Shown piece after piece: positions 1 through 64,000 of a stretch of DNA of 64,000 nucleotides. The stretch lies in the NCBI GenBank assembly GCA_016791115.1, contig JAEUNL010000072.1:1-64000 (forward strand). The letters run 5' to 3'. How positions within the stretch are numbered: the stretch's first letter is position 1; every line of letters starts with the position of its first letter. Under the pieces are notes generated by a model that searched no databases, was not told the DNA's origin, and saw only the letters and a list, made by a program, of their open reading frames with translations. A program made the translations under genes and the position numbers. The stretch is from Rhodocyclaceae bacterium. GTDB lineage: Bacteria > Pseudomonadota > Gammaproteobacteria > Burkholderiales > Rhodocyclaceae.

Positions 1-162
1 CGCAATGCCCCAGTTCTCCTTGGGCATGTCATGGATCCACACCCGGACATTCGCTACCGGCGCGTCCAGCGCTTCCACCAGCGCCGCCGTCACCTTCTCG
101 ATCACCGCCCGCTTCTGCTCTTCACTGCGGCCTTCCAACAGATATATCTGTGCAAACGGCAT
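1..162 (-). CDS. dmpI: 4-oxalocrotonate tautomerase, 3' end outside the window
   Basis: This is a small tautomerase that converts the enol form of 2-hydroxymuconate to 2-oxo-3-hexenedioate in the oxalocrotonate branch of catechol meta-cleavage. The reading begins with ATG at 162 behind a GGAGG box at 168-172. The first residues are MPFAQIYLLEGRS, so Pro1, the catalytic base after Met removal, is present, and the family's RVWIHDMPKENWGI stretch follows. 54 codons are visible; the family is about 62-64 residues, so only the last few are cut off by the window edge. It is the most distal visible gene of the meta operon and starts 16 bases after the decarboxylase stop. The aldolase and acetaldehyde dehydrogenase genes (dmpG, dmpF types) are not in view and may lie beyond position 1. 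Confidence 0.93.
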   Translation of the reverse strand, partial: MPFAQIYLLEGRSEEQKRAVIEKVTAALVEALDAPVANVRVWIHDMPKENWGIA

Positions 163-178
163 TTCCGCCTCCTATCGA

Positions 179-967
179 TCAGCCAAACCGTACCGAAACC
201 GTCCCCAGTGACTGGATGCGAAGCGTAATTGCGTCGCCCGCTTCGACGGCCACCGCTTCGGTGATGCCGCCAGAGAGAATGAGCGTGCCTGCCGGAATTT
301 CCTCGCCACGACGGCCGAGCATGTTGGCGAGCATGGCGATCGCCGCTGCCGGATGGCCCAGCACTGCAGCACCGGCACCGATCGCGACCGGCACGCCATT
401 CTTCTCCAGCACGATGCCGAGCGTACGCAAATCAAGATCGTCGATCGGCGTGGCGGAACCGCCCACGACGAAACGGCTCGACGAGCAGTTGTCCGCCACC
501 ACGCTCTTGAGATCGAACTTGAAGTCGCGGTAGCGCGAGTCGATGATCTCGATCGCCGGCACCACGAAGTCCGTCGCCGCCAGCACCGCACCAATGTGGC
601 AACCCGGCCCCTTCAACGCCGCCTTGGTGACAAAGGCAATCTCCGGCTCGACGCGCGGGTGAATGAGTTCGGCGCAATTGACCTCGCCACCGTCCTGAAC
701 CGCAAAGTAATCGGCCAGAAAGCCGTATGACGGCTCGCTGACATTCATCTGCTTCATTTTGGCGCGCGAGGTTAGGCCCGCCTTGAGGCCGACGACTCGC
801 CCGCCACGGGCGATCTTGCGCGCACGAATCGCGTACTGCACCGAATACGCATCCTCCATGTCCATGGTCGGATGATCGTCGGTGATCTTGGTCGTGTCGC
901 GCGCCTCGAGCTCGCAGATCTCGAGGTGCTCGGCCAATCGCGCGATGATTTCAGGTGCCAATGCCAT
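179..967 (-). CDS. dmpH: 4-oxalocrotonate decarboxylase (2-oxo-3-hexenedioate decarboxylase)
   Basis: The 262-residue protein belongs to the fumarylacetoacetate hydrolase-like hydratase/decarboxylase family. It decarboxylates 2-oxo-3-hexenedioate to 2-hydroxypenta-2,4-dienoate, normally in a complex with the hydratase encoded just upstream. Family marks include GLKAGLTSRAKMKQM near residue 60, the metal-binding RVEPEIAF near 105, and AIEIIDSRYRDFKF near 140. It is a clear paralogue of the neighbouring hydratase, and the paired order hydratase-decarboxylase-tautomerase is the usual dmpE-H-I order. Decarboxylase versus hydratase is assigned from the ALAPEIIARLAEHL N-terminus and the operon position; the two families are similar enough that a swap cannot be fully excluded by eye. 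Confidence 0.9.
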   Translation of the reverse strand: MALAPEIIARLAEHLEICELEARDTTKITDDHPTMDMEDAYSVQYAIRARKIARGGRVVGLKAGLTSRAKMKQMNVSEPSYGFLADYFAVQDGGEVNCAELIHPRVEPEIAFVTKAALKGPGCHIGAVLAATDFVVPAIEIIDSRYRDFKFDLKSVVADNCSSSRFVVGGSATPIDDLDLRTLGIVLEKNGVPVAIGAGAAVLGHPAAAIAMLANMLGRRGEEIPAGTLILSGGITEAVAVEAGDAITLRIQSLGTVSVRFG

Positions 968-1008
968 AAGGGTTCCCTATCTGTTCTCGGGGATCTCGAT
1001 CCGATCCT

Positions 1009-1791
1009 CTACACAAAACGCACCGAACAACGCCCGATCCCACCCAGCGAGAGACGCAGGTTGTCGCCCGCAGCGATCTTCACCAGCGTGCCGAGCGAAC
1101 CCGAGAGGATGACTTCGCCAGCCTTGAGCGGAATACCGAGCCGGCCAAGCGTGTTGGCCAGCCACGCGACAGCGTTGGCCGGATGCCCAAGTGCCGCGGC
1201 CCCCGCGCCGGTGCAGGCAATCTCGCCATTTTTTTCGATCACCATGCCGGTCAGGCCGAGGTCGACCTTGCGTGGATCGACCGCATGGTCTCCGAGCACC
1301 AGCACGCCGCACGACGCATTGTCGGCAACGGTGTCCTGGATGCGAATCTTCCAGTCGGTGATCCGCGAATCGACAATCTCGAAACAGGGCATCACGCACT
1401 CCGTCGCCCGCAGAACATTGACATTGGTGATGCCGGGCCCAATCAGATCATGCTTTAGGAGGAAAGCGATCTCGCCTTCGGCAAACGGCTGGATCAGGCG
1501 CTGCATCGGGATCGCCTCGCCTTCGCCATAGACCATGCCGGAAAGGAGAAAGCCGAAGTCGGGCTGATTCACCTTGAGGAGATCCTGCACCGCCCTGGAG
1601 GTCGCGCCGACCTTCTTGCCGATGATGCTTTCCCCCGCGTCCAACCGGTGCGACACCATGCGTTCCTGGATGCGATAGGCATCCTCGATCGTGATGCCCG
1701 GCTCGCGCTCGGTAAGCGGCGCGAGCATGACGCGACGCGTCAGCGCATCATGTAGTTCATTGCCGTAGTACAGGATTTTCTCGTTGTCCAC
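1009..1791 (-). CDS. dmpE: 2-oxopent-4-enoate hydratase (2-hydroxypenta-2,4-dienoate hydratase)
   Basis: The 260-residue hydratase adds water to 2-hydroxypenta-2,4-dienoate to give 4-hydroxy-2-oxovalerate, which is later cleaved to pyruvate and acetaldehyde. Supporting marks are GKKVGATSRAVQDLL, FAEGEIAFLLKHDL (the metal-binding Glu segment) and CFEIVDSRITDWKI, all in the positions expected for XylJ/DmpE/MhpD proteins, and the length is normal. It lies 41 bases upstream of the decarboxylase gene, with which family members form a complex. The opening residues MDNEKILYYGNELHDAL match the family start. No branch-specific hydrolase gene (dmpD type) is present between dioxygenase and hydratase, so visible flux is through the dehydrogenase/oxalocrotonate route. 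Confidence 0.92.
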   Translation of the reverse strand: MDNEKILYYGNELHDALTRRVMLAPLTEREPGITIEDAYRIQERMVSHRLDAGESIIGKKVGATSRAVQDLLKVNQPDFGFLLSGMVYGEGEAIPMQRLIQPFAEGEIAFLLKHDLIGPGITNVNVLRATECVMPCFEIVDSRITDWKIRIQDTVADNASCGVLVLGDHAVDPRKVDLGLTGMVIEKNGEIACTGAGAAALGHPANAVAWLANTLGRLGIPLKAGEVILSGSLGTLVKIAAGDNLRLSLGGIGRCSVRFV

Positions 1792-1818
1792 GTTCCGTCA
1801 CTTTCTCGCAATAGAGCC

Positions 1819-2430
1819 TCAGCCCTTGATCAGGCCTTCAGCCTTCAACGCAGCCTGGACACCCGGACGCGCACCGACGTCAGCCGACAGACGGGCAAGC
1901 GACGGCCATGCAGACAGGTCGACGTTGACATAAGCTGCCCAGCTCAGCGTGACGAACAGATAGATGTCCGCCACACTGAACCGGGTGCCGAGCAGGTAGG
2001 GCTGCCCGTTCAGCCGTTCGGCCACCAGAGCAAGGCGCGCTGCGAGGTTGTTGCGCGCCGCCGCCTTCCAGTCATCGCTGGCCGCGGGATTGAACAGCGG
2101 GCTGTAGCTCTTGTGCACCTCGGTCGAGATGAAGTTGAGCCACTGCTGCAACTGATAACGCTCGAAGCTGCCGGCGGGCGGCGCCAGATTGCGCTCGGGA
2201 GCCCGGTCGGCGACGTACTGGAGGATCGCCGGCCCTTCTGTCAACTGACGTCCGTCGTCCAGAACCAGGCACGGGACGTAGCCGGCCGGATTGACCTTGC
2301 GGTATTCATCGCCATGTTCGGTGATCTTGGTTGCGAGATCGACGCGAACCAGTTCGACCTCGATCCCCGCTTCGCGCAGCGCGATGTGCGGCGAAAGCGA
2401 GCATGCCCCGGGTGAGTAATAGAGCTTCAA
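1819..2430 (-). CDS. bphK: beta-class glutathione S-transferase, BphK-like, TTG start
   Basis: The 203-residue protein reads KLYYSPGACSLSPHIALREA from residue 2, the hallmark of bacterial beta-class glutathione transferases with the glutathione-contacting Cys near residue 10. It continues with NPAGYVPCL and TEGPAI in the thioredoxin-like domain and LGTRFSVADIYLF in the helical domain. It closely resembles BphK of biphenyl operons, which can dechlorinate chlorinated meta-cleavage intermediates; that activity here is inference. The open frame extends further upstream, but the chosen start is TTG at 2430 because GAGGAG lies just before it, it gives the usual family length, and it sits 10 bases after the dehydrogenase stop. 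ATG is absent at this spot, so automatic callers may extend the gene wrongly into the dehydrogenase. Confidence 0.92.
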   Translation of the reverse strand: MKLYYSPGACSLSPHIALREAGIEVELVRVDLATKITEHGDEYRKVNPAGYVPCLVLDDGRQLTEGPAILQYVADRAPERNLAPPAGSFERYQLQQWLNFISTEVHKSYSPLFNPAASDDWKAAARNNLAARLALVAERLNGQPYLLGTRFSVADIYLFVTLSWAAYVNVDLSAWPSLARLSADVGARPGVQAALKAEGLIKG

Positions 2431-2440
2431 ATTGTTCTCC

Positions 2441-3901
2441 TCAGAGTTTGATGCAGACGTTCTTGAGTTCGGTGTAGAACTCGAGTGAATGCACACCACC
2501 TTCCCGGCCAATGCCCGATTGCTTGGCACCGCCGAACGCTGTGCGCAGGTCGCGCAGGAACCACGAATTGACCCATACGATGCCCGCTTCGAGCTGCGCC
2601 GACACGCGATGCGCACGTGCGAGATTCGTCGTGTACACCGAGGCAGACAAGCCATATCGGGTGTCGTTGGCGAGCCGGATGACCTCATCCTCGCTGTCGA
2701 ACGGGGCGACATGGCAGCAGGGTCCGAAGATCTCCTCCCGAACGACCGACGCGGTTTCCGGCAGGCCCGTCCAGATCGTCGGCTGCACCCATGCGCCCTC
2801 CTTCAATTCCGCCGGCATGTCCGGCACGCCGCCGCCCGTCACCACGTTTGCGCCTTCTTCAACCGCCTTGCGGTAATAGGAAAGCACCTTGCCGCGATGC
2901 TCCTGCGAGATCAGCGGCCCCATGCCGGTACCGGACAATTCCGGCCGGTCGAGCCTGAGCGCTTCGGCGCCCCGCTTGAGCGCCTCGACGAAGCGCTCGA
3001 ACAGCGGCCGCTCCACATAGACGCGTTCGGTGCCAAGGCAGACCTGGCCGGTGTTGGCAAACGCAGATCGCATGACATTTTCGATCGCGACATCGAGATC
3101 GCAGTCGGCGAAGACGATTGCCGGATTCTTGCCGCCCATCTCGAGCGACACGGGCCGCGCGCCGACCGCGGCTGTCTTCATGATGGCGGCGCCAGTGCGC
3201 GTCTCGCCGGTAAACGTGATCGCGTCGACATCGGGATGCGAGGTAACGAATTCGCCCGTGGAATCGGGGCCGAATCCATGCACAACGTTGTACACGCCCT
3301 TCGGGAGGCCGACTTCGTTCATCACCTCACCGAGCAGTGCTGCGCTCTGGGGCGTCTCCTCGGAGGGCTTGACGACGACGGTGTTGCCGCATGCGAGGGC
3401 CGGACCGACTTTCCATGTCATCAACAGCAAGGGCGCGTTCCACGGGCAGATGACACCGACCACGCCCACCGGACGACGAATCGCGTAGTTGATCGCCCCG
3501 CGTCCGTCCGGTGTCGCCATCTCGAAGAACTCGCTCGGCACGTTCTTGACGATGTCCGCAAAGATCTTGAAATTGGCCGCTCCGCGCGGCACGAAAGCGT
3601 GGCGCGCAAGGCTCACCGGCATGCCCGTATCGGACAGTTCGGTTGCGACGAAATCGTCGAAGCGCCGCGTGATGCCATCGGCAATCGCGTGCAGCATGTC
3701 GACACGCTCCGCCGTCGTCATGCGACCCCAGGGCCCCCGCAGCGCAGCCTTGCCGGCTGCCACCGCACGGTCCACGTCGGCCTTGCTGGCTTCCGCGACG
3801 CTCGCGATGACTTCGTTGGTCACCGGCGAGCGCTTGTCGAACGCACGTCCATGCGAACCGGCGACGAACTCGCCGTCGATGAAATTCAGGATCTGCTTCA
3901 T
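2441..3901 (-). CDS. dmpC: 2-hydroxymuconic semialdehyde dehydrogenase
   Basis: This 486-residue NAD-dependent aldehyde dehydrogenase oxidises the yellow ring-cleavage product 2-hydroxymuconic semialdehyde to 2-hydroxymuconate. The fold is shown by the NAD-binding CPWNAPLLLMTWKVGPALA, FTGETRTGAAI, the general-base Glu in LEMGGKNPAIVF, and the catalytic Cys in NTGQVCLGTERV. The C-terminal FGGAKQSGIGREGG is also canonical. Length and start (MKQILNFIDGEFV) match XylG/DmpC proteins. It follows the dioxygenase gene by 28 bases. A related family member could be an aminomuconate semialdehyde dehydrogenase, but the surrounding catechol pathway genes support the call. Confidence 0.94.
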   Translation of the reverse strand: MKQILNFIDGEFVAGSHGRAFDKRSPVTNEVIASVAEASKADVDRAVAAGKAALRGPWGRMTTAERVDMLHAIADGITRRFDDFVATELSDTGMPVSLARHAFVPRGAANFKIFADIVKNVPSEFFEMATPDGRGAINYAIRRPVGVVGVICPWNAPLLLMTWKVGPALACGNTVVVKPSEETPQSAALLGEVMNEVGLPKGVYNVVHGFGPDSTGEFVTSHPDVDAITFTGETRTGAAIMKTAAVGARPVSLEMGGKNPAIVFADCDLDVAIENVMRSAFANTGQVCLGTERVYVERPLFERFVEALKRGAEALRLDRPELSGTGMGPLISQEHRGKVLSYYRKAVEEGANVVTGGGVPDMPAELKEGAWVQPTIWTGLPETASVVREEIFGPCCHVAPFDSEDEVIRLANDTRYGLSASVYTTNLARAHRVSAQLEAGIVWVNSWFLRDLRTAFGGAKQSGIGREGGVHSLEFYTELKNVCIKL

Positions 3902-3929
3902 TCAATGCCCCGGTTGGATCGCGGCAACC

Positions 3930-4859
3930 TCAGGTCACCACGGTCAGGAAGGTTTCGTGCAGCTTGCGCTGCGGATAGTCGAGTCCCTGTCCGAAGTTGT
4001 CGAAGGTCCAGGTCAGCGGCTTGTAATCGGGATAAGGCTGGTACCCGCCCATGAAGGTTTCGAAGCGGTTCCCTGACGGATCCCAGGCGTAGATCGTGCT
4101 GCCGCGCGTCACGCCATGGCGGGTCGGGCCGATATCGACAGCCACCTTGTTCATCGACATGATGTCGCCGGCACGCTGCACCTTTTCCCAGCTTTCGAGC
4201 AGGAAGCTACAGTGGTGCAGCTTGCCCGGCTCGGGATACTCGGCGAAGGCGATGTCATGGACCTTGTGCGAGCACGACAACCAGATCGCTGCATTGCCCT
4301 TGCTGTCGGGGGTCAGAACGGTTTCCACGAGATAGAAGCCCAGCACCTCGGTGAACAGCTTGCGGTTGCCTTCGATGTTCGGGCCGTACAGCAAGGCATG
4401 GTCGAGCCGCACCGGTGCGATGCCGTGCTCGGCGTCGGCGCTCCACGGTCCCGGGTTGACCTCCGGCAGGCCGTTGCCGATGTGGGTCTTTTCGGCATAC
4501 AACTCGATCAGGTGGCCCGACGGAATCTGGAACCGTACCCGTTCGCCAGTTTCGAGCATCTCGCCTGCGGGAACGCGCTCCGTCGCCACACCGTAGGCAC
4601 GCAGGTCGGAATCGAGTTTCTCGAGCGTGGCCTTGTCGAGCACCTTGAAGGCGAAGTGATCCATCCCGGCCGTATCCGCCTGGCGGATCACGTAACTGTT
4701 GTGGTCGCGCTCGTCCCAGCATTTGAAATACACGCGACCCTGTTTGTCGCGACCGGTCTCCACCAAGCCAAGCACGTCGCCGTAGAACTTCACGCTCTCC
4801 TGCAGATCCAGCACACGAACCTGCGCGTGCCCCGGACGCAATACGCCAGTCATTGCCAT
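3930..4859 (-). CDS. dmpB: catechol 2,3-dioxygenase (extradiol, XylE/DmpB family)
   Basis: The Fe(II) enzyme splits catechol next to the hydroxyls to give 2-hydroxymuconic semialdehyde. The 309 residues form the usual two repeated vicinal-oxygen-chelate modules. Iron ligands are visible as His in RLDHALLYG (about 154), His in GKLHHCSF (about 215) and Glu in GNRFETFMGG (about 267). The frame opens 12 codons earlier at 4895, but the start MAMTGVLRPGHAQVRVL at 4859 was chosen because AAGGGGAC precedes it and it matches the family N-terminus. It is the first gene of the minus-strand operon and diverges from the LysR gene across 133 bases. No chloroplast-type ferredoxin gene (dmpQ/xylT) is found upstream. 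Confidence 0.95.
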   Translation of the reverse strand: MAMTGVLRPGHAQVRVLDLQESVKFYGDVLGLVETGRDKQGRVYFKCWDERDHNSYVIRQADTAGMDHFAFKVLDKATLEKLDSDLRAYGVATERVPAGEMLETGERVRFQIPSGHLIELYAEKTHIGNGLPEVNPGPWSADAEHGIAPVRLDHALLYGPNIEGNRKLFTEVLGFYLVETVLTPDSKGNAAIWLSCSHKVHDIAFAEYPEPGKLHHCSFLLESWEKVQRAGDIMSMNKVAVDIGPTRHGVTRGSTIYAWDPSGNRFETFMGGYQPYPDYKPLTWTFDNFGQGLDYPQRKLHETFLTVVT

Positions 4860-4969
4860 CGATGTCCCCTTGCTCTTATTGATGTGCTCCCGCATCCATG
4901 AGACTGCGGCCCGATCGAAAATTACTTGCCCGTTTTAATACTGTCTAATACCATTTCAAGGCTCCTTCC

Positions 4970-4984
4970 ATACCTGACCGGTAT
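4970..4984. promoter_or_regulatory. LysR-type operator candidate, T-N11-A palindrome
   Basis: The bases ATACC-TGACC-GGTAT form a perfect 5-5-5 inverted repeat that contains the LysR-family T-N11-A core. It ends 8 bases before the lysR start codon, so a bound regulator could block its own translation or transcription start. A further ATACC half-site lies at 4948-4952, two helical turns upstream. A 10-base-spaced direct repeat TAATAC occurs at 4936-4941 and 4946-4951. This fits a recognition site plus activation half-sites between the regulator and the catechol 2,3-dioxygenase promoter. Function is inferred from position and symmetry. Confidence 0.6.
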
Positions 4985-4992
4985 GTTTTGCC

Positions 4993-5928
4993 ATGGATTT
5001 TCGCCAGCTCAGATACTTTGTTGCGGTTGCAGAAGCAGAGAACATCGGGCGTGCCGCGATCCGCCTGCACATTTCCCAGCCGCCGTTGACTCGCCAGATT
5101 CAGCAGCTAGAAGAAGAAATGGGGGTGCGGCTTTTCGATCGGACGCCACGCGGCGTTACCCTGACCGATGCTGGGAGCCTGCTCCTGGCCGAAGCGAGGA
5201 ACCTCCTCGCGCTGTTTGAACAGACGTCCGAACGCGTCAAGCGCGCGGCCCAAGGCCAGCTCGGGCGGCTCGACATCGCGATCTTCGGATCGGCGATTCT
5301 CGACTTCATCCCGAAGCTGATCCTGTCATTCCGGCAGTTGCATCCCGATGTCCGCGTGGTGTTGCACAACATGGACAAGACGGAGCAGCTCGAGGCGCTA
5401 CGCCAGCGACGCATCACCGTTGGCTTCAATCGCATCCTGGAACAAGCACCCGACATCACGACCGAACTCGTCATGACGGAACCGCTGTTTCTCGCCATCA
5501 ACCGCCACCACCCGTTGTCGCGCGAAACCCAGATCCCTTTCGCCTCGCTTGCGGACCAGCCGCTGGTCGTCTTTCCTACAGGACCGCGACCGAGTTTCAT
5601 CGATCGCGTGTTCTCGATGTGCCAGGAGGAGGGCTTCCAGCCGTGGGTCGTGCAGGAGGTCGGCGATGCAGTGACCGGCGTCGCCCTGGTCGGCGGCGGA
5701 CTGGGCATGTGCATCGTCCCCGAATCAGCCACCAACCTGAAGCTGCCGGGTGTCATTTACCGACCGCTGGTCAAGTCGCCTCCGGCGCTCGTCGATCTGA
5801 GTTGCATTTACCGCAGCAACGACGAGTCGCCGATTCTTCTTGCATTTTTGGAAACCTTGCGGACCTTCAAGGCGATACATCGTGCCGGTCATGAAGCGTC
5901 CGCGCACGGCAGACCGAAACGGCAGTGA
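4993..5928 (+). CDS. LysR-family transcriptional regulator, divergent from the meta-cleavage operon
   Basis: The 311-residue protein has the LysR winged helix at its N-terminus (MDFRQLRYFVAVAEAENIGRAA, then HISQPPLTRQIQQLE) and a periplasmic-binding-like effector domain from about residue 90. RFDRTPRGVTLT-type wing residues are present. The CatR/BenM-like layout and the divergent orientation towards the catechol 2,3-dioxygenase gene suggest it activates that operon in response to a ring intermediate, but the effector cannot be read from the sequence. The putative T-N11-A operator at 4970-4984 lies directly before its start codon, consistent with autoregulation. The C-terminal 15 or so residues are basic and poorly conserved-looking. 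Confidence 0.92.
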   Translation: MDFRQLRYFVAVAEAENIGRAAIRLHISQPPLTRQIQQLEEEMGVRLFDRTPRGVTLTDAGSLLLAEARNLLALFEQTSERVKRAAQGQLGRLDIAIFGSAILDFIPKLILSFRQLHPDVRVVLHNMDKTEQLEALRQRRITVGFNRILEQAPDITTELVMTEPLFLAINRHHPLSRETQIPFASLADQPLVVFPTGPRPSFIDRVFSMCQEEGFQPWVVQEVGDAVTGVALVGGGLGMCIVPESATNLKLPGVIYRPLVKSPPALVDLSCIYRSNDESPILLAFLETLRTFKAIHRAGHEASAHGRPKRQ

Positions 5929-6000
5929 GTTGCCCGCGCAGAGACGCAACTTCCTGGAGGGACGCCGGTTCGGCAGCCCACGAGCGGCCGGAAAGAGAAA

Positions 6001-6030
6001 CGGTGCCGGCCGTACTGCTCGCCGGCACCG
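6001..6030 (-). terminator. hairpin terminator after the 6039-7052 gene
   Basis: CGGTGCCGGC and GCCGGCACCG form a perfect 10-bp stem with a 10-base loop. Read on the minus strand the hairpin starts 8 bases after the stop of the 6039-7052 gene and is followed by a pyrimidine run (TTTCTCTTT), as expected for intrinsic termination. It also lies between two convergent genes and may stop lysR transcription. Confidence 0.7.
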
Positions 6031-6038
6031 TGGGGGGA

Positions 6039-7052
6039 CTACTCGATCGTCAGGTAGACGAGAGTCTGGTTCAGCAACTGGTAGGCGATTTCGCCAAAGG
6101 TCATCGGGCCGAGCATGGTCGGAACCTTCTTGCCTTCGAGCTCAGAGTACAGGTAGTTCAGGATGCAGTTGCAGGCAAAGCCCACGGATTCCGTACTCTT
6201 GGGCAACTGGTTGTTGAACGCCGAAACGTAATCGGGCACCGGCGCAGCGAAGCGGTATTCGATGTCGTCGAACACCGGCGCGTAGAAATCGACCACGCCA
6301 GTCGACGTATCCACGCCCTTGATCGAGACATTGATCATCGCGCCGCTGTAATCCGCCACCAGCGGAAGCCGCGTGTCCGCCTTGGTCGAGCTCACGTACT
6401 CGGCAAAATTCCGCTTGATCCCGTTGATGGTGCAGTCGGTGGCGCTGAAACCCTTCTGCGGGAACCGGATGCGATCGCCGTCGCCCTGCGAAAACAGGTT
6501 GATGATGTCGATGCGCGCGAAATGCTGCTCGGGCAAGGGCACATGCACAACGACTGCGCGTTCGCTGTCGAACTCCATCGTCTCTCCGTTGACCACCATC
6601 GGCGAGGCGCTTCCGAGATCGGACAGGTGTATGCCTGAAATCCAGCCCAGCAGCGGCTTGAGGAACATGTCCTCGAAGCCGGGCGCATTGCGGGCGAAGA
6701 ACGAATGCGCTTCCGAAAATGCCGGAATCACGATCAGCGAATAACCGTTCTCCGGGCCATCGACGCAAACGCGATCGAGGTTGGTGATGTCGTAGAAGCG
6801 GATCTTCGGTGCGCCGCCGATCACCGGCAGCTCCGTGACGAAGATGCGGTCGCGCGTCGTCTCGCCGCCCTCCTGCCCCATGAAGTAGGGAATCGTTCCG
6901 CCGATCCAGTGGCCGGCGGGCAACCTGCGCAGCAGCGCTTCGTCCCCGGCGATGCTCAGGAACAGCCCCGAGCGGATCAGTGCGCTGGCGGATTCGACGC
7001 TGATCAGGCGTCCGGCCGTAATCGGCCTCGTACCGTTCATCACTGCGCCCAT
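6039..7052 (-). CDS. conserved protein of unknown function, possibly FIST-like
   Basis: I do not recognise a characterised function for this 337-residue protein. It has no signal peptide or membrane segment. The opening region contains GHWIGGTIPYFMGQEGGE and the C-terminus contains VGFACNCILNYLYSELEGK and GPMTFGEIAYQLLNQT. The last motif resembles the closing G-x-x-x-GEIA pattern of FIST sensory domains, and the glycine-rich start resembles FIST_N, so a distant FIST-type ligand sensor is possible; this is a weak, by-eye similarity. It starts one base after the stop of the upstream 7054-7800 gene, so the two are almost certainly co-transcribed. A hairpin at 6001-6030 ends the unit. Start MGAVMNG was chosen by proximity to the GCGGGG stretch; MNGTRPI four codons later is the alternative. 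Confidence 0.75.
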   Translation of the reverse strand: MGAVMNGTRPITAGRLISVESASALIRSGLFLSIAGDEALLRRLPAGHWIGGTIPYFMGQEGGETTRDRIFVTELPVIGGAPKIRFYDITNLDRVCVDGPENGYSLIVIPAFSEAHSFFARNAPGFEDMFLKPLLGWISGIHLSDLGSASPMVVNGETMEFDSERAVVVHVPLPEQHFARIDIINLFSQGDGDRIRFPQKGFSATDCTINGIKRNFAEYVSSTKADTRLPLVADYSGAMINVSIKGVDTSTGVVDFYAPVFDDIEYRFAAPVPDYVSAFNNQLPKSTESVGFACNCILNYLYSELEGKKVPTMLGPMTFGEIAYQLLNQTLVYLTIE

Positions 7053-7053
7053 G

Positions 7054-7800
7054 TCACACCCCGCGAATCTGAGCTAGTTCATGACTGAGCATGCGCGCGT
7101 TCTTGACGAAGTAGCGATGCAGTTCGCGCAGCTTCAGCATGCGCACTTCGTCGTCCTGGATGATTTCCATCTGGGAGCGAATGCGGGTCAGCAACAGCTT
7201 GAGGCTCAGCACCCGGATATCCGGCTCGATGGTGCCGGAGGCAAGTTGCAACCACACCGGGTCGCTAACGTCCGGCACCTCGGCTTCGCCTGCAGGCGAA
7301 GCGGCCGCCGACGCGGTCGCGGTAACCGGCGAAGCCTCGACCACCGGCTTGCCCGACGCCGCCTGCTTCTCGGCCTGCATGCCGGTCTTGCCGCTATCGA
7401 GCGCATACTTGAAGCGCCACAACTCGTCGAGCTTGATGCCGTAGAGCGTGCAGATGCCGTTCAGATCCAGACCTTCATTGAGCAGATCGAAAATCCGCTT
7501 GGCCATCGCACGGGTGAAAGGCAGGTCGGCCGATCCGGCCCAGGGATGCGAAGAAAGGTCGGCACCCTTGGGGGGGATCACATGAACGAAGGTCTTCCAC
7601 CCGGCCGAATCGAGATGGCGCCAGACCTGCTCCGCTCCTTCTTCGGCCCGCGCCTTGGGCCGCCCGAACCAGCCTCGCTGGACCTCGACGCCGATCCAGA
7701 TATCCAACCGCTGCCGCGCCTGATCCAGTCGGTGTTCGCGCACCGCCCAAGGCTCGCGCAGCTGCAGCAGCTTGCCCAGCAGCATGCCCTCCGTTGCCAT
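7054..7800 (-). CDS. protein resembling the N-terminal region of ISL3 transposases, zinc ribbons lost
   Basis: The 248-residue protein starts MATEGMLLGKLLQLREPWAV, then reads RLDIWIGVE, VWRHLDSAGWKTFVHV and PFTRAMAKRIFDLL. These correspond in order to the N-terminal part of ISL3-family transposases (binding strand, W/TRHLD segment, PWA-x-x-x-x-FT segment, then an HTH-like helix pair ending in ICTLYGIKLDELWRFK). The two CxxC zinc-ribbon pairs that flank these segments in ISL3 proteins are absent, and there is no DDE catalytic domain. Instead residues 130-170 are an Ala/Pro-rich linker and residues 175-248 are helical and charged. It therefore looks like a domesticated DNA-binding fragment rather than a transposase. 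It precedes the 6039-7052 gene by one base. A GGAGA box lies about 9 bases before the ATG. Confidence 0.75.
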   Translation of the reverse strand: MATEGMLLGKLLQLREPWAVREHRLDQARQRLDIWIGVEVQRGWFGRPKARAEEGAEQVWRHLDSAGWKTFVHVIPPKGADLSSHPWAGSADLPFTRAMAKRIFDLLNEGLDLNGICTLYGIKLDELWRFKYALDSGKTGMQAEKQAASGKPVVEASPVTATASAAASPAGEAEVPDVSDPVWLQLASGTIEPDIRVLSLKLLLTRIRSQMEIIQDDEVRMLKLRELHRYFVKNARMLSHELAQIRGV

Positions 7801-8112
7801 ATGCCATTCTCCGGTTGGTTTTTCGATTGTTTTTCTGCGTGGCCCGTGCCCTGAGACACATAGTCACCTATCGCGGCGGATTCTGTCGCCACGCCATGCG
7901 CACGTCAGTGCCAAATTCCACAAACCCCAAGAATATTGCTACGCAACACAAGCACTTGCGCGCGATTGTTGATCAATTTTCCGCAGTCTATCGCGAAATG
8001 GTGTGGCATCTTCAGCGATCCCTGATTCACTGATATTCCGATCGGCGGGCGATGCCATGACAGCATTCGCACGCCGGCCTAGAATCGCGTTTCCGAATCG
8101 GGAGGCCTTGCA
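7801..8112. other. 312-base intergenic region between divergent genes
   Basis: No ORF of convincing coding character is seen here. The stretch is less GC-rich than its surroundings, notably around 7915-7990 (for example TTGTTGATCAATTTTCC), and presumably holds the promoters of the minus-strand 7054-7800 unit and of the plus-strand PHA-system gene at 8113. TAGAAT at 8080-8085 is a plausible -10 box for the latter. I see no clear operator or RNA structure. Confidence 0.5.
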
Positions 8113-8409
8113 ATGAGCGATATCGTGGTGCGCAGAACCCACAAGATGACCATCAAGAAGGCGCGCGCCGCGGCCGAGGACATCGCCGCGAAACTGGACG
8201 AGGAATTCGACCTCGACTACGAATGGGACGGCGACGTGCTGGCGTTCCGGCGCCCCGGCGTCACCGGTCACCTCGCGGTCGCCAAGCGTGAGGTCGAGAT
8301 CAGCGTGCGCCTCGGATTCCTGCTGCTTCCGCTGCGCGGGCGCATCGAAAGCGAGATCCACGCATTCTTCGACGAACACTTCGGCAAGAGCAGCGGGCCC
8401 ACCGTCTGA
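8113..8409 (+). CDS. polyhydroxyalkanoic acid system family protein
   Basis: The 98-residue cytosolic protein matches the small PHA_gran_rgn family found beside polyhydroxyalkanoate genes. Visible features are the start MSDIVVRRTHKMTIKKAR, alternating strands EFDLDYEWDGDVLAFRRPGV, and SVRLGFLLLPLRGRIESEI followed by a C-terminal amphipathic helix. Members are thought to act at storage granules, but no reaction is known. A GGGAGG box lies 8 bases before the ATG. The next genes concern acyl-CoA binding and neutral-lipid synthesis, which supports a storage-lipid context. The gene is convergent with the acyl-CoA-binding protein gene across a shared hairpin. Confidence 0.85.
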   Translation: MSDIVVRRTHKMTIKKARAAAEDIAAKLDEEFDLDYEWDGDVLAFRRPGVTGHLAVAKREVEISVRLGFLLLPLRGRIESEIHAFFDEHFGKSSGPTV

Positions 8410-8434
8410 ACCCGCCGGCCCCGTCGATCCCGCG

Positions 8435-8461
8435 CAGCCTGCTCACCCCTTGAGCAGGCTG
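8435..8461. terminator. bidirectional hairpin between convergent genes
   Basis: CAGCCTGCTCA and TGAGCAGGCTG form a perfect 11-bp stem around a 5-base loop. The hairpin overlaps the last codons of the minus-strand acyl-CoA-binding protein gene (stop at 8443-8445) and follows the plus-strand PHA-system gene by 25 bases. No T-tract follows on either side, so termination efficiency is uncertain. Confidence 0.55.
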
Positions 8462-8703
8462 TTCACCAGATCCACATACTGTTTCTTCGCATCGTCGCTG
8501 GCCGTGCCTTTCAGTGCCGCCCAGGCATCGTACTTGGCACGCCCCACCATGTCGGTGAATCCGGGGCGCTTGCCCTCGACATCGCCGCTCGACGCCTGCT
8601 TGAACAGCGCGTAGAGCTTGAGCTTGGTGTTGTTGTCCGGTCCGTCGTCGAGTTTCAGGATGTCCTTGGCCGCCTTCTCGAACTGCTTGCCGATGTCGCT
8701 CAC
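8443..8703 (-). CDS. acyl-CoA-binding protein, GTG start
   Basis: The 86-residue protein is a compact four-helix acyl-CoA-binding protein that buffers and carries long-chain acyl-CoA in the cytosol. Diagnostic residues are KLKLYALFKQASSGD followed by PGFTDMVGRAKYDAWAALKG, the classic YxxFKQA and K-x-x-AW ligand-binding motif. The frame is open far upstream, but GTG at 8703 is preceded by GGAGGA at 4 bases and gives the normal family length, so it was chosen as start. Bacterial members are not universal and here it neighbours a wax ester/triacylglycerol synthase, a plausible consumer of the bound acyl-CoA. Confidence 0.9.
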   Translation of the reverse strand: MSDIGKQFEKAAKDILKLDDGPDNNTKLKLYALFKQASSGDVEGKRPGFTDMVGRAKYDAWAALKGTASDDAKKQYVDLVNSLLKG

Positions 8704-8824
8704 GTGTCCTCCTCCGCGCACAAAGTCGTCGCATGATTCCTCAATCGCGCGGACGCTGCAAGCAACCCTGCGGCGGCGAGGCGGCGGTATGATGCGCGAC
8801 AACCTGCACCCGGAGCGAGCACGC

Positions 8825-10426
8825 ATGAGCACACGCGAGCGGATGTCCAGCGTCGATACGGCCTGGCTGCGCATGGACCGCCCGAACAACCTGATGATGA
8901 TCGTCGGCGTGATGGTGTTCGCCGGGCGCCTCGATTACGACCGCCTGCTCGCCACCGTGCGCGCCCGACTGCTGCCCTACCCGCGCTTCCACCGCCGCGT
9001 CGCCTTCGATGCATCGGGCGCGTTCTGGGAAGACGATCCCGATTTCGAACTCGAAACGCATGTGCTGCGCACCGCCCTGCCCGGCGAAGGCGGCAAGGCG
9101 GAACTGCAGAAGCTGGTGGCCGAGATGGTCAGCCAGCCGCTCAATCCCAGCAAGCCGCTGTGGCAGTTCCAGCTCGTCGACAACTACCTCGGCGGCTCGG
9201 CGATGATCGTGCGCATCCACCACTGCATCGCCGACGGCATTGCGCTGATCGGCGTCATGCAGTCGCTCACCGACGAATCCGCCGACGCACCGATCGAGTC
9301 CGGCGCCGGCGCGACCCAGATCGGCAAGAAGGCACGCGCGCGCAAGAGCGAGGGCAGCCTCTGGGATCCGGTGCTCGCGCCGCTCGAATCGGCTTTCGCC
9401 GCCACCGTCAAGTGGTCCGGCTCGCTGCTCAGCAAGTCGGTCGACATCTGGAACAATCCGCAGCAGGCCGCCGATCTGGCGCGCCTGTCGGCCGCGGTGG
9501 CCAACGATGTCGGCGAAATCGCGCTGATGGCCAACGACACGCCGACGCGCTTCAAAGGCAAGCCGGGCACCGTCAAGCGCGTCGCCTGGAGCGACCCGAT
9601 GTCGCTGGTCGAGATCAAGGCGGTCGGCAAGGCGCTCGGCTGTTCGGTCAATGACGTCATGCTTGCTTGCGTCGCCGGGGCGCTGCGCGAATACCTCGTG
9701 GCCTGCGGCGACGCGGTCGACGGCGTCGAGGTGCGCGCGATGGTGCCGGTGAACCTGCGCCCGCCCGGGCGCGAACACCAGCTCGGCAACCACTTCGGGC
9801 TGGTGCCGCTGCTGCTGCCGGTCGGCATCGCGCACCCGATCACGCGCGTGTTCGAAGTTCGCCGGCGCATGGAAAAGCTCAAGGGCTCCTACCAGCCGGT
9901 GCTCGCGATGGGCCTGCTCGGCGTCCTCGGCGTGTGCCCGAAGACCGTGCAATCGCAGATCCTCGATGTGCTGGCACGGCGCGCGAGCGCGGTCATGACC
10001 AACGTGCCCGGCCCGCAGAAGCAGCTCTGGTTGTGCGGCGAAAAACTCGCCGAGCAGATGTTCTGGGTGCCGCAGTCGGGCGACATCGGCATCGGCGTCT
10101 CGATCCTGTCCTACAACGGGCAAGTGCAGATGGGCGTCATCACCGACAAACGCTTCGTGCCCGATCCGGAAAAGATCGTCGCGCGTTTCGAGCCGGAGTT
10201 CGAGCACCTGCTGCTGTTGCTCCTGATGGAACCGTGGGACGGCGAGCGCAGCACCGACGAGATCGAGCGCATCCTGAGCGGACAGGCGGCCGCGCCGGCC
10301 GAAGCGCCGCCGAAAAAAGCTCCGGCACGCCGGAAGCAACCCGCCGCGTCCGCAGCCGAAGCGCCGCAGGCTGGCGAGTCGGCGCCGACAGCCACGCCGC
10401 ACCGCATCCCCAAGCGGTTTCGCTGA
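8825..10426 (+). CDS. wax ester synthase / diacylglycerol O-acyltransferase
   Basis: The 533-residue protein belongs to the WS/DGAT family, which joins acyl-CoA to long-chain alcohols or diacylglycerol to build storage lipid at the inner membrane. The catalytic HHCIADG (HHxxxDG) motif is near residue 133 in IVRIHHCIADGIAL. Family marks continue with PLNPSKPLWQFQLVD upstream, PVNLRP and LGNHFGLVPLLLPV, and TNVPGPQKQLWLCG in the C-terminal half. The last 50 residues are Ala/Pro/Lys-rich and probably disordered. The start MSTRERMSSVDTAWLRMD follows CCCGGAGCG; the frame is open to 8618 but that extension lies antisense to the acyl-CoA-binding gene. Residues around the motif favour true acyltransferase activity; substrate preference is unknown. 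Confidence 0.9.
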   Translation: MSTRERMSSVDTAWLRMDRPNNLMMIVGVMVFAGRLDYDRLLATVRARLLPYPRFHRRVAFDASGAFWEDDPDFELETHVLRTALPGEGGKAELQKLVAEMVSQPLNPSKPLWQFQLVDNYLGGSAMIVRIHHCIADGIALIGVMQSLTDESADAPIESGAGATQIGKKARARKSEGSLWDPVLAPLESAFAATVKWSGSLLSKSVDIWNNPQQAADLARLSAAVANDVGEIALMANDTPTRFKGKPGTVKRVAWSDPMSLVEIKAVGKALGCSVNDVMLACVAGALREYLVACGDAVDGVEVRAMVPVNLRPPGREHQLGNHFGLVPLLLPVGIAHPITRVFEVRRRMEKLKGSYQPVLAMGLLGVLGVCPKTVQSQILDVLARRASAVMTNVPGPQKQLWLCGEKLAEQMFWVPQSGDIGIGVSILSYNGQVQMGVITDKRFVPDPEKIVARFEPEFEHLLLLLLMEPWDGERSTDEIERILSGQAAAPAEAPPKKAPARRKQPAASAAEAPQAGESAPTATPHRIPKRFR

Positions 10427-10564
10427 ACGCCAGCGCAAGCCGAACCGGCCCGCGCCTTCGGGTTTGCCCCAAAAGCGGGCTGCCTGCCTTATCGGTCAAA
10501 ATCGCCCCTTCCTGGCACGCCGGACGGCGCGCCGATTTCCACCGCAACCGCGAGGACGCCCGAC

Positions 10565-11350
10565 TTGCCCCGGCTGGCTGCAAATCTCACCCTGCTGTTC
10601 AATGAATTCGATTTCCTCGAGCGCTTCGGCGCCGCGGCGCATGCCGGTTTTCGCGGCGTCGAATTCCTCTTTCCTTACGCCTATCCGAAGGCGCAGCTTG
10701 CGGAGCTGCTGCAACGGAACGGCCTGGTCCAGGTGCTGCACAACCTGCCACCCGGTGACTGGGCGGCAGGCGAACGCGGCATCGCCTGCCACCCGGACCG
10801 TATCGGCGAATTCCAGGACGGCGTCGGCCTGGCCATCGAGTACGCGACCGCGCTCGGCTGCCGGCAACTGAACTGCCTCGCCGGCTTGGTGCCGGCGAAG
10901 GCCGATCCCGGCCGCGTGCGCGAAACTTTCGTCGCCAACCTTCGCTTTGCGGCAACCGCACTGGCAACGGCTGGCATCCGCCTGCTGGTCGAGCCGATCA
11001 ACACCTTCGACATGCCCGGCTTCTACGTGAACCGCTCGGCGCAGGCGATCGAACTGATCGACGCCGCCCGCCATGACAACATCTTTCTGCAGCACGACCT
11101 CTATCACATGCAGCGCATGGAAGGCGAACTCGCCGCCACCGTGCAGCGCCTGCTGCCGCGCATCGCCCACATGCAGCTTGCCGACAATCCCGGCCGCCAC
11201 GAGCCCGGCACCGGCGAGATCAACTACCCGTTCCTGTTCGACTGGATCGACAGCCTGGGCTACGACGGCTGGATCGGCTGCGAATACCGCCCGAAGACCA
11301 CCACACACGACGGCCTCGGCTGGGCCGACCGTTGGCTGAAACAGCCATGA
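10565..11350 (+). CDS. hyi: hydroxypyruvate isomerase, TTG start
   Basis: The 261-residue TIM-barrel enzyme interconverts hydroxypyruvate and tartronate semialdehyde in glyoxylate assimilation. It reads PRLAANLTLLFNE at the start, LLVEPINTFDMPGFYVN (with the metal-binding Glu) near residue 140, IFLQHDLYHMQRMEGEL near 175, and WIGCEYRPK near the end, all typical of Hyi. The start codon is TTG at 10565 behind CGAGGACG; no ATG fits. It is followed 28 bases later by the reductase that uses the product, so the two form a unit. The glyoxylate carboligase gene (gcl) that normally supplies the substrate is not in the window. Confidence 0.92.
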   Translation: MPRLAANLTLLFNEFDFLERFGAAAHAGFRGVEFLFPYAYPKAQLAELLQRNGLVQVLHNLPPGDWAAGERGIACHPDRIGEFQDGVGLAIEYATALGCRQLNCLAGLVPAKADPGRVRETFVANLRFAATALATAGIRLLVEPINTFDMPGFYVNRSAQAIELIDAARHDNIFLQHDLYHMQRMEGELAATVQRLLPRIAHMQLADNPGRHEPGTGEINYPFLFDWIDSLGYDGWIGCEYRPKTTTHDGLGWADRWLKQP

Positions 11351-11378
11351 CCACACGACAAGACCCCAAGGAGACAGC

Positions 11379-12281
11379 ATGAGCAACATCGGTTTCATCG
11401 GCCTCGGCATCATGGGCACGCCCATGGCCGGGCACCTGATCAAGGGCGGCCACACGCTGTTCCTGCACAGCCGCAGCGGCGTACCCGCTGCCCTGCTCGA
11501 GGCGGGCGGCCGCGCCTGCGCCAGTGCGCAGGAAGTGGCGCGCAATGCTGACGTCGTCATCACCATGGTGCCCGACACGCCCGACGTGGAGCGCTTGCTG
11601 TTCGGCGACGGCGGTGTCGCGGCCGGCCTCAGCCAGGGCAAGCTGGTGATCGACATGAGCTCGATCTCGCCGGTCGAAACCAAGGCGTTCGCGCGCCGCA
11701 TCGGCGAACTCGGCTGCGACTACCTCGACGCGCCGGTTTCCGGCGGCGAGGTCGGCGCCAAGAACGCCGCGCTGACCATCATGGTCGGCGGCAGCGAGGC
11801 CGCATTCGCGCGCGCCAAGCCGCTGTTCGATCTGATGGGCAAGAACATCACCCTGGTCGGCGGCAACGGAGACGGCCAGACCGCCAAGGTGGCCAACCAG
11901 ATCATCGTCGCCCTCAACATCGAGGCCGTCGGCGAGGCGCTGCTGTTCGCTGCCAAGGCCGGCGCCGATCCGGCGAAGGTGCGCCAGGCACTGATGGGCG
12001 GCTTCGCCGCGTCCCGCATCCTCGAAGTGCATGGCGAGCGCATGATCCGCCGGACCTTCGACCCGGGCTTTCGCATCGGGCTGCACCAGAAGGATCTCAA
12101 CCTCGCACTGTCCGCGGCGCGCAGCCTCGGCGTATCGCTGCCCAACACCGCGACTGCGCAGGAACTTTTCAACGCCTGCGCCGCCCACGGCGGCAAGAGC
12201 TGGGATCACTCGGCGATGGTGCGTGCGCTGGAGAAACTCGCCAACCACGAGATCGGGCAGGCCGCGCCTGCCGCCGACTGA
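11379..12281 (+). CDS. glxR: 2-hydroxy-3-oxopropionate (tartronate semialdehyde) reductase
   Basis: The 300-residue member of the 3-hydroxyisobutyrate dehydrogenase family reduces tartronate semialdehyde to D-glycerate with NAD(P)H. It shows the N-terminal Rossmann motif GFIGLGIMGTPMAGHL, the substrate-binding DAPVSGGEVGAKNAAL near residue 120, and the catalytic Lys in TAKVANQI near 171. KDLNLAL in the C-terminal helical domain is also typical. GGAG lies before the ATG. Pairing with hyi identifies the substrate better than sequence alone, since the family also includes hydroxyisobutyrate dehydrogenases. A GC-rich hairpin follows the gene. Confidence 0.92.
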   Translation: MSNIGFIGLGIMGTPMAGHLIKGGHTLFLHSRSGVPAALLEAGGRACASAQEVARNADVVITMVPDTPDVERLLFGDGGVAAGLSQGKLVIDMSSISPVETKAFARRIGELGCDYLDAPVSGGEVGAKNAALTIMVGGSEAAFARAKPLFDLMGKNITLVGGNGDGQTAKVANQIIVALNIEAVGEALLFAAKAGADPAKVRQALMGGFAASRILEVHGERMIRRTFDPGFRIGLHQKDLNLALSAARSLGVSLPNTATAQELFNACAAHGGKSWDHSAMVRALEKLANHEIGQAAPAAD

Positions 12282-12294
12282 CGCAGCGCATGCC

Positions 12295-12313
12295 CCGCCG
12301 CCGCGTGCGGCGG
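12295..12313. terminator. GC-rich hairpin between convergent genes
   Basis: CCGCCGC and GCGGCGG form a perfect 7-bp stem with a 5-base loop, 13 bases after the glxR stop and 21 bases before the end of the convergent lipoprotein gene. No T-run follows, so it is only a candidate. Confidence 0.4.
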
Positions 12314-12333
12314 CAGCCCAACTGCCCCGCCCC

Positions 12334-12654
12334 TCAGCGGAAGCAGCCTGCGTAGCGCCCGCGCTTCTCCAGCGCCAGGATGTTCTGCTCCATCGTCGAG
12401 CGGATCATCAGGATCTCGAAACCGAACGCCTCCTGCGCACGGTCGTGGCCGACCACCTGCTGGCGCCCGACCTCGCCGCGCACCCAAGCGCACTCTGTCT
12501 GGCGCTGTTCCTCGTTCAGCGGCGCCGGGCGCGAGGCCACCCAGTCTGCATAACTTCCCGGCGGCGGCACGGTCGCGCAACCGGCCAACAGCGCGAACAC
12601 GAGCAGGCTCGCTGCCACGGGCGGGATTCGGCCAGAGCGACGTTCAGGTTTCAT
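12334..12654 (-). CDS. small hypothetical lipoprotein
   Basis: The 106-residue product begins with a basic head, a hydrophobic stretch and the lipobox LLAGC near residue 25, so it should be lipidated and exported. The rest is soluble and includes EEQRQTECAWVRGEVGRQQ, a central MIRSTMEQNILALEKRG helix and a C-terminal Cys. The conserved-looking pair of Cys after the lipobox could form a disulfide. I do not recognise a family. It stands alone, convergent with glxR and divergent from the tRNA-Leu gene. Confidence 0.7.
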   Translation of the reverse strand: MKPERRSGRIPPVAASLLVFALLAGCATVPPPGSYADWVASRPAPLNEEQRQTECAWVRGEVGRQQVVGHDRAQEAFGFEILMIRSTMEQNILALEKRGRYAGCFR

Positions 12655-12759
12655 GGGGCGGCGTCCGTTGGATCAGGAAGTTCAAATCCTAGCAGCCTTT
12701 CGTTCCATCCGGCCGAGGCGCCGGGCGGCGCGCCGCCATGCGACAATGCGCCCCGTGGA

Positions 12760-13070
12760 GCGCCCATGGCGAAATTGGTAGACGCAAGGGACTTGATTCA
12801 ATTTGAGCACCGGGAGGCGAAAGCGCCCGCGTGAATGGCGTCAAATTCAGCGAACCCCCTGTCGCGAGACGAGGCAACGCTGAGCGAAGCCCGCCGCAGG
12901 CCGCAGCGGGAACGTGCAGAGACTTGACGGCGCCGGCCTAAGGCATCGCCGCTATGGCCAAGGCAAAGTCCAGACCACGAACATCGCTGCGGCGATGGCG
13001 GCGTAAGCCGAAGTGGCAAGAAAATCCCTCGACTTCGGTCATGCCGGTTCGACCCCGGCTGGGCGCACCA
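12760..13070 (+). tRNA. tRNA-Leu(UAA), split by a group I intron, CCA encoded
   Basis: The exons are 12760-12794 and 13021-13070 (85 nt joined). The acceptor stem is GCGCCCA with TGGGCGC, followed by A and an encoded CCA. The D stem is GCG/CGC with an AAATTGGTAGA loop, and the anticodon stem is AGGGA/TCCCT. The variable arm GAC-TTCG-GTC is long as in class II tRNAs, and the T arm is GCCGG-TTCGACC-CCGGC. Joining the exons gives the loop CTTAAAA, so the anticodon is UAA and the intron lies directly after U34. A standard scanner may miss the gene because of the 226-nt insert. No other tRNA lies nearby. Confidence 0.93.
12795..13020 (+). ncRNA. group I intron (subgroup IC3-like) in the anticodon loop
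   Basis: The 226-nt insert ends in G (omega-G) and carries the group I core. The P3 strand GGCGTCAA lies at 12837-12844, with partner TTGACG at 12924-12929. The R-type segment TGCAGAGACTTGACGG and the S-type segment AAGGCAAAGTCCAG pair as P7 (GACTT 12921-12925 with AAGTC 12966-12970). The P9 hairpin CATCGC-TGCG-GCGATG spans 12982-12997. A GC-GAAA-GC hairpin near 12817-12824 looks like the GNRA-capped P2. P1 pairs exon CTT with intron GAG, giving the usual U-G pair at the splice site. The core closely resembles the Azoarcus tRNA-Ile intron, whereas the insertion site is that of the cyanobacterial tRNA-Leu(UAA) intron. There is no homing endonuclease gene. Self-splicing is inferred. Confidence 0.93.
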
Positions 13071-13112
13071 CGCATCCACTGTTCGCTCGACACTCGCGGA
13101 TCGGCCGCGCCA

Positions 13113-13175
13113 AGAGGCGCATGGAACGGACCTCTGCAGCCATGACGGCCTGCGTCGCCCTATCCATGCGGGTCG
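13113..13175. repeat. possible short copy of the CGCATGGA/TCCATGCG palindromic repeat
   Basis: GGCGCATGGA at 13116-13125 and TCCATGCGGGT near 13162-13173 form inverted ends like those of the other intergenic repeats in this window, and GGCATGCCGGCC follows at about 13179. The copy is shorter (about 60 bases) and more diverged than the others, so membership is tentative. Confidence 0.4.
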
Positions 13176-13250
13176 CACGGCATGCCGGCCTGCACCGCCC
13201 CAGGCATGCGGCTTTCCGCACCATCGGCGCGCGGCCTCGATAGCGCGCCT

Positions 13251-13270
13251 GCGCCTGCGGCCGCAGGCGC
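13251..13270. terminator. perfect 20-base palindrome downstream of the DUF1223 gene
   Basis: GCGCCTGC-GGCC-GCAGGCGC is a perfect palindrome that can fold into an 8-bp stem with a GGCC loop. On the minus strand it lies 19 bases after the stop of the 13290-14072 gene. There is no T-run, so it is a candidate terminator only. Confidence 0.4.
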
Positions 13271-13289
13271 GTCGCATCCGCGTCCGCGC

Positions 13290-14072
13290 TCAGCCGGCTG
13301 CGCAGGCGCCGGTGCTGACCGCCTGAAGCACATCGCCCTTCGCCGAGTAAACGATCGCCGCCGTCCCCAGCGCGGCGCGTCGCCACGACGCGTCGATCGA
13401 AGCGTCGGCGACATGATCGATGCCCCCGCTCCGATCAACCGGAAATGGCCCCAGCCACGCCCTCACGACGAAATCGTGATCGAGTTTCGCGCCACGATTC
13501 TCGCCGGCCTGAACGACCGACTCGAGCCCATTCTCGAACAGGGCAATGTGCACATAGGCCCCGCGCGCCACCGATGGATCGTCGATGCTGCCGCTGACGC
13601 GCACCCTCCAGGCGCCATCGCCGCCGGCGGATCGTTCGATCGCCACGCGTGCAGCGGCCGGGCCCGGACTGTCGGCACGAGCGCGATCGAACCGCAGGCC
13701 GCTTGCCCAGCCGCGTTCGTCGCGGCCGTCGATCATCACCTGGGGCGTATAGACGGTGCGTGAGCCTTGTCGCGCAACGGCATCGCGCTGCCGCCGCGAG
13801 AACTCGGCCTTCGCGAAACGATCCTTCCACCCGATGTAGTCCCAGTCGTCGACGTGGAACGCAAGCGGCACCACCCATCCGTTCTGCGCCGCGCGCTTCA
13901 GCCCCGACAGCCAGCGGTCGGCCGGCGGACAACTGCTGCAGCCTTCCGACGTGTAAAGCTCCACCACCGGCACCTTGTGCGTACCGCTCATGGCACGGCA
14001 GGTGGGCGCTGCCTGCACAGTGGCGCTCGCCAGCCCGGCAACCAGGAACAACGCAAACGTGATCGGCTTCAT
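13290..14072 (-). CDS. exported DUF1223 family thioredoxin-like protein
   Basis: The 260-residue protein has a clear signal peptide (MKPITFALFLVAGLASATVQA) and the DUF1223 signature VELYTSEGCSSCPPADRWL, a CxxC-containing thioredoxin-like start. AFHVDDWDYIGWKDRFA and VYTPQVMIDGRDE are also family marks. Such proteins are periplasmic and thought to be redox related, but no substrate is known. The frame opens at 14105, but ATG at 14072 has GGAGGTGG 5 bases before it and starts the signal peptide, so it was chosen. The final GACAAG tail contains one more Cys. Confidence 0.88.
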   Translation of the reverse strand: MKPITFALFLVAGLASATVQAAPTCRAMSGTHKVPVVELYTSEGCSSCPPADRWLSGLKRAAQNGWVVPLAFHVDDWDYIGWKDRFAKAEFSRRQRDAVARQGSRTVYTPQVMIDGRDERGWASGLRFDRARADSPGPAAARVAIERSAGGDGAWRVRVSGSIDDPSVARGAYVHIALFENGLESVVQAGENRGAKLDHDFVVRAWLGPFPVDRSGGIDHVADASIDASWRRAALGTAAIVYSAKGDVLQAVSTGACAAG

Positions 14073-14205
14073 GATCCACCTCCGCCAAGCGGGTCGCCCG
14101 GGCAATGCCCGTCATGCAAGCAGACCGCGCCCGGCAGCCGATCCTTACGCCGTGCTGTCGCGGCGGCGGGAGCGCCTCTTGAAAGCGAGCAACGTGAAAA
14201 GCCAA

Positions 14206-14758
14206 GACAGACGACAAGCCGAACAACAAGGGGGCATGCGCGTAACCGGCGACCGTACTGACTCAAAGCCCCAACGCGCCCTGCCCCGCCGCCGCGGGCG
14301 GAACAGCAGGTTCGCCTGCCCCAGCGCATTCGCGCGATAGCTGGTCCAGCGGTAGTGCGCCGGATCCTCCACCCTGGCGGCGCACAGCAGATTGAGTTCG
14401 ATGTAGCGTTGGCAGGCCGGCAGACAGGTATCGGCCTGGATCAGCGAAGACTTGTAGCGGCTGCCCCACAGCGTGCAGGTGCGTCGATAGGTGGTGTTGA
14501 TGTACTGCACGTAGCGCCGCCCCAGTGCGATGACAGCCGCGGCACCGCCTCGGCTTTGCGCGGTGTGAGCAGCAGATGCACATGGTTGGTCATCAACGCA
14601 TGGGCGTGCAGCGCGCAATGCGCCTCTTCCAGCGCCTCGCCCAGCCAATGCAGGCAGGCAGGCGAAATAGTCCGCCTCGGCAAAGAAGCACGGCTGACGG
14701 TTGTGGCCGCGCTGCACGATGCGCCGCGGCACGCCATCGAACTGGATGCGCGGGCCAC
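14206..14758 (-). pseudogene. decayed REP-associated tyrosine transposase (RAYT/Y1 family)
   Basis: Pieces of one Y1 (IS200-like, RAYT) transposase are spread over different frames. IQFDGVPRRIVQRGHNRQPCFF is followed in another frame by HALMTNHVHLLLTPRK, the HUH-type metal-binding segment (N-H-V-H-L). A return to the first frame gives RRYVQYINTTYRRTCTLW, RYIELNLLCAARVEDP and YRWTSYRANALG. At least two frameshifts (near 14660 and 14515) and a small N-terminal deletion break the reading, and the C-terminus runs into unrelated sequence. Intact members act on short palindromic REP sequences, which is of interest because the window contains dispersed palindromic repeats. Confidence 0.85.
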
Positions 14759-14934
14759 GGGGCGTGGATTCGCTTTAGACCAGATCAGGAAACACCACGG
14801 CCCTCTCTACTTCGTTCTTCTTTGCTTCCTATTGAATCGAGGACCCTCATTCGTTTGAGATGTGACATCTGACAATCATCGACCAGAAAAGCGACGGCGC
14901 ACGGGGCCGCGTCGTCGCGCCGCCGTTCGGCCGA

Positions 14935-15918
<984 letters not shown>

Positions 15919-16180
15919 TGGAGTACCTCGATTGGAAATGCGTGGCAGTTATCAGAAACGGACATCGTGGCTTGTGGACGGGGCCAAGCCATCTTGTCTG
16001 CTGCCATTCCTCGAGGTTCTTATTTGTTCCCGCGTGCGCCCAATCCGCGCGCGGGGTGGTGGACTCTCCGGTTCGCATGGTACCGGAAAAGAAGTCCTAC
16101 TCTTCAAAGTTACGACCAGAACCACAAATAACCGGAATAAACAGCAGAGCAAATAACCAGCAAATAAGCAGGGACAGATC

Positions 16181-17024
16181 CAATGCCGTTAAGTTAGGCC
16201 ATGTGCATGCTATCAGACGGGTTTGTAAGCGCGATGGCGAGTAGGTTTGACGGCCTGCCGGGATCGTGGGAATGATCGATGCGGGCGTCGCCATTCGAGG
16301 GTTCTGGCGATGAGGTCGAGCAGGCGGCGCAAGGTGGCTACCGGATTTCGCAAGCGCAGCAACAGACGAGGCAGCGTGGTCCGGACGGCAGAGATGGCAT
16401 AGCTCAGATTGGGAACGAAGTTTCGGCGCTTCTCTTCCGGTAGCGCGGCATGCGCCAGATATCCAAAGGTGGCGACCAGATTGCCCAACCAGACCTTGGC
16501 CAGGAAGTCTTGCCGGATCGACTCGGGCAGTTCGCCGGAGAAGTGCTCGACGGCCAGACGGCACTTGAGTTGTTTGAAACACTCCTCGATGCGTCAGCGA
16601 CGGTGGTAGAGCGCGGCGAACTCACGGGCCGGGAAAGCCGTTGCGTCGAGGAGGGAGGTGACCAGGAACTCGCTTTGCCCGGACGGCGGAAGGACGCGAA
16701 TCAGACGGATGGGAAAGCGGTGCATTTCGGTCTTGAAGCCTTGAGCGGCTGCCTTGCGGGCGGCTGCTGCCGGGATGACGACGTGAACGATCGTCTCTGT
16801 CAAGGCTGGCGACCAGTGTGGAGAAGGTCAGGGTGCGGCGGCGTGTGAAATCCGTGGCGTTTGCGCGATGTGCCGCAATGAATTCGTCAGACGCAAGCGC
16901 CGCATTGATCTGAGCAAACAGCATGGTATGGAAGTTGCAAAGTCATTCTTCGCCTATCCCGTTGAAAAGCAATCACTTTGCAGGCAGTATTCTATCATGA
17001 CTTTGGCCTAACTTAACGGCATTG
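16181..17024. mobile_element. internally deleted IS4-family-like insertion sequence with terminal inverted repeats
   Basis: A perfect 21-bp inverted repeat, CAATGCCGTTAAGTTAGGCCA, bounds the element at 16181-16201 and, inverted, at 17004-17024. Between them lies the remains of one transposase gene on the minus strand. The element is only 844 bp and its catalytic core is missing, so it is an internal-deletion derivative that could move only in trans. No obvious target-site duplication flanks the repeats. Part of its right end is unusually AT-rich compared with the host. Confidence 0.82.
16213..16924 (-). pseudogene. IS4-family transposase remnant with deleted DDE core
   Basis: The N-terminal fragment MLFAQINAALASDEFIA, then FTRRRTLTFSTLVASL, is typical of IS4-type transposase starts. 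It joins abruptly, with a frame change near 16803, to TETIVHVVIPAAAARKAAAQGF. The latter continues through LIRVLPPSGQSEFLVTSLLD and, after another frame change near 16600, through YHRRWRIEECFKQLK (the Y-R-E-K signature with the catalytic Glu). It ends HRAYKPV at 16213. Most of the segment with the first two catalytic Asp residues is missing, so the product cannot be active. Confidence 0.82.
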
Positions 17025-17397
17025 AAGGCATTGTGAAGGCATTGGGGACGGACCACGAATTCTCACCGGAGCAAGAGCGGCCAAGCTCGAATCGATTCCC
17101 ACAACCGTTCTTCGCGGCCGCGCCTTCCGCTTTTCCCCCGCCATATCGATTCCCATTGAACCCTGCCTAACCGATGTGGATGTTTCCCGAGCATCGATCC
17201 AGCGTCCAGCAGGCCGGATGACCAAGGCGCCGTGCCGATGAACGCACCAGCGCGCGTTCCATAGAAAGCATGAAACCCGCATGGACAGGCGCTCCCAGCC
17301 TTGCCCGCCCTGCAACGCCCACCCCGCCTGCCGCGCAGGCCGCCGTGCCCCCGGCACGCCTATCCACGCGCCCTCCAGCCCGGCGGGTTACGCGGCT
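17025..17397. other. 373-base intergenic stretch with a palindromic repeat copy
   Basis: No protein gene is supported here. The left part follows the IS end and contains a short tandem GAAGGCATTG-type repeat (17023-17047). The right part, 17272-17380, is one copy of the window's CGCATGGA palindromic repeat. Short ORFs across the region have no family resemblance. Confidence 0.6.
17272..17380. repeat. dispersed palindromic repeat, copy 1
   Basis: The copy opens with GAAACCCGCATGGACAGGCG and closes with TATCCACGCGCCCTCCAGCC. The ends are imperfect inverted repeats, and the interior is GC-rich with GCCGTGCCCCCGGCACGCC forming a nested hairpin. It shares its opening bases CGCATGGACAGGCGCTC with the copy after mfd. 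It ends just before the stop of the LapA-like gene. Confidence 0.65.
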
Positions 17398-17814
17398 TTA
17401 CCCCCGCCCGAGCACCCGGTCGAGCTTGTCGTCCATCTGCCCGATGTCGGCGGAAACTCCGTTGGCGACTTCGGTCATGGCCTGCCGGAGGCCGGCGACC
17501 TGCTGGTCGAGATGAGCGGAGAGTTCGGTGAAGCGCGAGGCTTCGGCCTTGTCGGCGAGTTCGCGCTGGGCGGCGAGTTCCTGCGCCATGCGGCGCGATT
17601 CGGTGTACATGGCGGTGCGCAGCAGCAGGATGTAGAGCCCGAGCAGCAGCACGACGAGCACCAGGGCGGAGAGCAGGATCATGCCGAGCGGCATGTCGAC
17701 CGTGCCGACGATCAGCGAAACCGGCACCGGGGTGGCGAGCGCGTTCCAGTTGACCAGCGCGAAGGCACCGATGAGGGTGAGCACGACGAGAATCACGATT
17801 CCCAGCCATTTCAT
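17398..17814 (-). CDS. LapA-like (DUF1049 type) small membrane protein with coiled coil
   Basis: The 138-residue product has two membrane segments, about residues 3-21 (WLGIVILVVLTLIGAFALV) and 43-65, followed by a charged helical tail of about 70 residues. The pattern of two helices and a cytosolic coiled coil, with LVNWN between the helices, resembles LapA/YciS proteins, which act with LapB in lipopolysaccharide control in enterobacteria. The similarity is modest and no lapB lies nearby. The gene starts 25 bases after the radA stop and GGAGGCAGTGCA precedes the ATG, so it is probably the last gene of an alr-radA unit. Confidence 0.7.
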   Translation of the reverse strand: MKWLGIVILVVLTLIGAFALVNWNALATPVPVSLIVGTVDMPLGMILLSALVLVVLLLGLYILLLRTAMYTESRRMAQELAAQRELADKAEASRFTELSAHLDQQVAGLRQAMTEVANGVSADIGQMDDKLDRVLGRG

Positions 17815-17839
17815 TGCACTGCCTCCTTTTATTGATGTT

Positions 17840-19204
17840 TCAGCTTAACTCCCGCAGGCGTTCGATGGCCTGTTCGATGCGATCGAGCGCGATGACCTGC
17901 ATGCCGGCTATGGCCTGCCGCGGCGCGTTGGCCTTGGGGATGATGGCGTGGGTGAAGCCGAGCTTGGCGGCTTCTTTCAGGCGCTCCTGCCCGCGCGGCG
18001 CGGGGCGCAGCTCGCCGCTCAAGCCCACTTCACCAAACACGGCAAGTTTATTTGGCAACGCCCTGTTTTTCATAGATGAAACGATGGCAAGGCATACCGC
18101 AAGATCGGCTGCCGGCTCGCCGATCTTGACGCCGCCGACGGCGTTGACGAACACGTCCTGGTCGTACAGCACGAGGCCGGCGTGGCGGTGCAGCACGGCG
18201 AGCAGCATGGCGAGCCGGCTGGCGTCGAGGCCCACCGACAGCCGGCGCGGGCTGGGCGAATGAGCACCGTCGACCAGCGCCTGGATTTCGACCAGCAGCG
18301 GGCGCGTGCCTTCCTGCGTGACCAGCACGCAGGAACCGGCCACCGGCGTTTCGTGCTGCGAGAGGAAGATGGCCGAGGGGTTGGAAACGCCCTTGAGGCC
18401 CTTGTCGGTCATGGCGAACACGCCGAGTTCGTTCACCGCGCCGTAGCGGTTCTTGAAGGCGCGGATCAGGCGAAAGCTGGAACTGGTGTCGCCCTCGAAA
18501 TAGAGCACGGTATCGACGATGTGCTCGAGCACGCGCGGCCCGGCCAGCGCGCCCTCCTTCGTCACGTGGCCGACGAGGAACAGCGCGGTGCCGCTCTGCT
18601 TGGCGTAGCGCGTGAGTTGCGCGGCGCACTCGCGCACCTGGGCGACCGAGCCGGGTGCGGACTGCAGCGCGTCGCTCCACAGCGTCTGGATCGAGTCGAT
18701 CACCGCGATGGCGGGTTTCTCGTCGCGCAGCACGGCGAGGATCTTTTCGAGGTTGATTTCCGGCAGCAGCTTGAGCGCGGCGGCGTCGAGGTGCAGCCGG
18801 CGCGCGCGCAGCGCGACCTGCTCGGCCGATTCCTCGCCGCTCACGTAGAGCGCTGCCGCGCGCGGCGCCAGGTGCGCCAGCGCCTGCAGCAGCAGCGTGG
18901 ATTTGCCGATGCCCGGGTCGCCGCCGATCAGCACCACGCCGCCGGGCACCAGCCCGCCGCCGAGCACGCGGTCGAATTCCTCGATGCCGGTGGGCGTGCG
19001 CGGCTCCTCGCGCGGGCTGATTTCGGACAGCACGCGCAGCTTGCCGGTGGTGCCGGCGATGGCGGCAAAGCGCGAGGTCGGCGCGGTTTCGGCAATGGTT
19101 TCGACCAGCGTGTTCCAAGCGCCGCAGCCGGGGCACTGCCCCTGCCACTTGGGCGCGCTGGCGCCGCATTCGGTGCAGGTGTGGAGGGTTTTCTGTTTTG
19201 CCAT
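17840..19204 (-). CDS. radA: DNA repair protein RadA (Sms)
   Basis: The 454-residue protein is a RecA-related helicase that extends strand exchange at recombination forks. It opens with MAKQKTLHTCTECGASAPKW and QGQCPGCGAW, the four-Cys zinc finger. Walker A is GGDPGIGKSTLL near residue 94, the RadA motif is KNRYG, and the C-terminal part from about 280 is the Lon-like domain (RRLSVGLDASRLAMLLAVL, FVNAVGGVKIGEP). Start ATG at 19204 was chosen from the zinc-finger start. The open frame continues into alr in another frame; this is not a fusion. It follows alr by 29 bases. Confidence 0.96.
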   Translation of the reverse strand: MAKQKTLHTCTECGASAPKWQGQCPGCGAWNTLVETIAETAPTSRFAAIAGTTGKLRVLSEISPREEPRTPTGIEEFDRVLGGGLVPGGVVLIGGDPGIGKSTLLLQALAHLAPRAAALYVSGEESAEQVALRARRLHLDAAALKLLPEINLEKILAVLRDEKPAIAVIDSIQTLWSDALQSAPGSVAQVRECAAQLTRYAKQSGTALFLVGHVTKEGALAGPRVLEHIVDTVLYFEGDTSSSFRLIRAFKNRYGAVNELGVFAMTDKGLKGVSNPSAIFLSQHETPVAGSCVLVTQEGTRPLLVEIQALVDGAHSPSPRRLSVGLDASRLAMLLAVLHRHAGLVLYDQDVFVNAVGGVKIGEPAADLAVCLAIVSSMKNRALPNKLAVFGEVGLSGELRPAPRGQERLKEAAKLGFTHAIIPKANAPRQAIAGMQVIALDRIEQAIERLRELS

Positions 19205-19233
19205 GACGTGAATTGGCGCCGGGCTGAGACTTG

Positions 19234-20310
19234 TCAGTCGACCACGCTCACCGGCACGCGCGGCGCCAGGGCGCAGAATAGCTCGTAGCTCACGGTGCCG
19301 GCGGCGGTGGCCACGTCGTCGGCCGGGCAGCCCTCGCCCCACAGCACGACCGGCGTGCCGACGCCCGCCTGCGGCAGGTCGGTCAGGTCGGCGGCGAGCA
19401 TGTCCATCGACACGCGGCCAACGGTGCGCGTCATGCGCCCGCCGACGTTGATCGGGGTTCCGGTCGGCGCGTGGCGGGGGTAGCCGTCGGCATAGCCGCA
19501 GGCGACGACGCCGATGCGCATCGGTTTGTCGGCGGTGAAGTTGCAGCCGTAGCCGACGGCGTCGCCGGGCTGCAGGTCCTGCACGCCGATGATCTGCGAG
19601 CGCAGCGTCATCACCGGCATGAGACCGATGTCGGCCGCGCTCTTGAGTGCCGGAAACGGCGAACTGCCGTAAAGCATGATGCCCGGCCGCACCCAGTTGG
19701 CATGGGTTTCGGGGTAGCGCAGCAGCGCGGCGGAGTTCGCCATGCTGCGCGGCAGGCTGGTGCCGGCGCACAGCGCGTCGAAGCGTTCCATTTGCCAGGC
19801 GACGCCGCGCGCGCCGTCGGCATCGGCGAAATGGGTCATCAGCGTGATGCGGCCGATCTGCCCGCTGGCCTGCAGGCGCGCCAGCGCCGGGCGCCATTGC
19901 GCGGCCGTGAGTCCGAGCCGGTTCATGCCGGTGTTGGCCTTGAGGTAGATCGGCAGGCGATACGGCAGGCCGGCCGAGAGCAGCATATCGACCTGGTCGG
20001 CGTGGTGGATCACCGGCGTGAGTTCGTGCTCGGCAATCGCGAGCAGGTCGGCCGGCTCGAACGGGCCTTCCAGCAGCAGGATCGGCTGGCGCACGCCCGA
20101 TTCGCGCAGGCGCACCGCTTCGTCCAGGTCGAGCAGCGCGAAGCCGTCCGCCTTGTCGTGCCAGGCCTCGACCGCCGCCGCCAGGCCATGGCCATAGGCG
20201 TTGGCCTTGACCACGCACCAGGCGCGCGCCGCGCCCGACTGGCCGCGCGCCACGTCGTGGTTGTTGCGCAGGGCATCGAGGCGGATGGTGGCGTGGATCG
20301 GGCGTGGCAT
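19234..20310 (-). CDS. alr: alanine racemase
   Basis: The 358-residue PLP enzyme makes D-alanine for peptidoglycan. The Schiff-base lysine is in VVKANAYGHG (about residue 35). GMNRLG, MTHFADAD, WVRPGIMLYG, CGYADGYPR and RVSMDML are all present in the expected order. MPRPIHATIRLDAL at 20310 was taken as the start because it aligns with the family N-terminus; the frame is open to 20502 but that part looks non-coding. The ribosome-binding site is weak. The gene heads the alr-radA unit and diverges from lplT. Confidence 0.95.
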   Translation of the reverse strand: MPRPIHATIRLDALRNNHDVARGQSGAARAWCVVKANAYGHGLAAAVEAWHDKADGFALLDLDEAVRLRESGVRQPILLLEGPFEPADLLAIAEHELTPVIHHADQVDMLLSAGLPYRLPIYLKANTGMNRLGLTAAQWRPALARLQASGQIGRITLMTHFADADGARGVAWQMERFDALCAGTSLPRSMANSAALLRYPETHANWVRPGIMLYGSSPFPALKSAADIGLMPVMTLRSQIIGVQDLQPGDAVGYGCNFTADKPMRIGVVACGYADGYPRHAPTGTPINVGGRMTRTVGRVSMDMLAADLTDLPQAGVGTPVVLWGEGCPADDVATAAGTVSYELFCALAPRVPVSVVD

Positions 20311-20525
20311 GGCGGACAGGAAAAAAAGGGAGGTCGGCAACGACGCGACCCGGCCCTGCATGATACCGCGCGAGGCGGCGCCCGGCCGCCGCCCTGATGC
20401 GCGCGGCATTGCTGCGACGCCGCATCGTCGGGTTTCATCATCGCACTGCAACCTTCGTGGTATAAAGCGCCACCGTTTTTGTGACAGTCCTGCCCGCCAC
20501 AAGCCGCAGCCGCCTTGTACACATA

Positions 20526-21791
20526 ATGAATCGCGGGTTCTACATCATCATGGCGGCGCAGTTCTTCTCGGCGCTCGCCGACAATGCGCTCCTGATCGCC
20601 GCGATCGCCATCCTGCGCGACATGCACGCACCGCAGTCCCAGGAACCCCTGCTCAAGCTGTTTTTCACGCTGTCCTACGTGCTGCTGGCGGCGTTCGTCG
20701 GCGCCTTCGCCGACTCGATGCCGAAATGGCGCGTGATGTTCATCAGCAACGCGATCAAGGTCACCGGCTGCGCGATGATGTTCTTCGGATTGCACCCGCT
20801 CGCCGCCTACGCGGTGGTCGGCCTCGGCGCGGCGGCATACTCGCCGGCCAAGTACGGCATCCTCACCGAATACCTGCCGCACCGGCTGCTGGTGGTGGCC
20901 AACGGCTGGATCGAGGGCCTGACGGTCGCCGCGATCATCCTCGGCACCGGGCTGGGCGGCGCGCTGATCAGCCCGCGGATCTCGTCCGCCATGCTCGGTT
21001 TCGACTTCCCGCTGATCGACACCGGCATCGACACGGTGCCGGAGATGTCGATTTCGATCGTCGGCGTGCTTTACCTGGCGGCCGCCCTGTTCAACCTCTA
21101 TGTGCCGGACACCGGCGTCGACCACAAGCCGCTGCGCAACAATCCGCTCTACCTGTTCCACGACTTCAACCACTGCCTGCGACTGCTGTGGCGCGACAAG
21201 CTGGGCCAGATTTCGCTCGGCGTGACCACGCTGTTCTGGGGCGCCGGCGCGACGCTGCAGTTCATCGTGCTCAAGTGGGCCGAAGCCGCGCTGCAGCTCG
21301 ATCTCTCGAAAGCGAGCCTGCTCCAGGGCGTGACGGCGATCGGCATCGCGATCGGCGCGGTGCTGGCGGCAAGGATGATTTCGCTGCGCCGCTCGGTGCG
21401 CGTGATCCCGCTCGGCATTGCGATGGGGCTGGTGGTGATCGCGATGAACTTCGTCACCAACCTGACGCTTGCCGTGGTGCTGCTGATCCTGATCGGGGCG
21501 CTGGCAGGCTTTTTCGTCGTGCCGATGAACGCGCTGCTGCAGCACCGCGGCCATATCCTGATGGGCGCCGGGCACTCGATCGCGGTGCAGAACTTCAACG
21601 AGAACCTGTCGATCCTGGTGATGACCGGCCTTTACTCGCTGCTGATCTGGGCGAACTTCTCGGTCTACGCGGTGATCGTCCTGTTCGGACTGTTCGTCTC
21701 GGGCAGCATGCTGATGCTCAAGCGCCGCCACGAAGCGAACCAGCGCGAGCGCGACGACGTCAGCCTGCTCGACGACACCTGCCACCACTGA
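20526..21791 (+). CDS. lplT: lysophospholipid transporter LplT
   Basis: The 421-residue major-facilitator protein starts MNRGFYIIMAAQFFSALADNALL, the LplT signature, and shows about twelve hydrophobic segments. LplT flips lysophospholipids inward across the cytoplasmic membrane for re-acylation. YSPAKYGILTEYLP and GFFVVPMNALLQHRGH are typical loops. A separate acyltransferase-ligase (aas) is not adjacent here. Start ATG at 20526 fits the family; GTG at 20481 is an upstream alternative. TATAAA at 20461-20466 is a plausible -10 box. A palindromic repeat copy lies downstream. Confidence 0.93.
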   Translation: MNRGFYIIMAAQFFSALADNALLIAAIAILRDMHAPQSQEPLLKLFFTLSYVLLAAFVGAFADSMPKWRVMFISNAIKVTGCAMMFFGLHPLAAYAVVGLGAAAYSPAKYGILTEYLPHRLLVVANGWIEGLTVAAIILGTGLGGALISPRISSAMLGFDFPLIDTGIDTVPEMSISIVGVLYLAAALFNLYVPDTGVDHKPLRNNPLYLFHDFNHCLRLLWRDKLGQISLGVTTLFWGAGATLQFIVLKWAEAALQLDLSKASLLQGVTAIGIAIGAVLAARMISLRRSVRVIPLGIAMGLVVIAMNFVTNLTLAVVLLILIGALAGFFVVPMNALLQHRGHILMGAGHSIAVQNFNENLSILVMTGLYSLLIWANFSVYAVIVLFGLFVSGSMLMLKRRHEANQRERDDVSLLDDTCHH

Positions 21792-21822
21792 GGCCGGACC
21801 GCAACCCAACCGGCAGCGCCCG

Positions 21823-21929
21823 AACCCGCATGGACAGACGCGCGCCGGCATGCCATCGCCCGGCACGCCATTCCACGCGGCTTTCAGGGCAGGCAGGCTG
21901 CAGACGACCGGTCCATGCGCCTTCCAGCC
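21823..21929. repeat. dispersed palindromic repeat, copy 2
   Basis: Left end GAACCCGCATGGACAG and right end GGTCCATGCGCCTTCCAGCC are inverted relatives. CCGGCATGCCATCGCCCGGC lies inside and can fold separately. The copy fills the gap between lplT and the convergent TPM-domain gene. Confidence 0.7.
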
Positions 21930-21977
21930 ATGCCGTTGGAGTCTTTCGAGCGAACCACCCGACGCTGAACGCGGGCG

Positions 21978-22484
21978 TCAGAGCAGCACCGGCCGGTCCG
22001 GCAGTTCGTTGGGATTGTCAGGTCGCGACGGGAAATGCGTCGCGAGCAGCCCGCCGATGCGACGGATCGCCGCAATCGCGCCGGCTTCGAAGTCGCCGCG
22101 GCGGAAGGCTTTCTCCATTTCGCGGCAGATTTCGTCCCACTCCCGTTGGGCCACCCGCGCGGTGATGCCACGGTCGGCGAGGATCTCGACCTTGCGGTCG
22201 ACGAGCTGGACGTAGATCAGCACGCCGCTGTTTTCTTCCGTATCCCAGACGCGCAGGTCGGAGAACACTTCGACCGCCCGCTGCCGCGCGCTTTCGCCCT
22301 GCCAGACGGGGATCAGATCCAGTCCCGCTTCGGCGGCGAAGCGCAGTTCGGCGCGATGCTGCCGTTCCGACTCGCGGATCGCCGCCTCGATGGCCGCCAG
22401 CGCGCGCACCGGAAAAGCCCGCTTCACCGCCCACGGCGGTGCCGCCAGGTGACGCAACAGCCGCCCGATGCGCACGCTCGCCAT
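21978..22484 (-). CDS. TPM-domain protein, second of a pair
   Basis: The 168-residue protein carries a TPM domain (AIEAAIRESERQHRAELRFAAE, VFSDLRVWDTEENSGVLIYVQL, RKVEILADRGI), found in proteins of unclear, possibly phosphatase or membrane-quality roles. It lacks a signal peptide but has a basic, moderately hydrophobic N-terminus (MASVRIGRLLRHL). Its ATG overlaps the stop of the preceding TPM gene (TGATG), so the two are translated together. The lemA gene lies at the head of the same unit, a common trio. Confidence 0.87.
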   Translation of the reverse strand: MASVRIGRLLRHLAAPPWAVKRAFPVRALAAIEAAIRESERQHRAELRFAAEAGLDLIPVWQGESARQRAVEVFSDLRVWDTEENSGVLIYVQLVDRKVEILADRGITARVAQREWDEICREMEKAFRRGDFEAGAIAAIRRIGGLLATHFPSRPDNPNELPDRPVLL

Positions 22485-23389
22485 CACCAGTCCCCCGAGG
22501 CGCCGCCGCCGCCGAAGGTGCCACCCCCGCCGCCCCAGCTGCCCGAGCTTCCGCCCCAGGAGCCGCCGGACGAGCCGCCCCAGCCGCCTCCGCCCCACCC
22601 GCCACCACGCCTGACCCCGCGCCCGGCACCGGAGGAAATGGCCAGCACGAAAACGAATGCGATCAGGCCGCCGATGCCGGCGACCAGCATCGAGCCGGTA
22701 ATGAACCACGCCGCCGCGCCGACCAGGCCGCCCGACAGCAGCGAGCCGAGCAGGCGCCCGAAGATGGCGCGCAGGATGCTGCCGGCAACCACCGAGGCGG
22801 TCAGCCCGATCACCAGCAGTTCCTCGAGGTTGCCTTCGAAGCCGCCGGAGGGCCGGTCGGCTGCGCGTGGCGCCGGCAGCGCCTCGCCTTCGATCAGCTT
22901 CTGCATTTGCGTGACGGCGGCCGACAGGCCGCCGGCGAAATCGCCGGCCTTGAAGCGGGGCGAGATGGTTTCGCCGATGATGCGCTTGGCCACCGCGTCG
23001 GGAATCGCACCTTCGAGGCCGTAGCCGACCTCGATGCGGATCTTGCGGTCGTTTTTTGCCACCACCACGAGCACCCCGTCGTCGTGCTTGCGGCGGCCGA
23101 TCTTCCACGCTTCGGCGACGCGGATCGCATATTGCTCGATCGCTTCCGGCTGCGTCGTGGGCACGAACAGGATCGCGATCTGGCCGCCGCGCGCCTGCTC
23201 GAAGGCGGCAAGCTGCTGCTCGAGCTGCGCCTGTTGCGCGCCGTTCAGCGTGCCCGAGAGGTCCGTCACGCGTGCGTTCAGGGGCGGCACCGGGACGATA
23301 TCCCCGTCTGCCGCGCAGGCGATCGACGCCCACGACAGCATCAGCAAGCCGAGGATCGCGCGCCACACGGCGCGCGCCGGATCGCTCAT
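22484..23389 (-). CDS. YgcG-type TPM-domain protein with Gly/Ser/Trp-rich tail
   Basis: The 301-residue protein has a signal peptide ending near AACAADG, a TPM domain (RVTDLSGTLNGAQQAQLEQQL, VEVGYGLEGAIPD-type stretch), and two or three membrane helices around residues 200-250. The tail is almost only Gly, Ser and Trp (repeats of WGGSSG). This layout matches YgcG, a membrane-anchored exported protein of unknown role found with LemA. The frame opens at 23497, but MSDPARAVWRAILG at 23389 starts the signal peptide and follows lemA by 16 bases. Confidence 0.9.
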   Translation of the reverse strand: MSDPARAVWRAILGLLMLSWASIACAADGDIVPVPPLNARVTDLSGTLNGAQQAQLEQQLAAFEQARGGQIAILFVPTTQPEAIEQYAIRVAEAWKIGRRKHDDGVLVVVAKNDRKIRIEVGYGLEGAIPDAVAKRIIGETISPRFKAGDFAGGLSAAVTQMQKLIEGEALPAPRAADRPSGGFEGNLEELLVIGLTASVVAGSILRAIFGRLLGSLLSGGLVGAAAWFITGSMLVAGIGGLIAFVFVLAISSGAGRGVRRGGGWGGGGWGGSSGGSWGGSSGSWGGGGGTFGGGGASGDW

Positions 23390-23405
23390 GTCGAGCGCCG
23401 CAGTA

Positions 23406-24053
23406 TCAATTGGCGGGTTTGGCCGGCGCAGGCACGGGTGTCGGCGCCGGGGCGGGCGTCGCGGGCTTCTGGAAGTCGACCTTGGGCGGCTCGGCAATCG
23501 CCTTTTCGTCCTCGACGGTGAAGTTGGCCTTGGTCTTGTAGCCGAACACCATCGCCGTCAGGTTGTTGGGGAAGGTGCGCACGCCGACGTTGTAGGCCTG
23601 CACCGCCTCGATGTAGCGCTTGCGCGCGACGGTGATGCGGTTCTCGGTGCCCTCGAGCTGCGCCTGCAGGTCGCGGAACTGGGTGTCGGCCTTGAGGTTC
23701 GGGTAGTTCTCGGCCACCACCAGCAACCGCGCCAGGGCGCTCGACATCTCGCCCTGCGCCTTCTGGAATTTCGCGAAGGCTTCCGGATCGTTGACCAGCT
23801 CGGGCGTGGCCTTGATGCCGGCGACGTTGGCGCGGGCCGCGGTGACCTGCGTCAGCACCTCTTTTTCGTGCGCGGCATAGCCCTGCACCACCTGCACGAG
23901 GTTCGGAATCAGGTCGGCGCGCCGCTTGTACTGGTTGAGCACCTCGGACCAGGCGGCGTTGACGCCTTCGTCGTTGATCTGGATCTGGTTGTAACCACAG
24001 CCGCTCAGGAACAAGACGAGCAGCGAAACCAGTACGACGCGCAATGCTGACAT
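23406..24053 (-). CDS. lemA: LemA family lipoprotein
   Basis: The 215-residue protein begins with a signal ending in the lipobox LFLSGC and continues with the LemA helical domain: NAAWSEVLNQYKRRADLIPNL, then VQGYAAHEKEVL, and RYIEAVQAYNVGVRTFPNNL. The C-terminus is Ala/Pro-rich (KPATPAPAPTPVPAPAKPAN). LemA proteins are envelope proteins of unknown role, usually beside YgcG-like TPM proteins as here. ATG at 24053 has GGAGGATCG before it. Confidence 0.92.
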   Translation of the reverse strand: MSALRVVLVSLLVLFLSGCGYNQIQINDEGVNAAWSEVLNQYKRRADLIPNLVQVVQGYAAHEKEVLTQVTAARANVAGIKATPELVNDPEAFAKFQKAQGEMSSALARLLVVAENYPNLKADTQFRDLQAQLEGTENRITVARKRYIEAVQAYNVGVRTFPNNLTAMVFGYKTKANFTVEDEKAIAEPPKVDFQKPATPAPAPTPVPAPAKPAN

Positions 24054-24185
24054 GGACGATCCTCCAGGATGGTTCCGGAAACTACCTCGCGCGCACGGCT
24101 TGGACTGCGGCTCGGCGCGCCACCCGGCAAGCATACCGAAATCCCTGCCGGGCCGCGGCCGGGGCGCGCGGTCCGAGGCGCATTG

Positions 24186-24935
24186 TCATGCAGCCGGCTG
24201 GCTTGCCAGGCGCCGGATCAGGCACAGGTCTTCCCAGGCGCGCGCCTTGTCCGGCAGGTTGCGCAGCAGGTAGGCCGGGTGGTACGTGACGACGAGCGGG
24301 ATACCGTCGTGGTCGAACACCCGCCCGCGCGCCGCGCCGATCTTGACTTCGGCATCGAGCAGCACCTGCGCCGCCGGCCGGCCGAGCGCAACGATCAGAC
24401 GCGGTTGCAGCAGCGCGATCTGGCGCTTCAGGTACGGAAAGCAGGCCGTCATCTCCTCGGCCTGCGGCGTGCGGTTCTCCGGCGGGCGGCATTTGACGGT
24501 GTTGGCAATATAGACGCCCCTGCCGCGCGCCAGCCCGATCGAGCCCAGCATGGCGTCGAGCAGCTTGCCGGCCTGCCCGACGAAGGGCTCGCCGCGCTCG
24601 TCCTCGTCTGCCCCCGGCCCTTCGCCGACGAACAGCACCTGCGGCTGCAGATCGCCCACCCCGAGTACGGCCTGCTTGCGCCGTTCGCACAGGCGGCAGG
24701 CGCGGCAGGCGGCCGTCGCCTCGGCCAGTTGGGGCCAGTCCATGACTGAAATGGCGTCTGCGCGCGCCACTGCGCCGGGCGCCCCGGCCGGACTCGGCGT
24801 CGCTGGTGTCGCGGGCGGCGTATCGTCCGGCGCCTCGGCTGCGGGCTCGCCGGCGCCAAATGGCGGCGCCTCGCGCAGGCGCCACAGCGGCCCGAGGCCG
24901 ATTTCGCGCAGGATCTCGTTGCGCCGCCCGCTCAC
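24186..24935 (-). CDS. type-4 uracil-DNA glycosylase with [4Fe-4S] cluster
   Basis: The 249-residue protein removes uracil from DNA. The glycosylase motifs are LFVGEGPGADEDERGEPFVG (motif 1) and VVTYHPAYLLR (motif 2, with the catalytic-loop His). Cysteines in ACRACRLCERR, TVKCRPPE and MTACFPYL are placed to hold an iron-sulfur cluster. An Ala/Pro-rich N-terminal segment of about 60 residues precedes the core and is not conserved in smaller members. The start overlaps the rimI stop by 4 bases (ATGA), so it is translationally coupled. Confidence 0.93.
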   Translation of the reverse strand: MSGRRNEILREIGLGPLWRLREAPPFGAGEPAAEAPDDTPPATPATPSPAGAPGAVARADAISVMDWPQLAEATAACRACRLCERRKQAVLGVGDLQPQVLFVGEGPGADEDERGEPFVGQAGKLLDAMLGSIGLARGRGVYIANTVKCRPPENRTPQAEEMTACFPYLKRQIALLQPRLIVALGRPAAQVLLDAEVKIGAARGRVFDHDGIPLVVTYHPAYLLRNLPDKARAWEDLCLIRRLASQPAA

Positions 24936-25411
24936 AGCGGCTTCACCATCACGATGGCGTCCTCGCGGCCGTCGCGCGCCGGATAGTAGCCGCGCCGTGT
25001 GCCGACACGCACAAAGCCCGCGCTTTCATACAACGCCAGCGCCGCCGTGTTAGAGGGCCGCACTTCGAGGAAGAACTGCCGGGCACCGGCCTGTCGCGAC
25101 ATCTCGCACAAGTCGACGAGCAGTTGCCTGCCGCGGCCGGCGCCGCGCCATTCCACATCGATCGTGATGTTCAAGAGGTGGGCCTCGTCGAGCACCCTCA
25201 TCAGGACCGCATAGCCCAGCATCCCGCCCCGGTTGCGCAATACCCAGGCGCTGTGGCCCGCTGCCAGCGAGTCGGCGAAATTGCCGCGCGTCCAGGGAAA
25301 CTCGTAATTGCGCGCCTCGATGCGCGCGACTTCTTCGAGGTCGGCATCCTGCATGGGCTGGAGCGAGGCCGCCTCGGGAAGCCCGGTACGCGGAGCGGGC
25401 GTCGCGCTCAT
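24932..25411 (-). CDS. rimI: ribosomal-protein S18 alanine N-acetyltransferase RimI
   Basis: The 159-residue GNAT protein acetylates the N-terminal alanine of S18. It shows the GNAT motif A (ITIDVEWRGAGRGRQLLVDL, an RGxGxG-type acetyl-CoA loop) and motif B (FFLEVRPSNTAALALYESAGF), plus the RimI-typical end RRGYYPARDGREDAIVM. It overlaps tsaB by 4 bases and the glycosylase by 4, so the three form one coupled unit. The tsaB-rimI pairing is common in proteobacteria. Confidence 0.94.
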   Translation of the reverse strand: MSATPAPRTGLPEAASLQPMQDADLEEVARIEARNYEFPWTRGNFADSLAAGHSAWVLRNRGGMLGYAVLMRVLDEAHLLNITIDVEWRGAGRGRQLLVDLCEMSRQAGARQFFLEVRPSNTAALALYESAGFVRVGTRRGYYPARDGREDAIVMVKPL

Positions 25412-26103
25412 GCCCGTCCTCCGCGGGCCAGGCGTTCCGCCGTGGTCAGCGCAACCTTGTCGCGCACGTAAAGCGGCGCGGCAAACGCGGGATCGACAGC
25501 ACGCCCGCGCGAATATTCCAGCGCCCCGATACGGGCGACCCAGCCCGCTGTCGCGGTCAGGTCCGGGCGCATCGAGGCAGCGACGGGCGCGAACCGCGGC
25601 ACGAGAAGCTCAGCGTAGGTCTGGAAGGCCGAGCCGGCCGCGTTCCAGCGACCGGCTTCGGGCGGCTGCACCAGTTCCGGGGCCGCACAGGCCGGCTCGA
25701 TCAGGATGCGGGCCTCGTCACCGGTGACCGCGTAGGCGGCGAAATACATCTCGCGCATGCGCGCGTCGATGCCGACCCAGACTTCGCCGGGGCCGGCGGC
25801 AAGCGCGATGGCTTCGAGGCTGCAGGCCGCCACCACCGGCAGGTCCGCGCCCAGCGCCAGTCCCTGCGCGATGCCGCACGCCAGCCGAAGCCCGGTAAAG
25901 CTGCCGGGGCCGGCACCGAATGCGATCGCATCCAGGCTGGCAAGGCCGATCCCGGCCTCCGCCAGCATGGCGTGGATGGCCGGCAGGACCCACCCCGAGT
26001 GCGGCGTTCCGGCAGGCGCCCGCCGTTCAACGACGGCATCGCGGGCGAGCAAGGCGATCGACCCGGCTTCGGCCGAGGTCTCGATGGCGAGGATGGCAGG
26101 CAT
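25408..26103 (-). CDS. tsaB: tRNA threonylcarbamoyladenosine biosynthesis protein TsaB
   Basis: The 231-residue ASKHA-fold protein partners TsaD in forming t6A37 on tRNAs. It starts MPAILAIETSAEAGSIALL and contains HSGWVLPAIHAMLAEAG, GPGSFTGLRLACGIAQGL and WVGIDARMREMYF, all typical of TsaB. The frame is open to 26145, but the family start at 26103 is used. It is first in the tsaB-rimI-UDG unit and diverges from the signalling cluster across a region with a strong palindrome. Confidence 0.94.
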   Translation of the reverse strand: MPAILAIETSAEAGSIALLARDAVVERRAPAGTPHSGWVLPAIHAMLAEAGIGLASLDAIAFGAGPGSFTGLRLACGIAQGLALGADLPVVAACSLEAIALAAGPGEVWVGIDARMREMYFAAYAVTGDEARILIEPACAAPELVQPPEAGRWNAAGSAFQTYAELLVPRFAPVAASMRPDLTATAGWVARIGALEYSRGRAVDPAFAAPLYVRDKVALTTAERLARGGRA

Positions 26104-26169
26104 CGCCGCATTGTAAGCGAGCGTGACGGATTGCCCGGATTGCACGTCGGGTGACGTTGACGCCGAAAT

Positions 26170-26190
26170 AGTAAAAGTGATACTTTTACT
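26170..26190. promoter_or_regulatory. AT-rich 9-3-9 palindrome, candidate operator of the signalling cluster
   Basis: AGTAAAAGT-GAT-ACTTTTACT is a perfect 9-bp inverted repeat with a 3-base centre in an otherwise GC-rich region, 62 bases before the first codon of the HTH-REC gene. MerR- and excisionase-like proteins bind such sites, so it is a candidate autoregulatory operator. It could also serve tsaB on the other strand. Confidence 0.6.
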
Positions 26191-26252
26191 TCAACTGATA
26201 CCCCACCCCAACAGAGCACTGCCAAACATAACCACCACCCGGCCGCCAACTC

Positions 26253-26843
26253 ATGAGCAACGACCCTCTCCTGGACACCTGCACGACCCGCGAAGCGGCG
26301 GTCCTGCTCGGCGTTTCGCTGCGAACCGCACAGATCTGGGTGGAAGAAGGCGCCCTGCGCGCTTGGAAGACGCCCGGCGGCCACCGCCGCATCATCCGCA
26401 GTTCGGTGGATGATCTCTTGCGCAGCCGCGGGGCGGTTTTCCCGAAACAGAAGTACGAGATCCTCGCGGTCGAAGACGAGCCGATCCTGCGCCGCCTGTA
26501 CGAAGCGAAGCTCGGCGGCGTGGCGGACGCCCGTTTGCGCGTGGCCGAGAACGGCTACGAGGGTCTGATGCGCATCGGCGAGCATCGCCCCGACCTGCTG
26601 ATCACCGACCTGATGATGCCCGGCATGGACGGCTTCGAGCTGCTGCGTACCTTGCGCGAGATGCCGGAGCTGGCATCGATGCGGGTGATCGTCGTCACAT
26701 CGCTCGACGACGACGAGATCGCGGCGCGTGGCGGGCTGCCTGAGGGCGTCGCATTGTTCCACAAGCCGGTTTCACTGCCTCAACTGCTGCAACTCGTCGA
26801 GGCCTATCGCGAGATCGCCAATCCCGGCAGGACGGCGCCATGA
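26253..26843 (+). CDS. HTH (MerR/excisionase type) - receiver domain protein
   Basis: The 196-residue protein has an unusual order. The N-terminal helix-turn-helix, about residues 8-50, is of MerR/excisionase type (TTREAAVLLGVSLRTAQIW, then EGALRAWKTPGGHRRI). It is followed by a receiver domain, about residues 68-190 (EILAVEDEPILRRLYEAKL, phospho-acceptor Asp in LLITDLMMPGMDGFELL, Thr in VVTSLDD, Lys in LFHKPVSL). Most response regulators place the DNA-binding part at the C-terminus. It is the first gene of a co-directional signalling cluster and overlaps the next gene by 4 bases (ATGA). It is probably the transcription output of that cluster; its target genes are unknown. Confidence 0.9.
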   Translation: MSNDPLLDTCTTREAAVLLGVSLRTAQIWVEEGALRAWKTPGGHRRIIRSSVDDLLRSRGAVFPKQKYEILAVEDEPILRRLYEAKLGGVADARLRVAENGYEGLMRIGEHRPDLLITDLMMPGMDGFELLRTLREMPELASMRVIVVTSLDDDEIAARGGLPEGVALFHKPVSLPQLLQLVEAYREIANPGRTAP

Positions 26844-28006
26844 ACCCCTTGATGCGCGACATCTTCGAGGCCTTCCACGACGGCGTGGCCGTGGTCTCGC
26901 CGGAGGGCCTGGTCCGCTACGTGAATGCGAGCGGGGCCGAGATCATCGGCGCCATGCCCGGGCGTCCGCTGGTCCACGCCAAACTCAACCACGCGATCGA
27001 ACAGCTTGCCAAGGGCTACCAGATGCCGCCGCTGCGCGTGCCGCTGGAGGTGGACGGTTCCGGCCAGATTGCGACGCAGGCGATCCTGCTGCGCTCACCG
27101 GTCGGCACCGATTTCGTGATCGTGCTGCGCGACCTGGTCGAGGAGAACTTCTACCGCACCACGCTCGACAATTTCTACGCCTACGTCACCACCGACCTCG
27201 CGGACCCGATCGACCGCTACGCCGGACGCCTCGAGAGCGTGGAAAGACTGAGCGAGACCATTGGCGAAACGGAGCGCAAGGGCTTGGCCGATGCCGCTGC
27301 GGAAGGCCGAACGCTGGCGAGCCACCTGCGACGCATCAAGGACCTGGCACAGTTGTTCGGACATGCGCCGCTGATGGCGGACGAGCGCCTGCCGCTGCAA
27401 GGCTTGCTCGAATTCGCGCTGTCGGAGTTCGCCAACTCGCTCACCAGCCGGCGCGTCGAACTGAAGTTCTCGGTCGCGCCGGAACAACTGCCGCCGATCT
27501 ACGGCAGCCGCGAGTGGCTCGGCCGCGCGATCGCCGAATTCCTCGACAACGCCGCCAAACACACGCACCCGGAAGGCCATGTCGAAATCAAGGCGCACGT
27601 CACCGGCACGCACGTGGCGCTGATCTGCCGCAACCAGGGCCCGACGCTCGGCTCGCGCGCCCGCGAACGGATCCAGACGCCGTTCAATGCGCCGCCCGGC
27701 AGCAAACCCGGCGCGGCGCCCAAGGCGGGCGCGCCACGCAGGTCGGCGCGCATCGGCTTGGCGATCTGCCGCAAGATCCTCGAACTGCACGGCGGCGCGA
27801 TCAAGATCACCGAAGGTGACGAGAACGACATCATGGAGTTCGTCATGGAGCTGCCGACCGGTGCGCCGACCCGCGACACGCACCTGCTCGACATCGCCCA
27901 GGCACAGCGCTACGCCTCGGACATGGCGCGCCTGATGGCGCGGCGCGCGCAGCAGGCCAAACCCGCCCCGACCCCCGGCGACGCGACGACAACGCCGAAC
28001 CACTGA
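26840..28006 (+). CDS. PAS-containing histidine-kinase-like protein lacking the phospho-acceptor His
   Basis: The 388-residue soluble protein has an N-terminal PAS-like region (FEAFHDGVAVVSPEGLVRYVN) and a two-helix dimerisation-like region. There the H-box reads FYAYVTTDLADPIDRY instead of the usual FxAxVSHELRTPL, so the phosphorylated His is replaced by Thr. A GHKL ATPase domain follows with an N box (WLGRAIAEFLDNAAKH) and a G2-like box (RIGLAICRKILELHGG). The G1 motif DxGxG reads RNQGPTLG, without the Asp. Catalysis is therefore doubtful; it may be a scaffold, a phosphatase or an ATP sensor for the partner regulators. Its start overlaps the HTH-REC stop. The C-terminus is Ala/Pro/Thr-rich. 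Confidence 0.88.
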   Translation: MNPLMRDIFEAFHDGVAVVSPEGLVRYVNASGAEIIGAMPGRPLVHAKLNHAIEQLAKGYQMPPLRVPLEVDGSGQIATQAILLRSPVGTDFVIVLRDLVEENFYRTTLDNFYAYVTTDLADPIDRYAGRLESVERLSETIGETERKGLADAAAEGRTLASHLRRIKDLAQLFGHAPLMADERLPLQGLLEFALSEFANSLTSRRVELKFSVAPEQLPPIYGSREWLGRAIAEFLDNAAKHTHPEGHVEIKAHVTGTHVALICRNQGPTLGSRARERIQTPFNAPPGSKPGAAPKAGAPRRSARIGLAICRKILELHGGAIKITEGDENDIMEFVMELPTGAPTRDTHLLDIAQAQRYASDMARLMARRAQQAKPAPTPGDATTTPNH

Positions 28007-28037
28007 CGCCACAGCAGCACCCGCACGGAGAGACCCC

Positions 28038-28427
28038 ATGAGACGCAAGATACTGATAGTCGAGGACCAGCCGGACATCCGCACACTGATCCGCATGACC
28101 CTCGACTTCGGCGATTACGAGTTGCACGAAGCCGACAACGGCGACAACGGGCTGCTGATGGCGCAACGCGTCCAGCCGGACCTGATGTTGCTTGACGTGA
28201 TGATGCCCGGCTCGCTGGACGGCCTCCAGGTATGCCAGAAGCTCAAGACCGATCCCCGCTACGCGAACATCCGCATCGTCCTGCTGACGGCGCGGGGACA
28301 GAAGAGCGACATCGAGGCCGGTGAACGTGCCGGTGCCAACGCCTACCTGACCAAACCGTTCAGCCCGCTGGAACTGCTCGACCGGATCGAGCAGCTGCTT
28401 TCCGAAACGCCGGCTGCGACGCACTGA
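28038..28427 (+). CDS. single-domain response regulator (receiver only), first copy
   Basis: The 129-residue CheY-like protein consists of a receiver domain alone: acidic pair in ILIVEDQPDIRTLI, phospho-acceptor Asp in LMLLDVMMPGSLDGL, Thr in VLLTARGQ, Lys in YLTKPFSPLELL. It has no output domain, so it must act by protein contact or as a phosphorelay step. It lies 31 bases after the kinase-like gene and 13 bases before a second receiver gene with the same SLDG/RIDG insertion after the MPG turn. Confidence 0.92.
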   Translation: MRRKILIVEDQPDIRTLIRMTLDFGDYELHEADNGDNGLLMAQRVQPDLMLLDVMMPGSLDGLQVCQKLKTDPRYANIRIVLLTARGQKSDIEAGERAGANAYLTKPFSPLELLDRIEQLLSETPAATH

Positions 28428-28440
28428 GGGAGAAACCGCG

Positions 28441-28833
28441 ATGCCAAAGACGATGCTGGTTGTCGATGACCAGAGCGATGTGCGGGACTACGTGCGCATG
28501 GCTCTCGATGTCGAGCGCCATCGAACCTACGAGGCGAGCAACGGCGAAGACGCCCTGCTCATGGCGCAGAGCCTGCGGCCGGACTGCGTGTTCCTCGACA
28601 TCCGGATGCCGGGCCGCATCGACGGCCTCGACGTGTGCAGCCGGATCAAGGCCGACGCGGCCCTGCGCGACACCTACGTCGTGATCATCACGGCATACGG
28701 CGAACGCGATGTGGTCGAGGCGGTCGAGCGCGCCGGCGCGGACGCATGCCTGATCAAGCCCTTCACGTTCGACATGCTGCTCACGGCTGCGGATCGTGCG
28801 GCACGTCACCGCACCCACCCGACGCTGTCCTGA
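28441..28833 (+). CDS. single-domain response regulator (receiver only), second copy
   Basis: The 130-residue receiver protein resembles its upstream neighbour (VVDDQSDVRDYVRMALDVE, Asp in VFLDIRMPGRIDGL, Thr in IITAYGE, Lys in LIKPFTFDMLL). The two are probably products of a duplication. A GGGAGAAACC box lies before the ATG. It sits between the first receiver and the large LOV kinase, whose receiver-less architecture needs an external phospho-acceptor such as this protein. Confidence 0.92.
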   Translation: MPKTMLVVDDQSDVRDYVRMALDVERHRTYEASNGEDALLMAQSLRPDCVFLDIRMPGRIDGLDVCSRIKADAALRDTYVVIITAYGERDVVEAVERAGADACLIKPFTFDMLLTAADRAARHRTHPTLS

Positions 28834-28860
28834 GGCAGGCCGCCCGACCCGGAGAGATCG

Positions 28861-31830
28861 ATGAACGAGCAGAAATTCGACGACGCCGGCCGATCCGGCC
28901 GCTTCAACCCCGGCCGGATCGGGCGCAGCCTGCGGCCGGTGATCGGGCGCAACGCGGCCTGGATGGTGCTGGTGATCGGCACGATTACGTCGCTTGCAAC
29001 ATTGCTCTTCTTCCTCAGTGCGGCGCAGACCAACTTGCGCGAGCGCTTCAACAACGAAGTGAATCAGATTCAGAACCTGCTGCAGCGCCGGTTGATTGCC
29101 CACGAGATGGTGCTCAGGGGCGGCGCGGGCTTGTTCGATTCGCAGATTGAAGTCGACCGCAACGAATGGAAGCAGTACATCGCGGCGCTCGACCTCGACC
29201 GCAACTATCCCGGCGTGCTCGGCGTCGGATTCTCGAAGCGCATCCGTGCCGAGGACAGGGCCGAACATGAGGATGCCATCCGCAGCGAGGGCTTTGCCGA
29301 CTACGCGATACGACCGGCCGGCGAGCGCGCCGAATACACCAGCATCATCTACCTCGAACCCTTCTCGGGCCGCAATCTGCGGGCCTTCGGCTTTGACATG
29401 TTCTCTGAGCCGGTGCGGCAGGAGGCCATGAGCCGCGCCAGGGACAGCGGCCTTGCCGCCATGTCCGGCAGGGTGACGCTGGTCCAGGAAGGCAAGCACG
29501 ATGTCCAGCCCGGCATGCTGCTCTACTACCCCGTCTATCGCCGGACGATGCCGCACGGCACGGTGGAGGAACGGCGCGAAGCCCTGCTCGGTTACGTCTA
29601 CAGCCCCTACCGTGCCCATGACCTGTTCGGCAGCCTGCTGAAAGGATTCGGCGAGCGGGTTGGAATCGAGATCTTCGACGGCCAATCGACCGACCGCGAA
29701 TCCCTGCTCTTCGCCACCCCCGGCATCGAGGCGCTGGATGACCCGTCACTGATGACAACGCGCACGGTCGAGATTGCAGGCCGCCTCTGGTCGTTCCGTG
29801 TTCGTTCTGCACCCGCCATCGAGGCAACCAGCGAACTCAGCGCGGCATGGATCATCCCGCTGCTGGGACTCGCCGTCACGCTGGCCCTGTTCTTCATCGC
29901 CCGCTCGCTGACGACGATGAGCCGGCGCGCCCACCAGCTGGCCAAGGACATGACGCGCGAACTGGGCTTGTCCGAATCGCGCCTGCGCACCATCCTGGAC
30001 ACCGTCGCGGACGGCATCATCACGCTCGACGAGAACCGTCGCATTACGTCCTTCAGTCGCGCTGCGACGCGCATCTTCGGCTACGAGGAAGACCAGGCGA
30101 TCGGCCTGTCGATCGAGTGCCTCGTCCCGGACGTCACGGAACAGTGGCTGGGCGAACAGATGTTTGCCGGTTCGTCGGCTGCCGGCACGACCGAATCGTT
30201 CCACGGCGAGGTCGTGGCGGAGCGGCATGAAGGCACGCGCTTCCCGGTCGCGCTTTCGATCAGCCGCTATCGGGAGCGCAACCACGCGCTCTACACGTGC
30301 ACGGTGCGCGACATCACCGAGAAGAAGATGGCCGAAGCCCAACTGCTGCTGCGCGAACGGGCGCTCGAATCGTCCGGCAACGGCATCGTGATCTCCGACA
30401 TGACGCTGCCGAACCAGCCGCTGATCTATGCAAATCCGGCCTTCGAGCGCATCACCGGTTTCAGCCCCTACGAAGTCATCGGACGCAACTGCCGGTTCCT
30501 CCAGGGCCTCGACGGCGACCAGCCGGCACTCGAGGAGTTGCGCGTCGCAATCGCAGCCAGCCAGCCGTGCACGGTCGTCCTGCGCAACTACCGCAAGGAT
30601 GGCACGCCGTTCTGGAACGAACTGTCGATCGCGCCAGTGCTCGATGGGAACGGGCGTGCTACGCACTATGTCGGCGTGCAGAACGACATCAGCGAGCGCA
30701 TGGAATCGGAACAGACGCTGATGATCCGCACCCACCGCCTCGATGCGGTCTTCTCGCTGTCGTCCGACGGCTTTGCCGCCTTCGACGAACTGGGGCGGCT
30801 CACCATCGCGAACCCCGCGCTCCTGAGAATGACCGGCATGGAGCTCGACGACGTGATCGGCCTTTCGGAGGCGGAGTTCGACATCCGCATGGCAGCGCTG
30901 TGCGATCCCTCGCAGCCCTACGTCCCGCTGTCCGAAGCGCTCGCGGAAGCCATCGCCCTGCAGGCGACCAGCGGCGAGCAATCGCGCCAGTTCGGTGTCA
31001 GCACGTTGTTCCTGATCAGCCCCGAGCGTCGCATCGTCGAGCGCAACGTGCGGCTTTCCGAATCCGATCAGCACGAGAAGGTGCTTTATTTCCGCGATAT
31101 CACGCGTGAGGCCGAAGTGGATCGCATGAAGAGCGAGTTCCTCAGCACCGCAGCGCACGAACTGCGCACACCGATGGCATCGATCTTCGGTTTCGCCGAG
31201 CTGCTGCTCAAGCGCGACTACGACGAAGCCACGCGCCGCCGCCTGCTCGACACGATCCATCGCCAGGCCCAGCTGCTGATCAACCTGGTCAACGAGCTGC
31301 TCGACCTCGCGCGCATCGAGGCCCGCGCGGGCAAGGATTTCCGCCGCCGCGTGCAGCCGATCCGTCCCGTGATCGAGAACACCGTCGCCTCGCTGCTCGT
31401 ATCGAACGACGCGCGGCGTGTGCGCGTGGTCGACGACGCGAACCTGCCGCAACTCAACGTGGATCACGAGAAGATTCAGCAGGCGCTGACCAATGTCCTG
31501 TCCAACGCCTACAAGTATTCGCCCTACGGCGGCAACATCGAGCTGAGCACGCTGGAGGACACACGCAACGGACGGCCGATGTTCGGCATTCGCGTCAGGG
31601 ACGAAGGCATCGGCATGACACCCGAGCAGCTTGCGCGCGTGTTCGAGCGGTTCTTCCGTGCCGACCCTTCCGGGAACATTCCCGGCACCGGACTCGGCAT
31701 GGCGCTGGTCCAGGAGATCATCGAGCTGCACGGTGGCAGCGTCGATGTGCAGAGTGAATTCGGCAAAGGAACCATCGTCACGCTCTGGCTGCCGCTGATC
31801 GACGAAAACCTCGAGCAGCTTGCTGCCTGA
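28861..31830 (+). CDS. CHASE-PAS-LOV-PAS sensor histidine kinase (probable blue-light photoreceptor)
   Basis: The 989-residue protein has a membrane helix at about 33-53, a periplasmic CHASE domain ([31 protein letters not shown]) and a second helix at about 330-348. A PAS domain follows at about 370-480 ([19 protein letters not shown]). The next, at about 495-620, is a LOV-type [12 protein letters not shown] with Cys544, then [13 protein letters not shown] and YVGVQNDIS, the full set of flavin-binding and photo-adduct residues. A third PAS covers about 630-740. The kinase core has the H-box [20 protein letters not shown] box [15 protein letters not shown]1 RDEGIGM and G2 [18 protein letters not shown]. 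It lacks a receiver; two stand-alone receivers are encoded just upstream. GGAGAGATCG precedes the ATG. Confidence 0.93.
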
Positions 31831-31850
31831 AATTGCCGCAAGGACACGCC

Positions 31851-32300
31851 ATGAAGACCTTCGATTTCCAGACGACCGCAGCAACGGCCGTCGGCCCGAA
31901 CCGCATCTGCCGCCAGCTCGGCGAGTGGATCGAAAGCGTTCTCGACGCCTACGAGTTGCCGGCCGAGCACGGCGCCACGCTGGAGCGCATCCTCAACGAG
32001 ATCCGCCTCAATCCCGAGCGCATCGTCGCACTCGAAGTGGGCCGGCTGATGCACTTCTTCGAACGCAACGGCCTGATCACCGACAAGACGCCGCTGGCCG
32101 ACGAGGCGATCCAGCACCTGATCGAATGCGGCCGGACCGGCAACATCGACAGCGAACAGGGAGAATTGCGGCAGTGGTTCCGCAAGCATTACTTCTGGGC
32201 GACGACGACGACCACGATCGAGGTCGCCGCAGCCCAGGGCGAGGACGCCGACGAACTGATCCAGCGCTACTTCCGCAGTTGCCAGCCCGCCAGTGCCTGA
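31851..32300 (+). CDS. conserved hypothetical protein at the end of the signalling cluster
   Basis: I do not recognise this 149-residue protein. It is soluble, acidic and mostly helical, with [19 protein letters not shown]-type and [22 protein letters not shown] stretches, and a Thr run ([14 protein letters not shown]). It begins 20 bases after the LOV kinase stop with AAGGA before the ATG, so it is probably co-transcribed and could be an accessory of the kinase. The frame opens at 31833, but the ATG at 31851 has the better ribosome-binding site. Confidence 0.78.
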
Positions 32301-32306
32301 GCGCGC

Positions 32307-32525
32307 TCAGCGCAGGCGCCGGGCAGTGAATTCGTCCTCGATGTTGTCGCGGAAATAGCTCGACATCGAGCCGGACGTCGATAACCGGCGCCAGGCCTCC
32401 TGCCCGACACCCTGGTACTGCACCACCCTGCCGTCGTCGAACTCGACCTGCAGCACGCGTCCGCCGGCGTCATAGCCGATCGCGCGCAACTTGCCGGAAC
32501 TCACTTTCTTCATCTCGATCGCCAT
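32307..32525 (-). CDS. KTSC-domain small protein
   Basis: The 72-residue protein matches the KTSC domain: KVSSGKLRAIGYDAGGRVLQ, then VEFDDGRVVQYQGV and YFRDNIEDEF. Such small proteins are of unknown function, sometimes fused to nucleic-acid enzymes. It is convergent with the unknown gene at 31851 and followed upstream by the 32570-32881 gene on the same strand. A start at MKKVSSGKL four codons later is possible. Confidence 0.85.
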   Translation of the reverse strand: MAIEMKKVSSGKLRAIGYDAGGRVLQVEFDDGRVVQYQGVGQEAWRRLSTSGSMSSYFRDNIEDEFTARRLR

Positions 32526-32569
32526 ACCGGCCTCGCGCGAAATGCCTGTTGGTGTGGTGCAGCGAACGG

Positions 32570-32881
32570 CTACTCGTCGCGAAAGCGCCGCGGCCGCCGA
32601 TAAATGTCGCGACCGGCTTCGTCGATGTCGCGCCTGAGCTGCTGGCGCTGCTCGTCGGACAGGCGCCGCTGGCGCCGTTCGTCACGCATTGTTTCGCGCT
32701 CGTCCCGAGCGCGCCCGCGATCGGGAAAAGAAAACCGGTCCGCGAACCGATCGCCGCCGCGCCCGTCCCGGCCACGCTCGGCCAGAACGTCCCCCGCAGC
32801 GAGAAAACCGCAAACCGCCAGCGCGACGAGCCCGTACAGGGCGCGCCGCCTGGAAGTACCATGAGTCGAGTCTGCAGCCAT
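32570..32881 (-). CDS. small exported basic protein of unknown function
   Basis: The 103-residue product has a signal peptide (RRRALYGLVALAVCGFLAAG, cleavage near VLAERG) and a mature part rich in Arg, Asp and Glu (ETMRDERRQRRLSDEQRQQL). It contains no Cys after the signal. The charged helical repeat suggests a periplasmic protein. I know no family. It may form a unit with the KTSC gene 44 bases downstream. Confidence 0.65.
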   Translation of the reverse strand: MAADSTHGTSRRRALYGLVALAVCGFLAAGDVLAERGRDGRGGDRFADRFSFPDRGRARDERETMRDERRQRRLSDEQRQQLRRDIDEAGRDIYRRPRRFRDE

Positions 32882-33141
32882 CGCGTTCGAATTCGCCTTT
32901 CAATGCCCGCAATCCGCGGGCGGACCGATTGTAGCGACCCTTCCGTGCCCTGTTAAGATTCTGCTTCAACCGGTCGTCTCGAAATGCCGGTGAGCCTTTC
33001 GCACAATGCTCGGCCGGCCGTGTAAGCAGACTATGAGCTGCCCGCCGCGCAGTGTAAGTCTTTGTAACCGGACCATGTCCTGCAAACATCCGGAAACCGT
33101 GCCGCGTGCAGGCTTTCGTCCGATGACGGTACCATAGGCAC

Positions 33142-33876
33142 ATGTCTGAAGAGAAGAAACGCATCCTGGTGGTCGACGACGACCTACGATTGAGGGAACT
33201 GCTCAACCGCTACCTGACCGAACACGGTTTCGCGGTCAAGGTCGTCGGCGATGCCCCGCAGATGGACCGGGCGCTCAATCGCGAGCACTTCGACCTGATC
33301 GTGCTCGACCTCATGCTGCCCGGCGAGGACGGTCTTTCGATCTGCAGGCGGCTGCGCAGTGCGAATGCCGGCACGGCGGCCGACATTCCCATCCTGATGC
33401 TCACTGCCAAGGGCGACGAGGTCGATCGCATCGTCGGGCTCGAAATGGGCGCGGACGATTACCTGCCCAAGCCTTTCAATCCGCGCGAACTGGTGGCCCG
33501 CATTGCCGCCGTGCTGCGCCGCCGGCCCGCCGTTCCGCCGGGCGCGCCGACGGTGGAAGAGGAACTGGTCTCGTTCGGCAACGTGACGGTCAATCTGGCC
33601 ACCCGCTCGATGACGCGCGGTGGCGTCGACCAGCCGCTCACGACCGGCGAATTCGCCCTGCTCAAGACGCTGCTGCAGCATCCGCGCCAGCCGCTCTCGC
33701 GCGACAAGCTGATGGAGCTGGCACGCGGCCGCGAGTACGAAGTCTTCGATCGATCGATCGATGTCCAGATGTCCCGCCTGCGCAAGCTGGTCGAGGACGA
33801 TCCGGCCAAGCCGCGCTATCTGCAGACCGTCTGGGGATTCGGCTACGTCTTCGTGCCCGACGGCACGAAGCACTGA
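33142..33876 (+). CDS. ompR: OmpR-family response regulator
   Basis: The 244-residue protein has a receiver domain (ILVVDDDLRLRELLNRYL, Asp in LIVLDLMLPGEDGL, MLTAKGDEVDRIVGLEMGAD, Lys in YLPKPFNPREL) and a C-terminal winged helix (LTTGEFALLKTLLQHPRQPL, DVQMSRLRKLVEDDPAKPRYL, TVWGFGYVF). The signature is that of OmpR itself. It would respond to the EnvZ kinase encoded 5 bases downstream. The 260-base gap upstream contains a CCCGC-AATCC-GCGGG hairpin at about 32907-32921 and presumably the promoter. Confidence 0.92.
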   Translation: MSEEKKRILVVDDDLRLRELLNRYLTEHGFAVKVVGDAPQMDRALNREHFDLIVLDLMLPGEDGLSICRRLRSANAGTAADIPILMLTAKGDEVDRIVGLEMGADDYLPKPFNPRELVARIAAVLRRRPAVPPGAPTVEEELVSFGNVTVNLATRSMTRGGVDQPLTTGEFALLKTLLQHPRQPLSRDKLMELARGREYEVFDRSIDVQMSRLRKLVEDDPAKPRYLQTVWGFGYVFVPDGTKH

Positions 33877-33881
33877 ACGAA

Positions 33882-35237
33882 TTGCACCGGCCCCTGCAGC
33901 GTATCCGGCTCGCGTCGAGCACGCTGCTCTGGCGCACCTTCCTGCTGATCGCGGCACTGATGCTGGTATCAGTGCTGGCATGGTTCCGCATCTATTCTTC
34001 CTACGAACGCGAACCGCGCGCCCTGCAGGGCGCGCAAACCGTCATCAGCATCGTCAACCTGACGCGTGCCGCGCTGGTGAGCGCCGTGCCGGGCGCACGG
34101 CGCGAACTGCTGCTCGAGTTGTCGGATCGCGAAGGCATTCGCGTCTATCCGACCGAACCCGACGACCTACTGACGCCGCTGCCCGACCGTCCGGTGTTGC
34201 AGTTGCTGGCCGCCAAGGTGCGCGCCCAGCTCGGCGAGGACACGCGCTTCGCCAGTGCAGTCGATGGCGAACCGGGTTTCTGGGTCAGCTTCCACATCGA
34301 GGACGACGACTACTGGCTCGTGCTGCCAAGCGAGCGCTTCGAGCGCGCCTTCCCGCTCGAATGGCTGGGCTGGGGGCTCGCCGCGCTCGCGCTTTCGCTC
34401 GCCGGCGCCTACCTGATCGTGTTTCGCGTCACGCATCCGCTCGAAGCGCTGACCGCTGCGGCGCGCGCGGTCGGCCGCGCGGAAACCCCGGCGCCGCTGG
34501 ACGAATCCGGCCCCACCGAACTTGCGACGGTGGCGCGCGCCTTCAACCGCATGTCGCGCAACCTGGCGCAGCAGGAAGCCGACCGCGCCCTGATCCTCGC
34601 CGGCATCTCGCATGACCTGCGCACGCCGCTCGCACGCCTGCGCCTGGGCATCGAAATGTCCGACGCCGACGACCTTACGCGCGAAGGCATGGAAAGCGAC
34701 ATCGAGGAGATGGACCGCATCATCGGCCAGTTCCTCGAATTCGCACGCCACGACGATCCATCGCGCAGCCCGGAAAGCGCGCAGGCCATCGACCTCGCCG
34801 CACTGGTCGCGGCGGTCGGCGAGCCCTACCTCAAGCGCGGCATGCCACTGACGATCCGCCTATCCGATACGCCGCAGATCGCCGGCCGCGAGCAGGCGCT
34901 GCGGCGCGTGCTCGCCAACCTGATCGACAACGCCCTGCGCTACGCCGGCGAAGAACAGCCGATCGAAGTCACGCTGGATGTCGTCGGCGAACAGGTGCGC
35001 CTCGCCGTTCTCGACCGGGGGCCGGGCATCCCGCCCGATCAGGTGGAGCGTATGAAGCGCCCGTTCACGCGCCTCGAAGCGGCGCGCTCCGACGCCAAAG
35101 GCTCGGGCCTCGGCCTGGCGATCGTCGATCGCATCGTGCGCGGACATGGCGGCGAGCTTCAGCTTCTGCCGCGTGACGGCGGCGGCCTTGCGGCACAGAT
35201 CCTGCTGCCCTTGCGGCACAATGCACAAGACGCGTGA
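33882..35237 (+). CDS. envZ: EnvZ-type osmosensor histidine kinase, TTG start
   Basis: The 451-residue sensor has a membrane helix at about 18-38 (LLWRTFLLIAALMLVSVLAWF), a periplasmic part, a second helix at about 162-180, a HAMP linker, the H-box LAGISHDLRTPLARLRLGIEM and a GHKL ATPase with NLIDNALRYAG, DRGPGIPP and GSGLGLAIVDRIVRGHGG. This is the EnvZ layout. It starts with TTG at 33882, 5 bases after the ompR stop; the next in-frame ATG is far inside the first helix. The visible periplasmic segment is longer than in minimal EnvZ homologues. Confidence 0.92.
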   Translation: MHRPLQRIRLASSTLLWRTFLLIAALMLVSVLAWFRIYSSYEREPRALQGAQTVISIVNLTRAALVSAVPGARRELLLELSDREGIRVYPTEPDDLLTPLPDRPVLQLLAAKVRAQLGEDTRFASAVDGEPGFWVSFHIEDDDYWLVLPSERFERAFPLEWLGWGLAALALSLAGAYLIVFRVTHPLEALTAAARAVGRAETPAPLDESGPTELATVARAFNRMSRNLAQQEADRALILAGISHDLRTPLARLRLGIEMSDADDLTREGMESDIEEMDRIIGQFLEFARHDDPSRSPESAQAIDLAALVAAVGEPYLKRGMPLTIRLSDTPQIAGREQALRRVLANLIDNALRYAGEEQPIEVTLDVVGEQVRLAVLDRGPGIPPDQVERMKRPFTRLEAARSDAKGSGLGLAIVDRIVRGHGGELQLLPRDGGGLAAQILLPLRHNAQDA

Positions 35238-35272
35238 GCCGCGTCGCAAATCGTTCAAAAAGGATTCCCGGC

Positions 35273-35689
35273 ATGTCGCACAACCCACCCGCGCAGGCGC
35301 CGCAAGCGACGCCCTATGAACTCATCGGCGGCGAAGCCACGGTGCGCGCATTGGTGCGCCGTTTCTACGAATTGATGGATACGCTGCCCGAGGCCTACGC
35401 CGTCAGGAAGCTGCACGCGACCGACCTCGCCGGATCGGAGGAAAAGCTGTTCATGTACCTCTCCGGCTGGCTCGGCGGACCGGATCTCTACGTGCAGCGC
35501 AACGGCCATCCGCGCCTGCGCGCGCGCCACCTGCCGTTCTCGATCGGCGCCCAGGAACGCGACGAATGGCTGCTGTGCATGCGCCAGGCGCTGCAAGAGC
35601 AGGTCGCAGACGAATTCATCCGCAGCCGCCTCTACGAAGCCATGGCCGGACTCGCCGATCACATGCGGAATCGAGCCGAACCGGCCTGA
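35273..35689 (+). CDS. group II truncated haemoglobin
   Basis: The 138-residue haem protein binds oxygen or nitric oxide. It shows YELIGGEATVRALVRRFYELM, EEKLFMYLSGWLGGPDLYV and RARHLPFSIGAQERDEWLLCM. This includes the proximal His in RHLPF and the Trp at the G8 position typical of group II. ATG at 35273 has AAAAAGGA before it; a GTG overlapping the envZ stop at 35234 is a poorer alternative. It follows envZ by 35 bases and may be read from the same transcript, though a functional link is not evident. Confidence 0.92.
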   Translation: MSHNPPAQAPQATPYELIGGEATVRALVRRFYELMDTLPEAYAVRKLHATDLAGSEEKLFMYLSGWLGGPDLYVQRNGHPRLRARHLPFSIGAQERDEWLLCMRQALQEQVADEFIRSRLYEAMAGLADHMRNRAEPA

Positions 35690-35718
35690 GTTCGACTCCC
35701 TGCTGCAGCACGCGGCCA

Positions 35719-35821
35719 GAACCCGCATGGATGCTGGGGTTCATAAAGGTCCTTGCCGTGAGGGCCACGTCATGCCCCCTGCAGGACATCCCTGCCGAAG
35801 ACCAAGCATCCATGCGGGTTC
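35719..35821. repeat. dispersed palindromic repeat, copy 3 (perfect 17-bp ends)
   Basis: GAACCCGCATGGATGCT and its exact reverse complement AGCATCCATGCGGGTTC bound a 103-base unit with CATGCCCCCTGCAGGACATC inside. This is the most symmetrical copy in the window. It lies between the truncated haemoglobin gene and the 35949 gene. Confidence 0.75.
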
Positions 35822-35948
35822 CAGACCGGCGCCCCGGCAACACCCGACTCCGGCCATTGCGACCCGCCGCACATGGGTCTAAGCTCAGATTGGGCAATCG
35901 CCCGATTCCTCATCGTCAATTCGACCCAGACAATCCGGAGGTTCACAT

Positions 35949-36389
35949 ATGGCTCAAACCACGTGGATTCTTGTCGCCAACGCAAGTCGTGCCAAGTTGT
36001 TCGCCAACGAAGGCCCGAATCGAGGACTGGCGCTGATGAAGGAGATCCACCACCCGGAAAGCCGGCAGAAAAACGCCGAACTGGTTACCGATCGGCCGGG
36101 CAGCATGGCCGGCACGGCGGGTCGGGGCGCGATGGCGCCCCACATGCAGCCCAAGGAACATGAAGCCCGCGTTTTCGCGCAGGAACTTGCACGTGAACTG
36201 ACCCACGGGCGCAACAGCAATGCCTACAAGCGTGCCATCCTCGTCGCCCCGCCGTCGATGATGGGCCTGCTCAACGATTCGCTCGACTCGGTCACGTCGA
36301 ATCTGGTCACCGACCGCTTCGAGAAGGACTACACCATGGCGACCGAGAAGCAGATCGCCACCCAGCTCGAGGGTTGCATCTACCTCTGA
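35949..36389 (+). CDS. host attachment protein / baeRF-like family
   Basis: The 146-residue cytosolic protein matches the family annotated as host attachment protein, related to archaeo-eukaryotic release factor domains. It starts MAQTTWILVANASRAKLF, has SRQKNAELVTDRPGSM and HEARVFAQELARELTHGRN, and ends in KDYTMATEKQIATQLEGC. The biochemical role is unknown; these proteins resemble stress or ribosome-associated factors more than surface proteins. GGAGGTTCACAT precedes the ATG. Its end overlaps the convergent thpR gene by 10 bases. Confidence 0.85.
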   Translation: MAQTTWILVANASRAKLFANEGPNRGLALMKEIHHPESRQKNAELVTDRPGSMAGTAGRGAMAPHMQPKEHEARVFAQELARELTHGRNSNAYKRAILVAPPSMMGLLNDSLDSVTSNLVTDRFEKDYTMATEKQIATQLEGCIYL

Positions 36390-36958
36390 GGCATGCTCGC
36401 CAGCGGCCAGCGCCCGATCACCGAGTAACGGGCGCCGGCCGCCGTCAGGTTCGATTCCACCAGCACGAAATCCGCAACCCGCCAATCGAAGGCGTCGAAC
36501 GGCGGCGCGTCGCGCCTGCAATCGGCGTGGCGCAGCAGTGTGGCATGCGCAGCGAAGGCACGCGCCTCGAGCCGGAAGCCGACCGCATCGAGTGCTCCGG
36601 CGAGCGACGCGGCCAGCGCTTCGAGTTGTGCCGGCATTGCCGACGGGCCGCACCAGACGATGCGGTTGTGGCGCCAGCAACGCACTTGATCGATGCGCAT
36701 CGAGAACGCCTCGGGCAGCGGCACACGGCCGGCTGCAGCGAGGAGATCGGCGATGCGCAACGCATCCACCTCGCCGATGAACGCCAGGGTCATGTGCAGC
36801 GTATCGCGACGCATGCGCCGACCGGAAAACGCCGCGTGTGCGCTACGCGCCAGCGCGTCGAGCGAATCGACAGTCACCGCATCCGGCCACAGCGCGAAGA
36901 ACACGCGCCGGCGCCCGCTTCGCGCGCCGGCAGTGCCCGACGCGGCAGCAGGCGTCAC
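36380..36958 (-). CDS. thpR: RNA 2',3'-cyclic phosphodiesterase (LigT/ThpR family)
   Basis: The 192-residue 2H phosphoesterase opens 2',3'-cyclic ends of RNA. The two catalytic HxTx motifs are HMTL (in [13 protein letters not shown], about residue 56) and HATL (in [12 protein letters not shown], about 138). VFFALWPD near the start is also typical. The ATG overlaps the ispF stop by 4 bases, placing it in the ispD-ispF unit. The extra 17 residues before VFFALWP are Ala/Gly/Arg-rich. Confidence 0.93.
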
Positions 36959-37461
36959 GTGCCGCGCCGGACCAGCAGCGCCACCGCCTGCGCGGCAATC
37001 CCTTCGCCGCGGCCGGTGAAGCCGAGCTTCTCGGTCGTCTTGCCCTTGATGTTGATTGCCGGCGATGCGACGCCGAGGTCCGCGGCGATGTTGGCCGCCA
37101 TCTGCGCGACATGCGGCAGGATCTTCGGCCGCTCGCAGATGATCGTCGCGTCTACATTCACCACTTCGAAGCCCGCCGCGCGCACCACCGCCATGGCCTC
37201 GCGCAGCAGCACGCGGCTGTCGGCGCCGGCAAAGCGCACGTCAGTATCGGGAAAATGCCGCCCGATGTCGCCCAGGCCGGCGGCACCGAGGATTGCGTCG
37301 GTGACGGTATGGAGCAGCACATCGGCATCGGAGTGGCCGAGCAGGCCCAGCTCGAACGGTATGTGGACGCCGCCGAGGATCAGCCGCCGACCGGGCACCA
37401 GGGCATGCACGTCGAAGCCCTGGCCGATGCGGAATGGAAACATGGGCGCGCCCTCGCTCAT
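36955..37461 (-). CDS. ispF: 2-C-methyl-D-erythritol 2,4-cyclodiphosphate synthase
   Basis: IspF closes the cyclodiphosphate in the non-mevalonate isoprenoid pathway. The metal-binding D-x-H is in GQGFDVHAL, with [55 protein letters not shown] all present. The start at 37461 ([14 protein letters not shown]) overlaps the ispD stop (ATGA) and has AAGGTGG before it; MFPFRIGQ at 37443 is an equally family-like start. Length is 168 or 162 residues against about 160 usual. Confidence 0.95.
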
Positions 37462-38156
37462 GTTGCACCACCTTCTCGCTGTCGCAGGATCCATTCCGCG
37501 AGCTGCAGGTCGAGGGGAAAGGTGACTTTCAGGTTGGTGGCGTCTGCCGCCACCAGCCGCGGATGCAGGCCGAGCGCCTCGATCGCCGAGGCTTCGTCGG
37601 TCACGTCGCGCGCGTGGTCGAGCGCGCGGCGCAGCATCACGTAGCGGAACATCTGCGGCGTCTGTGCCTGCCACAGACGTTCGCGCGCAACCGTGGCCGA
37701 CACGCGACCGCGTTCGTCGGCACGCTTGAGGGTGTCGGCCACGGGCATCGCCAGCAGCCCCCCGACTTCGTCCTCGCCAAGCTCGTCCATCAGCTTGTCG
37801 AGGTGCCAGGCGGCAAGGCAGCAGCGGGCCGCATCGTGCACCAGCATCCAGTCGTTGGGCGCCACGTCGTCCGCGACGGCACGCAGCCCATGCGCAACAC
37901 TGTCGGCCCGCGTCGCGCCACCGCAAAACAGCGGCGCGAGCTTGGGCCCGAGTTCGCGCGTGTCGAGCGCGTCCCAGTGGCGATCGTCGACCGAAAGCAC
38001 CACGAACACACGCTCGATGCGCGGATGGCGGCACAACGTGGCAAGGGTGTGGAAGATCAGCGGCCGGCCCGCCAGCGGCAGGTACTGCTTGGGTTTCTCG
38101 TGGCCCATGCGGGCGCCGCTTCCCGCGGCCGGAACGAGGGCAAAATGACGCGACAT
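37458..38156 (-). CDS. ispD: 2-C-methyl-D-erythritol 4-phosphate cytidylyltransferase
   Basis: The 232-residue enzyme transfers CMP to methylerythritol phosphate. It has the nucleotidyltransferase start [21 protein letters not shown] with the glycine loop and Lys, [11 protein letters not shown], and [11 protein letters not shown]. It is the first gene of an ispD-ispF-thpR unit with 4-base overlaps. It diverges from the DUF4010 membrane protein across 36 bases. Confidence 0.95.
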
Positions 38157-38192
38157 GCGCGGATTGTAGCCTGCGACGGATAGAATCGACCC

Positions 38193-39449
38193 ATGATCGA
38201 CGAATGGCTGCCGGCGCCGCTGCGCAACTTCCTCACCAGCCTCGCCATCGGGCTGCTGATCGGCATGGAGCGCGAACGCACGCCGTCCGCCAAGGCCGGA
38301 TTGCGCACTTTCGCACTGGCCGCGCTGCTCGGCACGCTATGCACGATGCTGGCCGAGATCAGTGGCGGAACCTGGCTGATCGCCGTCGGACTGCTCGCCG
38401 TTGCCGCCGGCATCGTATCCGCCTACGTGCACCAGCCCGACCCGAACGATCCCGGTACGACAACCGTGGTCGCCCTGCTGGTCTGCTATGGCTTGGGCGC
38501 GCTGATCTGGTACGACGAGGCCCAGCTCGCAGCGATGATCGCGGTGGGCGTGACCGCCCTGCTCTATTTCAAGACCGAACTGCGCGGCATCACCACCCAC
38601 GTGACGCAGCGCGACTGGATCTCGATGCTGCAGTTCGCCGTGCTGTCGGTGGTGATCCTGCCCGTGCTCCCGGACCGCAATTTCGGCCCCTATGATGCGT
38701 GGAATCCGTACCACATATGGCTGATGGTGGTGCTGATATCGGGCGTCAGCCTGGCCGGTTACGGCGCCTTGCGCCTGGTCGGCGCCCGGCACGGCGCGCC
38801 GCTGATCGGCATCTTCGGCGGGCTGGTCTCGAGCACCGCCACGACGATGGTGTTCGCGCGGCAGGCGCACGAGACGGAGAAGGTCGTACCGACGTCGACG
38901 ATGGTGATCCTGCTCGCCAATCTCACCATGCTGGTGCGCGTCGGCGTCCTCTGTGCCGTCATCGCACCGCAGTTGGCAGCGGGTTTTGCCATCGTCCTCG
39001 GCGGCGGACTGGCTTGCGGCCTTGTCTATGTGGTCTGGCGCTGGGTGCGCCTGGTCGGCGACGGCGAGCTGCCTATGCCCGAAGTCCGCAACCCGACGGA
39101 ATTGCGCGCCGCGCTGTCGTTCGGTGCGCTCTTTGCGGTCGTGCTCGTTGCGGCGGCGTGGCTTTCCGATCTGGCCGGCCCCAGGGGCCTGTATGCGGTC
39201 GCCCTGGTCAGCGGCCTGACCGACGTCGATGCCATCACGCTTTCGACCTTGCGGCTGAACGCGATGGACAAGCTCGCCGGCGATCCGGCGATCATCGCAA
39301 TCTGTCTTGCCATCGTGGCGAACCTGGTCTTCAAGTCCGGCCTCGTGCTCGCGGCGGGCGGCAGACAACTCGCCATGAGTGTCGTACCGGGTTTCGTCAC
39401 GGCCGCGCTGGGCCTGGGCACCGCGCTCTTCCTTCTCCGCAGCGCCTGA
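38193..39449 (+). CDS. MgtC/SapB - DUF4010 family membrane protein
   Basis: The 418-residue protein has about eleven hydrophobic segments. The N-terminal part ([26 protein letters not shown]) is MgtC/SapB-like, and the C-terminal part is DUF4010 ([28 protein letters not shown]). Transport of a small ion is likely but unproven for the family. TAGAAT at 38180-38185 is a plausible -10 box that lies only 8 bases before the start, so the leader is very short. Confidence 0.88.
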
Positions 39450-39559
39450 CCCCGGCCACACCACCCGCGGGCGCGGATTCGATCCGCTACGCACACAGGA
39501 GCCCGGCCTATACTGAAGGTAGACCTTGAAACCGGTGGGCGCAGTCCCGCCTTGCGACC

Positions 39560-40387
39560 ATGAATCCAGAGATCAACTATGCAGCCATCAGGCCGGCGGC
39601 CGTGGCCGGCATGTTCTACCCGGCCGACGCACTCGAACTGGGCGAGGAGGTCGATACCCTGCTCGGCAGCGCGCCGCGGCCGCCGTTCGACGCCGCGTCG
39701 ATCAAGGCCATCGCAGTCCCGCATGCCGGCTACGTCTATTCCGGCGCAACGGCAGCCGCAGCCTACCGGCTGCTGGAAGGCCGTCATGCGGCCATCCGGC
39801 GTGTCGTGCTGCTGGGGCCGACGCATCGCGTGGCTGTGCGCGGTCTGGCGCTGCCGAACGTCGATATCTTCGAAACACCGCTCGGCGGCGTGCCGGTCGA
39901 CACCGAGCTGGCGGCACGTATCGAAAGGCTGCCCCAGGTGGTGGGGAGCCGCGCCGCGCATGCAGCGGAGCATTCCCTGGAGGTGCAGTTGCCGTTCCTG
40001 CAACGCGTGATCGGCGAGTTCTCGCTGCTTCCGCTCGCGGTTGGAATGGTACGGCCCGAGGACGTCGCCGAAGCGATCGATGCGGTGTGGGGCGGCGCTG
40101 AAACCCTGATCGTCGTCAGCACCGACCTCTCCCATTTCCACCCCTATCGCGAAGCGCGCGAACTCGACAGCGCAACGGTTGCTGACGTGCTGGCATTGCG
40201 CGGCGACATCGACCACGAACACGCCTGTGGCGCCACACCGCTTAACGGCCTGCTGCTCTGCGCGCGACGTCGCGGGTTGACGCCGCACCTGATCGATGCG
40301 CGCAATTCCGGCGACACCGCAGGTGATCGTTCGCGCGTCGTCGGTTACGCATCGTTTGCTTTCTGCGAGGTACGCCGCGATGACTGA
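39560..40387 (+). CDS. amrB: AmmeMemoRadiSam system protein B (MEMO1 family)
   Basis: The 275-residue protein belongs to the MEMO family, related to class III extradiol dioxygenases. IRPAAVAGMFYPADALELG, AIAVPHAGYVYSGATAAAAY, VVLLGPTHRV and VSTDLSHFHPY are the family motifs, with His residues in HAGY, PTH and SHFH as potential metal ligands. It overlaps amrA by 8 bases. TATACT at 39509-39514 is a plausible -10 box. The three-gene system is conserved but its biochemical role in bacteria is not settled. Confidence 0.92.
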   Translation: MNPEINYAAIRPAAVAGMFYPADALELGEEVDTLLGSAPRPPFDAASIKAIAVPHAGYVYSGATAAAAYRLLEGRHAAIRRVVLLGPTHRVAVRGLALPNVDIFETPLGGVPVDTELAARIERLPQVVGSRAAHAAEHSLEVQLPFLQRVIGEFSLLPLAVGMVRPEDVAEAIDAVWGGAETLIVVSTDLSHFHPYREARELDSATVADVLALRGDIDHEHACGATPLNGLLLCARRRGLTPHLIDARNSGDTAGDRSRVVGYASFAFCEVRRDD

Positions 40388-40966
40388 ACGCGCCGCCGCC
40401 TCCGAGCCGGCAGAGCGCGACCGCGCGATCGGGGCCGTCCTGCTCGCCCGCGCACGCGCGGCAATCGCGCGCGAGTTGGGCTGCGAAACCGGCCCGGTGC
40501 CCGATCATCCGGACTTGTCCGACGTTGGCGCGAGTTTCGTCACGCTGACCGAGGCGGGCCAACTGCGCGGGTGCATCGGCACGCTTTCCGCGGTGCGCGC
40601 GCTGCGCGACGACGTCGATCGCAATGCGGTGAACGCCGCGTTCCGCGATCCGCGGTTCATGCCCCTTGGGCGCGATGAACTGGCCGCTGTCGACGTCGAG
40701 GTATCGGTGCTGAGCGAGCCCGAGTTCATGCAGTTCACCAGCGAGGCCGATGCGCTCGCACAACTGCGGCCGGGCATCGACGGCGTGATCTTCTCGAGCG
40801 GCTGCCGTCAATCCACATTCCTGCCGCAGGTTTGGGAAATGCTGCCCGACGTCCGTGACTTCATGGGACACCTCAAGCGCAAGGCAGGGCTGCCCGCCGA
40901 TTTCTGGGGGCCGGACGTGATGCTGGCGCGCTATCAGGTACGCAAGTTCAAGGAATCGGAGGCCGA

Positions 40967-40970
<4 letters not shown>
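40380..40970 (+). CDS. amrA: AmmeMemoRadiSam system protein A (AMMECR1 family)
   Basis: The 196-residue AMMECR1-family protein contains GASFVTLTEAGQLRGCIGTL (the LRGCIG signature with a conserved Cys), NAVNAAFRDPRFMPL, EVSVLSEPEFM and QSTFLPQVWE. Start ATG at 40380 lies inside the end of amrB (8-base overlap); the frame is open to 40296 but that part is antisense-free amrB coding in another frame. Its stop overlaps the next gene's GTG. The tight overlaps point to one coupled operon. Confidence 0.92.
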
Positions 40971-42073
<1,103 letters not shown>

Positions 42074-42098
42074 CTATCGATGCTGGTACGATCCGTCC

Positions 42099-42464
42099 AT
42101 GGACCGAACCAGCATCGCGGACCTCACCGCACTCGTCACCCGCTTTCGCGACGACCGCAACTGGTCGCAGTTCCACACGCTGCGCAACCTCATCGTTTCG
42201 CTCAACCTCGAAGCCGGAGAACTGCTGGAACTCACGCAGTGGAAGCCGGACCCCGAGATCGACGCACTGCCGTCGGACGTCGCGATGCGCATCGCGCTCG
42301 AGGACGAGTGCGCCGACGTGCTGGCCTACCTGCTGCTGATTGCCGACCGTGCCGGCATCGACCTCGCGCATGCGCTGCGCGCCAAGATGCTGAAGAACGC
42401 GCAGAAGTATCCGGTGGATGCAAGCTACGGCAGCAGCCGCAAGTACACCGAACTCGACCGCTGA
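42099..42464 (+). CDS. MazG-like nucleotide pyrophosphohydrolase
   Basis: The 121-residue all-helical protein has the MazG-like EAGELLELTQW and EDECADVLAYLLLIADRAG motifs, in which the Glu/Asp residues hold Mg2+. It probably hydrolyses non-canonical (d)NTPs. The frame is open to 41985, but ATG at 42099 gives the family length. It follows amrS by 25 bases and may belong to that transcript. It is convergent with the REC-TPR gene. Confidence 0.9.
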   Translation: MDRTSIADLTALVTRFRDDRNWSQFHTLRNLIVSLNLEAGELLELTQWKPDPEIDALPSDVAMRIALEDECADVLAYLLLIADRAGIDLAHALRAKMLKNAQKYPVDASYGSSRKYTELDR

Positions 42465-42476
42465 TCGCTCGCCGGC

Positions 42477-44171
42477 TCAGGCGGGCGTCGCGTTCTTCGC
42501 CTGCAGGGCGGCATATTCCTTGTGGTAGAGCACCGTGGTCGGGTGGCGCGAATGCGCCAGGAACATGCGCCGCAGCATCGTGCGCATGCAGGCGTGATCG
42601 TTCGCGCTGCCCGCCACGCCCTGCTTCATCAGGTCGAGCAGCGTGGCGACGGTCTTGCCGGCTGCTTCGAAATTGCGCTCCGCCGCATTGGATGCGGCGG
42701 CCAGCGTGCGTACGCTGGCGGGCAGCGCCGCGACGTCGAAATGATCCCGCGCCTCCCGATTGTCCGCCTTGCCGGCGCTCACGGCCGCTGTCGCACGGGC
42801 GGCGCCGTCAGCCCGCGTTCCGGCGAAGTCTGGCGCGGCCGGCGAGGCCGGCGCCTGTGCCGCTTCGCCCGGTTCGAATTCCGCCTTGCGCCGGTGCCGG
42901 TCGAGCACCTCGACCAGGCCGGGCCGCAGCGTGACGCCGGCACCGTCGAGCTTTTCCAGCATCGCCAGCGCGGAATCGTTCATTTCGTGCATCAGGCATG
43001 ATTGCGCGAGATCCATCATCAGTTGCGGCGACACGGCATCGCCGAGCGCGGCACAACCATCCAGCGCCTTGAGCAGGCACGTACGCGCCGCCGCATGCTG
43101 CCCGCGTTTCGCGAGGCAAACACTGTCCAGCAGATCGGCGACGAAGGTACCATCCGATCGCCCGCGAAAACGGCGGCGCAGCGTCTGGATGTATTTCTCG
43201 GTGTCGCTGATCGCGCCCTGCTCCACCGCGACGCGCACGGCGTTGGCGAAGTCGTCGGGTTTCAGGATGTCGGAATCGCCGGCGCGCTCCAGTACCTTGT
43301 CGAAGGCACGGCGCGCCCTGTCGAGTTCGCGCGCCCCGACAGCCAGTTCGCCCAATTTGCGCAGCCGTGCCACGTTGTTCGGCGAGTGCACCGTGGCACG
43401 ATCGAGCGTGCCGAGCGCCGCGTCGACTTCGCCTTTGGCCTCCTGCACTTCGGCAAGGAAGGAGTACGCCGACATGAACTCGGGCTTTTCACCGATCACC
43501 GCCTTGGCCGCTTCTTCCGCCGCGTCGAGTTCGCCCTGTCGGAAGAGCACCCAGGCGAGGCCCATGCGCGCCCAGGGCACTGCCTTGAACTCGACAATCC
43601 TGCGATATAGCGCTTCGGCTGCATCCTGTTCGCCGAGCGCGACCAGCAGTTCCGCCTTGAGTCGAAACGCATCGAGCACGAACCGGCTGTGGAACTCGGC
43701 GATGCGGTCGCATTCGTCGATCGCCCCACGCGGCTTGCCTGCTTCGATCAGTTCGTGCGCGATGTGGAACGCGTGCTTTTTCTCGAGCGCCTTGTGCAGA
43801 CGCTGCGCCAGATGCTCGGGCGTGAACGGCTTGATCAGGTAGTCGTCCGGCGCCAGCTCGGCCACCGACACCACGCTCTGGTAGGCGCGTTCGCCGGTCA
43901 CGATCATGAAGATGGTCGACAAGGGAATGGCATGCGTGTGGCGCAATTCCTCCAGCAGTTGTTGCCCGTCCTTGTGCGCTTCGAGCAGGTAGTCGCACAG
44001 GATGACGTCGAAGCGCTGCCCGCCGACGTGGCGCTTCACCGCATTGCTCGATTCGGCCATGTGGATCGAGGTCACGCCCAGGGTGGAAACCAGTTCGCGC
44101 AAGGACGAGCGCACCGCCGGATGGCGATCGACGATCAGCACCTTGCGACCGCGAAATGCGGCATGTGACAA
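42477..44171 (-). CDS. receiver domain - TPR repeat protein, probable TTG start
   Basis: The 564-residue protein has a receiver domain at about 5-130 (RKVLIVDRHPAVRSSL, phospho-acceptor Asp in VILCDYLLEAHKDG, Lys in YLIKPFTPEHL) followed by TPR-like helix pairs at about 150-440 (LKAELLVALGEQDAAEALY, ARMGLAWVLFRQGELDAAEEA, and more). An Ala-rich linker and a helical C-terminus come last. The order REC-TPR suggests a scaffold responding to phosphorylation. No ATG fits the domain start; TTG at 44171 behind CCAGGGCAAACG gives MSHAAFRGRKVLIVD. The frame is open to an ATG at 44336, but that extra part looks non-coding. It stands alone. Confidence 0.8.
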   Translation of the reverse strand: MSHAAFRGRKVLIVDRHPAVRSSLRELVSTLGVTSIHMAESSNAVKRHVGGQRFDVILCDYLLEAHKDGQQLLEELRHTHAIPLSTIFMIVTGERAYQSVVSVAELAPDDYLIKPFTPEHLAQRLHKALEKKHAFHIAHELIEAGKPRGAIDECDRIAEFHSRFVLDAFRLKAELLVALGEQDAAEALYRRIVEFKAVPWARMGLAWVLFRQGELDAAEEAAKAVIGEKPEFMSAYSFLAEVQEAKGEVDAALGTLDRATVHSPNNVARLRKLGELAVGARELDRARRAFDKVLERAGDSDILKPDDFANAVRVAVEQGAISDTEKYIQTLRRRFRGRSDGTFVADLLDSVCLAKRGQHAAARTCLLKALDGCAALGDAVSPQLMMDLAQSCLMHEMNDSALAMLEKLDGAGVTLRPGLVEVLDRHRRKAEFEPGEAAQAPASPAAPDFAGTRADGAARATAAVSAGKADNREARDHFDVAALPASVRTLAAASNAAERNFEAAGKTVATLLDLMKQGVAGSANDHACMRTMLRRMFLAHSRHPTTVLYHKEYAALQAKNATPA

Positions 44172-44392
44172 CGTTTGCCCTGGAAGTGCAGCCAAGTCTC
44201 GTCCCCATGTATGGCCCGCACTTGCGGACACGCGCGTGCCTGCCCCGGCGGCGGCCACCCGACCGTCAACGGCCGCGGCATGCGCCGGCTGAAGGGTGTT
44301 GCCATGGCCGCGGCCGCCGATTCCCTGCTTCGTCACACTGGGGCGTGCGATCGGGCGTACACTTTCGCCTGATGCACAGCCTTGGAGTTGTC

Positions 44393-44740
44393 ATGCAATC
44401 ACGTGCCGCAGTCCGCTCGATCGCCTTCTGCACCTGCCTCGCCCTGGCAGCACCCGCCCTTGCGGGGGGGAGCGAACCGCGCAACGGCGCGGCGCCGGTG
44501 GTCGACGCGGTGCCTGCCACCCCGGCCCCCGTCGAACCACGCCCTGCAGAATCCGCCGTGCCCGACAGCAAGGTCGAGCGCACCACCCGCGCCGTCGAGG
44601 GAGCCGTCGAGAAAACCGGTCAGGCAGTCAAGGAAGTCGTCGAGAAGACCAAATCCGGCGCCAAGGCCGTTGCGCGCAAGACGGGCCAGGTGGTGCGCGA
44701 CGTCGGCGAGAAGATCGAAGGCGTCGGCAGCACGAAATGA
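44393..44740 (+). CDS. small exported protein with amphipathic Lys/Glu/Val repeats
   Basis: The 115-residue product has a signal peptide (SIAFCTCLALAAPALAGG), a Pro/Ala-rich stretch, and a C-terminal helix made of imperfect repeats (VEKTGQAVKEVVEKTKSGAK, then ARKTGQVVRDVGEK). This 11-residue periodicity resembles late-embryogenesis-abundant-like or apolipoprotein-like helices; function is unknown. ATG at 44393 has GGAG at 44384-44387; an in-frame ATG at 44372 is the alternative. It precedes mfd by 106 bases. Confidence 0.75.
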   Translation: MQSRAAVRSIAFCTCLALAAPALAGGSEPRNGAAPVVDAVPATPAPVEPRPAESAVPDSKVERTTRAVEGAVEKTGQAVKEVVEKTKSGAKAVARKTGQVVRDVGEKIEGVGSTK

Positions 44741-44846
44741 TCCCTTGGCAGGCCAGGCCCGCCTGCTGACTTATAATTCGTGATCGAAAGGTTGCCGGCT
44801 GCGGAACGCCGGCGCCCGTCTCTTTTGCTGTCCCGGCCCCACCCTG

Positions 44847-47800
44847 ATGCCCGCACTGCCCTCTTCGCTCGACACCCTTGCCCTGCCGAAACCCGGATCA
44901 AAGCTCGACCTGCCGCCGCTGGCCGGCGCCAGCGACGCACTCTGGCTGTCCCGGATCGCGCAACCCGGCCGCCTGCTGGCGGTCGTCACCGCCAACCCCC
45001 TCGACGCCCAGCGCCTGCAGGACGAGATCCGCTGGTTCGCGCCGCAACTTGCGGTGCGCGTGCTGCCCGACTGGGAAACCCTGCCCTACGATTCGTTCTC
45101 GCCGCACGAGGACCTGATTTCCGAGCGGCTCGCCACGCTCTACGACATCCAGCGCGGCGCCTGCGACGTGGTGCTGGTGCCGGCGTCGACGGCGCTGTAC
45201 CGCATGGCGCCGCCGGCCTATCTCGCTGCCTACACCTTTTTCCTCAAGCAGGGGCAGAAGCTGGATGTCGAGGGTTTCCGCAACCAGATGACCCTGGCCG
45301 GCTACGCCCACGTCACGCAGGTGGTGAGCCCGGGCGAATACAGCGTGCGCGGCGGCCTGATCGACCTGTTCCCGATGGGTTCGGCGGTGCCCTACCGCAT
45401 TGACCTGTTCGATGACGAAATCGAGTCGCTCAAGACCTTCGACGTCGACACCCAGCGCACCATTTATCCGGTGCCGGAAATCCGCCTGTTGCCCGCGCGC
45501 GAGTTCGCGCTCGACGACAAGGCACGCACGCGCTTCCGCCAGCGCTTCCGCGAGGAGTTCGAGGGCGATCCGTCGCGCTCGACGATCTACAAGGACGTTT
45601 CCAACGGCATCGCGCCGGCCGGCATCGAATACTGGCTGCCGCTGTTCCACGAGGAAACCGCAACCCTGTTCGACTACCTAAAGCCGGACACGCTGGTGTG
45701 CCTGCATCACGATGTTCCCGCAGCGATCGGCGAGTTCTGGCGCGACCTGAAAAGCCGCTACGACCTGCTCAAGTCCGACCGGGCGCGCCCGTTGCTGGCG
45801 CCGACGCAGATGTTCCTCGACGAGGAGCGCTTCTTCGTCGGCCTGCAGGACTTCGCCCGTATCGGCGTGTCGTCCGCGCGCGCCGAACCGGCCGATCGCG
45901 CGACCCAGCCGCTGCCCGACGTCTCGGTCGACCGCAAGGCGGCCGATCCGCTGGCGCGGCTGCGCGCGTTCTGCGCGGGCTTCGACGGGCGCGTGCTGCT
46001 GCTCGCCGAATCGCCCGGCCGGCGCGAGACGATTCACGACTACCTGAGGGAATACGGCCTGCAGGCCGATGCCGCCACCGACTTCGCGTCCTTCGGCGAA
46101 ACCGGCATCGCGCTGGGCCTGGCCGTCGCGCCGCTCGCCGCCGGCTTCGTCTGGCTGCAGGCGAAACTCGCCTTGGTCACCGAGAACGAGCTTTACCCGA
46201 CCACCGCGCGCACCCGCGGCAAGCGCACCGAGACGCGCCAGGCCAGCGTCGAAGGCTGGCTGCGCGACCTCACCGAACTGAAGATCGGCGATCCGATCGT
46301 GCATGCGAGCCACGGCATCGGGCGCTACCACGGCCTGGTGCACCTCGACCTCGGCGAGGGTGACACCGAGTTCCTCCACCTCGAATACGCCGGCGACGCC
46401 AAGCTCTACGTGCCGGTATCGCAACTGCATGTCATCTCGCGCTACAGCGGCGTGGCGCCCGAACAGGTCGAGCTGCACACGCTCGGCTCAGGCCAGTGGG
46501 AAAAGGCGAAGAAGCGCGCTGCCCAGCAGGTGCGCGACACCGCTGCCGAACTGCTCGCGCTCTACGCGCAGCGCGCCGCGCGCAAGGGGCACACGTTCGA
46601 CTTCAAACAGCACGACATGGAAGCCTTCGCCGACGGCTTCGGCTTCGAGGAAACACCCGACCAGCTTGCCGCGATCAACGCGGTGGTGGCCGACATGCGC
46701 TCCGGCAAGCCGATGGACCGGCTGGTGTGCGGCGACGTCGGCTTCGGCAAGACCGAGGTTGCGCTGCGCGCGGCCTTCGTCGCCGTCGCCGACGGCAAGC
46801 AGGTCGCCATCCTGGCGCCGACCACGCTGCTCGCCGAGCAGCATTTCCAGACCTTCTCGGACCGCTTCGCCGACTGGCCGGTGAAGCTCGCCGAGCTGTC
46901 GCGCTTCCGCAGCGCGAAGGAGCAGGCGGCGGCGCTCGAACAGCTCGCCGAGGGCAAGATCGACATCCTGATCGGCACCCACCGGCTGCTGCAGAAGGAC
47001 GTGAAGTTCACCCGGCTCGGCCTCGTCATCATCGACGAGGAACACCGCTTCGGCGTGCGCCAGAAGGAGGCGCTGAAAGCGCTGCGCGCGGAGGTCGACG
47101 TGCTGACGCTGACCGCGACGCCGATCCCGCGCACACTCGGCCTCGCGCTCGAAGGCATGCGGGATTTCTCCGTGATCGCCACCGCGCCGAGCCGCCGGCT
47201 TGCCATCAAGACTTTCGTTTCCCCGTGGTCGCGCGGGCTGATCCGCGAGGCGGTGCTGCGCGAATTCAAGCGCGGCGGGCAGGTGTACTTCCTGCACAAC
47301 GAGGTCGACACCATCGAGACGATGCGCAACCACCTGGCCGAGCTGCTGCCCGAGGCACGCATCGTGATCGGCCACGGCCAGCTGCCGGAGCGCGAACTGG
47401 AACGCGTGATGCGCGACTTCACGCAGCAGAAATCGAATCTGCTGCTGTGCTCGACCATCATCGAGACCGGCATCGACAATCCGCATGCCAACACCATCAT
47501 CATCAACCGCGCCGACAAGTTCGGCATCGCCCAGCTGCACCAGCTGCGCGGGCGCGTCGGACGTTCGCACCACCAGGCCTACGCCTACCTGCTGACCGAC
47601 CGCGACGCCAAGCCGTCGAAGCAGGCCGAGCGCCGGCTCGAAGCGATCCAGATGTCGGAGGAACTCGGCAGCGGCTTCTTCCTCGCCATGCACGACCTGG
47701 AGATCCGCGGTGCCGGCGAGATCCTCGGCGAGAACCAGAGCGGCGAGATCCAGGAAATCGGCTTCTCGCTTTACACACAGATGCTCAACACGGCCGTCAA

Positions 47801-48284
47801 GGCGCTGCAGAAAGGCGAGGCGGTGCCCGACCTCACGCAGCCGCTCGACGTGGTCTCAGAGATCAACCTGCACGAGCCGGCGCTGCTCCCGGCCGATTAC
47901 TGCAGCGACATCAATGAGCGCCTGACGCTATACAAGCGCATGGCCAACTGCGATGGCGCCGACGAACTGCAGGCGATCCAGGAAGAACTGATCGACCGCT
48001 TCGGCAACCTGCCGCCGCAGGCGCTGGCGCTGGTCGAGACGCACCGCCTGCGCATCGCCGCCAAGCCGCTCGGCATCGCCAAGATCGACGCGCACGAAAC
48101 GAAGATCCAGTTCGCCTTCGTCCCCAACCCGCCGATCGAGCCGCTTCGCGTTTTCGAGCTGATCCAGAAGAACCGTCACTACAAGCTCGCCGGCCCGGAC
48201 AAGCTCACCGTCGCGGTGGAAACGCGCAACCTCGCCGAGCGCGTCGGCGCCGTGCGCGATGCGATGAAGAAACTTGCCGGCTGA
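44847..48284 (+). CDS. mfd: transcription-repair coupling factor
   Basis: The 1145-residue protein removes RNA polymerase stalled at lesions and recruits UvrA. The N-terminal UvrB-like part includes VRVLPDWETLPYDSFSPHEDL and EYSVRGGLIDLFP. The RNA-polymerase-interacting domain starts near LKIGDPIVHASHGIGRYHGL. The helicase motor has Walker A VCGDVGFGKTEVALRA (about 627), DEEH in LVIIDEEHRFGVRQ, TATPIPRTL and TTIIETGIDNPHANT-type motif V. Length is normal. TATAAT at 44772-44777 is a plausible -10 box. No start ambiguity is seen. Confidence 0.97.
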   Translation: MPALPSSLDTLALPKPGSKLDLPPLAGASDALWLSRIAQPGRLLAVVTANPLDAQRLQDEIRWFAPQLAVRVLPDWETLPYDSFSPHEDLISERLATLYDIQRGACDVVLVPASTALYRMAPPAYLAAYTFFLKQGQKLDVEGFRNQMTLAGYAHVTQVVSPGEYSVRGGLIDLFPMGSAVPYRIDLFDDEIESLKTFDVDTQRTIYPVPEIRLLPAREFALDDKARTRFRQRFREEFEGDPSRSTIYKDVSNGIAPAGIEYWLPLFHEETATLFDYLKPDTLVCLHHDVPAAIGEFWRDLKSRYDLLKSDRARPLLAPTQMFLDEERFFVGLQDFARIGVSSARAEPADRATQPLPDVSVDRKAADPLARLRAFCAGFDGRVLLLAESPGRRETIHDYLREYGLQADAATDFASFGETGIALGLAVAPLAAGFVWLQAKLALVTENELYPTTARTRGKRTETRQASVEGWLRDLTELKIGDPIVHASHGIGRYHGLVHLDLGEGDTEFLHLEYAGDAKLYVPVSQLHVISRYSGVAPEQVELHTLGSGQWEKAKKRAAQQVRDTAAELLALYAQRAARKGHTFDFKQHDMEAFADGFGFEETPDQLAAINAVVADMRSGKPMDRLVCGDVGFGKTEVALRAAFVAVADGKQVAILAPTTLLAEQHFQTFSDRFADWPVKLAELSRFRSAKEQAAALEQLAEGKIDILIGTHRLLQKDVKFTRLGLVIIDEEHRFGVRQKEALKALRAEVDVLTLTATPIPRTLGLALEGMRDFSVIATAPSRRLAIKTFVSPWSRGLIREAVLREFKRGGQVYFLHNEVDTIETMRNHLAELLPEARIVIGHGQLPERELERVMRDFTQQKSNLLLCSTIIETGIDNPHANTIIINRADKFGIAQLHQLRGRVGRSHHQAYAYLLTDRDAKPSKQAERRLEAIQMSEELGSGFFLAMHDLEIRGAGEILGENQSGEIQEIGFSLYTQMLNTAVKALQKGEAVPDLTQPLDVVSEINLHEPALLPADYCSDINERLTLYKRMANCDGADELQAIQEELIDRFGNLPPQALALVETHRLRIAAKPLGIAKIDAHETKIQFAFVPNPPIEPLRVFELIQKNRHYKLAGPDKLTVAVETRNLAERVGAVRDAMKKLAG

Positions 48285-48290
48285 CCGGCC

Positions 48291-48397
48291 TGGAAGCCGC
48301 ATGGACAGGCGCTCGCCAGCCCGCCATGCCTGAACAGCGCATGGATAATGGCTCTCGCGGCATGTCGGCCGGTCATTTTTTATCCATGCGCCTTCCA
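48291..48397. repeat. dispersed palindromic repeat, copy 4
   Basis: TGGAAGCCGCATGGA and TCCATGCGCCTTCCA are inverted ends with one mismatch in 15. Inside lie CCCGCCATGCC, a second CGCATGGATAATGG and GGCATGTCGGCCGG, so the unit appears composite. It begins 6 bases after the mfd stop and could also act as the mfd terminator. Confidence 0.75.
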
Positions 48398-48528
48398 GCC
48401 ATGCCCGTTGCCGAAATTCGATCGCGTTCGCTGCGCTGGCCGCGCCGCCCGCGGCGCATCGATTACAATATCGCCCTTCGATTCCCGCGCCGCGTGCATT
48501 GATCGGCGTGTCACCCATCCGTCCCAGC

Positions 48529-49599
48529 ATGACTTCCGTCCAGACCGAAAACCTTGCCATCGAGGCATTCGACCTCATGCCTTCACCCGCCGAGATCCAT
48601 GCGCGGGTGCCCCTGACCGAACGCGCGGCGCAGACCGTACTCGCGGGCCGCACCGTCCTGCGCGACATCCTCGACCGGCGCGACCCGCGCCTGTTCGTGG
48701 TGGTCGGACCATGCTCGATCCACGATCCCGTGGCCGGCCTCGACTACGCGCGCCGGCTCAAGTCGCTGGCCGACGCCGTGGCCGAATCCATGCTGATCGT
48801 GATGCGCGTGTATTTCGAGAAACCGCGCACCGCCACCGGCTGGAAGGGCTTCATCAACGACCCGCGCATGGACGACTCCTTCCACATCGAGGAAGGCATG
48901 CAGCGCGCGCGCCAGTTTCTGCTCGACGTGGCTGAACTCGGCCTGCCGGCCGGCACCGAGGCGCTCGACCCGATATCGCCGCAGTACCTCGGCGACCTGA
49001 TTGCGTGGACCGCAATCGGCGCGCGCACCTCGGAATCGCAAACGCACCGCGAGATGTCCTCCGGCCTGTCCACGCCGGTCGGCTTCAAGAACGCGACCGA
49101 CGGCGATCTCGACGTGGCAATCAACGCCATCATCTCGGCCTCGCGCCCGCACAGCTTTCTCGGCATCAACGCGGAAGGGCGTTCGTCGATCATCCGCACG
49201 CGCGGCAACGCCTACGGGCATGTGGTGCTGCGCGGCGGCGGCGGACGGCCGAACTACGACACCGTCAGCATCTCGCTCGCCGAGACGGCCCTGGCGAAGG
49301 CCAACCTGCCACAGAACATCGTCGTCGACTGCTCGCACGCCAACTCATACAAGAAGCCGGAATTGCAGCCGCTGGTGATGACCGACGTGATCCATCAGGT
49401 GCGTGAAGGCAACCGCTCGATCGTCGGGCTGATGCTCGAAAGCAACATCGAGGCGGGCAACCAGCCGATTCCCGCCGATCTTTCGCAACTCAGGTACGGC
49501 TGTTCGGTCACCGACGCCTGCATCGACTGGGGCACCACGGAAACGGCGATCCTCAAGGCGCACGACGTGCTGCGCAACGCGATCCCCGGCCGCGCATGA
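48529..49599 (+). CDS. aroG: 3-deoxy-7-phosphoheptulonate (DAHP) synthase, AroF/G/H type
   Basis: The 356-residue class I enzyme condenses phosphoenolpyruvate and erythrose 4-phosphate, the first step to aromatic amino acids. VVVGPCSIHDPVAGLDYARRL, RVYFEKPRTATGWKGFINDP, LPAGTEALDPISPQYLGDL, GFKNATDGD, DCSHANS and GLMLESNI match the AroFGH family. Start MTSVQTENLAI at 48529 was chosen; TTG at 48499 is open in frame. Which amino acid feeds back on it cannot be told. TACAAT at 48464-48469 is a possible -10 box. The stop overlaps serB by 4 bases. Confidence 0.94.
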   Translation: MTSVQTENLAIEAFDLMPSPAEIHARVPLTERAAQTVLAGRTVLRDILDRRDPRLFVVVGPCSIHDPVAGLDYARRLKSLADAVAESMLIVMRVYFEKPRTATGWKGFINDPRMDDSFHIEEGMQRARQFLLDVAELGLPAGTEALDPISPQYLGDLIAWTAIGARTSESQTHREMSSGLSTPVGFKNATDGDLDVAINAIISASRPHSFLGINAEGRSSIIRTRGNAYGHVVLRGGGGRPNYDTVSISLAETALAKANLPQNIVVDCSHANSYKKPELQPLVMTDVIHQVREGNRSIVGLMLESNIEAGNQPIPADLSQLRYGCSVTDACIDWGTTETAILKAHDVLRNAIPGRA

Positions 49600-50426
49600 A
49601 TCTGGTCGTCCAGGGTGCGGAAGTCGAGACGCGCTGGCTGAAGGAACTTGCCCACCTGGTTTCCGCCTGCGCGATCGAGCAGATCAACACCCAGGCCTTC
49701 CGCCTGCGCGACGCCGCAGTGAGCCCTGCCGTGGCCGAATACTGTCTGGAACGCAGCCTCGATTACGGCTACGTGCCGCCCGGCCGGCGCCTTTCCGACA
49801 TGCGCCTGTTCGTCACCGACATGGATTCGACGTTGATCACCATCGAGTGCATCGACGAGATCGCCGACATGCAGGGCCTCAAGCCGCAGGTCGCGGCGAT
49901 CACCGAATCGGCGATGCGCGGAGAGATGGATTTCTGTGAGAGCCTGCGCCGGCGCGTGGGCCTGCTCGCAGGCCTCGAAGAATCGGCTCTACAGCGCGTC
50001 CATGACGAGCGCCTGAGCCTGTCGCCCGGTGCCGAACGCCTGATGAAGCAACTGAAGACGGCCGGCGTGAAGACCATGCTGGTCTCGGGCGGTTTTACCT
50101 TCTTCACCGAGCGCATCAAGGCACGTCTCGGCTTCGACTACGCCCACTCGAACGTGTTGGAAATCGAGGCCGGCCGCTTGACCGGCCGGGTAATCGGCGA
50201 CATCGTCGACGGCGAAGCCAAGCGCCGCCACCTGATCGAAGCACGCAACGCGCTCGGCGCCGCGCACAACCAGGTCATTGCGGCCGGCGACGGCGCCAAC
50301 GACCTGAAGATGCTCGGCGAAGCCGAAGTGAATGTCGCCTACCGCGCCAAGCCGGTCGTGCGCGCGCAGGCTGCCTATGCGCTGAACTTCGTCGGCCTGG
50401 ACGGGATTCTCAACCTGTTCGAATGA
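49596..50426 (+). CDS. serB: phosphoserine phosphatase
   Basis: The 276-residue HAD-family enzyme makes serine from phosphoserine. The nucleophile motif is FVTDMDSTLITIECIDEIAD, motif II is LVSGGFTFF, and motif IV is VIAAGDGANDLKML. An N-terminal regulatory-like segment of about 75 residues precedes the core, as in enterobacterial SerB. The ATG overlaps the aroG stop (ATGA), so the two genes are translated together. Confidence 0.95.
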   Translation: MNLVVQGAEVETRWLKELAHLVSACAIEQINTQAFRLRDAAVSPAVAEYCLERSLDYGYVPPGRRLSDMRLFVTDMDSTLITIECIDEIADMQGLKPQVAAITESAMRGEMDFCESLRRRVGLLAGLEESALQRVHDERLSLSPGAERLMKQLKTAGVKTMLVSGGFTFFTERIKARLGFDYAHSNVLEIEAGRLTGRVIGDIVDGEAKRRHLIEARNALGAAHNQVIAAGDGANDLKMLGEAEVNVAYRAKPVVRAQAAYALNFVGLDGILNLFE

Positions 50427-50459
50427 AACGCACGCCATGCAGGCGCGCCAGGTTTCATT
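50422..50459. terminator. bidirectional hairpin between serB and the MAPEG gene
   Basis: AATGAAAC and GTTTCATT form a perfect 8-bp outer stem, and GCACGCC/GGCGCGC extends it inward. It includes the serB stop codon and lies 8 bases from the end of the convergent 50468-50866 gene. No strong T-tract follows. Confidence 0.6.
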
Positions 50460-50467
50460 ATGCAGAC

Positions 50468-50866
50468 TCAGAGTGCCGCGCCCACCTTCAGCGCGAGTAC
50501 CGCGAGCGCGAACAGCACGATGAAAGTGCCGAGGGTGCCGGCCATACGTCCGAATGACTCGCCGCTCGAATGGGAGAAACCCCACGCGTGGAGCAGCCGC
50601 GAACCGATCAGCACGACGCCAGCCATGTGCAACCATTTGGGCGGGATACCGTTGACTTCGACTACCGCCATGAGCAAAAGCGACATCGGCACATACTCGA
50701 CAAAGTTCGCCTGGACGCGCATCGCGCGCGCAAGCGCCTCGTTGCCGCCGTCGCCAAGTCCGACCTTGGTGATGCGCCGCTGGTTGACGACCAGTCCCGC
50801 CAGCAGCAGCAGGAGCAGCGCGCACAATCCGGCGTAGAGCGCCGTGACCGGCGCGCCGAAGGTCAC
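50468..50866 (-). CDS. MAPEG family membrane protein, GTG start
   Basis: The 132-residue protein has four hydrophobic segments and the MAPEG pattern (VVNQRRITKVGLGDGGNEAL, RVQANFVEYVPMSLLLMAV, VVLIGSRLLHAWGF). Family members include glutathione-dependent enzymes and transport-related proteins. GTG at 50866 overlaps the iscX stop (GTGA), so the gene is coupled to the isc operon, an unusual placement. Whether it has glutathione-linked activity is unknown. It ends at a bidirectional hairpin. Confidence 0.88.
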   Translation of the reverse strand: MTFGAPVTALYAGLCALLLLLLAGLVVNQRRITKVGLGDGGNEALARAMRVQANFVEYVPMSLLLMAVVEVNGIPPKWLHMAGVVLIGSRLLHAWGFSHSSGESFGRMAGTLGTFIVLFALAVLALKVGAAL

Positions 50867-51057
50867 TCGACCTCTTCGATCCAGGCCATCTGGATCGCTT
50901 CGAGAATCTTCTCGCCGCAGTGCTTCGGATCGTCGTCGAACTCCTCGAGGGCGATTACCCAGCCCATGAGGTCGACGAAGTTGATGCGCCTCGGGTCGAC
51001 ATCGGGATGCCTGTCGGCCAGTTGAATGGCGATCTCCAGCGTGTCGGTCCACTTCAT
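50863..51057 (-). CDS. iscX: Fe-S cluster assembly protein IscX
   Basis: The 64-residue acidic protein reads MKWTDTLEIAIQLADRHPD and FDDDPKHCGEKILEAIQMAW, the IscX signature. It binds iron and IscS and modulates cluster assembly. The ATG overlaps the fdx stop (TGATG) and its stop overlaps the MAPEG start. It is the conventional last gene of the isc operon. Confidence 0.95.
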   Translation of the reverse strand: MKWTDTLEIAIQLADRHPDVDPRRINFVDLMGWVIALEEFDDDPKHCGEKILEAIQMAWIEEVE

Positions 51058-51398
51058 CAGTGCTTGCCCTCCGACACCATGTTGATCGTGTATTTGGGGA
51101 TCTCGATCACGAGCGGCGACTCGCCCACCTGCGCCTGACAGGAAAGCCGCGAGGTCGGTTCCAGACCCCATGCCTTGTCGAGCAGATCCTCCTCGACTTC
51201 TTCGGCGGGTGCGAGCGCCTCGAACCCTTCGCGGACGATGACATGGCAGGTCGTGCAGGCGCAGGATTTCTCGCACGCATGCTCGATGTCGATGCCGTTC
51301 TGCAGCAGCGTATCGCAAATGCTGGCGCCGGGCGTGGCTTCGATCACCGCACCCTCGGGGCACAATTCGACGTGCGGCAGTACGATCATCTGGGTCAT
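51057..51398 (-). CDS. fdx: ISC-system [2Fe-2S] ferredoxin
   Basis: The 113-residue adrenodoxin-type ferredoxin supplies electrons for cluster assembly. The cluster ligands are in ACEKSCACTTCHVIV and LSCQAQVGE. VLPHVELCPEGAVIEA and a C-terminal YTINMVSEGKH are typical. The frame is open further upstream; MTQMIVLPHVE at 51398 was chosen by family. It follows hscA by 19 bases. Confidence 0.95.
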   Translation of the reverse strand: MTQMIVLPHVELCPEGAVIEATPGASICDTLLQNGIDIEHACEKSCACTTCHVIVREGFEALAPAEEVEEDLLDKAWGLEPTSRLSCQAQVGESPLVIEIPKYTINMVSEGKH

Positions 51399-51417
51399 GG
51401 CGGGCTTTCGTGCAGTA

Positions 51418-53286
51418 CTAAACCTTGAGTTCGTCGAGCTTCTGGCCGGCGAGTGCGCGCCGCACGCTCTGATCCATGCGTCGGGCGGCAAAATCGGTGG
51501 TGGCGTGATTGGCCTCGGCAATCGCGGCGGAAAGCGCGGCGGCATCGCTCCCCGCTGCCAGCGTGCGCAGGCGCGCAAGCATGCGGTCGATGGCTGTGCG
51601 TTCGTCCGCCGCGAGCAATCGCGCATCCTCCGCCAGCGCCGCTTCGGTCGCATCGATCAGGCGCCCCGCCTCGACCTGGTACTCGCGCAGCTTGCGCGCT
51701 TCCATGTCTTCCCGTGCGTGGTCAGCGCCGGAGCGCAACATGCCGGCAATCTCGTCATCCGTCAGCCCGTAGGACGGCTTCACCGTGACGCTTGCCTCGA
51801 CACCGCTGGACATCTCGCGTGCCGCGACCGACAACAAGCCGTCGGCATCGACCTGGAAAGTGACCCGAATGCGCGCAGCGCCGGCGACCATCGGCGGTAT
51901 GCCGCGCAGCTCGAAACGCGCGAGCGAGCGGCAGTCGGACACCAGCTCGCGCTCGCCCTGCACGACGTGGAAGGCCATCGCGGTCTGCCCGTCCTTGTAG
52001 GTGGTGAATTCCTGCGCCTTGGCAATCGGTATCGTCGAATTGCGCGTGATGACCTTTTCGGTCAGCCCCCCCATCGTCTCGAGTCCGAGCGACAGCGGGA
52101 TCACGTCGAGCAACAGCCAGTCGTCCTCGGCCTTGCGATTGCCGGCGAGCACGTTGGCCTGGATTGCCGCGCCGAGCGCGACAACCTTGTCCGGATCCAG
52201 GTTCGTGAGCGGCTCCTGGCCGAAGAAATCGCCGATCGCGCGCTGGATGTGGGGCATGCGGGTCGCCCCGCCGACCATCACCACGCCCTTGACGTCCTTC
52301 GGCTCAAGCCCCGCGTCGCGCAGTGCCTTTCGGGTCGGCGCAAGCGTCTTGCCGACGAGGTTCTGCGTGATGTCCACGAAGGCATCGCGTGTGATCGCCA
52401 GCTCGATGCGCTCGCCGGACTGGAGCTTGGCGAAGATCGGTACCTCGGTGTTCGCGGAGAGCTGCTCCTTCGCCGAGCGCGACTTCATCAGCAGCATGCG
52501 CGCATCTTCGACCGACGGGGGCGCGATCTTCGCGTTGTCCAGCACCCAGCAGAACAGCCTGTGATCGAAATCGTCGCCGCCGAGCGCCGCATTGCCGTTG
52601 GTGGCGAGTACCTCGAACACGCCACGCGACAGGCGCAGGATCGAAATGTCGAAGGTACCGCCGCCGAGATCGAACACGGCATAAACGCCCTCCGCCCCGT
52701 TGTCGAGGCCGTAGGCGATTGCCGCCGCGGTCGGTTCGTTGAGCAGCCGCAGTACGTTGAGTCCCGCCAGCCGTGCAGCATCCTTGGTCGCCTGGCGCTG
52801 CGCATCGTCGAAATACGCTGGCACTGTGATCACCGCGCCGGTCAGTTCGCCGCCGAGACTTGCCTCGGCGCGCGTGCGCAGCACCTTGAGAATGTCTGCC
52901 GATATCTCGACCGGGCTCTTGATGCCCTGCACCGTGCGCAGGCGGACCATTCCTTCGGCATCGACGAAGTCATAGGGCATCGACTCGACGTGCGCAACGT
53001 CGCGCAGCCCGCGCCCCATGAAGCGCTTGACCGAGACAATGGCATTGCGAGGATCCTGCGCCTGCGCACCCTGCGCCTGCCAGCCGACATCGACGGCACC
53101 CTCGGGCTTGTAATGAACGATCGACGGCAGCAGCGCCCGCCCCTGTTCGTCATTGATGCAGACGGCAATGCCGTTGCGTACCGTCGCAACGAGCGAATTC
53201 GTGGTGCCGAGGTCGATGCCGACAGCCAGCCGGTGCTGGTGCGGTTCGGTGCTCATGCCGGGTTCGGCGATCTGCAAGAGTGCCAT
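51418..53286 (-). CDS. hscA: Fe-S assembly chaperone HscA
   Basis: The 622-residue Hsp70-class ATPase works with HscB to release clusters from IscU. It shows [51 protein letters not shown] and a substrate-binding domain with [14 protein letters not shown]. The start lies 1 base within the hscB stop. Length is normal for HscA and shorter than DnaK. Confidence 0.96.
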
Positions 53287-53819
53287 CAGGTTTCCAGCGA
53301 TTCGATTGCGTCGAGTATGTCGTGTTGCAGCTTTTCCAGGAACATCAGCCGGCGCACCGCGGCCGCCGCCGCATGATAGTCGCGGGTGCGATCGATGTCG
53401 CGCTCGATTTCCCCAACCACGCCTGCATGCTGGTGGCGCAGACGCGCGAGCAGCTTGTCCAGCTCATCGACGTCCTCGCCGGCACGCGCTTCCTGAACCG
53501 CCTCGCGCCACTCCATCTGTTCCATCAGGAAGGCCGGTGGCATCGCGGTGTTGCTTTCGGTCGCGGTATCCACCCCCTTCAGGAGCAGGACGTATTGCGC
53601 CCGAGAAAGCGGGTTCTTCAGGGTTCGGTAGGCCTCGTTGATGCGCGTCGCCCACTGCATCGAGACACGCTTGTCGGCGTCCGACAAATGCGCGAAACGA
53701 TCCGGATGCACGCGTGTCTGCAGGTCGTGGTAGGCGGTTTCGAGCGCAAGCGGGTCGAGGTGAAAACCCGGTGCGATGCCGAACAGCGTGAAAAAATCCT
53801 GGTTGAACTCGGTGCTCAT
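53286..53819 (-). CDS. hscB: Fe-S assembly co-chaperone HscB
   Basis: The 177-residue J-type protein brings IscU to HscA. The HPD motif is in [16 protein letters not shown] within the N-terminal J domain ([15 protein letters not shown]). The C-terminal helical part ([15 protein letters not shown]) binds Isc[11 protein letters not shown] at 53819 was chosen over an upstream ATG at 53840 by family. Its stop and the hscA ATG share a base. Confidence 0.95.
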
Positions 53820-53937
53820 CGGGACCAGACCATCCGGCAAAGACCGCTGCGGCCGGCGCTGTCACGCCGGCATGCGCCAACGATATCCTTGTCCCCTCGC
53901 CCGGTCCAGTTCCGCCTGTCGGGCCTGCACCCGGGAC

Positions 53938-54261
53938 TCAGACGTTGAAGCTCTCGCCGCAGCCGCACTGGTTCTTGACGTTCGGGTTGTTGAACTTGAA
54001 ACCCTCGTTGAGACCTTCGCGCGCGAAATCGAGCTCGGTGCCGTCGATGTAGGGAAGACTCTTCGGATCGACGACCACCTTGACGCCGTTGCATTCGAAC
54101 ACCAAGTCGTCCTGGTCGATTGCATCGACGAATTCGAGCTTGTACGCCATGCCGGAACACCCGGACGTCCTCACGCCGAGCCGCACCCCCACGCCCTTGC
54201 CGCGTTTCGCAAGGAAATTGCTGACATGCTTCGCAGCGCGTTCGGTAATCGTGACCGCCAT
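53938..54261 (-). CDS. iscA: iron-sulfur assembly protein IscA
   Basis: The 107-residue A-type carrier has the three conserved Cys in [12 protein letters not shown] (about 35) and NQCGCGESF (about 99 and 101). [16 protein letters not shown] is the family core. It delivers clusters, mainly [4Fe-4S], to apoproteins. It lies 14 bases after iscU; a 118-base gap follows before hscB. Confidence 0.96.
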
Positions 54262-54275
54262 CTGGTTGCCCCTTC

Positions 54276-54698
54276 TCAGGCCGCTGCCGGCGTCTTGCCG
54301 GAATGCTCGTCGGGCCGTTCGCCGTGCTTGTTTCGGTAATCGGTGACCGCCGCCTTGATCGCGTCCTCAGCAAGGATCGAGCAGTGGATCTTGACCGGCG
54401 GCAGCGCAAGCTCCTCGGCGATCGCCGTGTTCCTGATCTCCAGCGCCTGATCGAGCGTCTTTCCCTTCACCCACTCGGTGACCAGCGAACTCGACGCGAT
54501 CGCCGAACCGCAGCCGTAGGTCTTGAACTTGGCGTCCTCGATACGGCCATCCGCGCCGACCTTGATCTGCAGCTTCATCACGTCACCGCAGGCCGGCGCG
54601 CCAACCATGCCGGTGCCCACGGCATCGTCGTCCTTGTCGAATGCGCCGACGTTGCGCGGATTCTCGTAGTGGTCCAGAACCTTTTCACTGTAAGACAT
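54276..54698 (-). CDS. iscU: iron-sulfur cluster scaffold IscU
   Basis: The 140-residue scaffold shows [20 protein letters not shown], cluster Cys in [21 protein letters not shown] and [10 protein letters not shown], and the HscA-binding LPPVK motif. The C-terminus is about ten residues longer than E. coli IscU ([11 protein letters not shown]). Normal operon position after iscS, 27 bases away. Confidence 0.97.
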
Positions 54699-54725
54699 GC
54701 GCGTACTCCTGTTTCGTTCCGGCGC

Positions 54726-55937
54726 TCAGTGCGCCGCCCATTGCACGGTATTCAGATCGATGCCGTCCTTGTACATTTCCCAAAGCGGCGACAACTCGCG
54801 CAGCTTGCCGATCTTGCGGTGGAGCAGGTCGACCGTGTAGTCGATTTCCTCCTCCGTCGTGAAGCGGCCGATCGAGAAGCGGATCGAACTGTGTGCCAGT
54901 TCGTCGTTACGGCCGAGCGCACGCAACACGTAGCTCGGCTCGAGGCTGGCCGAGGTACAGGCGGACCCGCTCGACACCGCGACATCCTTGATCGCCATGA
55001 TCAGGGATTCGCCTTCCACGAAATTGAAGCTCACGTTGAGATTGTGCGCCACGCGATGATCGAGGTCGCCATTGACATAGACTTCCTCCATGTCCGACAC
55101 GCCCTTGAGTAGCTTGTCGCGCAGATGCCGGATGCGCACCGACTCGCTCGCCATCTCCTCGCGCGCAAGGCGAAAGGCCTCGCCCATGCCGACGATCTGA
55201 TGCGTCGGCAGCGTCCCGGAGCGCAGGCCGCGCTCGTGGCCGCCGCCGTGCATCTGCGCCTCGAGCCGGATGCGCGGCTTGCGCCGCACGTACAGCGCAC
55301 CGACACCCTTCGGCCCGTAAGTCTTGTGCGCCGAGAAGGACATCAGGTCCACCTTGAGCGCATTGAGGTCGATCACCACCTTGCCGGTTGCTTGCGCCGA
55401 ATCGACGTGGAAGATGATGCCTTTTTCGCGGCAGATTTCGCCAATCTCGGCGATCGGCTGGATCACGCCGATCTCGTTGTTCACGAACATCACCGAGGCG
55501 AGAATCGTGTCGGGGCGCAGTGCCTGCTTGAATTTCTCCATGCTGATCAGCCCGTTGGGCTCCGGATCGAGATACGTCACCTCGAAGCCGTGGCGCTCGA
55601 GTTCGCGGCAGGTATCCAGCACGGCCTTGTGCTCGGTCTTCACGGTAATCAGGTGCTTGCCCTTTCCGGCATAGAAATGCGCCGCACCCTTGATCGCGAG
55701 GTTGTTCGACTCGGTAGCGCCCGATGTCCAGATGATTTCCTTCGGATCTGCACCGACCAGGCTCGCAACCTGCTCGCGCGCGTCCTCGACCGCCTTTTCC
55801 GCCTCCCAGCCGTAGGCATGCGAGCGGCTCGCCGGATTGCCGAAATGCTCGGTCAGGTAGGGAATCATCTTCCCGGCCACGCGCGGATCGACCGGCGTCG
55901 TCGCGGAATAGTCGAGGTAGATCGGAAACTTCAGCAT
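54726..55937 (-). CDS. iscS: cysteine desulfurase IscS
   Basis: The 403-residue PLP enzyme takes sulfur from cysteine for clusters and thio-modified t[19 protein letters not shown], the PLP Lys in [16 protein letters not shown], and the mobile-loop Cys in [21 protein letters not shown] are present. ATG at 55937 follows TGGAGCACGAA; the frame is open to 56015. It comes 25 bases after iscR. Confidence 0.97.
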
Positions 55938-55962
55938 TTCGTGCTCCAGTAAATCCCGAATT

Positions 55963-56454
55963 TCAGGCGGACGCAGCAGCCGGTTCGCTCTCGCTTTCGC
56001 GCCGGCGGCGGCCATCGTGCATGATCGTGACGCCCCCCGCCGCCAGGCGCTGCTTCTGCTGCACGACCAGGTCGCCCAGCGATACGCTGTTGAGGTATTC
56101 GAACATCTTCTCGTTGAGCGTCGACCACAGTTCGTGCGTCATGCAGCGGTGCTCGTCCTGGCAATTCTCCTTGCCGCCGCAGGATGTCGCATCGAGCGGT
56201 TCGTCCACCGCGACGATGATCTCCGCCACCGTGATCGTGCCCATCGGCTTGGCAAGGCAGTACCCGCCGCCCGGCCCGCGCACGCTGCCGACGATGCGGT
56301 GCCGGCGCAGCTTTCCGAAAAGTTGCTCCAGATAGGAAAGCGAAATGCGCTGGCGTTCGCTGATGCCGGCAAGCGTTACCGGTCCGTCACCCTGCCGCAA
56401 GGCCAGATCGATCATCGCGGTCACCGCGAAGCGCCCCTTGGTCGTCAGTCTCAT
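55963..56454 (-). CDS. iscR: Rrf2-family regulator IscR
   Basis: The 163-residue [2Fe-2S] regulator represses the isc operon when clusters are plentiful. The winged helix reads [20 protein letters not shown] and [19 protein letters not shown]. Cluster ligands are in [18 protein letters not shown] (three Cys and a nearby His). The start at 56454 has GAGGTGGGAC before it; an open frame extends to 56520. A candidate IscR site lies 80 bases upstream. Confidence 0.96.
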
Positions 56455-56533
56455 GTCCCACCTCGCCTGGCCTGCGCCATCAAAGTTGCCCTTCCGAGCC
56501 CGGGTGAAACTCCGCATCACGCCGAGCGAGCCA

Positions 56534-56558
56534 ATACCTTAGCTGTTCGCTCAACTAT
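56534..56558. promoter_or_regulatory. candidate IscR type-1 binding site in the iscR promoter region
   Basis: Read on either strand, the 25 bases from ATACC to CTAT at 56534-56558 match the ends (ATA and TAT, with S-Y-Y/R-R-S neighbours) and 18 of 25 positions of the enterobacterial type-1 IscR consensus as I recall it. The site lies between the cysE stop and the iscR start, where autoregulation would act. The inner bases deviate, so the call is tentative. Confidence 0.45.
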
Positions 56559-56574
56559 ACGAATCCCGAACGAT

Positions 56575-57327
56575 TCAGTCAACTATTTTCGACAGGTACT
56601 TCGGGTCGAACTTGTCCGCCGTGGCGAGTTCGTCGCTGCACGGAACGCCGGACTGTTCCAGACGCCGCACCAGCGCCTCGATGCGGCGGTCGGTCTCGAC
56701 CGCGTGGTCGAGCAGGCCGTGCAGCGCCACCGATAACGGATCGTCGTCGCTGCGCGTGACGGCGTAGGCGGAAAAACCCATCTTCTCGGCCTTCTCCTCG
56801 CGCACCTGGTCGCGCTCCGACTCGATGATGCGCGCCGGGATGCCGACCGCCGTGGCGCGCGGCGGCACATCCCGCACCACCACCGCGTTCGAGCCGACCT
56901 TGGCGCCCGCGGCCACGGTGATCGGACCGAGCACCTTGGCCCCGGCCCCGATCACGACGCCCTGCTCCAGCGTCGGATGGCGCTTGCCTTTGTTCCACGA
57001 GGTGCCGCCCAGCGTCACGCCGTGATAGAGCGTGCAGTCGTCGCCGATCTCGGCGGTTTCGCCGATCACCACCCCCATGCCGTGATCGATGAAGAAGCGC
57101 CGGCCGATGGTCGCGCCGGGATGGATCTCGATCCCGGTCAGCCAGCGCGCGAAGTGCGACACGAACCGGCCCAGCCATTTCAGGCCGGCGGACCAGCACA
57201 CGTGGGCAAACCGGTGCAGGATCAGCGCATGCACGCCCGGATAACAGGTGAGCACCTCCCACGTCGAACGCGCGGCGGGGTCGCGCTCGAATACGCAGGA
57301 GATGTCTTCACGCAGACGGCTGAACAT
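56575..57327 (-). CDS. cysE: serine O-acetyltransferase
   Basis: The 250-residue enzyme makes O-acetylserine for cysteine synthesis. The left-handed beta-helix shows [54 protein letters not shown] and [22 protein letters not shown] at 57327 with AGAGGAAACCGC before it was chosen; the frame is open to 57471. It is directly upstream of iscR on the same strand, so cysteine supply and Fe-S assembly genes are adjacent, a layout seen in other betaproteobacteria. Confidence 0.96.
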
Positions 57328-57382
57328 GCGGTTTCCTCTGGCTTTTCGGGTTCGTTTCGGCCGGGCCGAATTTCCTACTATT

Positions 57383-58135
57383 TTAGTCCGGTTTGCGCTG
57401 CGGCTGTTCCAGCGCGCTGAGGATGCCGCGCAGGATCGCCACCTCTTCCCGCTCGATGCGCGCCCGGGCAAACAGGCGCCGCAGGCGCGGTATCAGGCGC
57501 TTCGGCGAGGCCGGGTCGAGGAATCCACTGCCGATCGAGGCCCGCTCGAAATGCGCCACGAGGCGTTCGACGTCCTCGTGCGGCGCGGGCTGGCCTTCGC
57601 CCGCCACGGGCGGCGGCGCACCCGGGGCAGCCGCCGCCTGGCGCAATTCATAGGCCAGGATCTGCACCGCCGACGCGAGATTGAGCGAGGAGTACGCCGG
57701 ATTTGCCGGGATCATCACCGGCATGTGGCACAGCGCCACCTCGTCGTTGGACAGGCCGGAGGTTTCGTTGCCGAACACCAGAGCCACCTCACCCTGACGC
57801 GACGCGGCGACCAGCTCCGCCGCCGCGTCGCGGGCCCAGCGGGTGGGCGTCGACAATTCGCGGCGCCGCGCGGTGACGGCCGCCACCAGCACGCAGCCGT
57901 CGAGCGCCTTCGCCAAGGAATCGGTCACGCAGGCATGGACCAGGACGTCTTCCGCGCCGGAGGCGCGGGCGATCGCCTCGTCGCTGGGAAAGTGTCGCGG
58001 ACTGACGAGCCACAGGCGCGACAGCCCCATGGTTTTCATTGCGCGCGCCGCGCCGCCGATGTTGCCGGGATGGCTGGCATGCGACAGCACCACGCGCACC
58101 CGTTCGAGAGGGTCGAGCGACAAGCCGTGATCCAT
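57383..58135 (-). CDS. trmJ: tRNA (cytidine/uridine-32-2'-O)-methyltransferase TrmJ
   Basis: The 250-residue SPOUT-family enzyme methylates position 32 of several tRNAs. [36 protein letters not shown] and [13 protein letters not shown] form the knotted SAM site. The C-terminal helical extension with [16 protein letters not shown] is typical of TrmJ. It precedes cysE by 55 bases on the same strand and diverges from suhB. Confidence 0.95.
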
Positions 58136-58214
58136 CCTTTAGAATGTCGCCCTTTCCAGCGCATCCACCCGATCGTCGGGACCGGATGCAACGTTCCTTG
58201 AAGAATCCGATCCC

Positions 58215-59021
58215 ATGCACCCAGCCATCACCATAGCGGTCAAGGCCGCGCGCCGCGCCGGCAGCATCATCAATCGCGCCTCGACCGACATCGACATGAT
58301 CAAGGTCAGCAGCAAGCGACAGAACGATTTCGTCACCGAGGTCGACAAAGCGGCGGAAGCCGCGATCATCGACGTGCTGCGCGAGGCGTATCCGGATCAC
58401 GCGATTCTAGCAGAGGAGTCCGGCGCCTCCGCCGGGCGCGGCGACTCGGAATTCCAGTGGATCATCGATCCGCTCGACGGCACCACCAACTTCATCCACG
58501 GCTTTCCGCAATTTGCGGTGTCGATCGCGCTCGCCCACAAGGGACAGATCCAGCAGGCGGTGGTGTTCGACCCCTCGCGCAACGAGCTGTTCACCGCCAG
58601 CAAGGGCCGCGGCGCCTTCCTCAACGAAAAACGCATCCGCGTCTCGAAGCGCACCAAGCTCGAGGAATCGCTGATCGGCACCGGATTCCCGTTCCGCGTG
58701 TGGGACCACGTTGACGCCTACCTGGCGATGTTCCGCGACCTGATGCAGAAGACGGCCGGCCTGCGCCGCCCCGGCGCTGCCGCGCTCGACCTCGCGTACG
58801 TCGCTTGCGGGCGGCTCGACGGCTTCTTCGAGATCGGCCTGTCGCCGTGGGACATGGCCGGCGGCGCACTGCTGATCACCGAGGCCGGCGGCCTGATCGG
58901 CGATTTGCGCGGCGAGGCCAACTGGCTGCACGGCGGCAACCTGGTCGCCGGCAATCCGAAGATCTTCGCCCAGATCCTGCAGTCGATCGAGCCGCACCTG
59001 ACACCCGCGCTGCGCGGGTAG
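58215..59021 (+). CDS. suhB: inositol-1-monophosphatase SuhB
   Basis: The 268-residue Mg2+-dependent phosphatase has EESGAS, the metal site [16 protein letters not shown] and the C-terminal [15 protein letters not shown]. Besides inositol phosphate hydrolysis, SuhB takes part in rRNA transcription antitermination in E. coli; either role may apply here. It is followed 4 bases later by a membrane methyltransferase-like gene. Confidence 0.95.
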
Positions 59022-59025
59022 AACC

Positions 59026-59673
59026 ATGCCGGACTGGCTGATCGCGCAACTGCCGCTGGCGGCGGCGTGGATCGGCTACGCGGCACTGCATTCGCTGCTT
59101 GCCGCGCTCGGCGTGAAGCATGTCGTCGAGTGCCGGCTGCCCGGCTCCACGCGCTGGTACAGGATGGCGTACAACCTGATTGCGCTCATCCTCCTGGCGC
59201 CTGTTCTGGCGCTGGCTTACACCACACCCGGCCCGGTGCTGTGGCAATGGTCCGGCGCCGGCGCGTGGGTCGCCCGCGCGCTGATGCTCGCCGCAGCCAT
59301 CGGCTTCGCGGTTTCGCTGCGCGACTACGACATCCCGGCCTTCCTGGGCCTGCGCCAGATGCGCGAACATGCACACGGCACCGGCGAGCCACCGTTCCAT
59401 ATCGGCGCCCTGCATCGTCATCTGCGCCATCCGTGGTATGCATTCGGCCTCGTCCTCGCCTGGACACAGACCATGACTGCGGCCTGGCTGGTGTCGAGCG
59501 TGGCGATCACCCTCTACTTCGTGCTCGGATCGCGCCTGGAGGAAGCCAAACTCATCGCGCTCTACGGCGAGAGCTACCGCCGGTATCGCGCGCAGGTGCC
59601 GGCCTTCCTACCCGTGCCGGGGCGCAGCCTGAGCGCCGAAGCCGCTGCTGCACTGGAGAATTTTCCACCCTGA
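59026..59673 (+). CDS. membrane protein of the NnrU / isoprenylcysteine-type methyltransferase group
   Basis: The 215-residue protein has about five hydrophobic segments and ends in the pattern LRHPWYAFGLVLAW, YFVLGSRLEEAKLIALYG, SYRRYRAQVPAFLP. This is the SAM-binding C-terminal signature of phospholipid/isoprenylcysteine methyltransferases and of NnrU-like proteins. The substrate is not known. It starts 4 bases after suhB, so the two are co-transcribed. The last residues are Ala-rich. Confidence 0.82.
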   Translation: MPDWLIAQLPLAAAWIGYAALHSLLAALGVKHVVECRLPGSTRWYRMAYNLIALILLAPVLALAYTTPGPVLWQWSGAGAWVARALMLAAAIGFAVSLRDYDIPAFLGLRQMREHAHGTGEPPFHIGALHRHLRHPWYAFGLVLAWTQTMTAAWLVSSVAITLYFVLGSRLEEAKLIALYGESYRRYRAQVPAFLPVPGRSLSAEAAAALENFPP

Positions 59674-59679
59674 GCAGGC

Positions 59680-59791
59680 CCGGAGGGCGCATGGTTCGGC
59701 GCCCTGCAGGCATGCCGGCCGGGACGCCGCATGGATCAAGACGTTTCGGCGTGGCGTCGCCAGAAGGTCCAGTTTGCGCGCCTTCCAGGCC
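59680..59791. repeat. dispersed palindromic repeat, copy 5 (diverged)
   Basis: CCGGAGGGCGCATGG at the left and TGCGCGCCTTCCAGG at the right are inverted relatives with several mismatches. CAGGCATGCCGGCCGGGACGC and a second CCGCATGGATC lie inside. It fills the gap between convergent genes. Confidence 0.6.
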
Positions 59792-59800
59792 GATTCAACC

Positions 59801-60424
59801 TTACGGCCAGCTCGGTACCGACCAGCCGCGCCACACTGCCACCAGCCGCAATCCCGCCACCAGCGCCGCGGAGGCGAACAACGCCACCACCGGCGGCGCC
59901 GCCAGCGCGTCGAGCAGCAGGTACCCCCACGCACCGACGAAGGCGCACAGCGCATACGGCCTGTGGTCGCGGAACACGTAGGGAATCTCGTTGCAGATCA
60001 CGTCGCGCAGCACGCCGCCGAACACGCCGGTGATCACGCCCATCAGCGCGGAAACGAACATCGGCATGCCCATGTCGTGCGCCAGGCCGACGCCGGTGGC
60101 CGAAAACAGGCCGAGTCCCAGCGCGTCCGGAATCAGCATTGCGCGCTCGGTGATGCGATGGTGTCGCGCTTGCAGTAGCGGCACCGCGACCAGCGACAGC
60201 CCGAACACCAGCCACACATAGGCCTGGTGCTCGACCCAGAAGAAGGGTCGCCGGTCGAGCAGGATGTCGCGCACCGTACCGCCGCCGAACGCGGTGATGA
60301 ACGCGACGGCGAACACGCCGACCACGTCCATGCGTTTGCGCGCCGCCTCCATGCAGCCGGACACCGCGAAGGCGATGGTCGCGGCAAATTCGATGGCGCT
60401 GATCAGTAGCTGGAGTCGGGACAC
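59801..60424 (-). CDS. TRIC-type (UPF0126/YicG) membrane channel family protein
   Basis: The 207-residue protein has about seven hydrophobic helices and two internal repeats, each with a GGG-x-x-RD motif (FGGGTVRDILLDRRPFFW and FGGVLRDVICNEIP). This is the signature of the bacterial trimeric intracellular cation channel/UPF0126 family. GTG at 60424 is the likely start. It follows the TerC-type gene by 19 bases, so it probably shares the Mn2+-riboswitch-controlled transcript; that is inference. Confidence 0.9.
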   Translation of the reverse strand: MSRLQLLISAIEFAATIAFAVSGCMEAARKRMDVVGVFAVAFITAFGGGTVRDILLDRRPFFWVEHQAYVWLVFGLSLVAVPLLQARHHRITERAMLIPDALGLGLFSATGVGLAHDMGMPMFVSALMGVITGVFGGVLRDVICNEIPYVFRDHRPYALCAFVGAWGYLLLDALAAPPVVALFASAALVAGLRLVAVWRGWSVPSWP

Positions 60425-60443
60425 CGCGCCATTTTAGGGCGGA

Positions 60444-61337
60444 TCAGAGCACCTCGCGCGAAACCGGGGGATGGCGGCCTACCAGCGGCGTGTAGAGCAT
60501 CAGCACGAAGGGAATCCAGCCGAGCCACATCACCAGATCGATCAACTCGTGCGGAATGCTGATGACACCCTCGGGGTAGTAGCGCGCGTCGACGTATTCC
60601 TCGATCCAGTTGAAAACCGCCAGCCACACCATCAGGAAGCCGAGGCACACCGCTTCGGCATTGATCCGCGTGCGCACGCGCGCCAGCAGGGGCGGCAGCA
60701 GCACGATGCCGACGCAAAACGCCGTCAGCGCCAGGCGCCAGCCGTGATGCTCGGGGAAGAACGATCCAAACGCCTGCTCCGCCGAAATCATCTTCGCGGC
60801 CGTCCATCCGAGCACCCCCGCCCCGAGCAGGATGATCGATGGGAAGCGCTCCACCCAATGCAGGATCATGGTGCTGCCCAGCATGACGATCGGAATGCTC
60901 ACCAGCAGGCCGATCACCACCAGCAGGAAGCTGCCGTGTGCGGCACCGGCCACGGCAAGCACGTTGTCCACGCCCATCACCGCATCGGCGATCACGATGG
61001 TGGTCAGCGCCCCGCGCAGCGTGGTCGCGGCGGGATGGGACGCCCCCTCTGCGCTCCCACCCGACGGCACGGCCAGCTTCCAGGCGATCCAGATCAGCGC
61101 CAGGCCGCCGACCAGCAGGAAACCCGGGATGCGCAGCAGCCACACCACCGCCATCGTCAGCACCGCCCGCACCACCACGGCGCCGACCGCGCCCCAGAAA
61201 ACGGCTTTCTTCTGCAGATGGGCGGGCAGGCCGCGCGCCGCGAGGCCGATGACGATGGCGTTGTCACCGGCGAGCACCAGGTCGATCAGGATGATGGCCA
61301 GCAGGGCCGAGAAGAATTCGGGCGAGAAAATTTCCAT
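60444..61337 (-). CDS. TerC family integral membrane protein (YjbE type, probable Mn2+ export)
   Basis: The 297-residue protein has about eight membrane segments and the TerC signature ([22 protein letters not shown], and [19 protein letters not shown]) with conserved Asp residues for metal passage. ATG at 61337 was chosen over 61415 by family and GGGAG spacing. The leader carries a yybP-ykoY riboswitch, which in other bacteria senses Mn2+ and controls TerC/Alx-type exporters. The gene heads a unit with the TRIC-family protein. Confidence 0.92.
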
Positions 61338-61384
61338 ATCGGGCGGACTCCCATGCGATCGAAAAACGCCGGAAGCGAAGCGCA

Positions 61385-61540
61385 CCTGGGAAACGGGACC
61401 TCGACCGACGGTCAAGGTCTTGCGCGCGCATCATGCGAAGCGCCCGCGCGGCCGGAGCGAATGCCCGTGATGACGACCTGCGCGGCAGCGGCGCCGTTCG
61501 ACAGACCCGACCCGCCTGCACTACTCCCCTTGGGGTGGCC
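61385..61540 (-). ncRNA. yybP-ykoY (manganese) riboswitch
   Basis: Read on the minus strand the leader of the TerC-type gene contains CCCCAAGGGGAGTAGTGC, then GTCGTCATCACGGGC, and GCAAGACCTTGACC followed by GGTCGAGGTC. The conserved GGGGAGTAG, the CGTCATCA segment and the AAGACCTTG hairpin are the hallmarks of the yybP-ykoY family, in the expected order. The 3' boundary is approximate; about 45 bases separate it from the start codon. Mn2+ binding should raise expression of the exporter. Confidence 0.82.
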
Positions 61541-61627
61541 AGATATGACCACAGGCGCGGCGCGATGTCCACCCCGCCGCACCGCGACGCGCAAGTACAA
61601 TCACGCCTTTTCCGCCGTCCGCCGCGC

Positions 61628-64000
61628 ATGCTCACCGAAGCCGAACTTGCCCGCCACACGCCGATGATGCAGCAGTACCTTCGACTGAAGGCGCAGCATC
61701 CCGGCCTGCTGCTGTTCTACCGCATGGGCGACTTCTACGAGCTGTTCTTCGAAGACGCGCAGAAGGCTGCGCGCCTGCTCGACATCACGCTCACCGCGCG
61801 CGGCCAGTCGGCCGGCCAGCCGATTCCGATGGCCGGCGTACCGTTCCATGCCGCCGAGCAGTACCTCGCCAAACTGGTGAAGCTCGGCGAGTCGGTCGTC
61901 ATCTGCGAGCAAATCGGCGATCCGGCGGCCAGCAAGGGTCCGGTCGAGCGTGCGGTCGCGCGCATCGTCACGCCCGGCACGCTGACCGACTCCGCCCTGC
62001 TCGACGACCGGCGCGACGCGCTGCTGCTGGCGCTCAACGCCCAGCGCGGCCGCACCGGGCTGGCCTGGCTCAATCTTGCCAACGGCGACCTGCGTCTGAT
62101 GGAAATCGACAGCGCCCTGCTGCCCGCCCAGCTCGAGCGGCTGCGCCCGGCCGAGGTGCTGGCGCCCGACACGCTGCCGCTCGCCCTGCTCGAAACGCCG
62201 GGCCTGGCGGCACGCCGCCTCGCCGACTGGCAGTTCGACAGCGAATCTGGCGAGCGGCAGCTTGTCCAGCATTTCGGCACGCGCGACCTGGCCGGATTCG
62301 GCATCGAGGATGCACCGCTCGCACTCGGTTGCGCCGGTGCGTTGATCGACTATGCGCGCACCACGCAACAGCAGGCGTTGCGCCACGTCACCGGCATCCG
62401 GCTCGAACGCGAAGGCGAGTTCCTGCGCCTCGACGCCAACACGCGGCGCAATCTCGAAATCACCGAAACGCTGCGCGGCGAGCCGGCACCGACGCTGCTC
62501 TCGCTCCTCGACACCTGCGCGACCAGCATGGGCTCGCGCTGGCTGCGCCATGCGCTGCACCACCCGACCGCCGCGCGCATGGAGCCGGGCCTGCGCCACG
62601 AGGCTGTCGCAGAGCTGATCGGAGACGCCGGCAACGGTCCGTGGCGTGCCCTGCGCGACGGCCTGCGCACGATCGCCGACGTCGAGCGCATCACGTCCCG
62701 CATCGCGCTGAAGAGCGCCCGTCCGCGCGACCTCGCCAGCCTGCGCGATTCGCTCGCCGCGCTGGCGCCGCTGCGAACCGCGCTTTACTGCCCGGCCGCC
62801 GCCCTGCTCGGCGGCATTGCACGGGACATCGCACCGCCACAAGAGGCGATCGACCTGCTCGCTCGCGCAATCAAGCCGGAACCATCTGCACTGCTGCGCG
62901 AAGGCGGCGTGATCGCCGAGGGTTTCGATGCCGACCTCGACGAGCTGCGCGGCATCCAGTCCAACTGCGGCGCGTTCCTGATGGAACTGGAAGCGCGCGA
63001 ACGCGAACGCACCGGTATCGCCAACCTGCGCGTCGAATACAACCGCGTGCACGGCTTCTATATCGAGGTTTCCCATGCCAATGCGGGTCGTGTGCCCGAC
63101 GACTACCGCCGCCGCCAGACGCTGAAAAACGCTGAGCGCTACATCACGCCGGAACTCAAGGCCTTCGAGGACAAGGCGCTCTCGGCCAACGAACGCGCAT
63201 TGGCGCGCGAGAAGCTGCTCTACGAAGAAGTACTCGATGCGCTCGCGTCCCACATTCCGCAGTTGCAGCGCGTCGCGCGTGCGCTGGCGCTGCTCGACGG
63301 ACTGTGCGCCTTCGCCGAGTGCGCCCTGCGCCACGGCTGGTGCCGGCCCGATTTCTCCGACGCGCCGGGCCTCGACATCCGCGGCGGCCGCCACCCGATC
63401 GTCGAACGGCAGGTCGACACCTTCATTGCCAACGATTGCGCATTGGCGCCGACTCGCCGCATGTTGCTGATCACCGGTCCGAACATGGGCGGCAAGTCGA
63501 CCTACATGCGCCAGGTCGCCCTGATTGCGCTGCTCGCCCATTGCGGCAGCTTCGTGCCGGCGGACAGCGTGCGCATCGGCCCGATCGACGCCATCTTCAC
63601 GCGCATCGGCGCTTCGGACGACCTCGCCTCCGGCCGCTCGACCTTCATGGTCGAGATGACCGAGGCTGCCGCCATCCTCCACGGCGCCACTGAATACAGC
63701 CTGGTATTGATGGACGAAATCGGGCGCGGCACCTCGACCTTCGACGGCCTCGCGCTGGCCTTCGCGATTGCACGCCACCTGCTCGAGAAGAATCGCTGTC
63801 ATACGCTGTTTGCCACGCACTACTTCGAACTGACGCGGCTGGCGCACGACTATCCGGAATGCGCCAACGTGCATCTCGATGCGGTCGAGCACGGCCACAC
63901 CATCGTCTTCATGCACGCGGTCGAGGACGGACCGGCGAGCCAGAGCTATGGCATCGAAGTCGCCGCGCTGGCAGGCATTCCCGGCACCGTAGTGCGCGAA
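61628..64000 (+). CDS. mutS: DNA mismatch repair protein MutS, 3' end outside the window
   Basis: 791 codons are visible of a protein usually about 850-880 residues long. [21 protein letters not shown] with GDFYELF (the mismatch-stacking Phe and Glu), [13 protein letters not shown], Walker [17 protein letters not shown] (about 617), [19 protein letters not shown] and FATHYFEL are all in place. ATG at 61628 ([13 protein letters not shown]) is the family start. It diverges from the riboswitch-controlled TerC unit. The missing part is the C-terminal dimerisation end. Confidence 0.97.

Follow-up and report, generated by a model that had tools for sequence, protein, structure and literature searches.

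A group I intron in the sole tRNA-Leu(UAA) gene identified in a Rhodocyclaceae bacterium and its kin among proteobacterial tRNA-Leu introns

The locus at positions 12760-13070 of contig JAEUNL010000072.1 (assembly GCA_016791115.1), of which the first 64,000 nucleotides were analysed (the window), raises the question of whether a member of the Rhodocyclaceae carries its tRNA-Leu(UAA) gene split within the anticodon by a group I intron, and if so, from where such an intron came. The original prediction, made from the sequence, was that removal of a 226-nt insert after U34 leaves a complete class II tRNA-Leu(UAA), and this was borne out. When introns of 100-400 nt were allowed, ARAGORN reported a sole gene in the window, a tRNA-Leu(UAA) at 12760-13070 (+) with the anticodon taa and a 226-nt intron at tRNA position 36. 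The 5′ exon (12760-12794, +) ends in U34, the intron occupies 12795-13020 (+), and the 3′ exon (13021-13070, +) supplies A35 and A36, the variable arm, the T arm and an encoded CCA (13068-13070); joining the exons gives an 85-nt tRNA in which ARAGORN finds all stems paired. The Rfam group I model RF00028 matched 12788-12989 with 35.4 bits (E 1.6e-7, in a search of 431 bases), and this was the one RF00028 match in the genome. The split gene is nevertheless overlooked by ARAGORN run on the window without introns and by a gathering-level Rfam scan of the window, which was empty since the score does not reach the RF00028 gathering score of 50. That value is a curation threshold and not a biological feature, and it is strict for introns of this kind because 19 of the 24 genomes of the host's family with RF00028 matches, this one included, stay below 50 bits. 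Thus, the lack of any group I model match, which the original prediction had named as the result that would speak against it, is seen at the curated threshold only. Together with the covariation described below, these data confirm that the insert is a real group I intron in tRNA-Leu(UAA).

Following the common architecture of group I introns, we assigned 65 base pairs to the window intron and scored them across 42 introns aligned with MAFFT, namely the window intron and 41 picked from 71 references, with cyanobacteria and introns longer than 262 nt excluded beforehand and one row with an incomplete 3′ end (L122) retained. The named pairs were paired in 92.1% of cells, compared to 78.3% (sd 0.4) in shuffles and 29-43% (max 42.9%) when the partners were slid, a control that tilts in the structure's favour because one of the aligned rows had served to draw it. 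Changes on both sides were found in 341 cells compared to 95.1 (sd 10.1) in shuffles, and 37 pairs were changed on both sides compared to 27.5 (sd 2.1), with the caveat that kinship among the rows can beat shuffles without any structure.

All elements lie on the plus strand. In P1 (12792-12807; 99.5% paired), the exon sequence CUU followed by GA (12792-12796) pairs with UUGAG (12803-12807) and places a U-G pair at the 5′ splice site, which can be read directly in the window and is present in 42 of the 42 introns. The intron ends in G, as do 114 of 114 introns from distinct genomes (118 rows of the pattern search, four family rows and L003, minus nine repeats), a count that must be read with the fact that the cutting rule itself requires G. 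P2 (12808-12833) was 88.3% paired, with one named pair open in 23 of the 42 rows. The strands of P3 (12837-12842 with 12929-12934) were 99.6% paired with both-side changes in four of six pairs, and those of P7 (12921-12925 with 12966-12970) 99.5% with both-side changes in three of five. P4 (12846-12852 with 12878-12884) encloses P5 within 12846-12884, the two being 93.9% and 78.6% paired, and is followed by P6 and P6a (12885-12914; 100% and 90.3%), the loop of which is the site of an antisense ORF in long relatives. In P8 (12935-12959; 80.2%), the four outer pairs hold and the two inner ones are poorly supported (A-U in 11 of the 42 rows only), while in the P9 domain (12975-13016) P9, P9a and P9b were 97.0%, 92.8% and 100% paired, and an additional P9a pair 83.3%. 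The predicted P3, P7 and P9 elements, the U-G splice pair and the terminal G are thus all present, and a pseudoknotted P3/P7 group I core is present and strongly covarying; the P4-P6 domain of group I introns is likewise found, P5 being its weaker helix. Free-energy folding of the intron alone was set aside as uninformative about the core: it gave z = -2.0, with 7 of 200 shuffles folding equally well, and P3, P7 and P9 as named were absent from the minimum-energy structure.

No second UAA gene was found among the 37 tRNA matches of the genome, each of which was run through ARAGORN, and the Leu isoacceptors CAA, UAG, CAG and GAG have one gene each. Since the assembly (73 contigs) is 92.5% complete and the same 37 matches also lack tRNAs for Trp, His, Ile(GAU), Ala(UGC) and Ser(GGA), another tRNA-Leu(UAA) could be missing from it. 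With no intact copy seen, the cell would be expected to depend on splicing. ARAGORN also named a tRNA-Ser(cga) at 47381-47472 (-) of the window that has no Rfam tRNA match and is probably spurious, because a scoring tRNA-Ser(cga) lies elsewhere in the genome (L030).

The same question was asked of the host's class. A search pattern for the interrupted gene matched 22 of 369 genomes, so that this tRNA, by inference essential, is split in about 6% of those sampled; of the 22 loci, 21 were returned by ARAGORN as interrupted tRNAs, L200 under the name Ser because of a shifted split, and the remaining locus runs off a contig end. A pattern for the intact gene matched 244 of the 369 genomes. Both forms occurred together in one of the 22 interrupted genomes (G377, which carries the long intron L199), compared to an intact match in 243 of the 347 others (Fisher p 6e-10), indicating that interrupted and intact tRNA-Leu(UAA) are nearly mutually exclusive in these genomes. 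The intact pattern is strict, and the 104 remaining genomes are consequently not all without the gene. Within the family, intact matches were found in none of the five Leu-intron genomes and in 97 of 194 others (p 0.06).

RF00028 gave 27 matches in those 24 of the family's 199 genomes. Leu(UAA) introns after U34 occur in at least 5 of the 199, a lower bound because the search filters were strict. The tRNA introns of the family by site were Leu(UAA) after U34 (five), Ser(UGA) after U34 (two), Thr(UGU) after U34 (two) and Ile(CAU) after U36 (nine) or U33 (nine), so that five tRNA sites bear group I introns within one bacterial family. The nine introns between U33 and C34 of tRNA-Ile(CAU) (L049-L057) are 247-268 nt long and form one clade (100/99); we know of no description of this site. 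Splits were corrected by hand rules for the genes named 'tRNA-Stop(tta)' on plasmids, for the 'Leu(taa)' call of L057 and for the Ile introns L035, L037 and L039, and seven rows among the 118 with an interrupted gene, which ARAGORN named Ser or Phe through a shifted split, were recut by rule.

In named public genomes, the pattern scan yielded at least 119 stretches, and 97 of the matches listed were interrupted tRNA-Leu genes: 46 from Gammaproteobacteria, 26 from Betaproteobacteria, 15 from Cyanobacteriota, 5 from Pseudomonadota without a class, 2 from Acidobacteriota and one each from Ca. Muproteobacteria, Planctomycetota and an unplaced organism. Most of the other 22 listed were intact tRNA-Leu genes in which the variable arm satisfies the search pattern, the rest being a few chance matches and one contig-end locus. 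The scan is no census, and the titles of MAG records can be wrong. The insertion point in the 15 cyanobacterial rows (12 split by ARAGORN, 3 recut by rule) is that of the window intron, as predicted, and the suspicion of a spread wider than usually drawn is supported. The notion that this site is unexpected in Proteobacteria is not supported: Beta- and Gammaproteobacteria account for 72 of the 97 listed records, and a tRNA-Leu-TAA carrying a putative group I intron has been reported for Beggiatoa and Ca. Thiomargarita nelsonii (PMC4853749). Given these published cases and the frequency in the class, the surprise is weaker than originally held. Two MAGs titled Klebsiella pneumoniae (L186 and L097) also match the pattern, L097 without an interrupted gene; L186 has a tRNA-Leu intron with an HNH-like ORF, which makes its label suspect.

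To place the window intron among its relatives, we inferred a tree for 136 introns from 199 columns of the core with P1 omitted, and a second tree in which five long rows were left out; the bootstrap was unsettled in both. In the first tree, the window intron paired with L046, an intron of the same family that is 85% identical, at 100/99. In the second, obtained after the removal of the long rows, the two lay in a clade of 12 Leu introns (95/83), all betaproteobacterial or from their own family save one unplaced proteobacterial MAG. The mean identity of the window intron was 0.65 to the other Leu introns (max 0.85) and 0.60 to the 205-nt tRNA-Ile(CAU) introns, the Azoarcus type by length and likeness, and by these values the Azoarcus-like look of its core marks no special link. 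Azoarcus and cyanobacterial tRNA introns both belong to subgroup IC3, and the window intron would be expected to do so too. From these comparisons it appears fairly clear that the nearest kin of the window intron are other proteobacterial tRNA-Leu(UAA) introns.

We consider it very probable that the locus holds an ordinary and probably active group I intron of the bacterial tRNA-anticodon type, which splits the single tRNA-Leu(UAA) identified behind U34, an ORF-less copy some of whose kin were probably spread by an HNH-like nuclease. A decayed copy, in which the intron no longer splices, the tRNA is dead and UUA and UUG are read by a tRNA-Leu(UAA) missing from the assembly, would fit the Rfam score below the gathering cut-off and an incomplete assembly in which further tRNAs were not found. 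We regard this as improbable, given exons that are intact with all stems paired and CCA encoded, core pairs that hold, the lack of any other UAA gene among the matches and an interrupted gene that is nearly always the sole match in genomes of the class.

Transfer between tRNAs was one of two readings offered by the original prediction. Entry into tRNA-Leu from another tRNA by reverse splicing, whether from an Azoarcus-type tRNA-Ile(CAU) or from a tRNA-Ser(UGA), whose introns also follow U34, seems slightly less probable still. The same family does contain Ile, Ser and Thr tRNA introns, the first tree set the window intron and L046 beside two tRNA-Ser introns with weak support (41/50), and a grouping of the window intron with the Azoarcus-type Ile introns was not rejected (p-AU 0.48 in the first tree and 0.40 in the second). 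Set against this, the twelve rows most similar to the window intron are all tRNA-Leu introns (0.85 to 0.70, compared to 0.66 for Ser and 0.60 for Ile), and since its 12-row clade sits inside a Leu-only clade of 44 rows (96/97), a recent transfer from another tRNA need not be invoked. Direct gain from cyanobacteria is the least probable of the three: the insertion site is the same, P1 is similar, and a grouping of the window intron with 13 cyanobacterial rows was not rejected (p-AU 0.45 and 0.24), but the mean identity to cyanobacterial Leu introns, 0.55, was the lowest of six groups compared, and 13 of the 15 cyanobacterial rows group in a clade of their own far from it (100/100). The phylogenetic comparison that had been proposed thus points to proteobacterial Leu introns as kin, while neither the Azoarcus-type nor the cyanobacterial grouping is rejected by it.

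An ordinary, active intron would act by the known chemistry of its family. The transcript would fold so that P1 presents U34 paired to G, guanosine would attack after U34, and the freed U34 would then attack after the terminal G of the intron to join the exons into a tRNA expected to read UUA and UUG.

The relatives differ in length. Among the introns of the 114 distinct genomes, 102 measure 210-358 nt and one 401 nt, and the other 11 reach 681-706 nt (L075, L079, L083, L098, L103, L132, L164, L165, L172, L186 and L195); two of the 11 come from hosts whose labels place them in other groups than Beta- and Gammaproteobacteria, one an Acidobacteriota and the other a Ca. Muproteobacteria MAG. Every one of the 11 long introns holds an ORF of 135-168 codons (about 155; stop included) antisense to the tRNA, and in the alignment all of these ORFs share the P6 loop as their insertion point. 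Two of the encoded proteins were scanned and matched Pfam HNH_3, one below the cut-off (E 7.8e-4) and one above it (E 2.1e-6). One has relatives in 185 phage records (E <= 1e-5), the best-ranked 50% identical, and several of the matches listed are annotated as HNH endonucleases; the comparison of the HNH-like protein with solved structures gave a single weak match, to McrA (E 0.19). This antisense HNH-like ORF is a likely homing endonuclease gene. It probably drove homing into intron-less tRNA-Leu genes and offers a direct, testable means by which tRNA introns could spread. The window intron, whose 226 nt lie inside the range of the 102 short relatives, has no endonuclease ORF, and the HNH-like protein of L098 had no match in its genome at E <= 1 in a search run without a positive control. 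The window copy is now likely inherited or passively moved.

Close likeness between distant hosts makes lateral movement of tRNA-Leu introns or genes within the Proteobacteria likely. The introns of the gammaproteobacterium Lysobacter concretionis and the betaproteobacterium Ottowia beijingensis are 97% identical, and because their exons are identical too, whole-gene transfer is as likely here as intron homing; between Variovorax WDL1 and Rhodanobacter thiooxydans, intron and exons are each 93% identical. With cyanobacteria as the root of the tree, the introns of Ile, Ser and Thr tRNAs branch from within the Leu introns, a picture in which the root was chosen and a single clade of all Leu introns is not rejected: such a clade lies 15.4 log units lower with p-AU 0.32 without the long rows, and 51.0 log units lower with p-AU 0.125 with them. 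We offer only tentatively, as less likely than not, the broader proposal that the proteobacterial Leu introns are one old lineage, mobile to this day and carried by an HNH homing endonuclease that is encoded antisense in P6 and targets the tRNA-Leu anticodon loop. In this view ORF-less introns such as the window's are spent copies, and the Ile (Azoarcus-type), Ser and Thr introns of Proteobacteria arose by hops from one anticodon loop to another, with tRNA-Leu rather than tRNA-Ile as the source. Several origins of the family's Leu introns are not supported when the five family rows with codes are taken alone (p-AU 0.25 and 0.16), while one clade is rejected once an Azonexus MAG row is added to them (p-AU 0.010 and 0.008). 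A horizontal gain of the two cyanobacterial introns nested among Thiotrichaceae (Myxacorys and Oscillatoriaceae) was dropped, as a single clade of all 15 cyanobacterial rows fits equally well (p-AU 0.51 and 0.51).

Among known systems, the cyanobacterial tRNA-Leu(UAA) introns, like the window's, interrupt the same gene at the same point after U34 and have a similar P1 and a terminal G, but they are far from it in sequence and, for 13 of the 15 rows, in the tree; the group I introns of plastid tRNA-Leu(UAA) share the gene and insertion point of the cyanobacterial ones. The Azoarcus-type Ile(CAU) introns come from the same bacterial family and have the same core and a similar size, whereas they are inserted after U36 of another tRNA. 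An endonuclease-encoding intron in a cyanobacterial tRNA-fMet, reported by Bonocora and Shub in 2001, shows that a nuclease encoded in an intron and directed at the anticodon region of a tRNA would not be without precedent; it differs in its tRNA and in its nuclease, reportedly of the PD-(D/E)XK family compared to an HNH-like one in the Leu relatives, and the window intron has no ORF.

The hosts of the Beggiatoa and Thiomargarita introns are gammaproteobacteria, the intron type and structure were not determined in the accessible part of that report (PMC4853749), and the Thiotrichaceae introns in our tree fall in another clade than the window's. BbgpI of Bartonella bacilliformis, an example of the group I introns in the tRNA-Arg(CCU) of Alphaproteobacteria, is described as splicing in vivo and self-splicing in vitro (PMC7717549); like the window's, these alphaproteobacterial introns lie in an unannotated tRNA gene (PMC7717549), but in another tRNA at another site, and they are outside the present tree. 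Introns in tRNA-Ile2, again a different tRNA, were noted by tRNAscan-SE 2.0 in Acidovorax and Burkholderia (PMC8450103). The available text of one review (PMC3984707) contains neither 'tRNA-Leu', 'tRNALeu' nor 'proteobacteri', and its references name the tRNA-fMet intron endonuclease and a study of the tRNA(Leu)(UAA) intron. No report of an HNH ORF in tRNA-Leu introns and no survey of proteobacterial tRNA-Leu introns was found in the part of the literature searched, which lay mostly outside subscription papers. The window intron adds to already known proteobacterial tRNA-Leu(UAA) introns, and its lineage is under-described and probably mobile. The sequence set assembled here makes the relationship of the proteobacterial introns to those of cyanobacterial and plastid trnL testable.

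The tRNA-Leu(UAA) gene looks chromosomal. By Pfam, the ORFs beside it are xylose-isomerase-like, a 6-phosphogluconate/3-hydroxyisobutyrate-type dehydrogenase, a DUF1223 protein and an alcohol dehydrogenase; no integrase was noticed by eye among the ORFs at 9000-17500, six window ORFs being searched against Pfam, and a scan of 12600-13300 found no promoter- or terminator-like site. When six window proteins were searched against the collected loci for an empty site, the dehydrogenase at 14935-15918 had two weak matches and the other five had none. In a comparison of window:11379-14105 with 41 relatives, the matches were the upstream dehydrogenase gene, tRNA and intron stretches and the DUF1223 gene, and among the matches listed no genome had a tRNA stretch beside either of these genes. 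Neither search turned up a relative in which the same neighbours flank an empty site. Downstream of the tRNA, overlapping frames at 14145-14758 (-) resemble, on visual inspection, a REP-type transposase gene with a frameshift.

Related genes also occur on plasmids. The megaplasmid of Mycetohabitans endofungorum has, at L003 2990-3337, a tRNA-Leu(UAA) of unusual sequence with a 263-nt intron. Furthermore, 1270 plasmid records, 1111 of which bear Enterobacterales genus names, match window:12700-13130 at 60-80% identity, and among the matches listed the similarity covers the 5′ exon and the intron. In plasmids L002 (2994-3292) and L004 (2994-3292), a tRNA-Leu-like gene is split by an intron of group I type, 213 nt long in L002, and in L004, which is pCTX-M3, this gene has a predicted aac(3)-IId gene in its vicinity.
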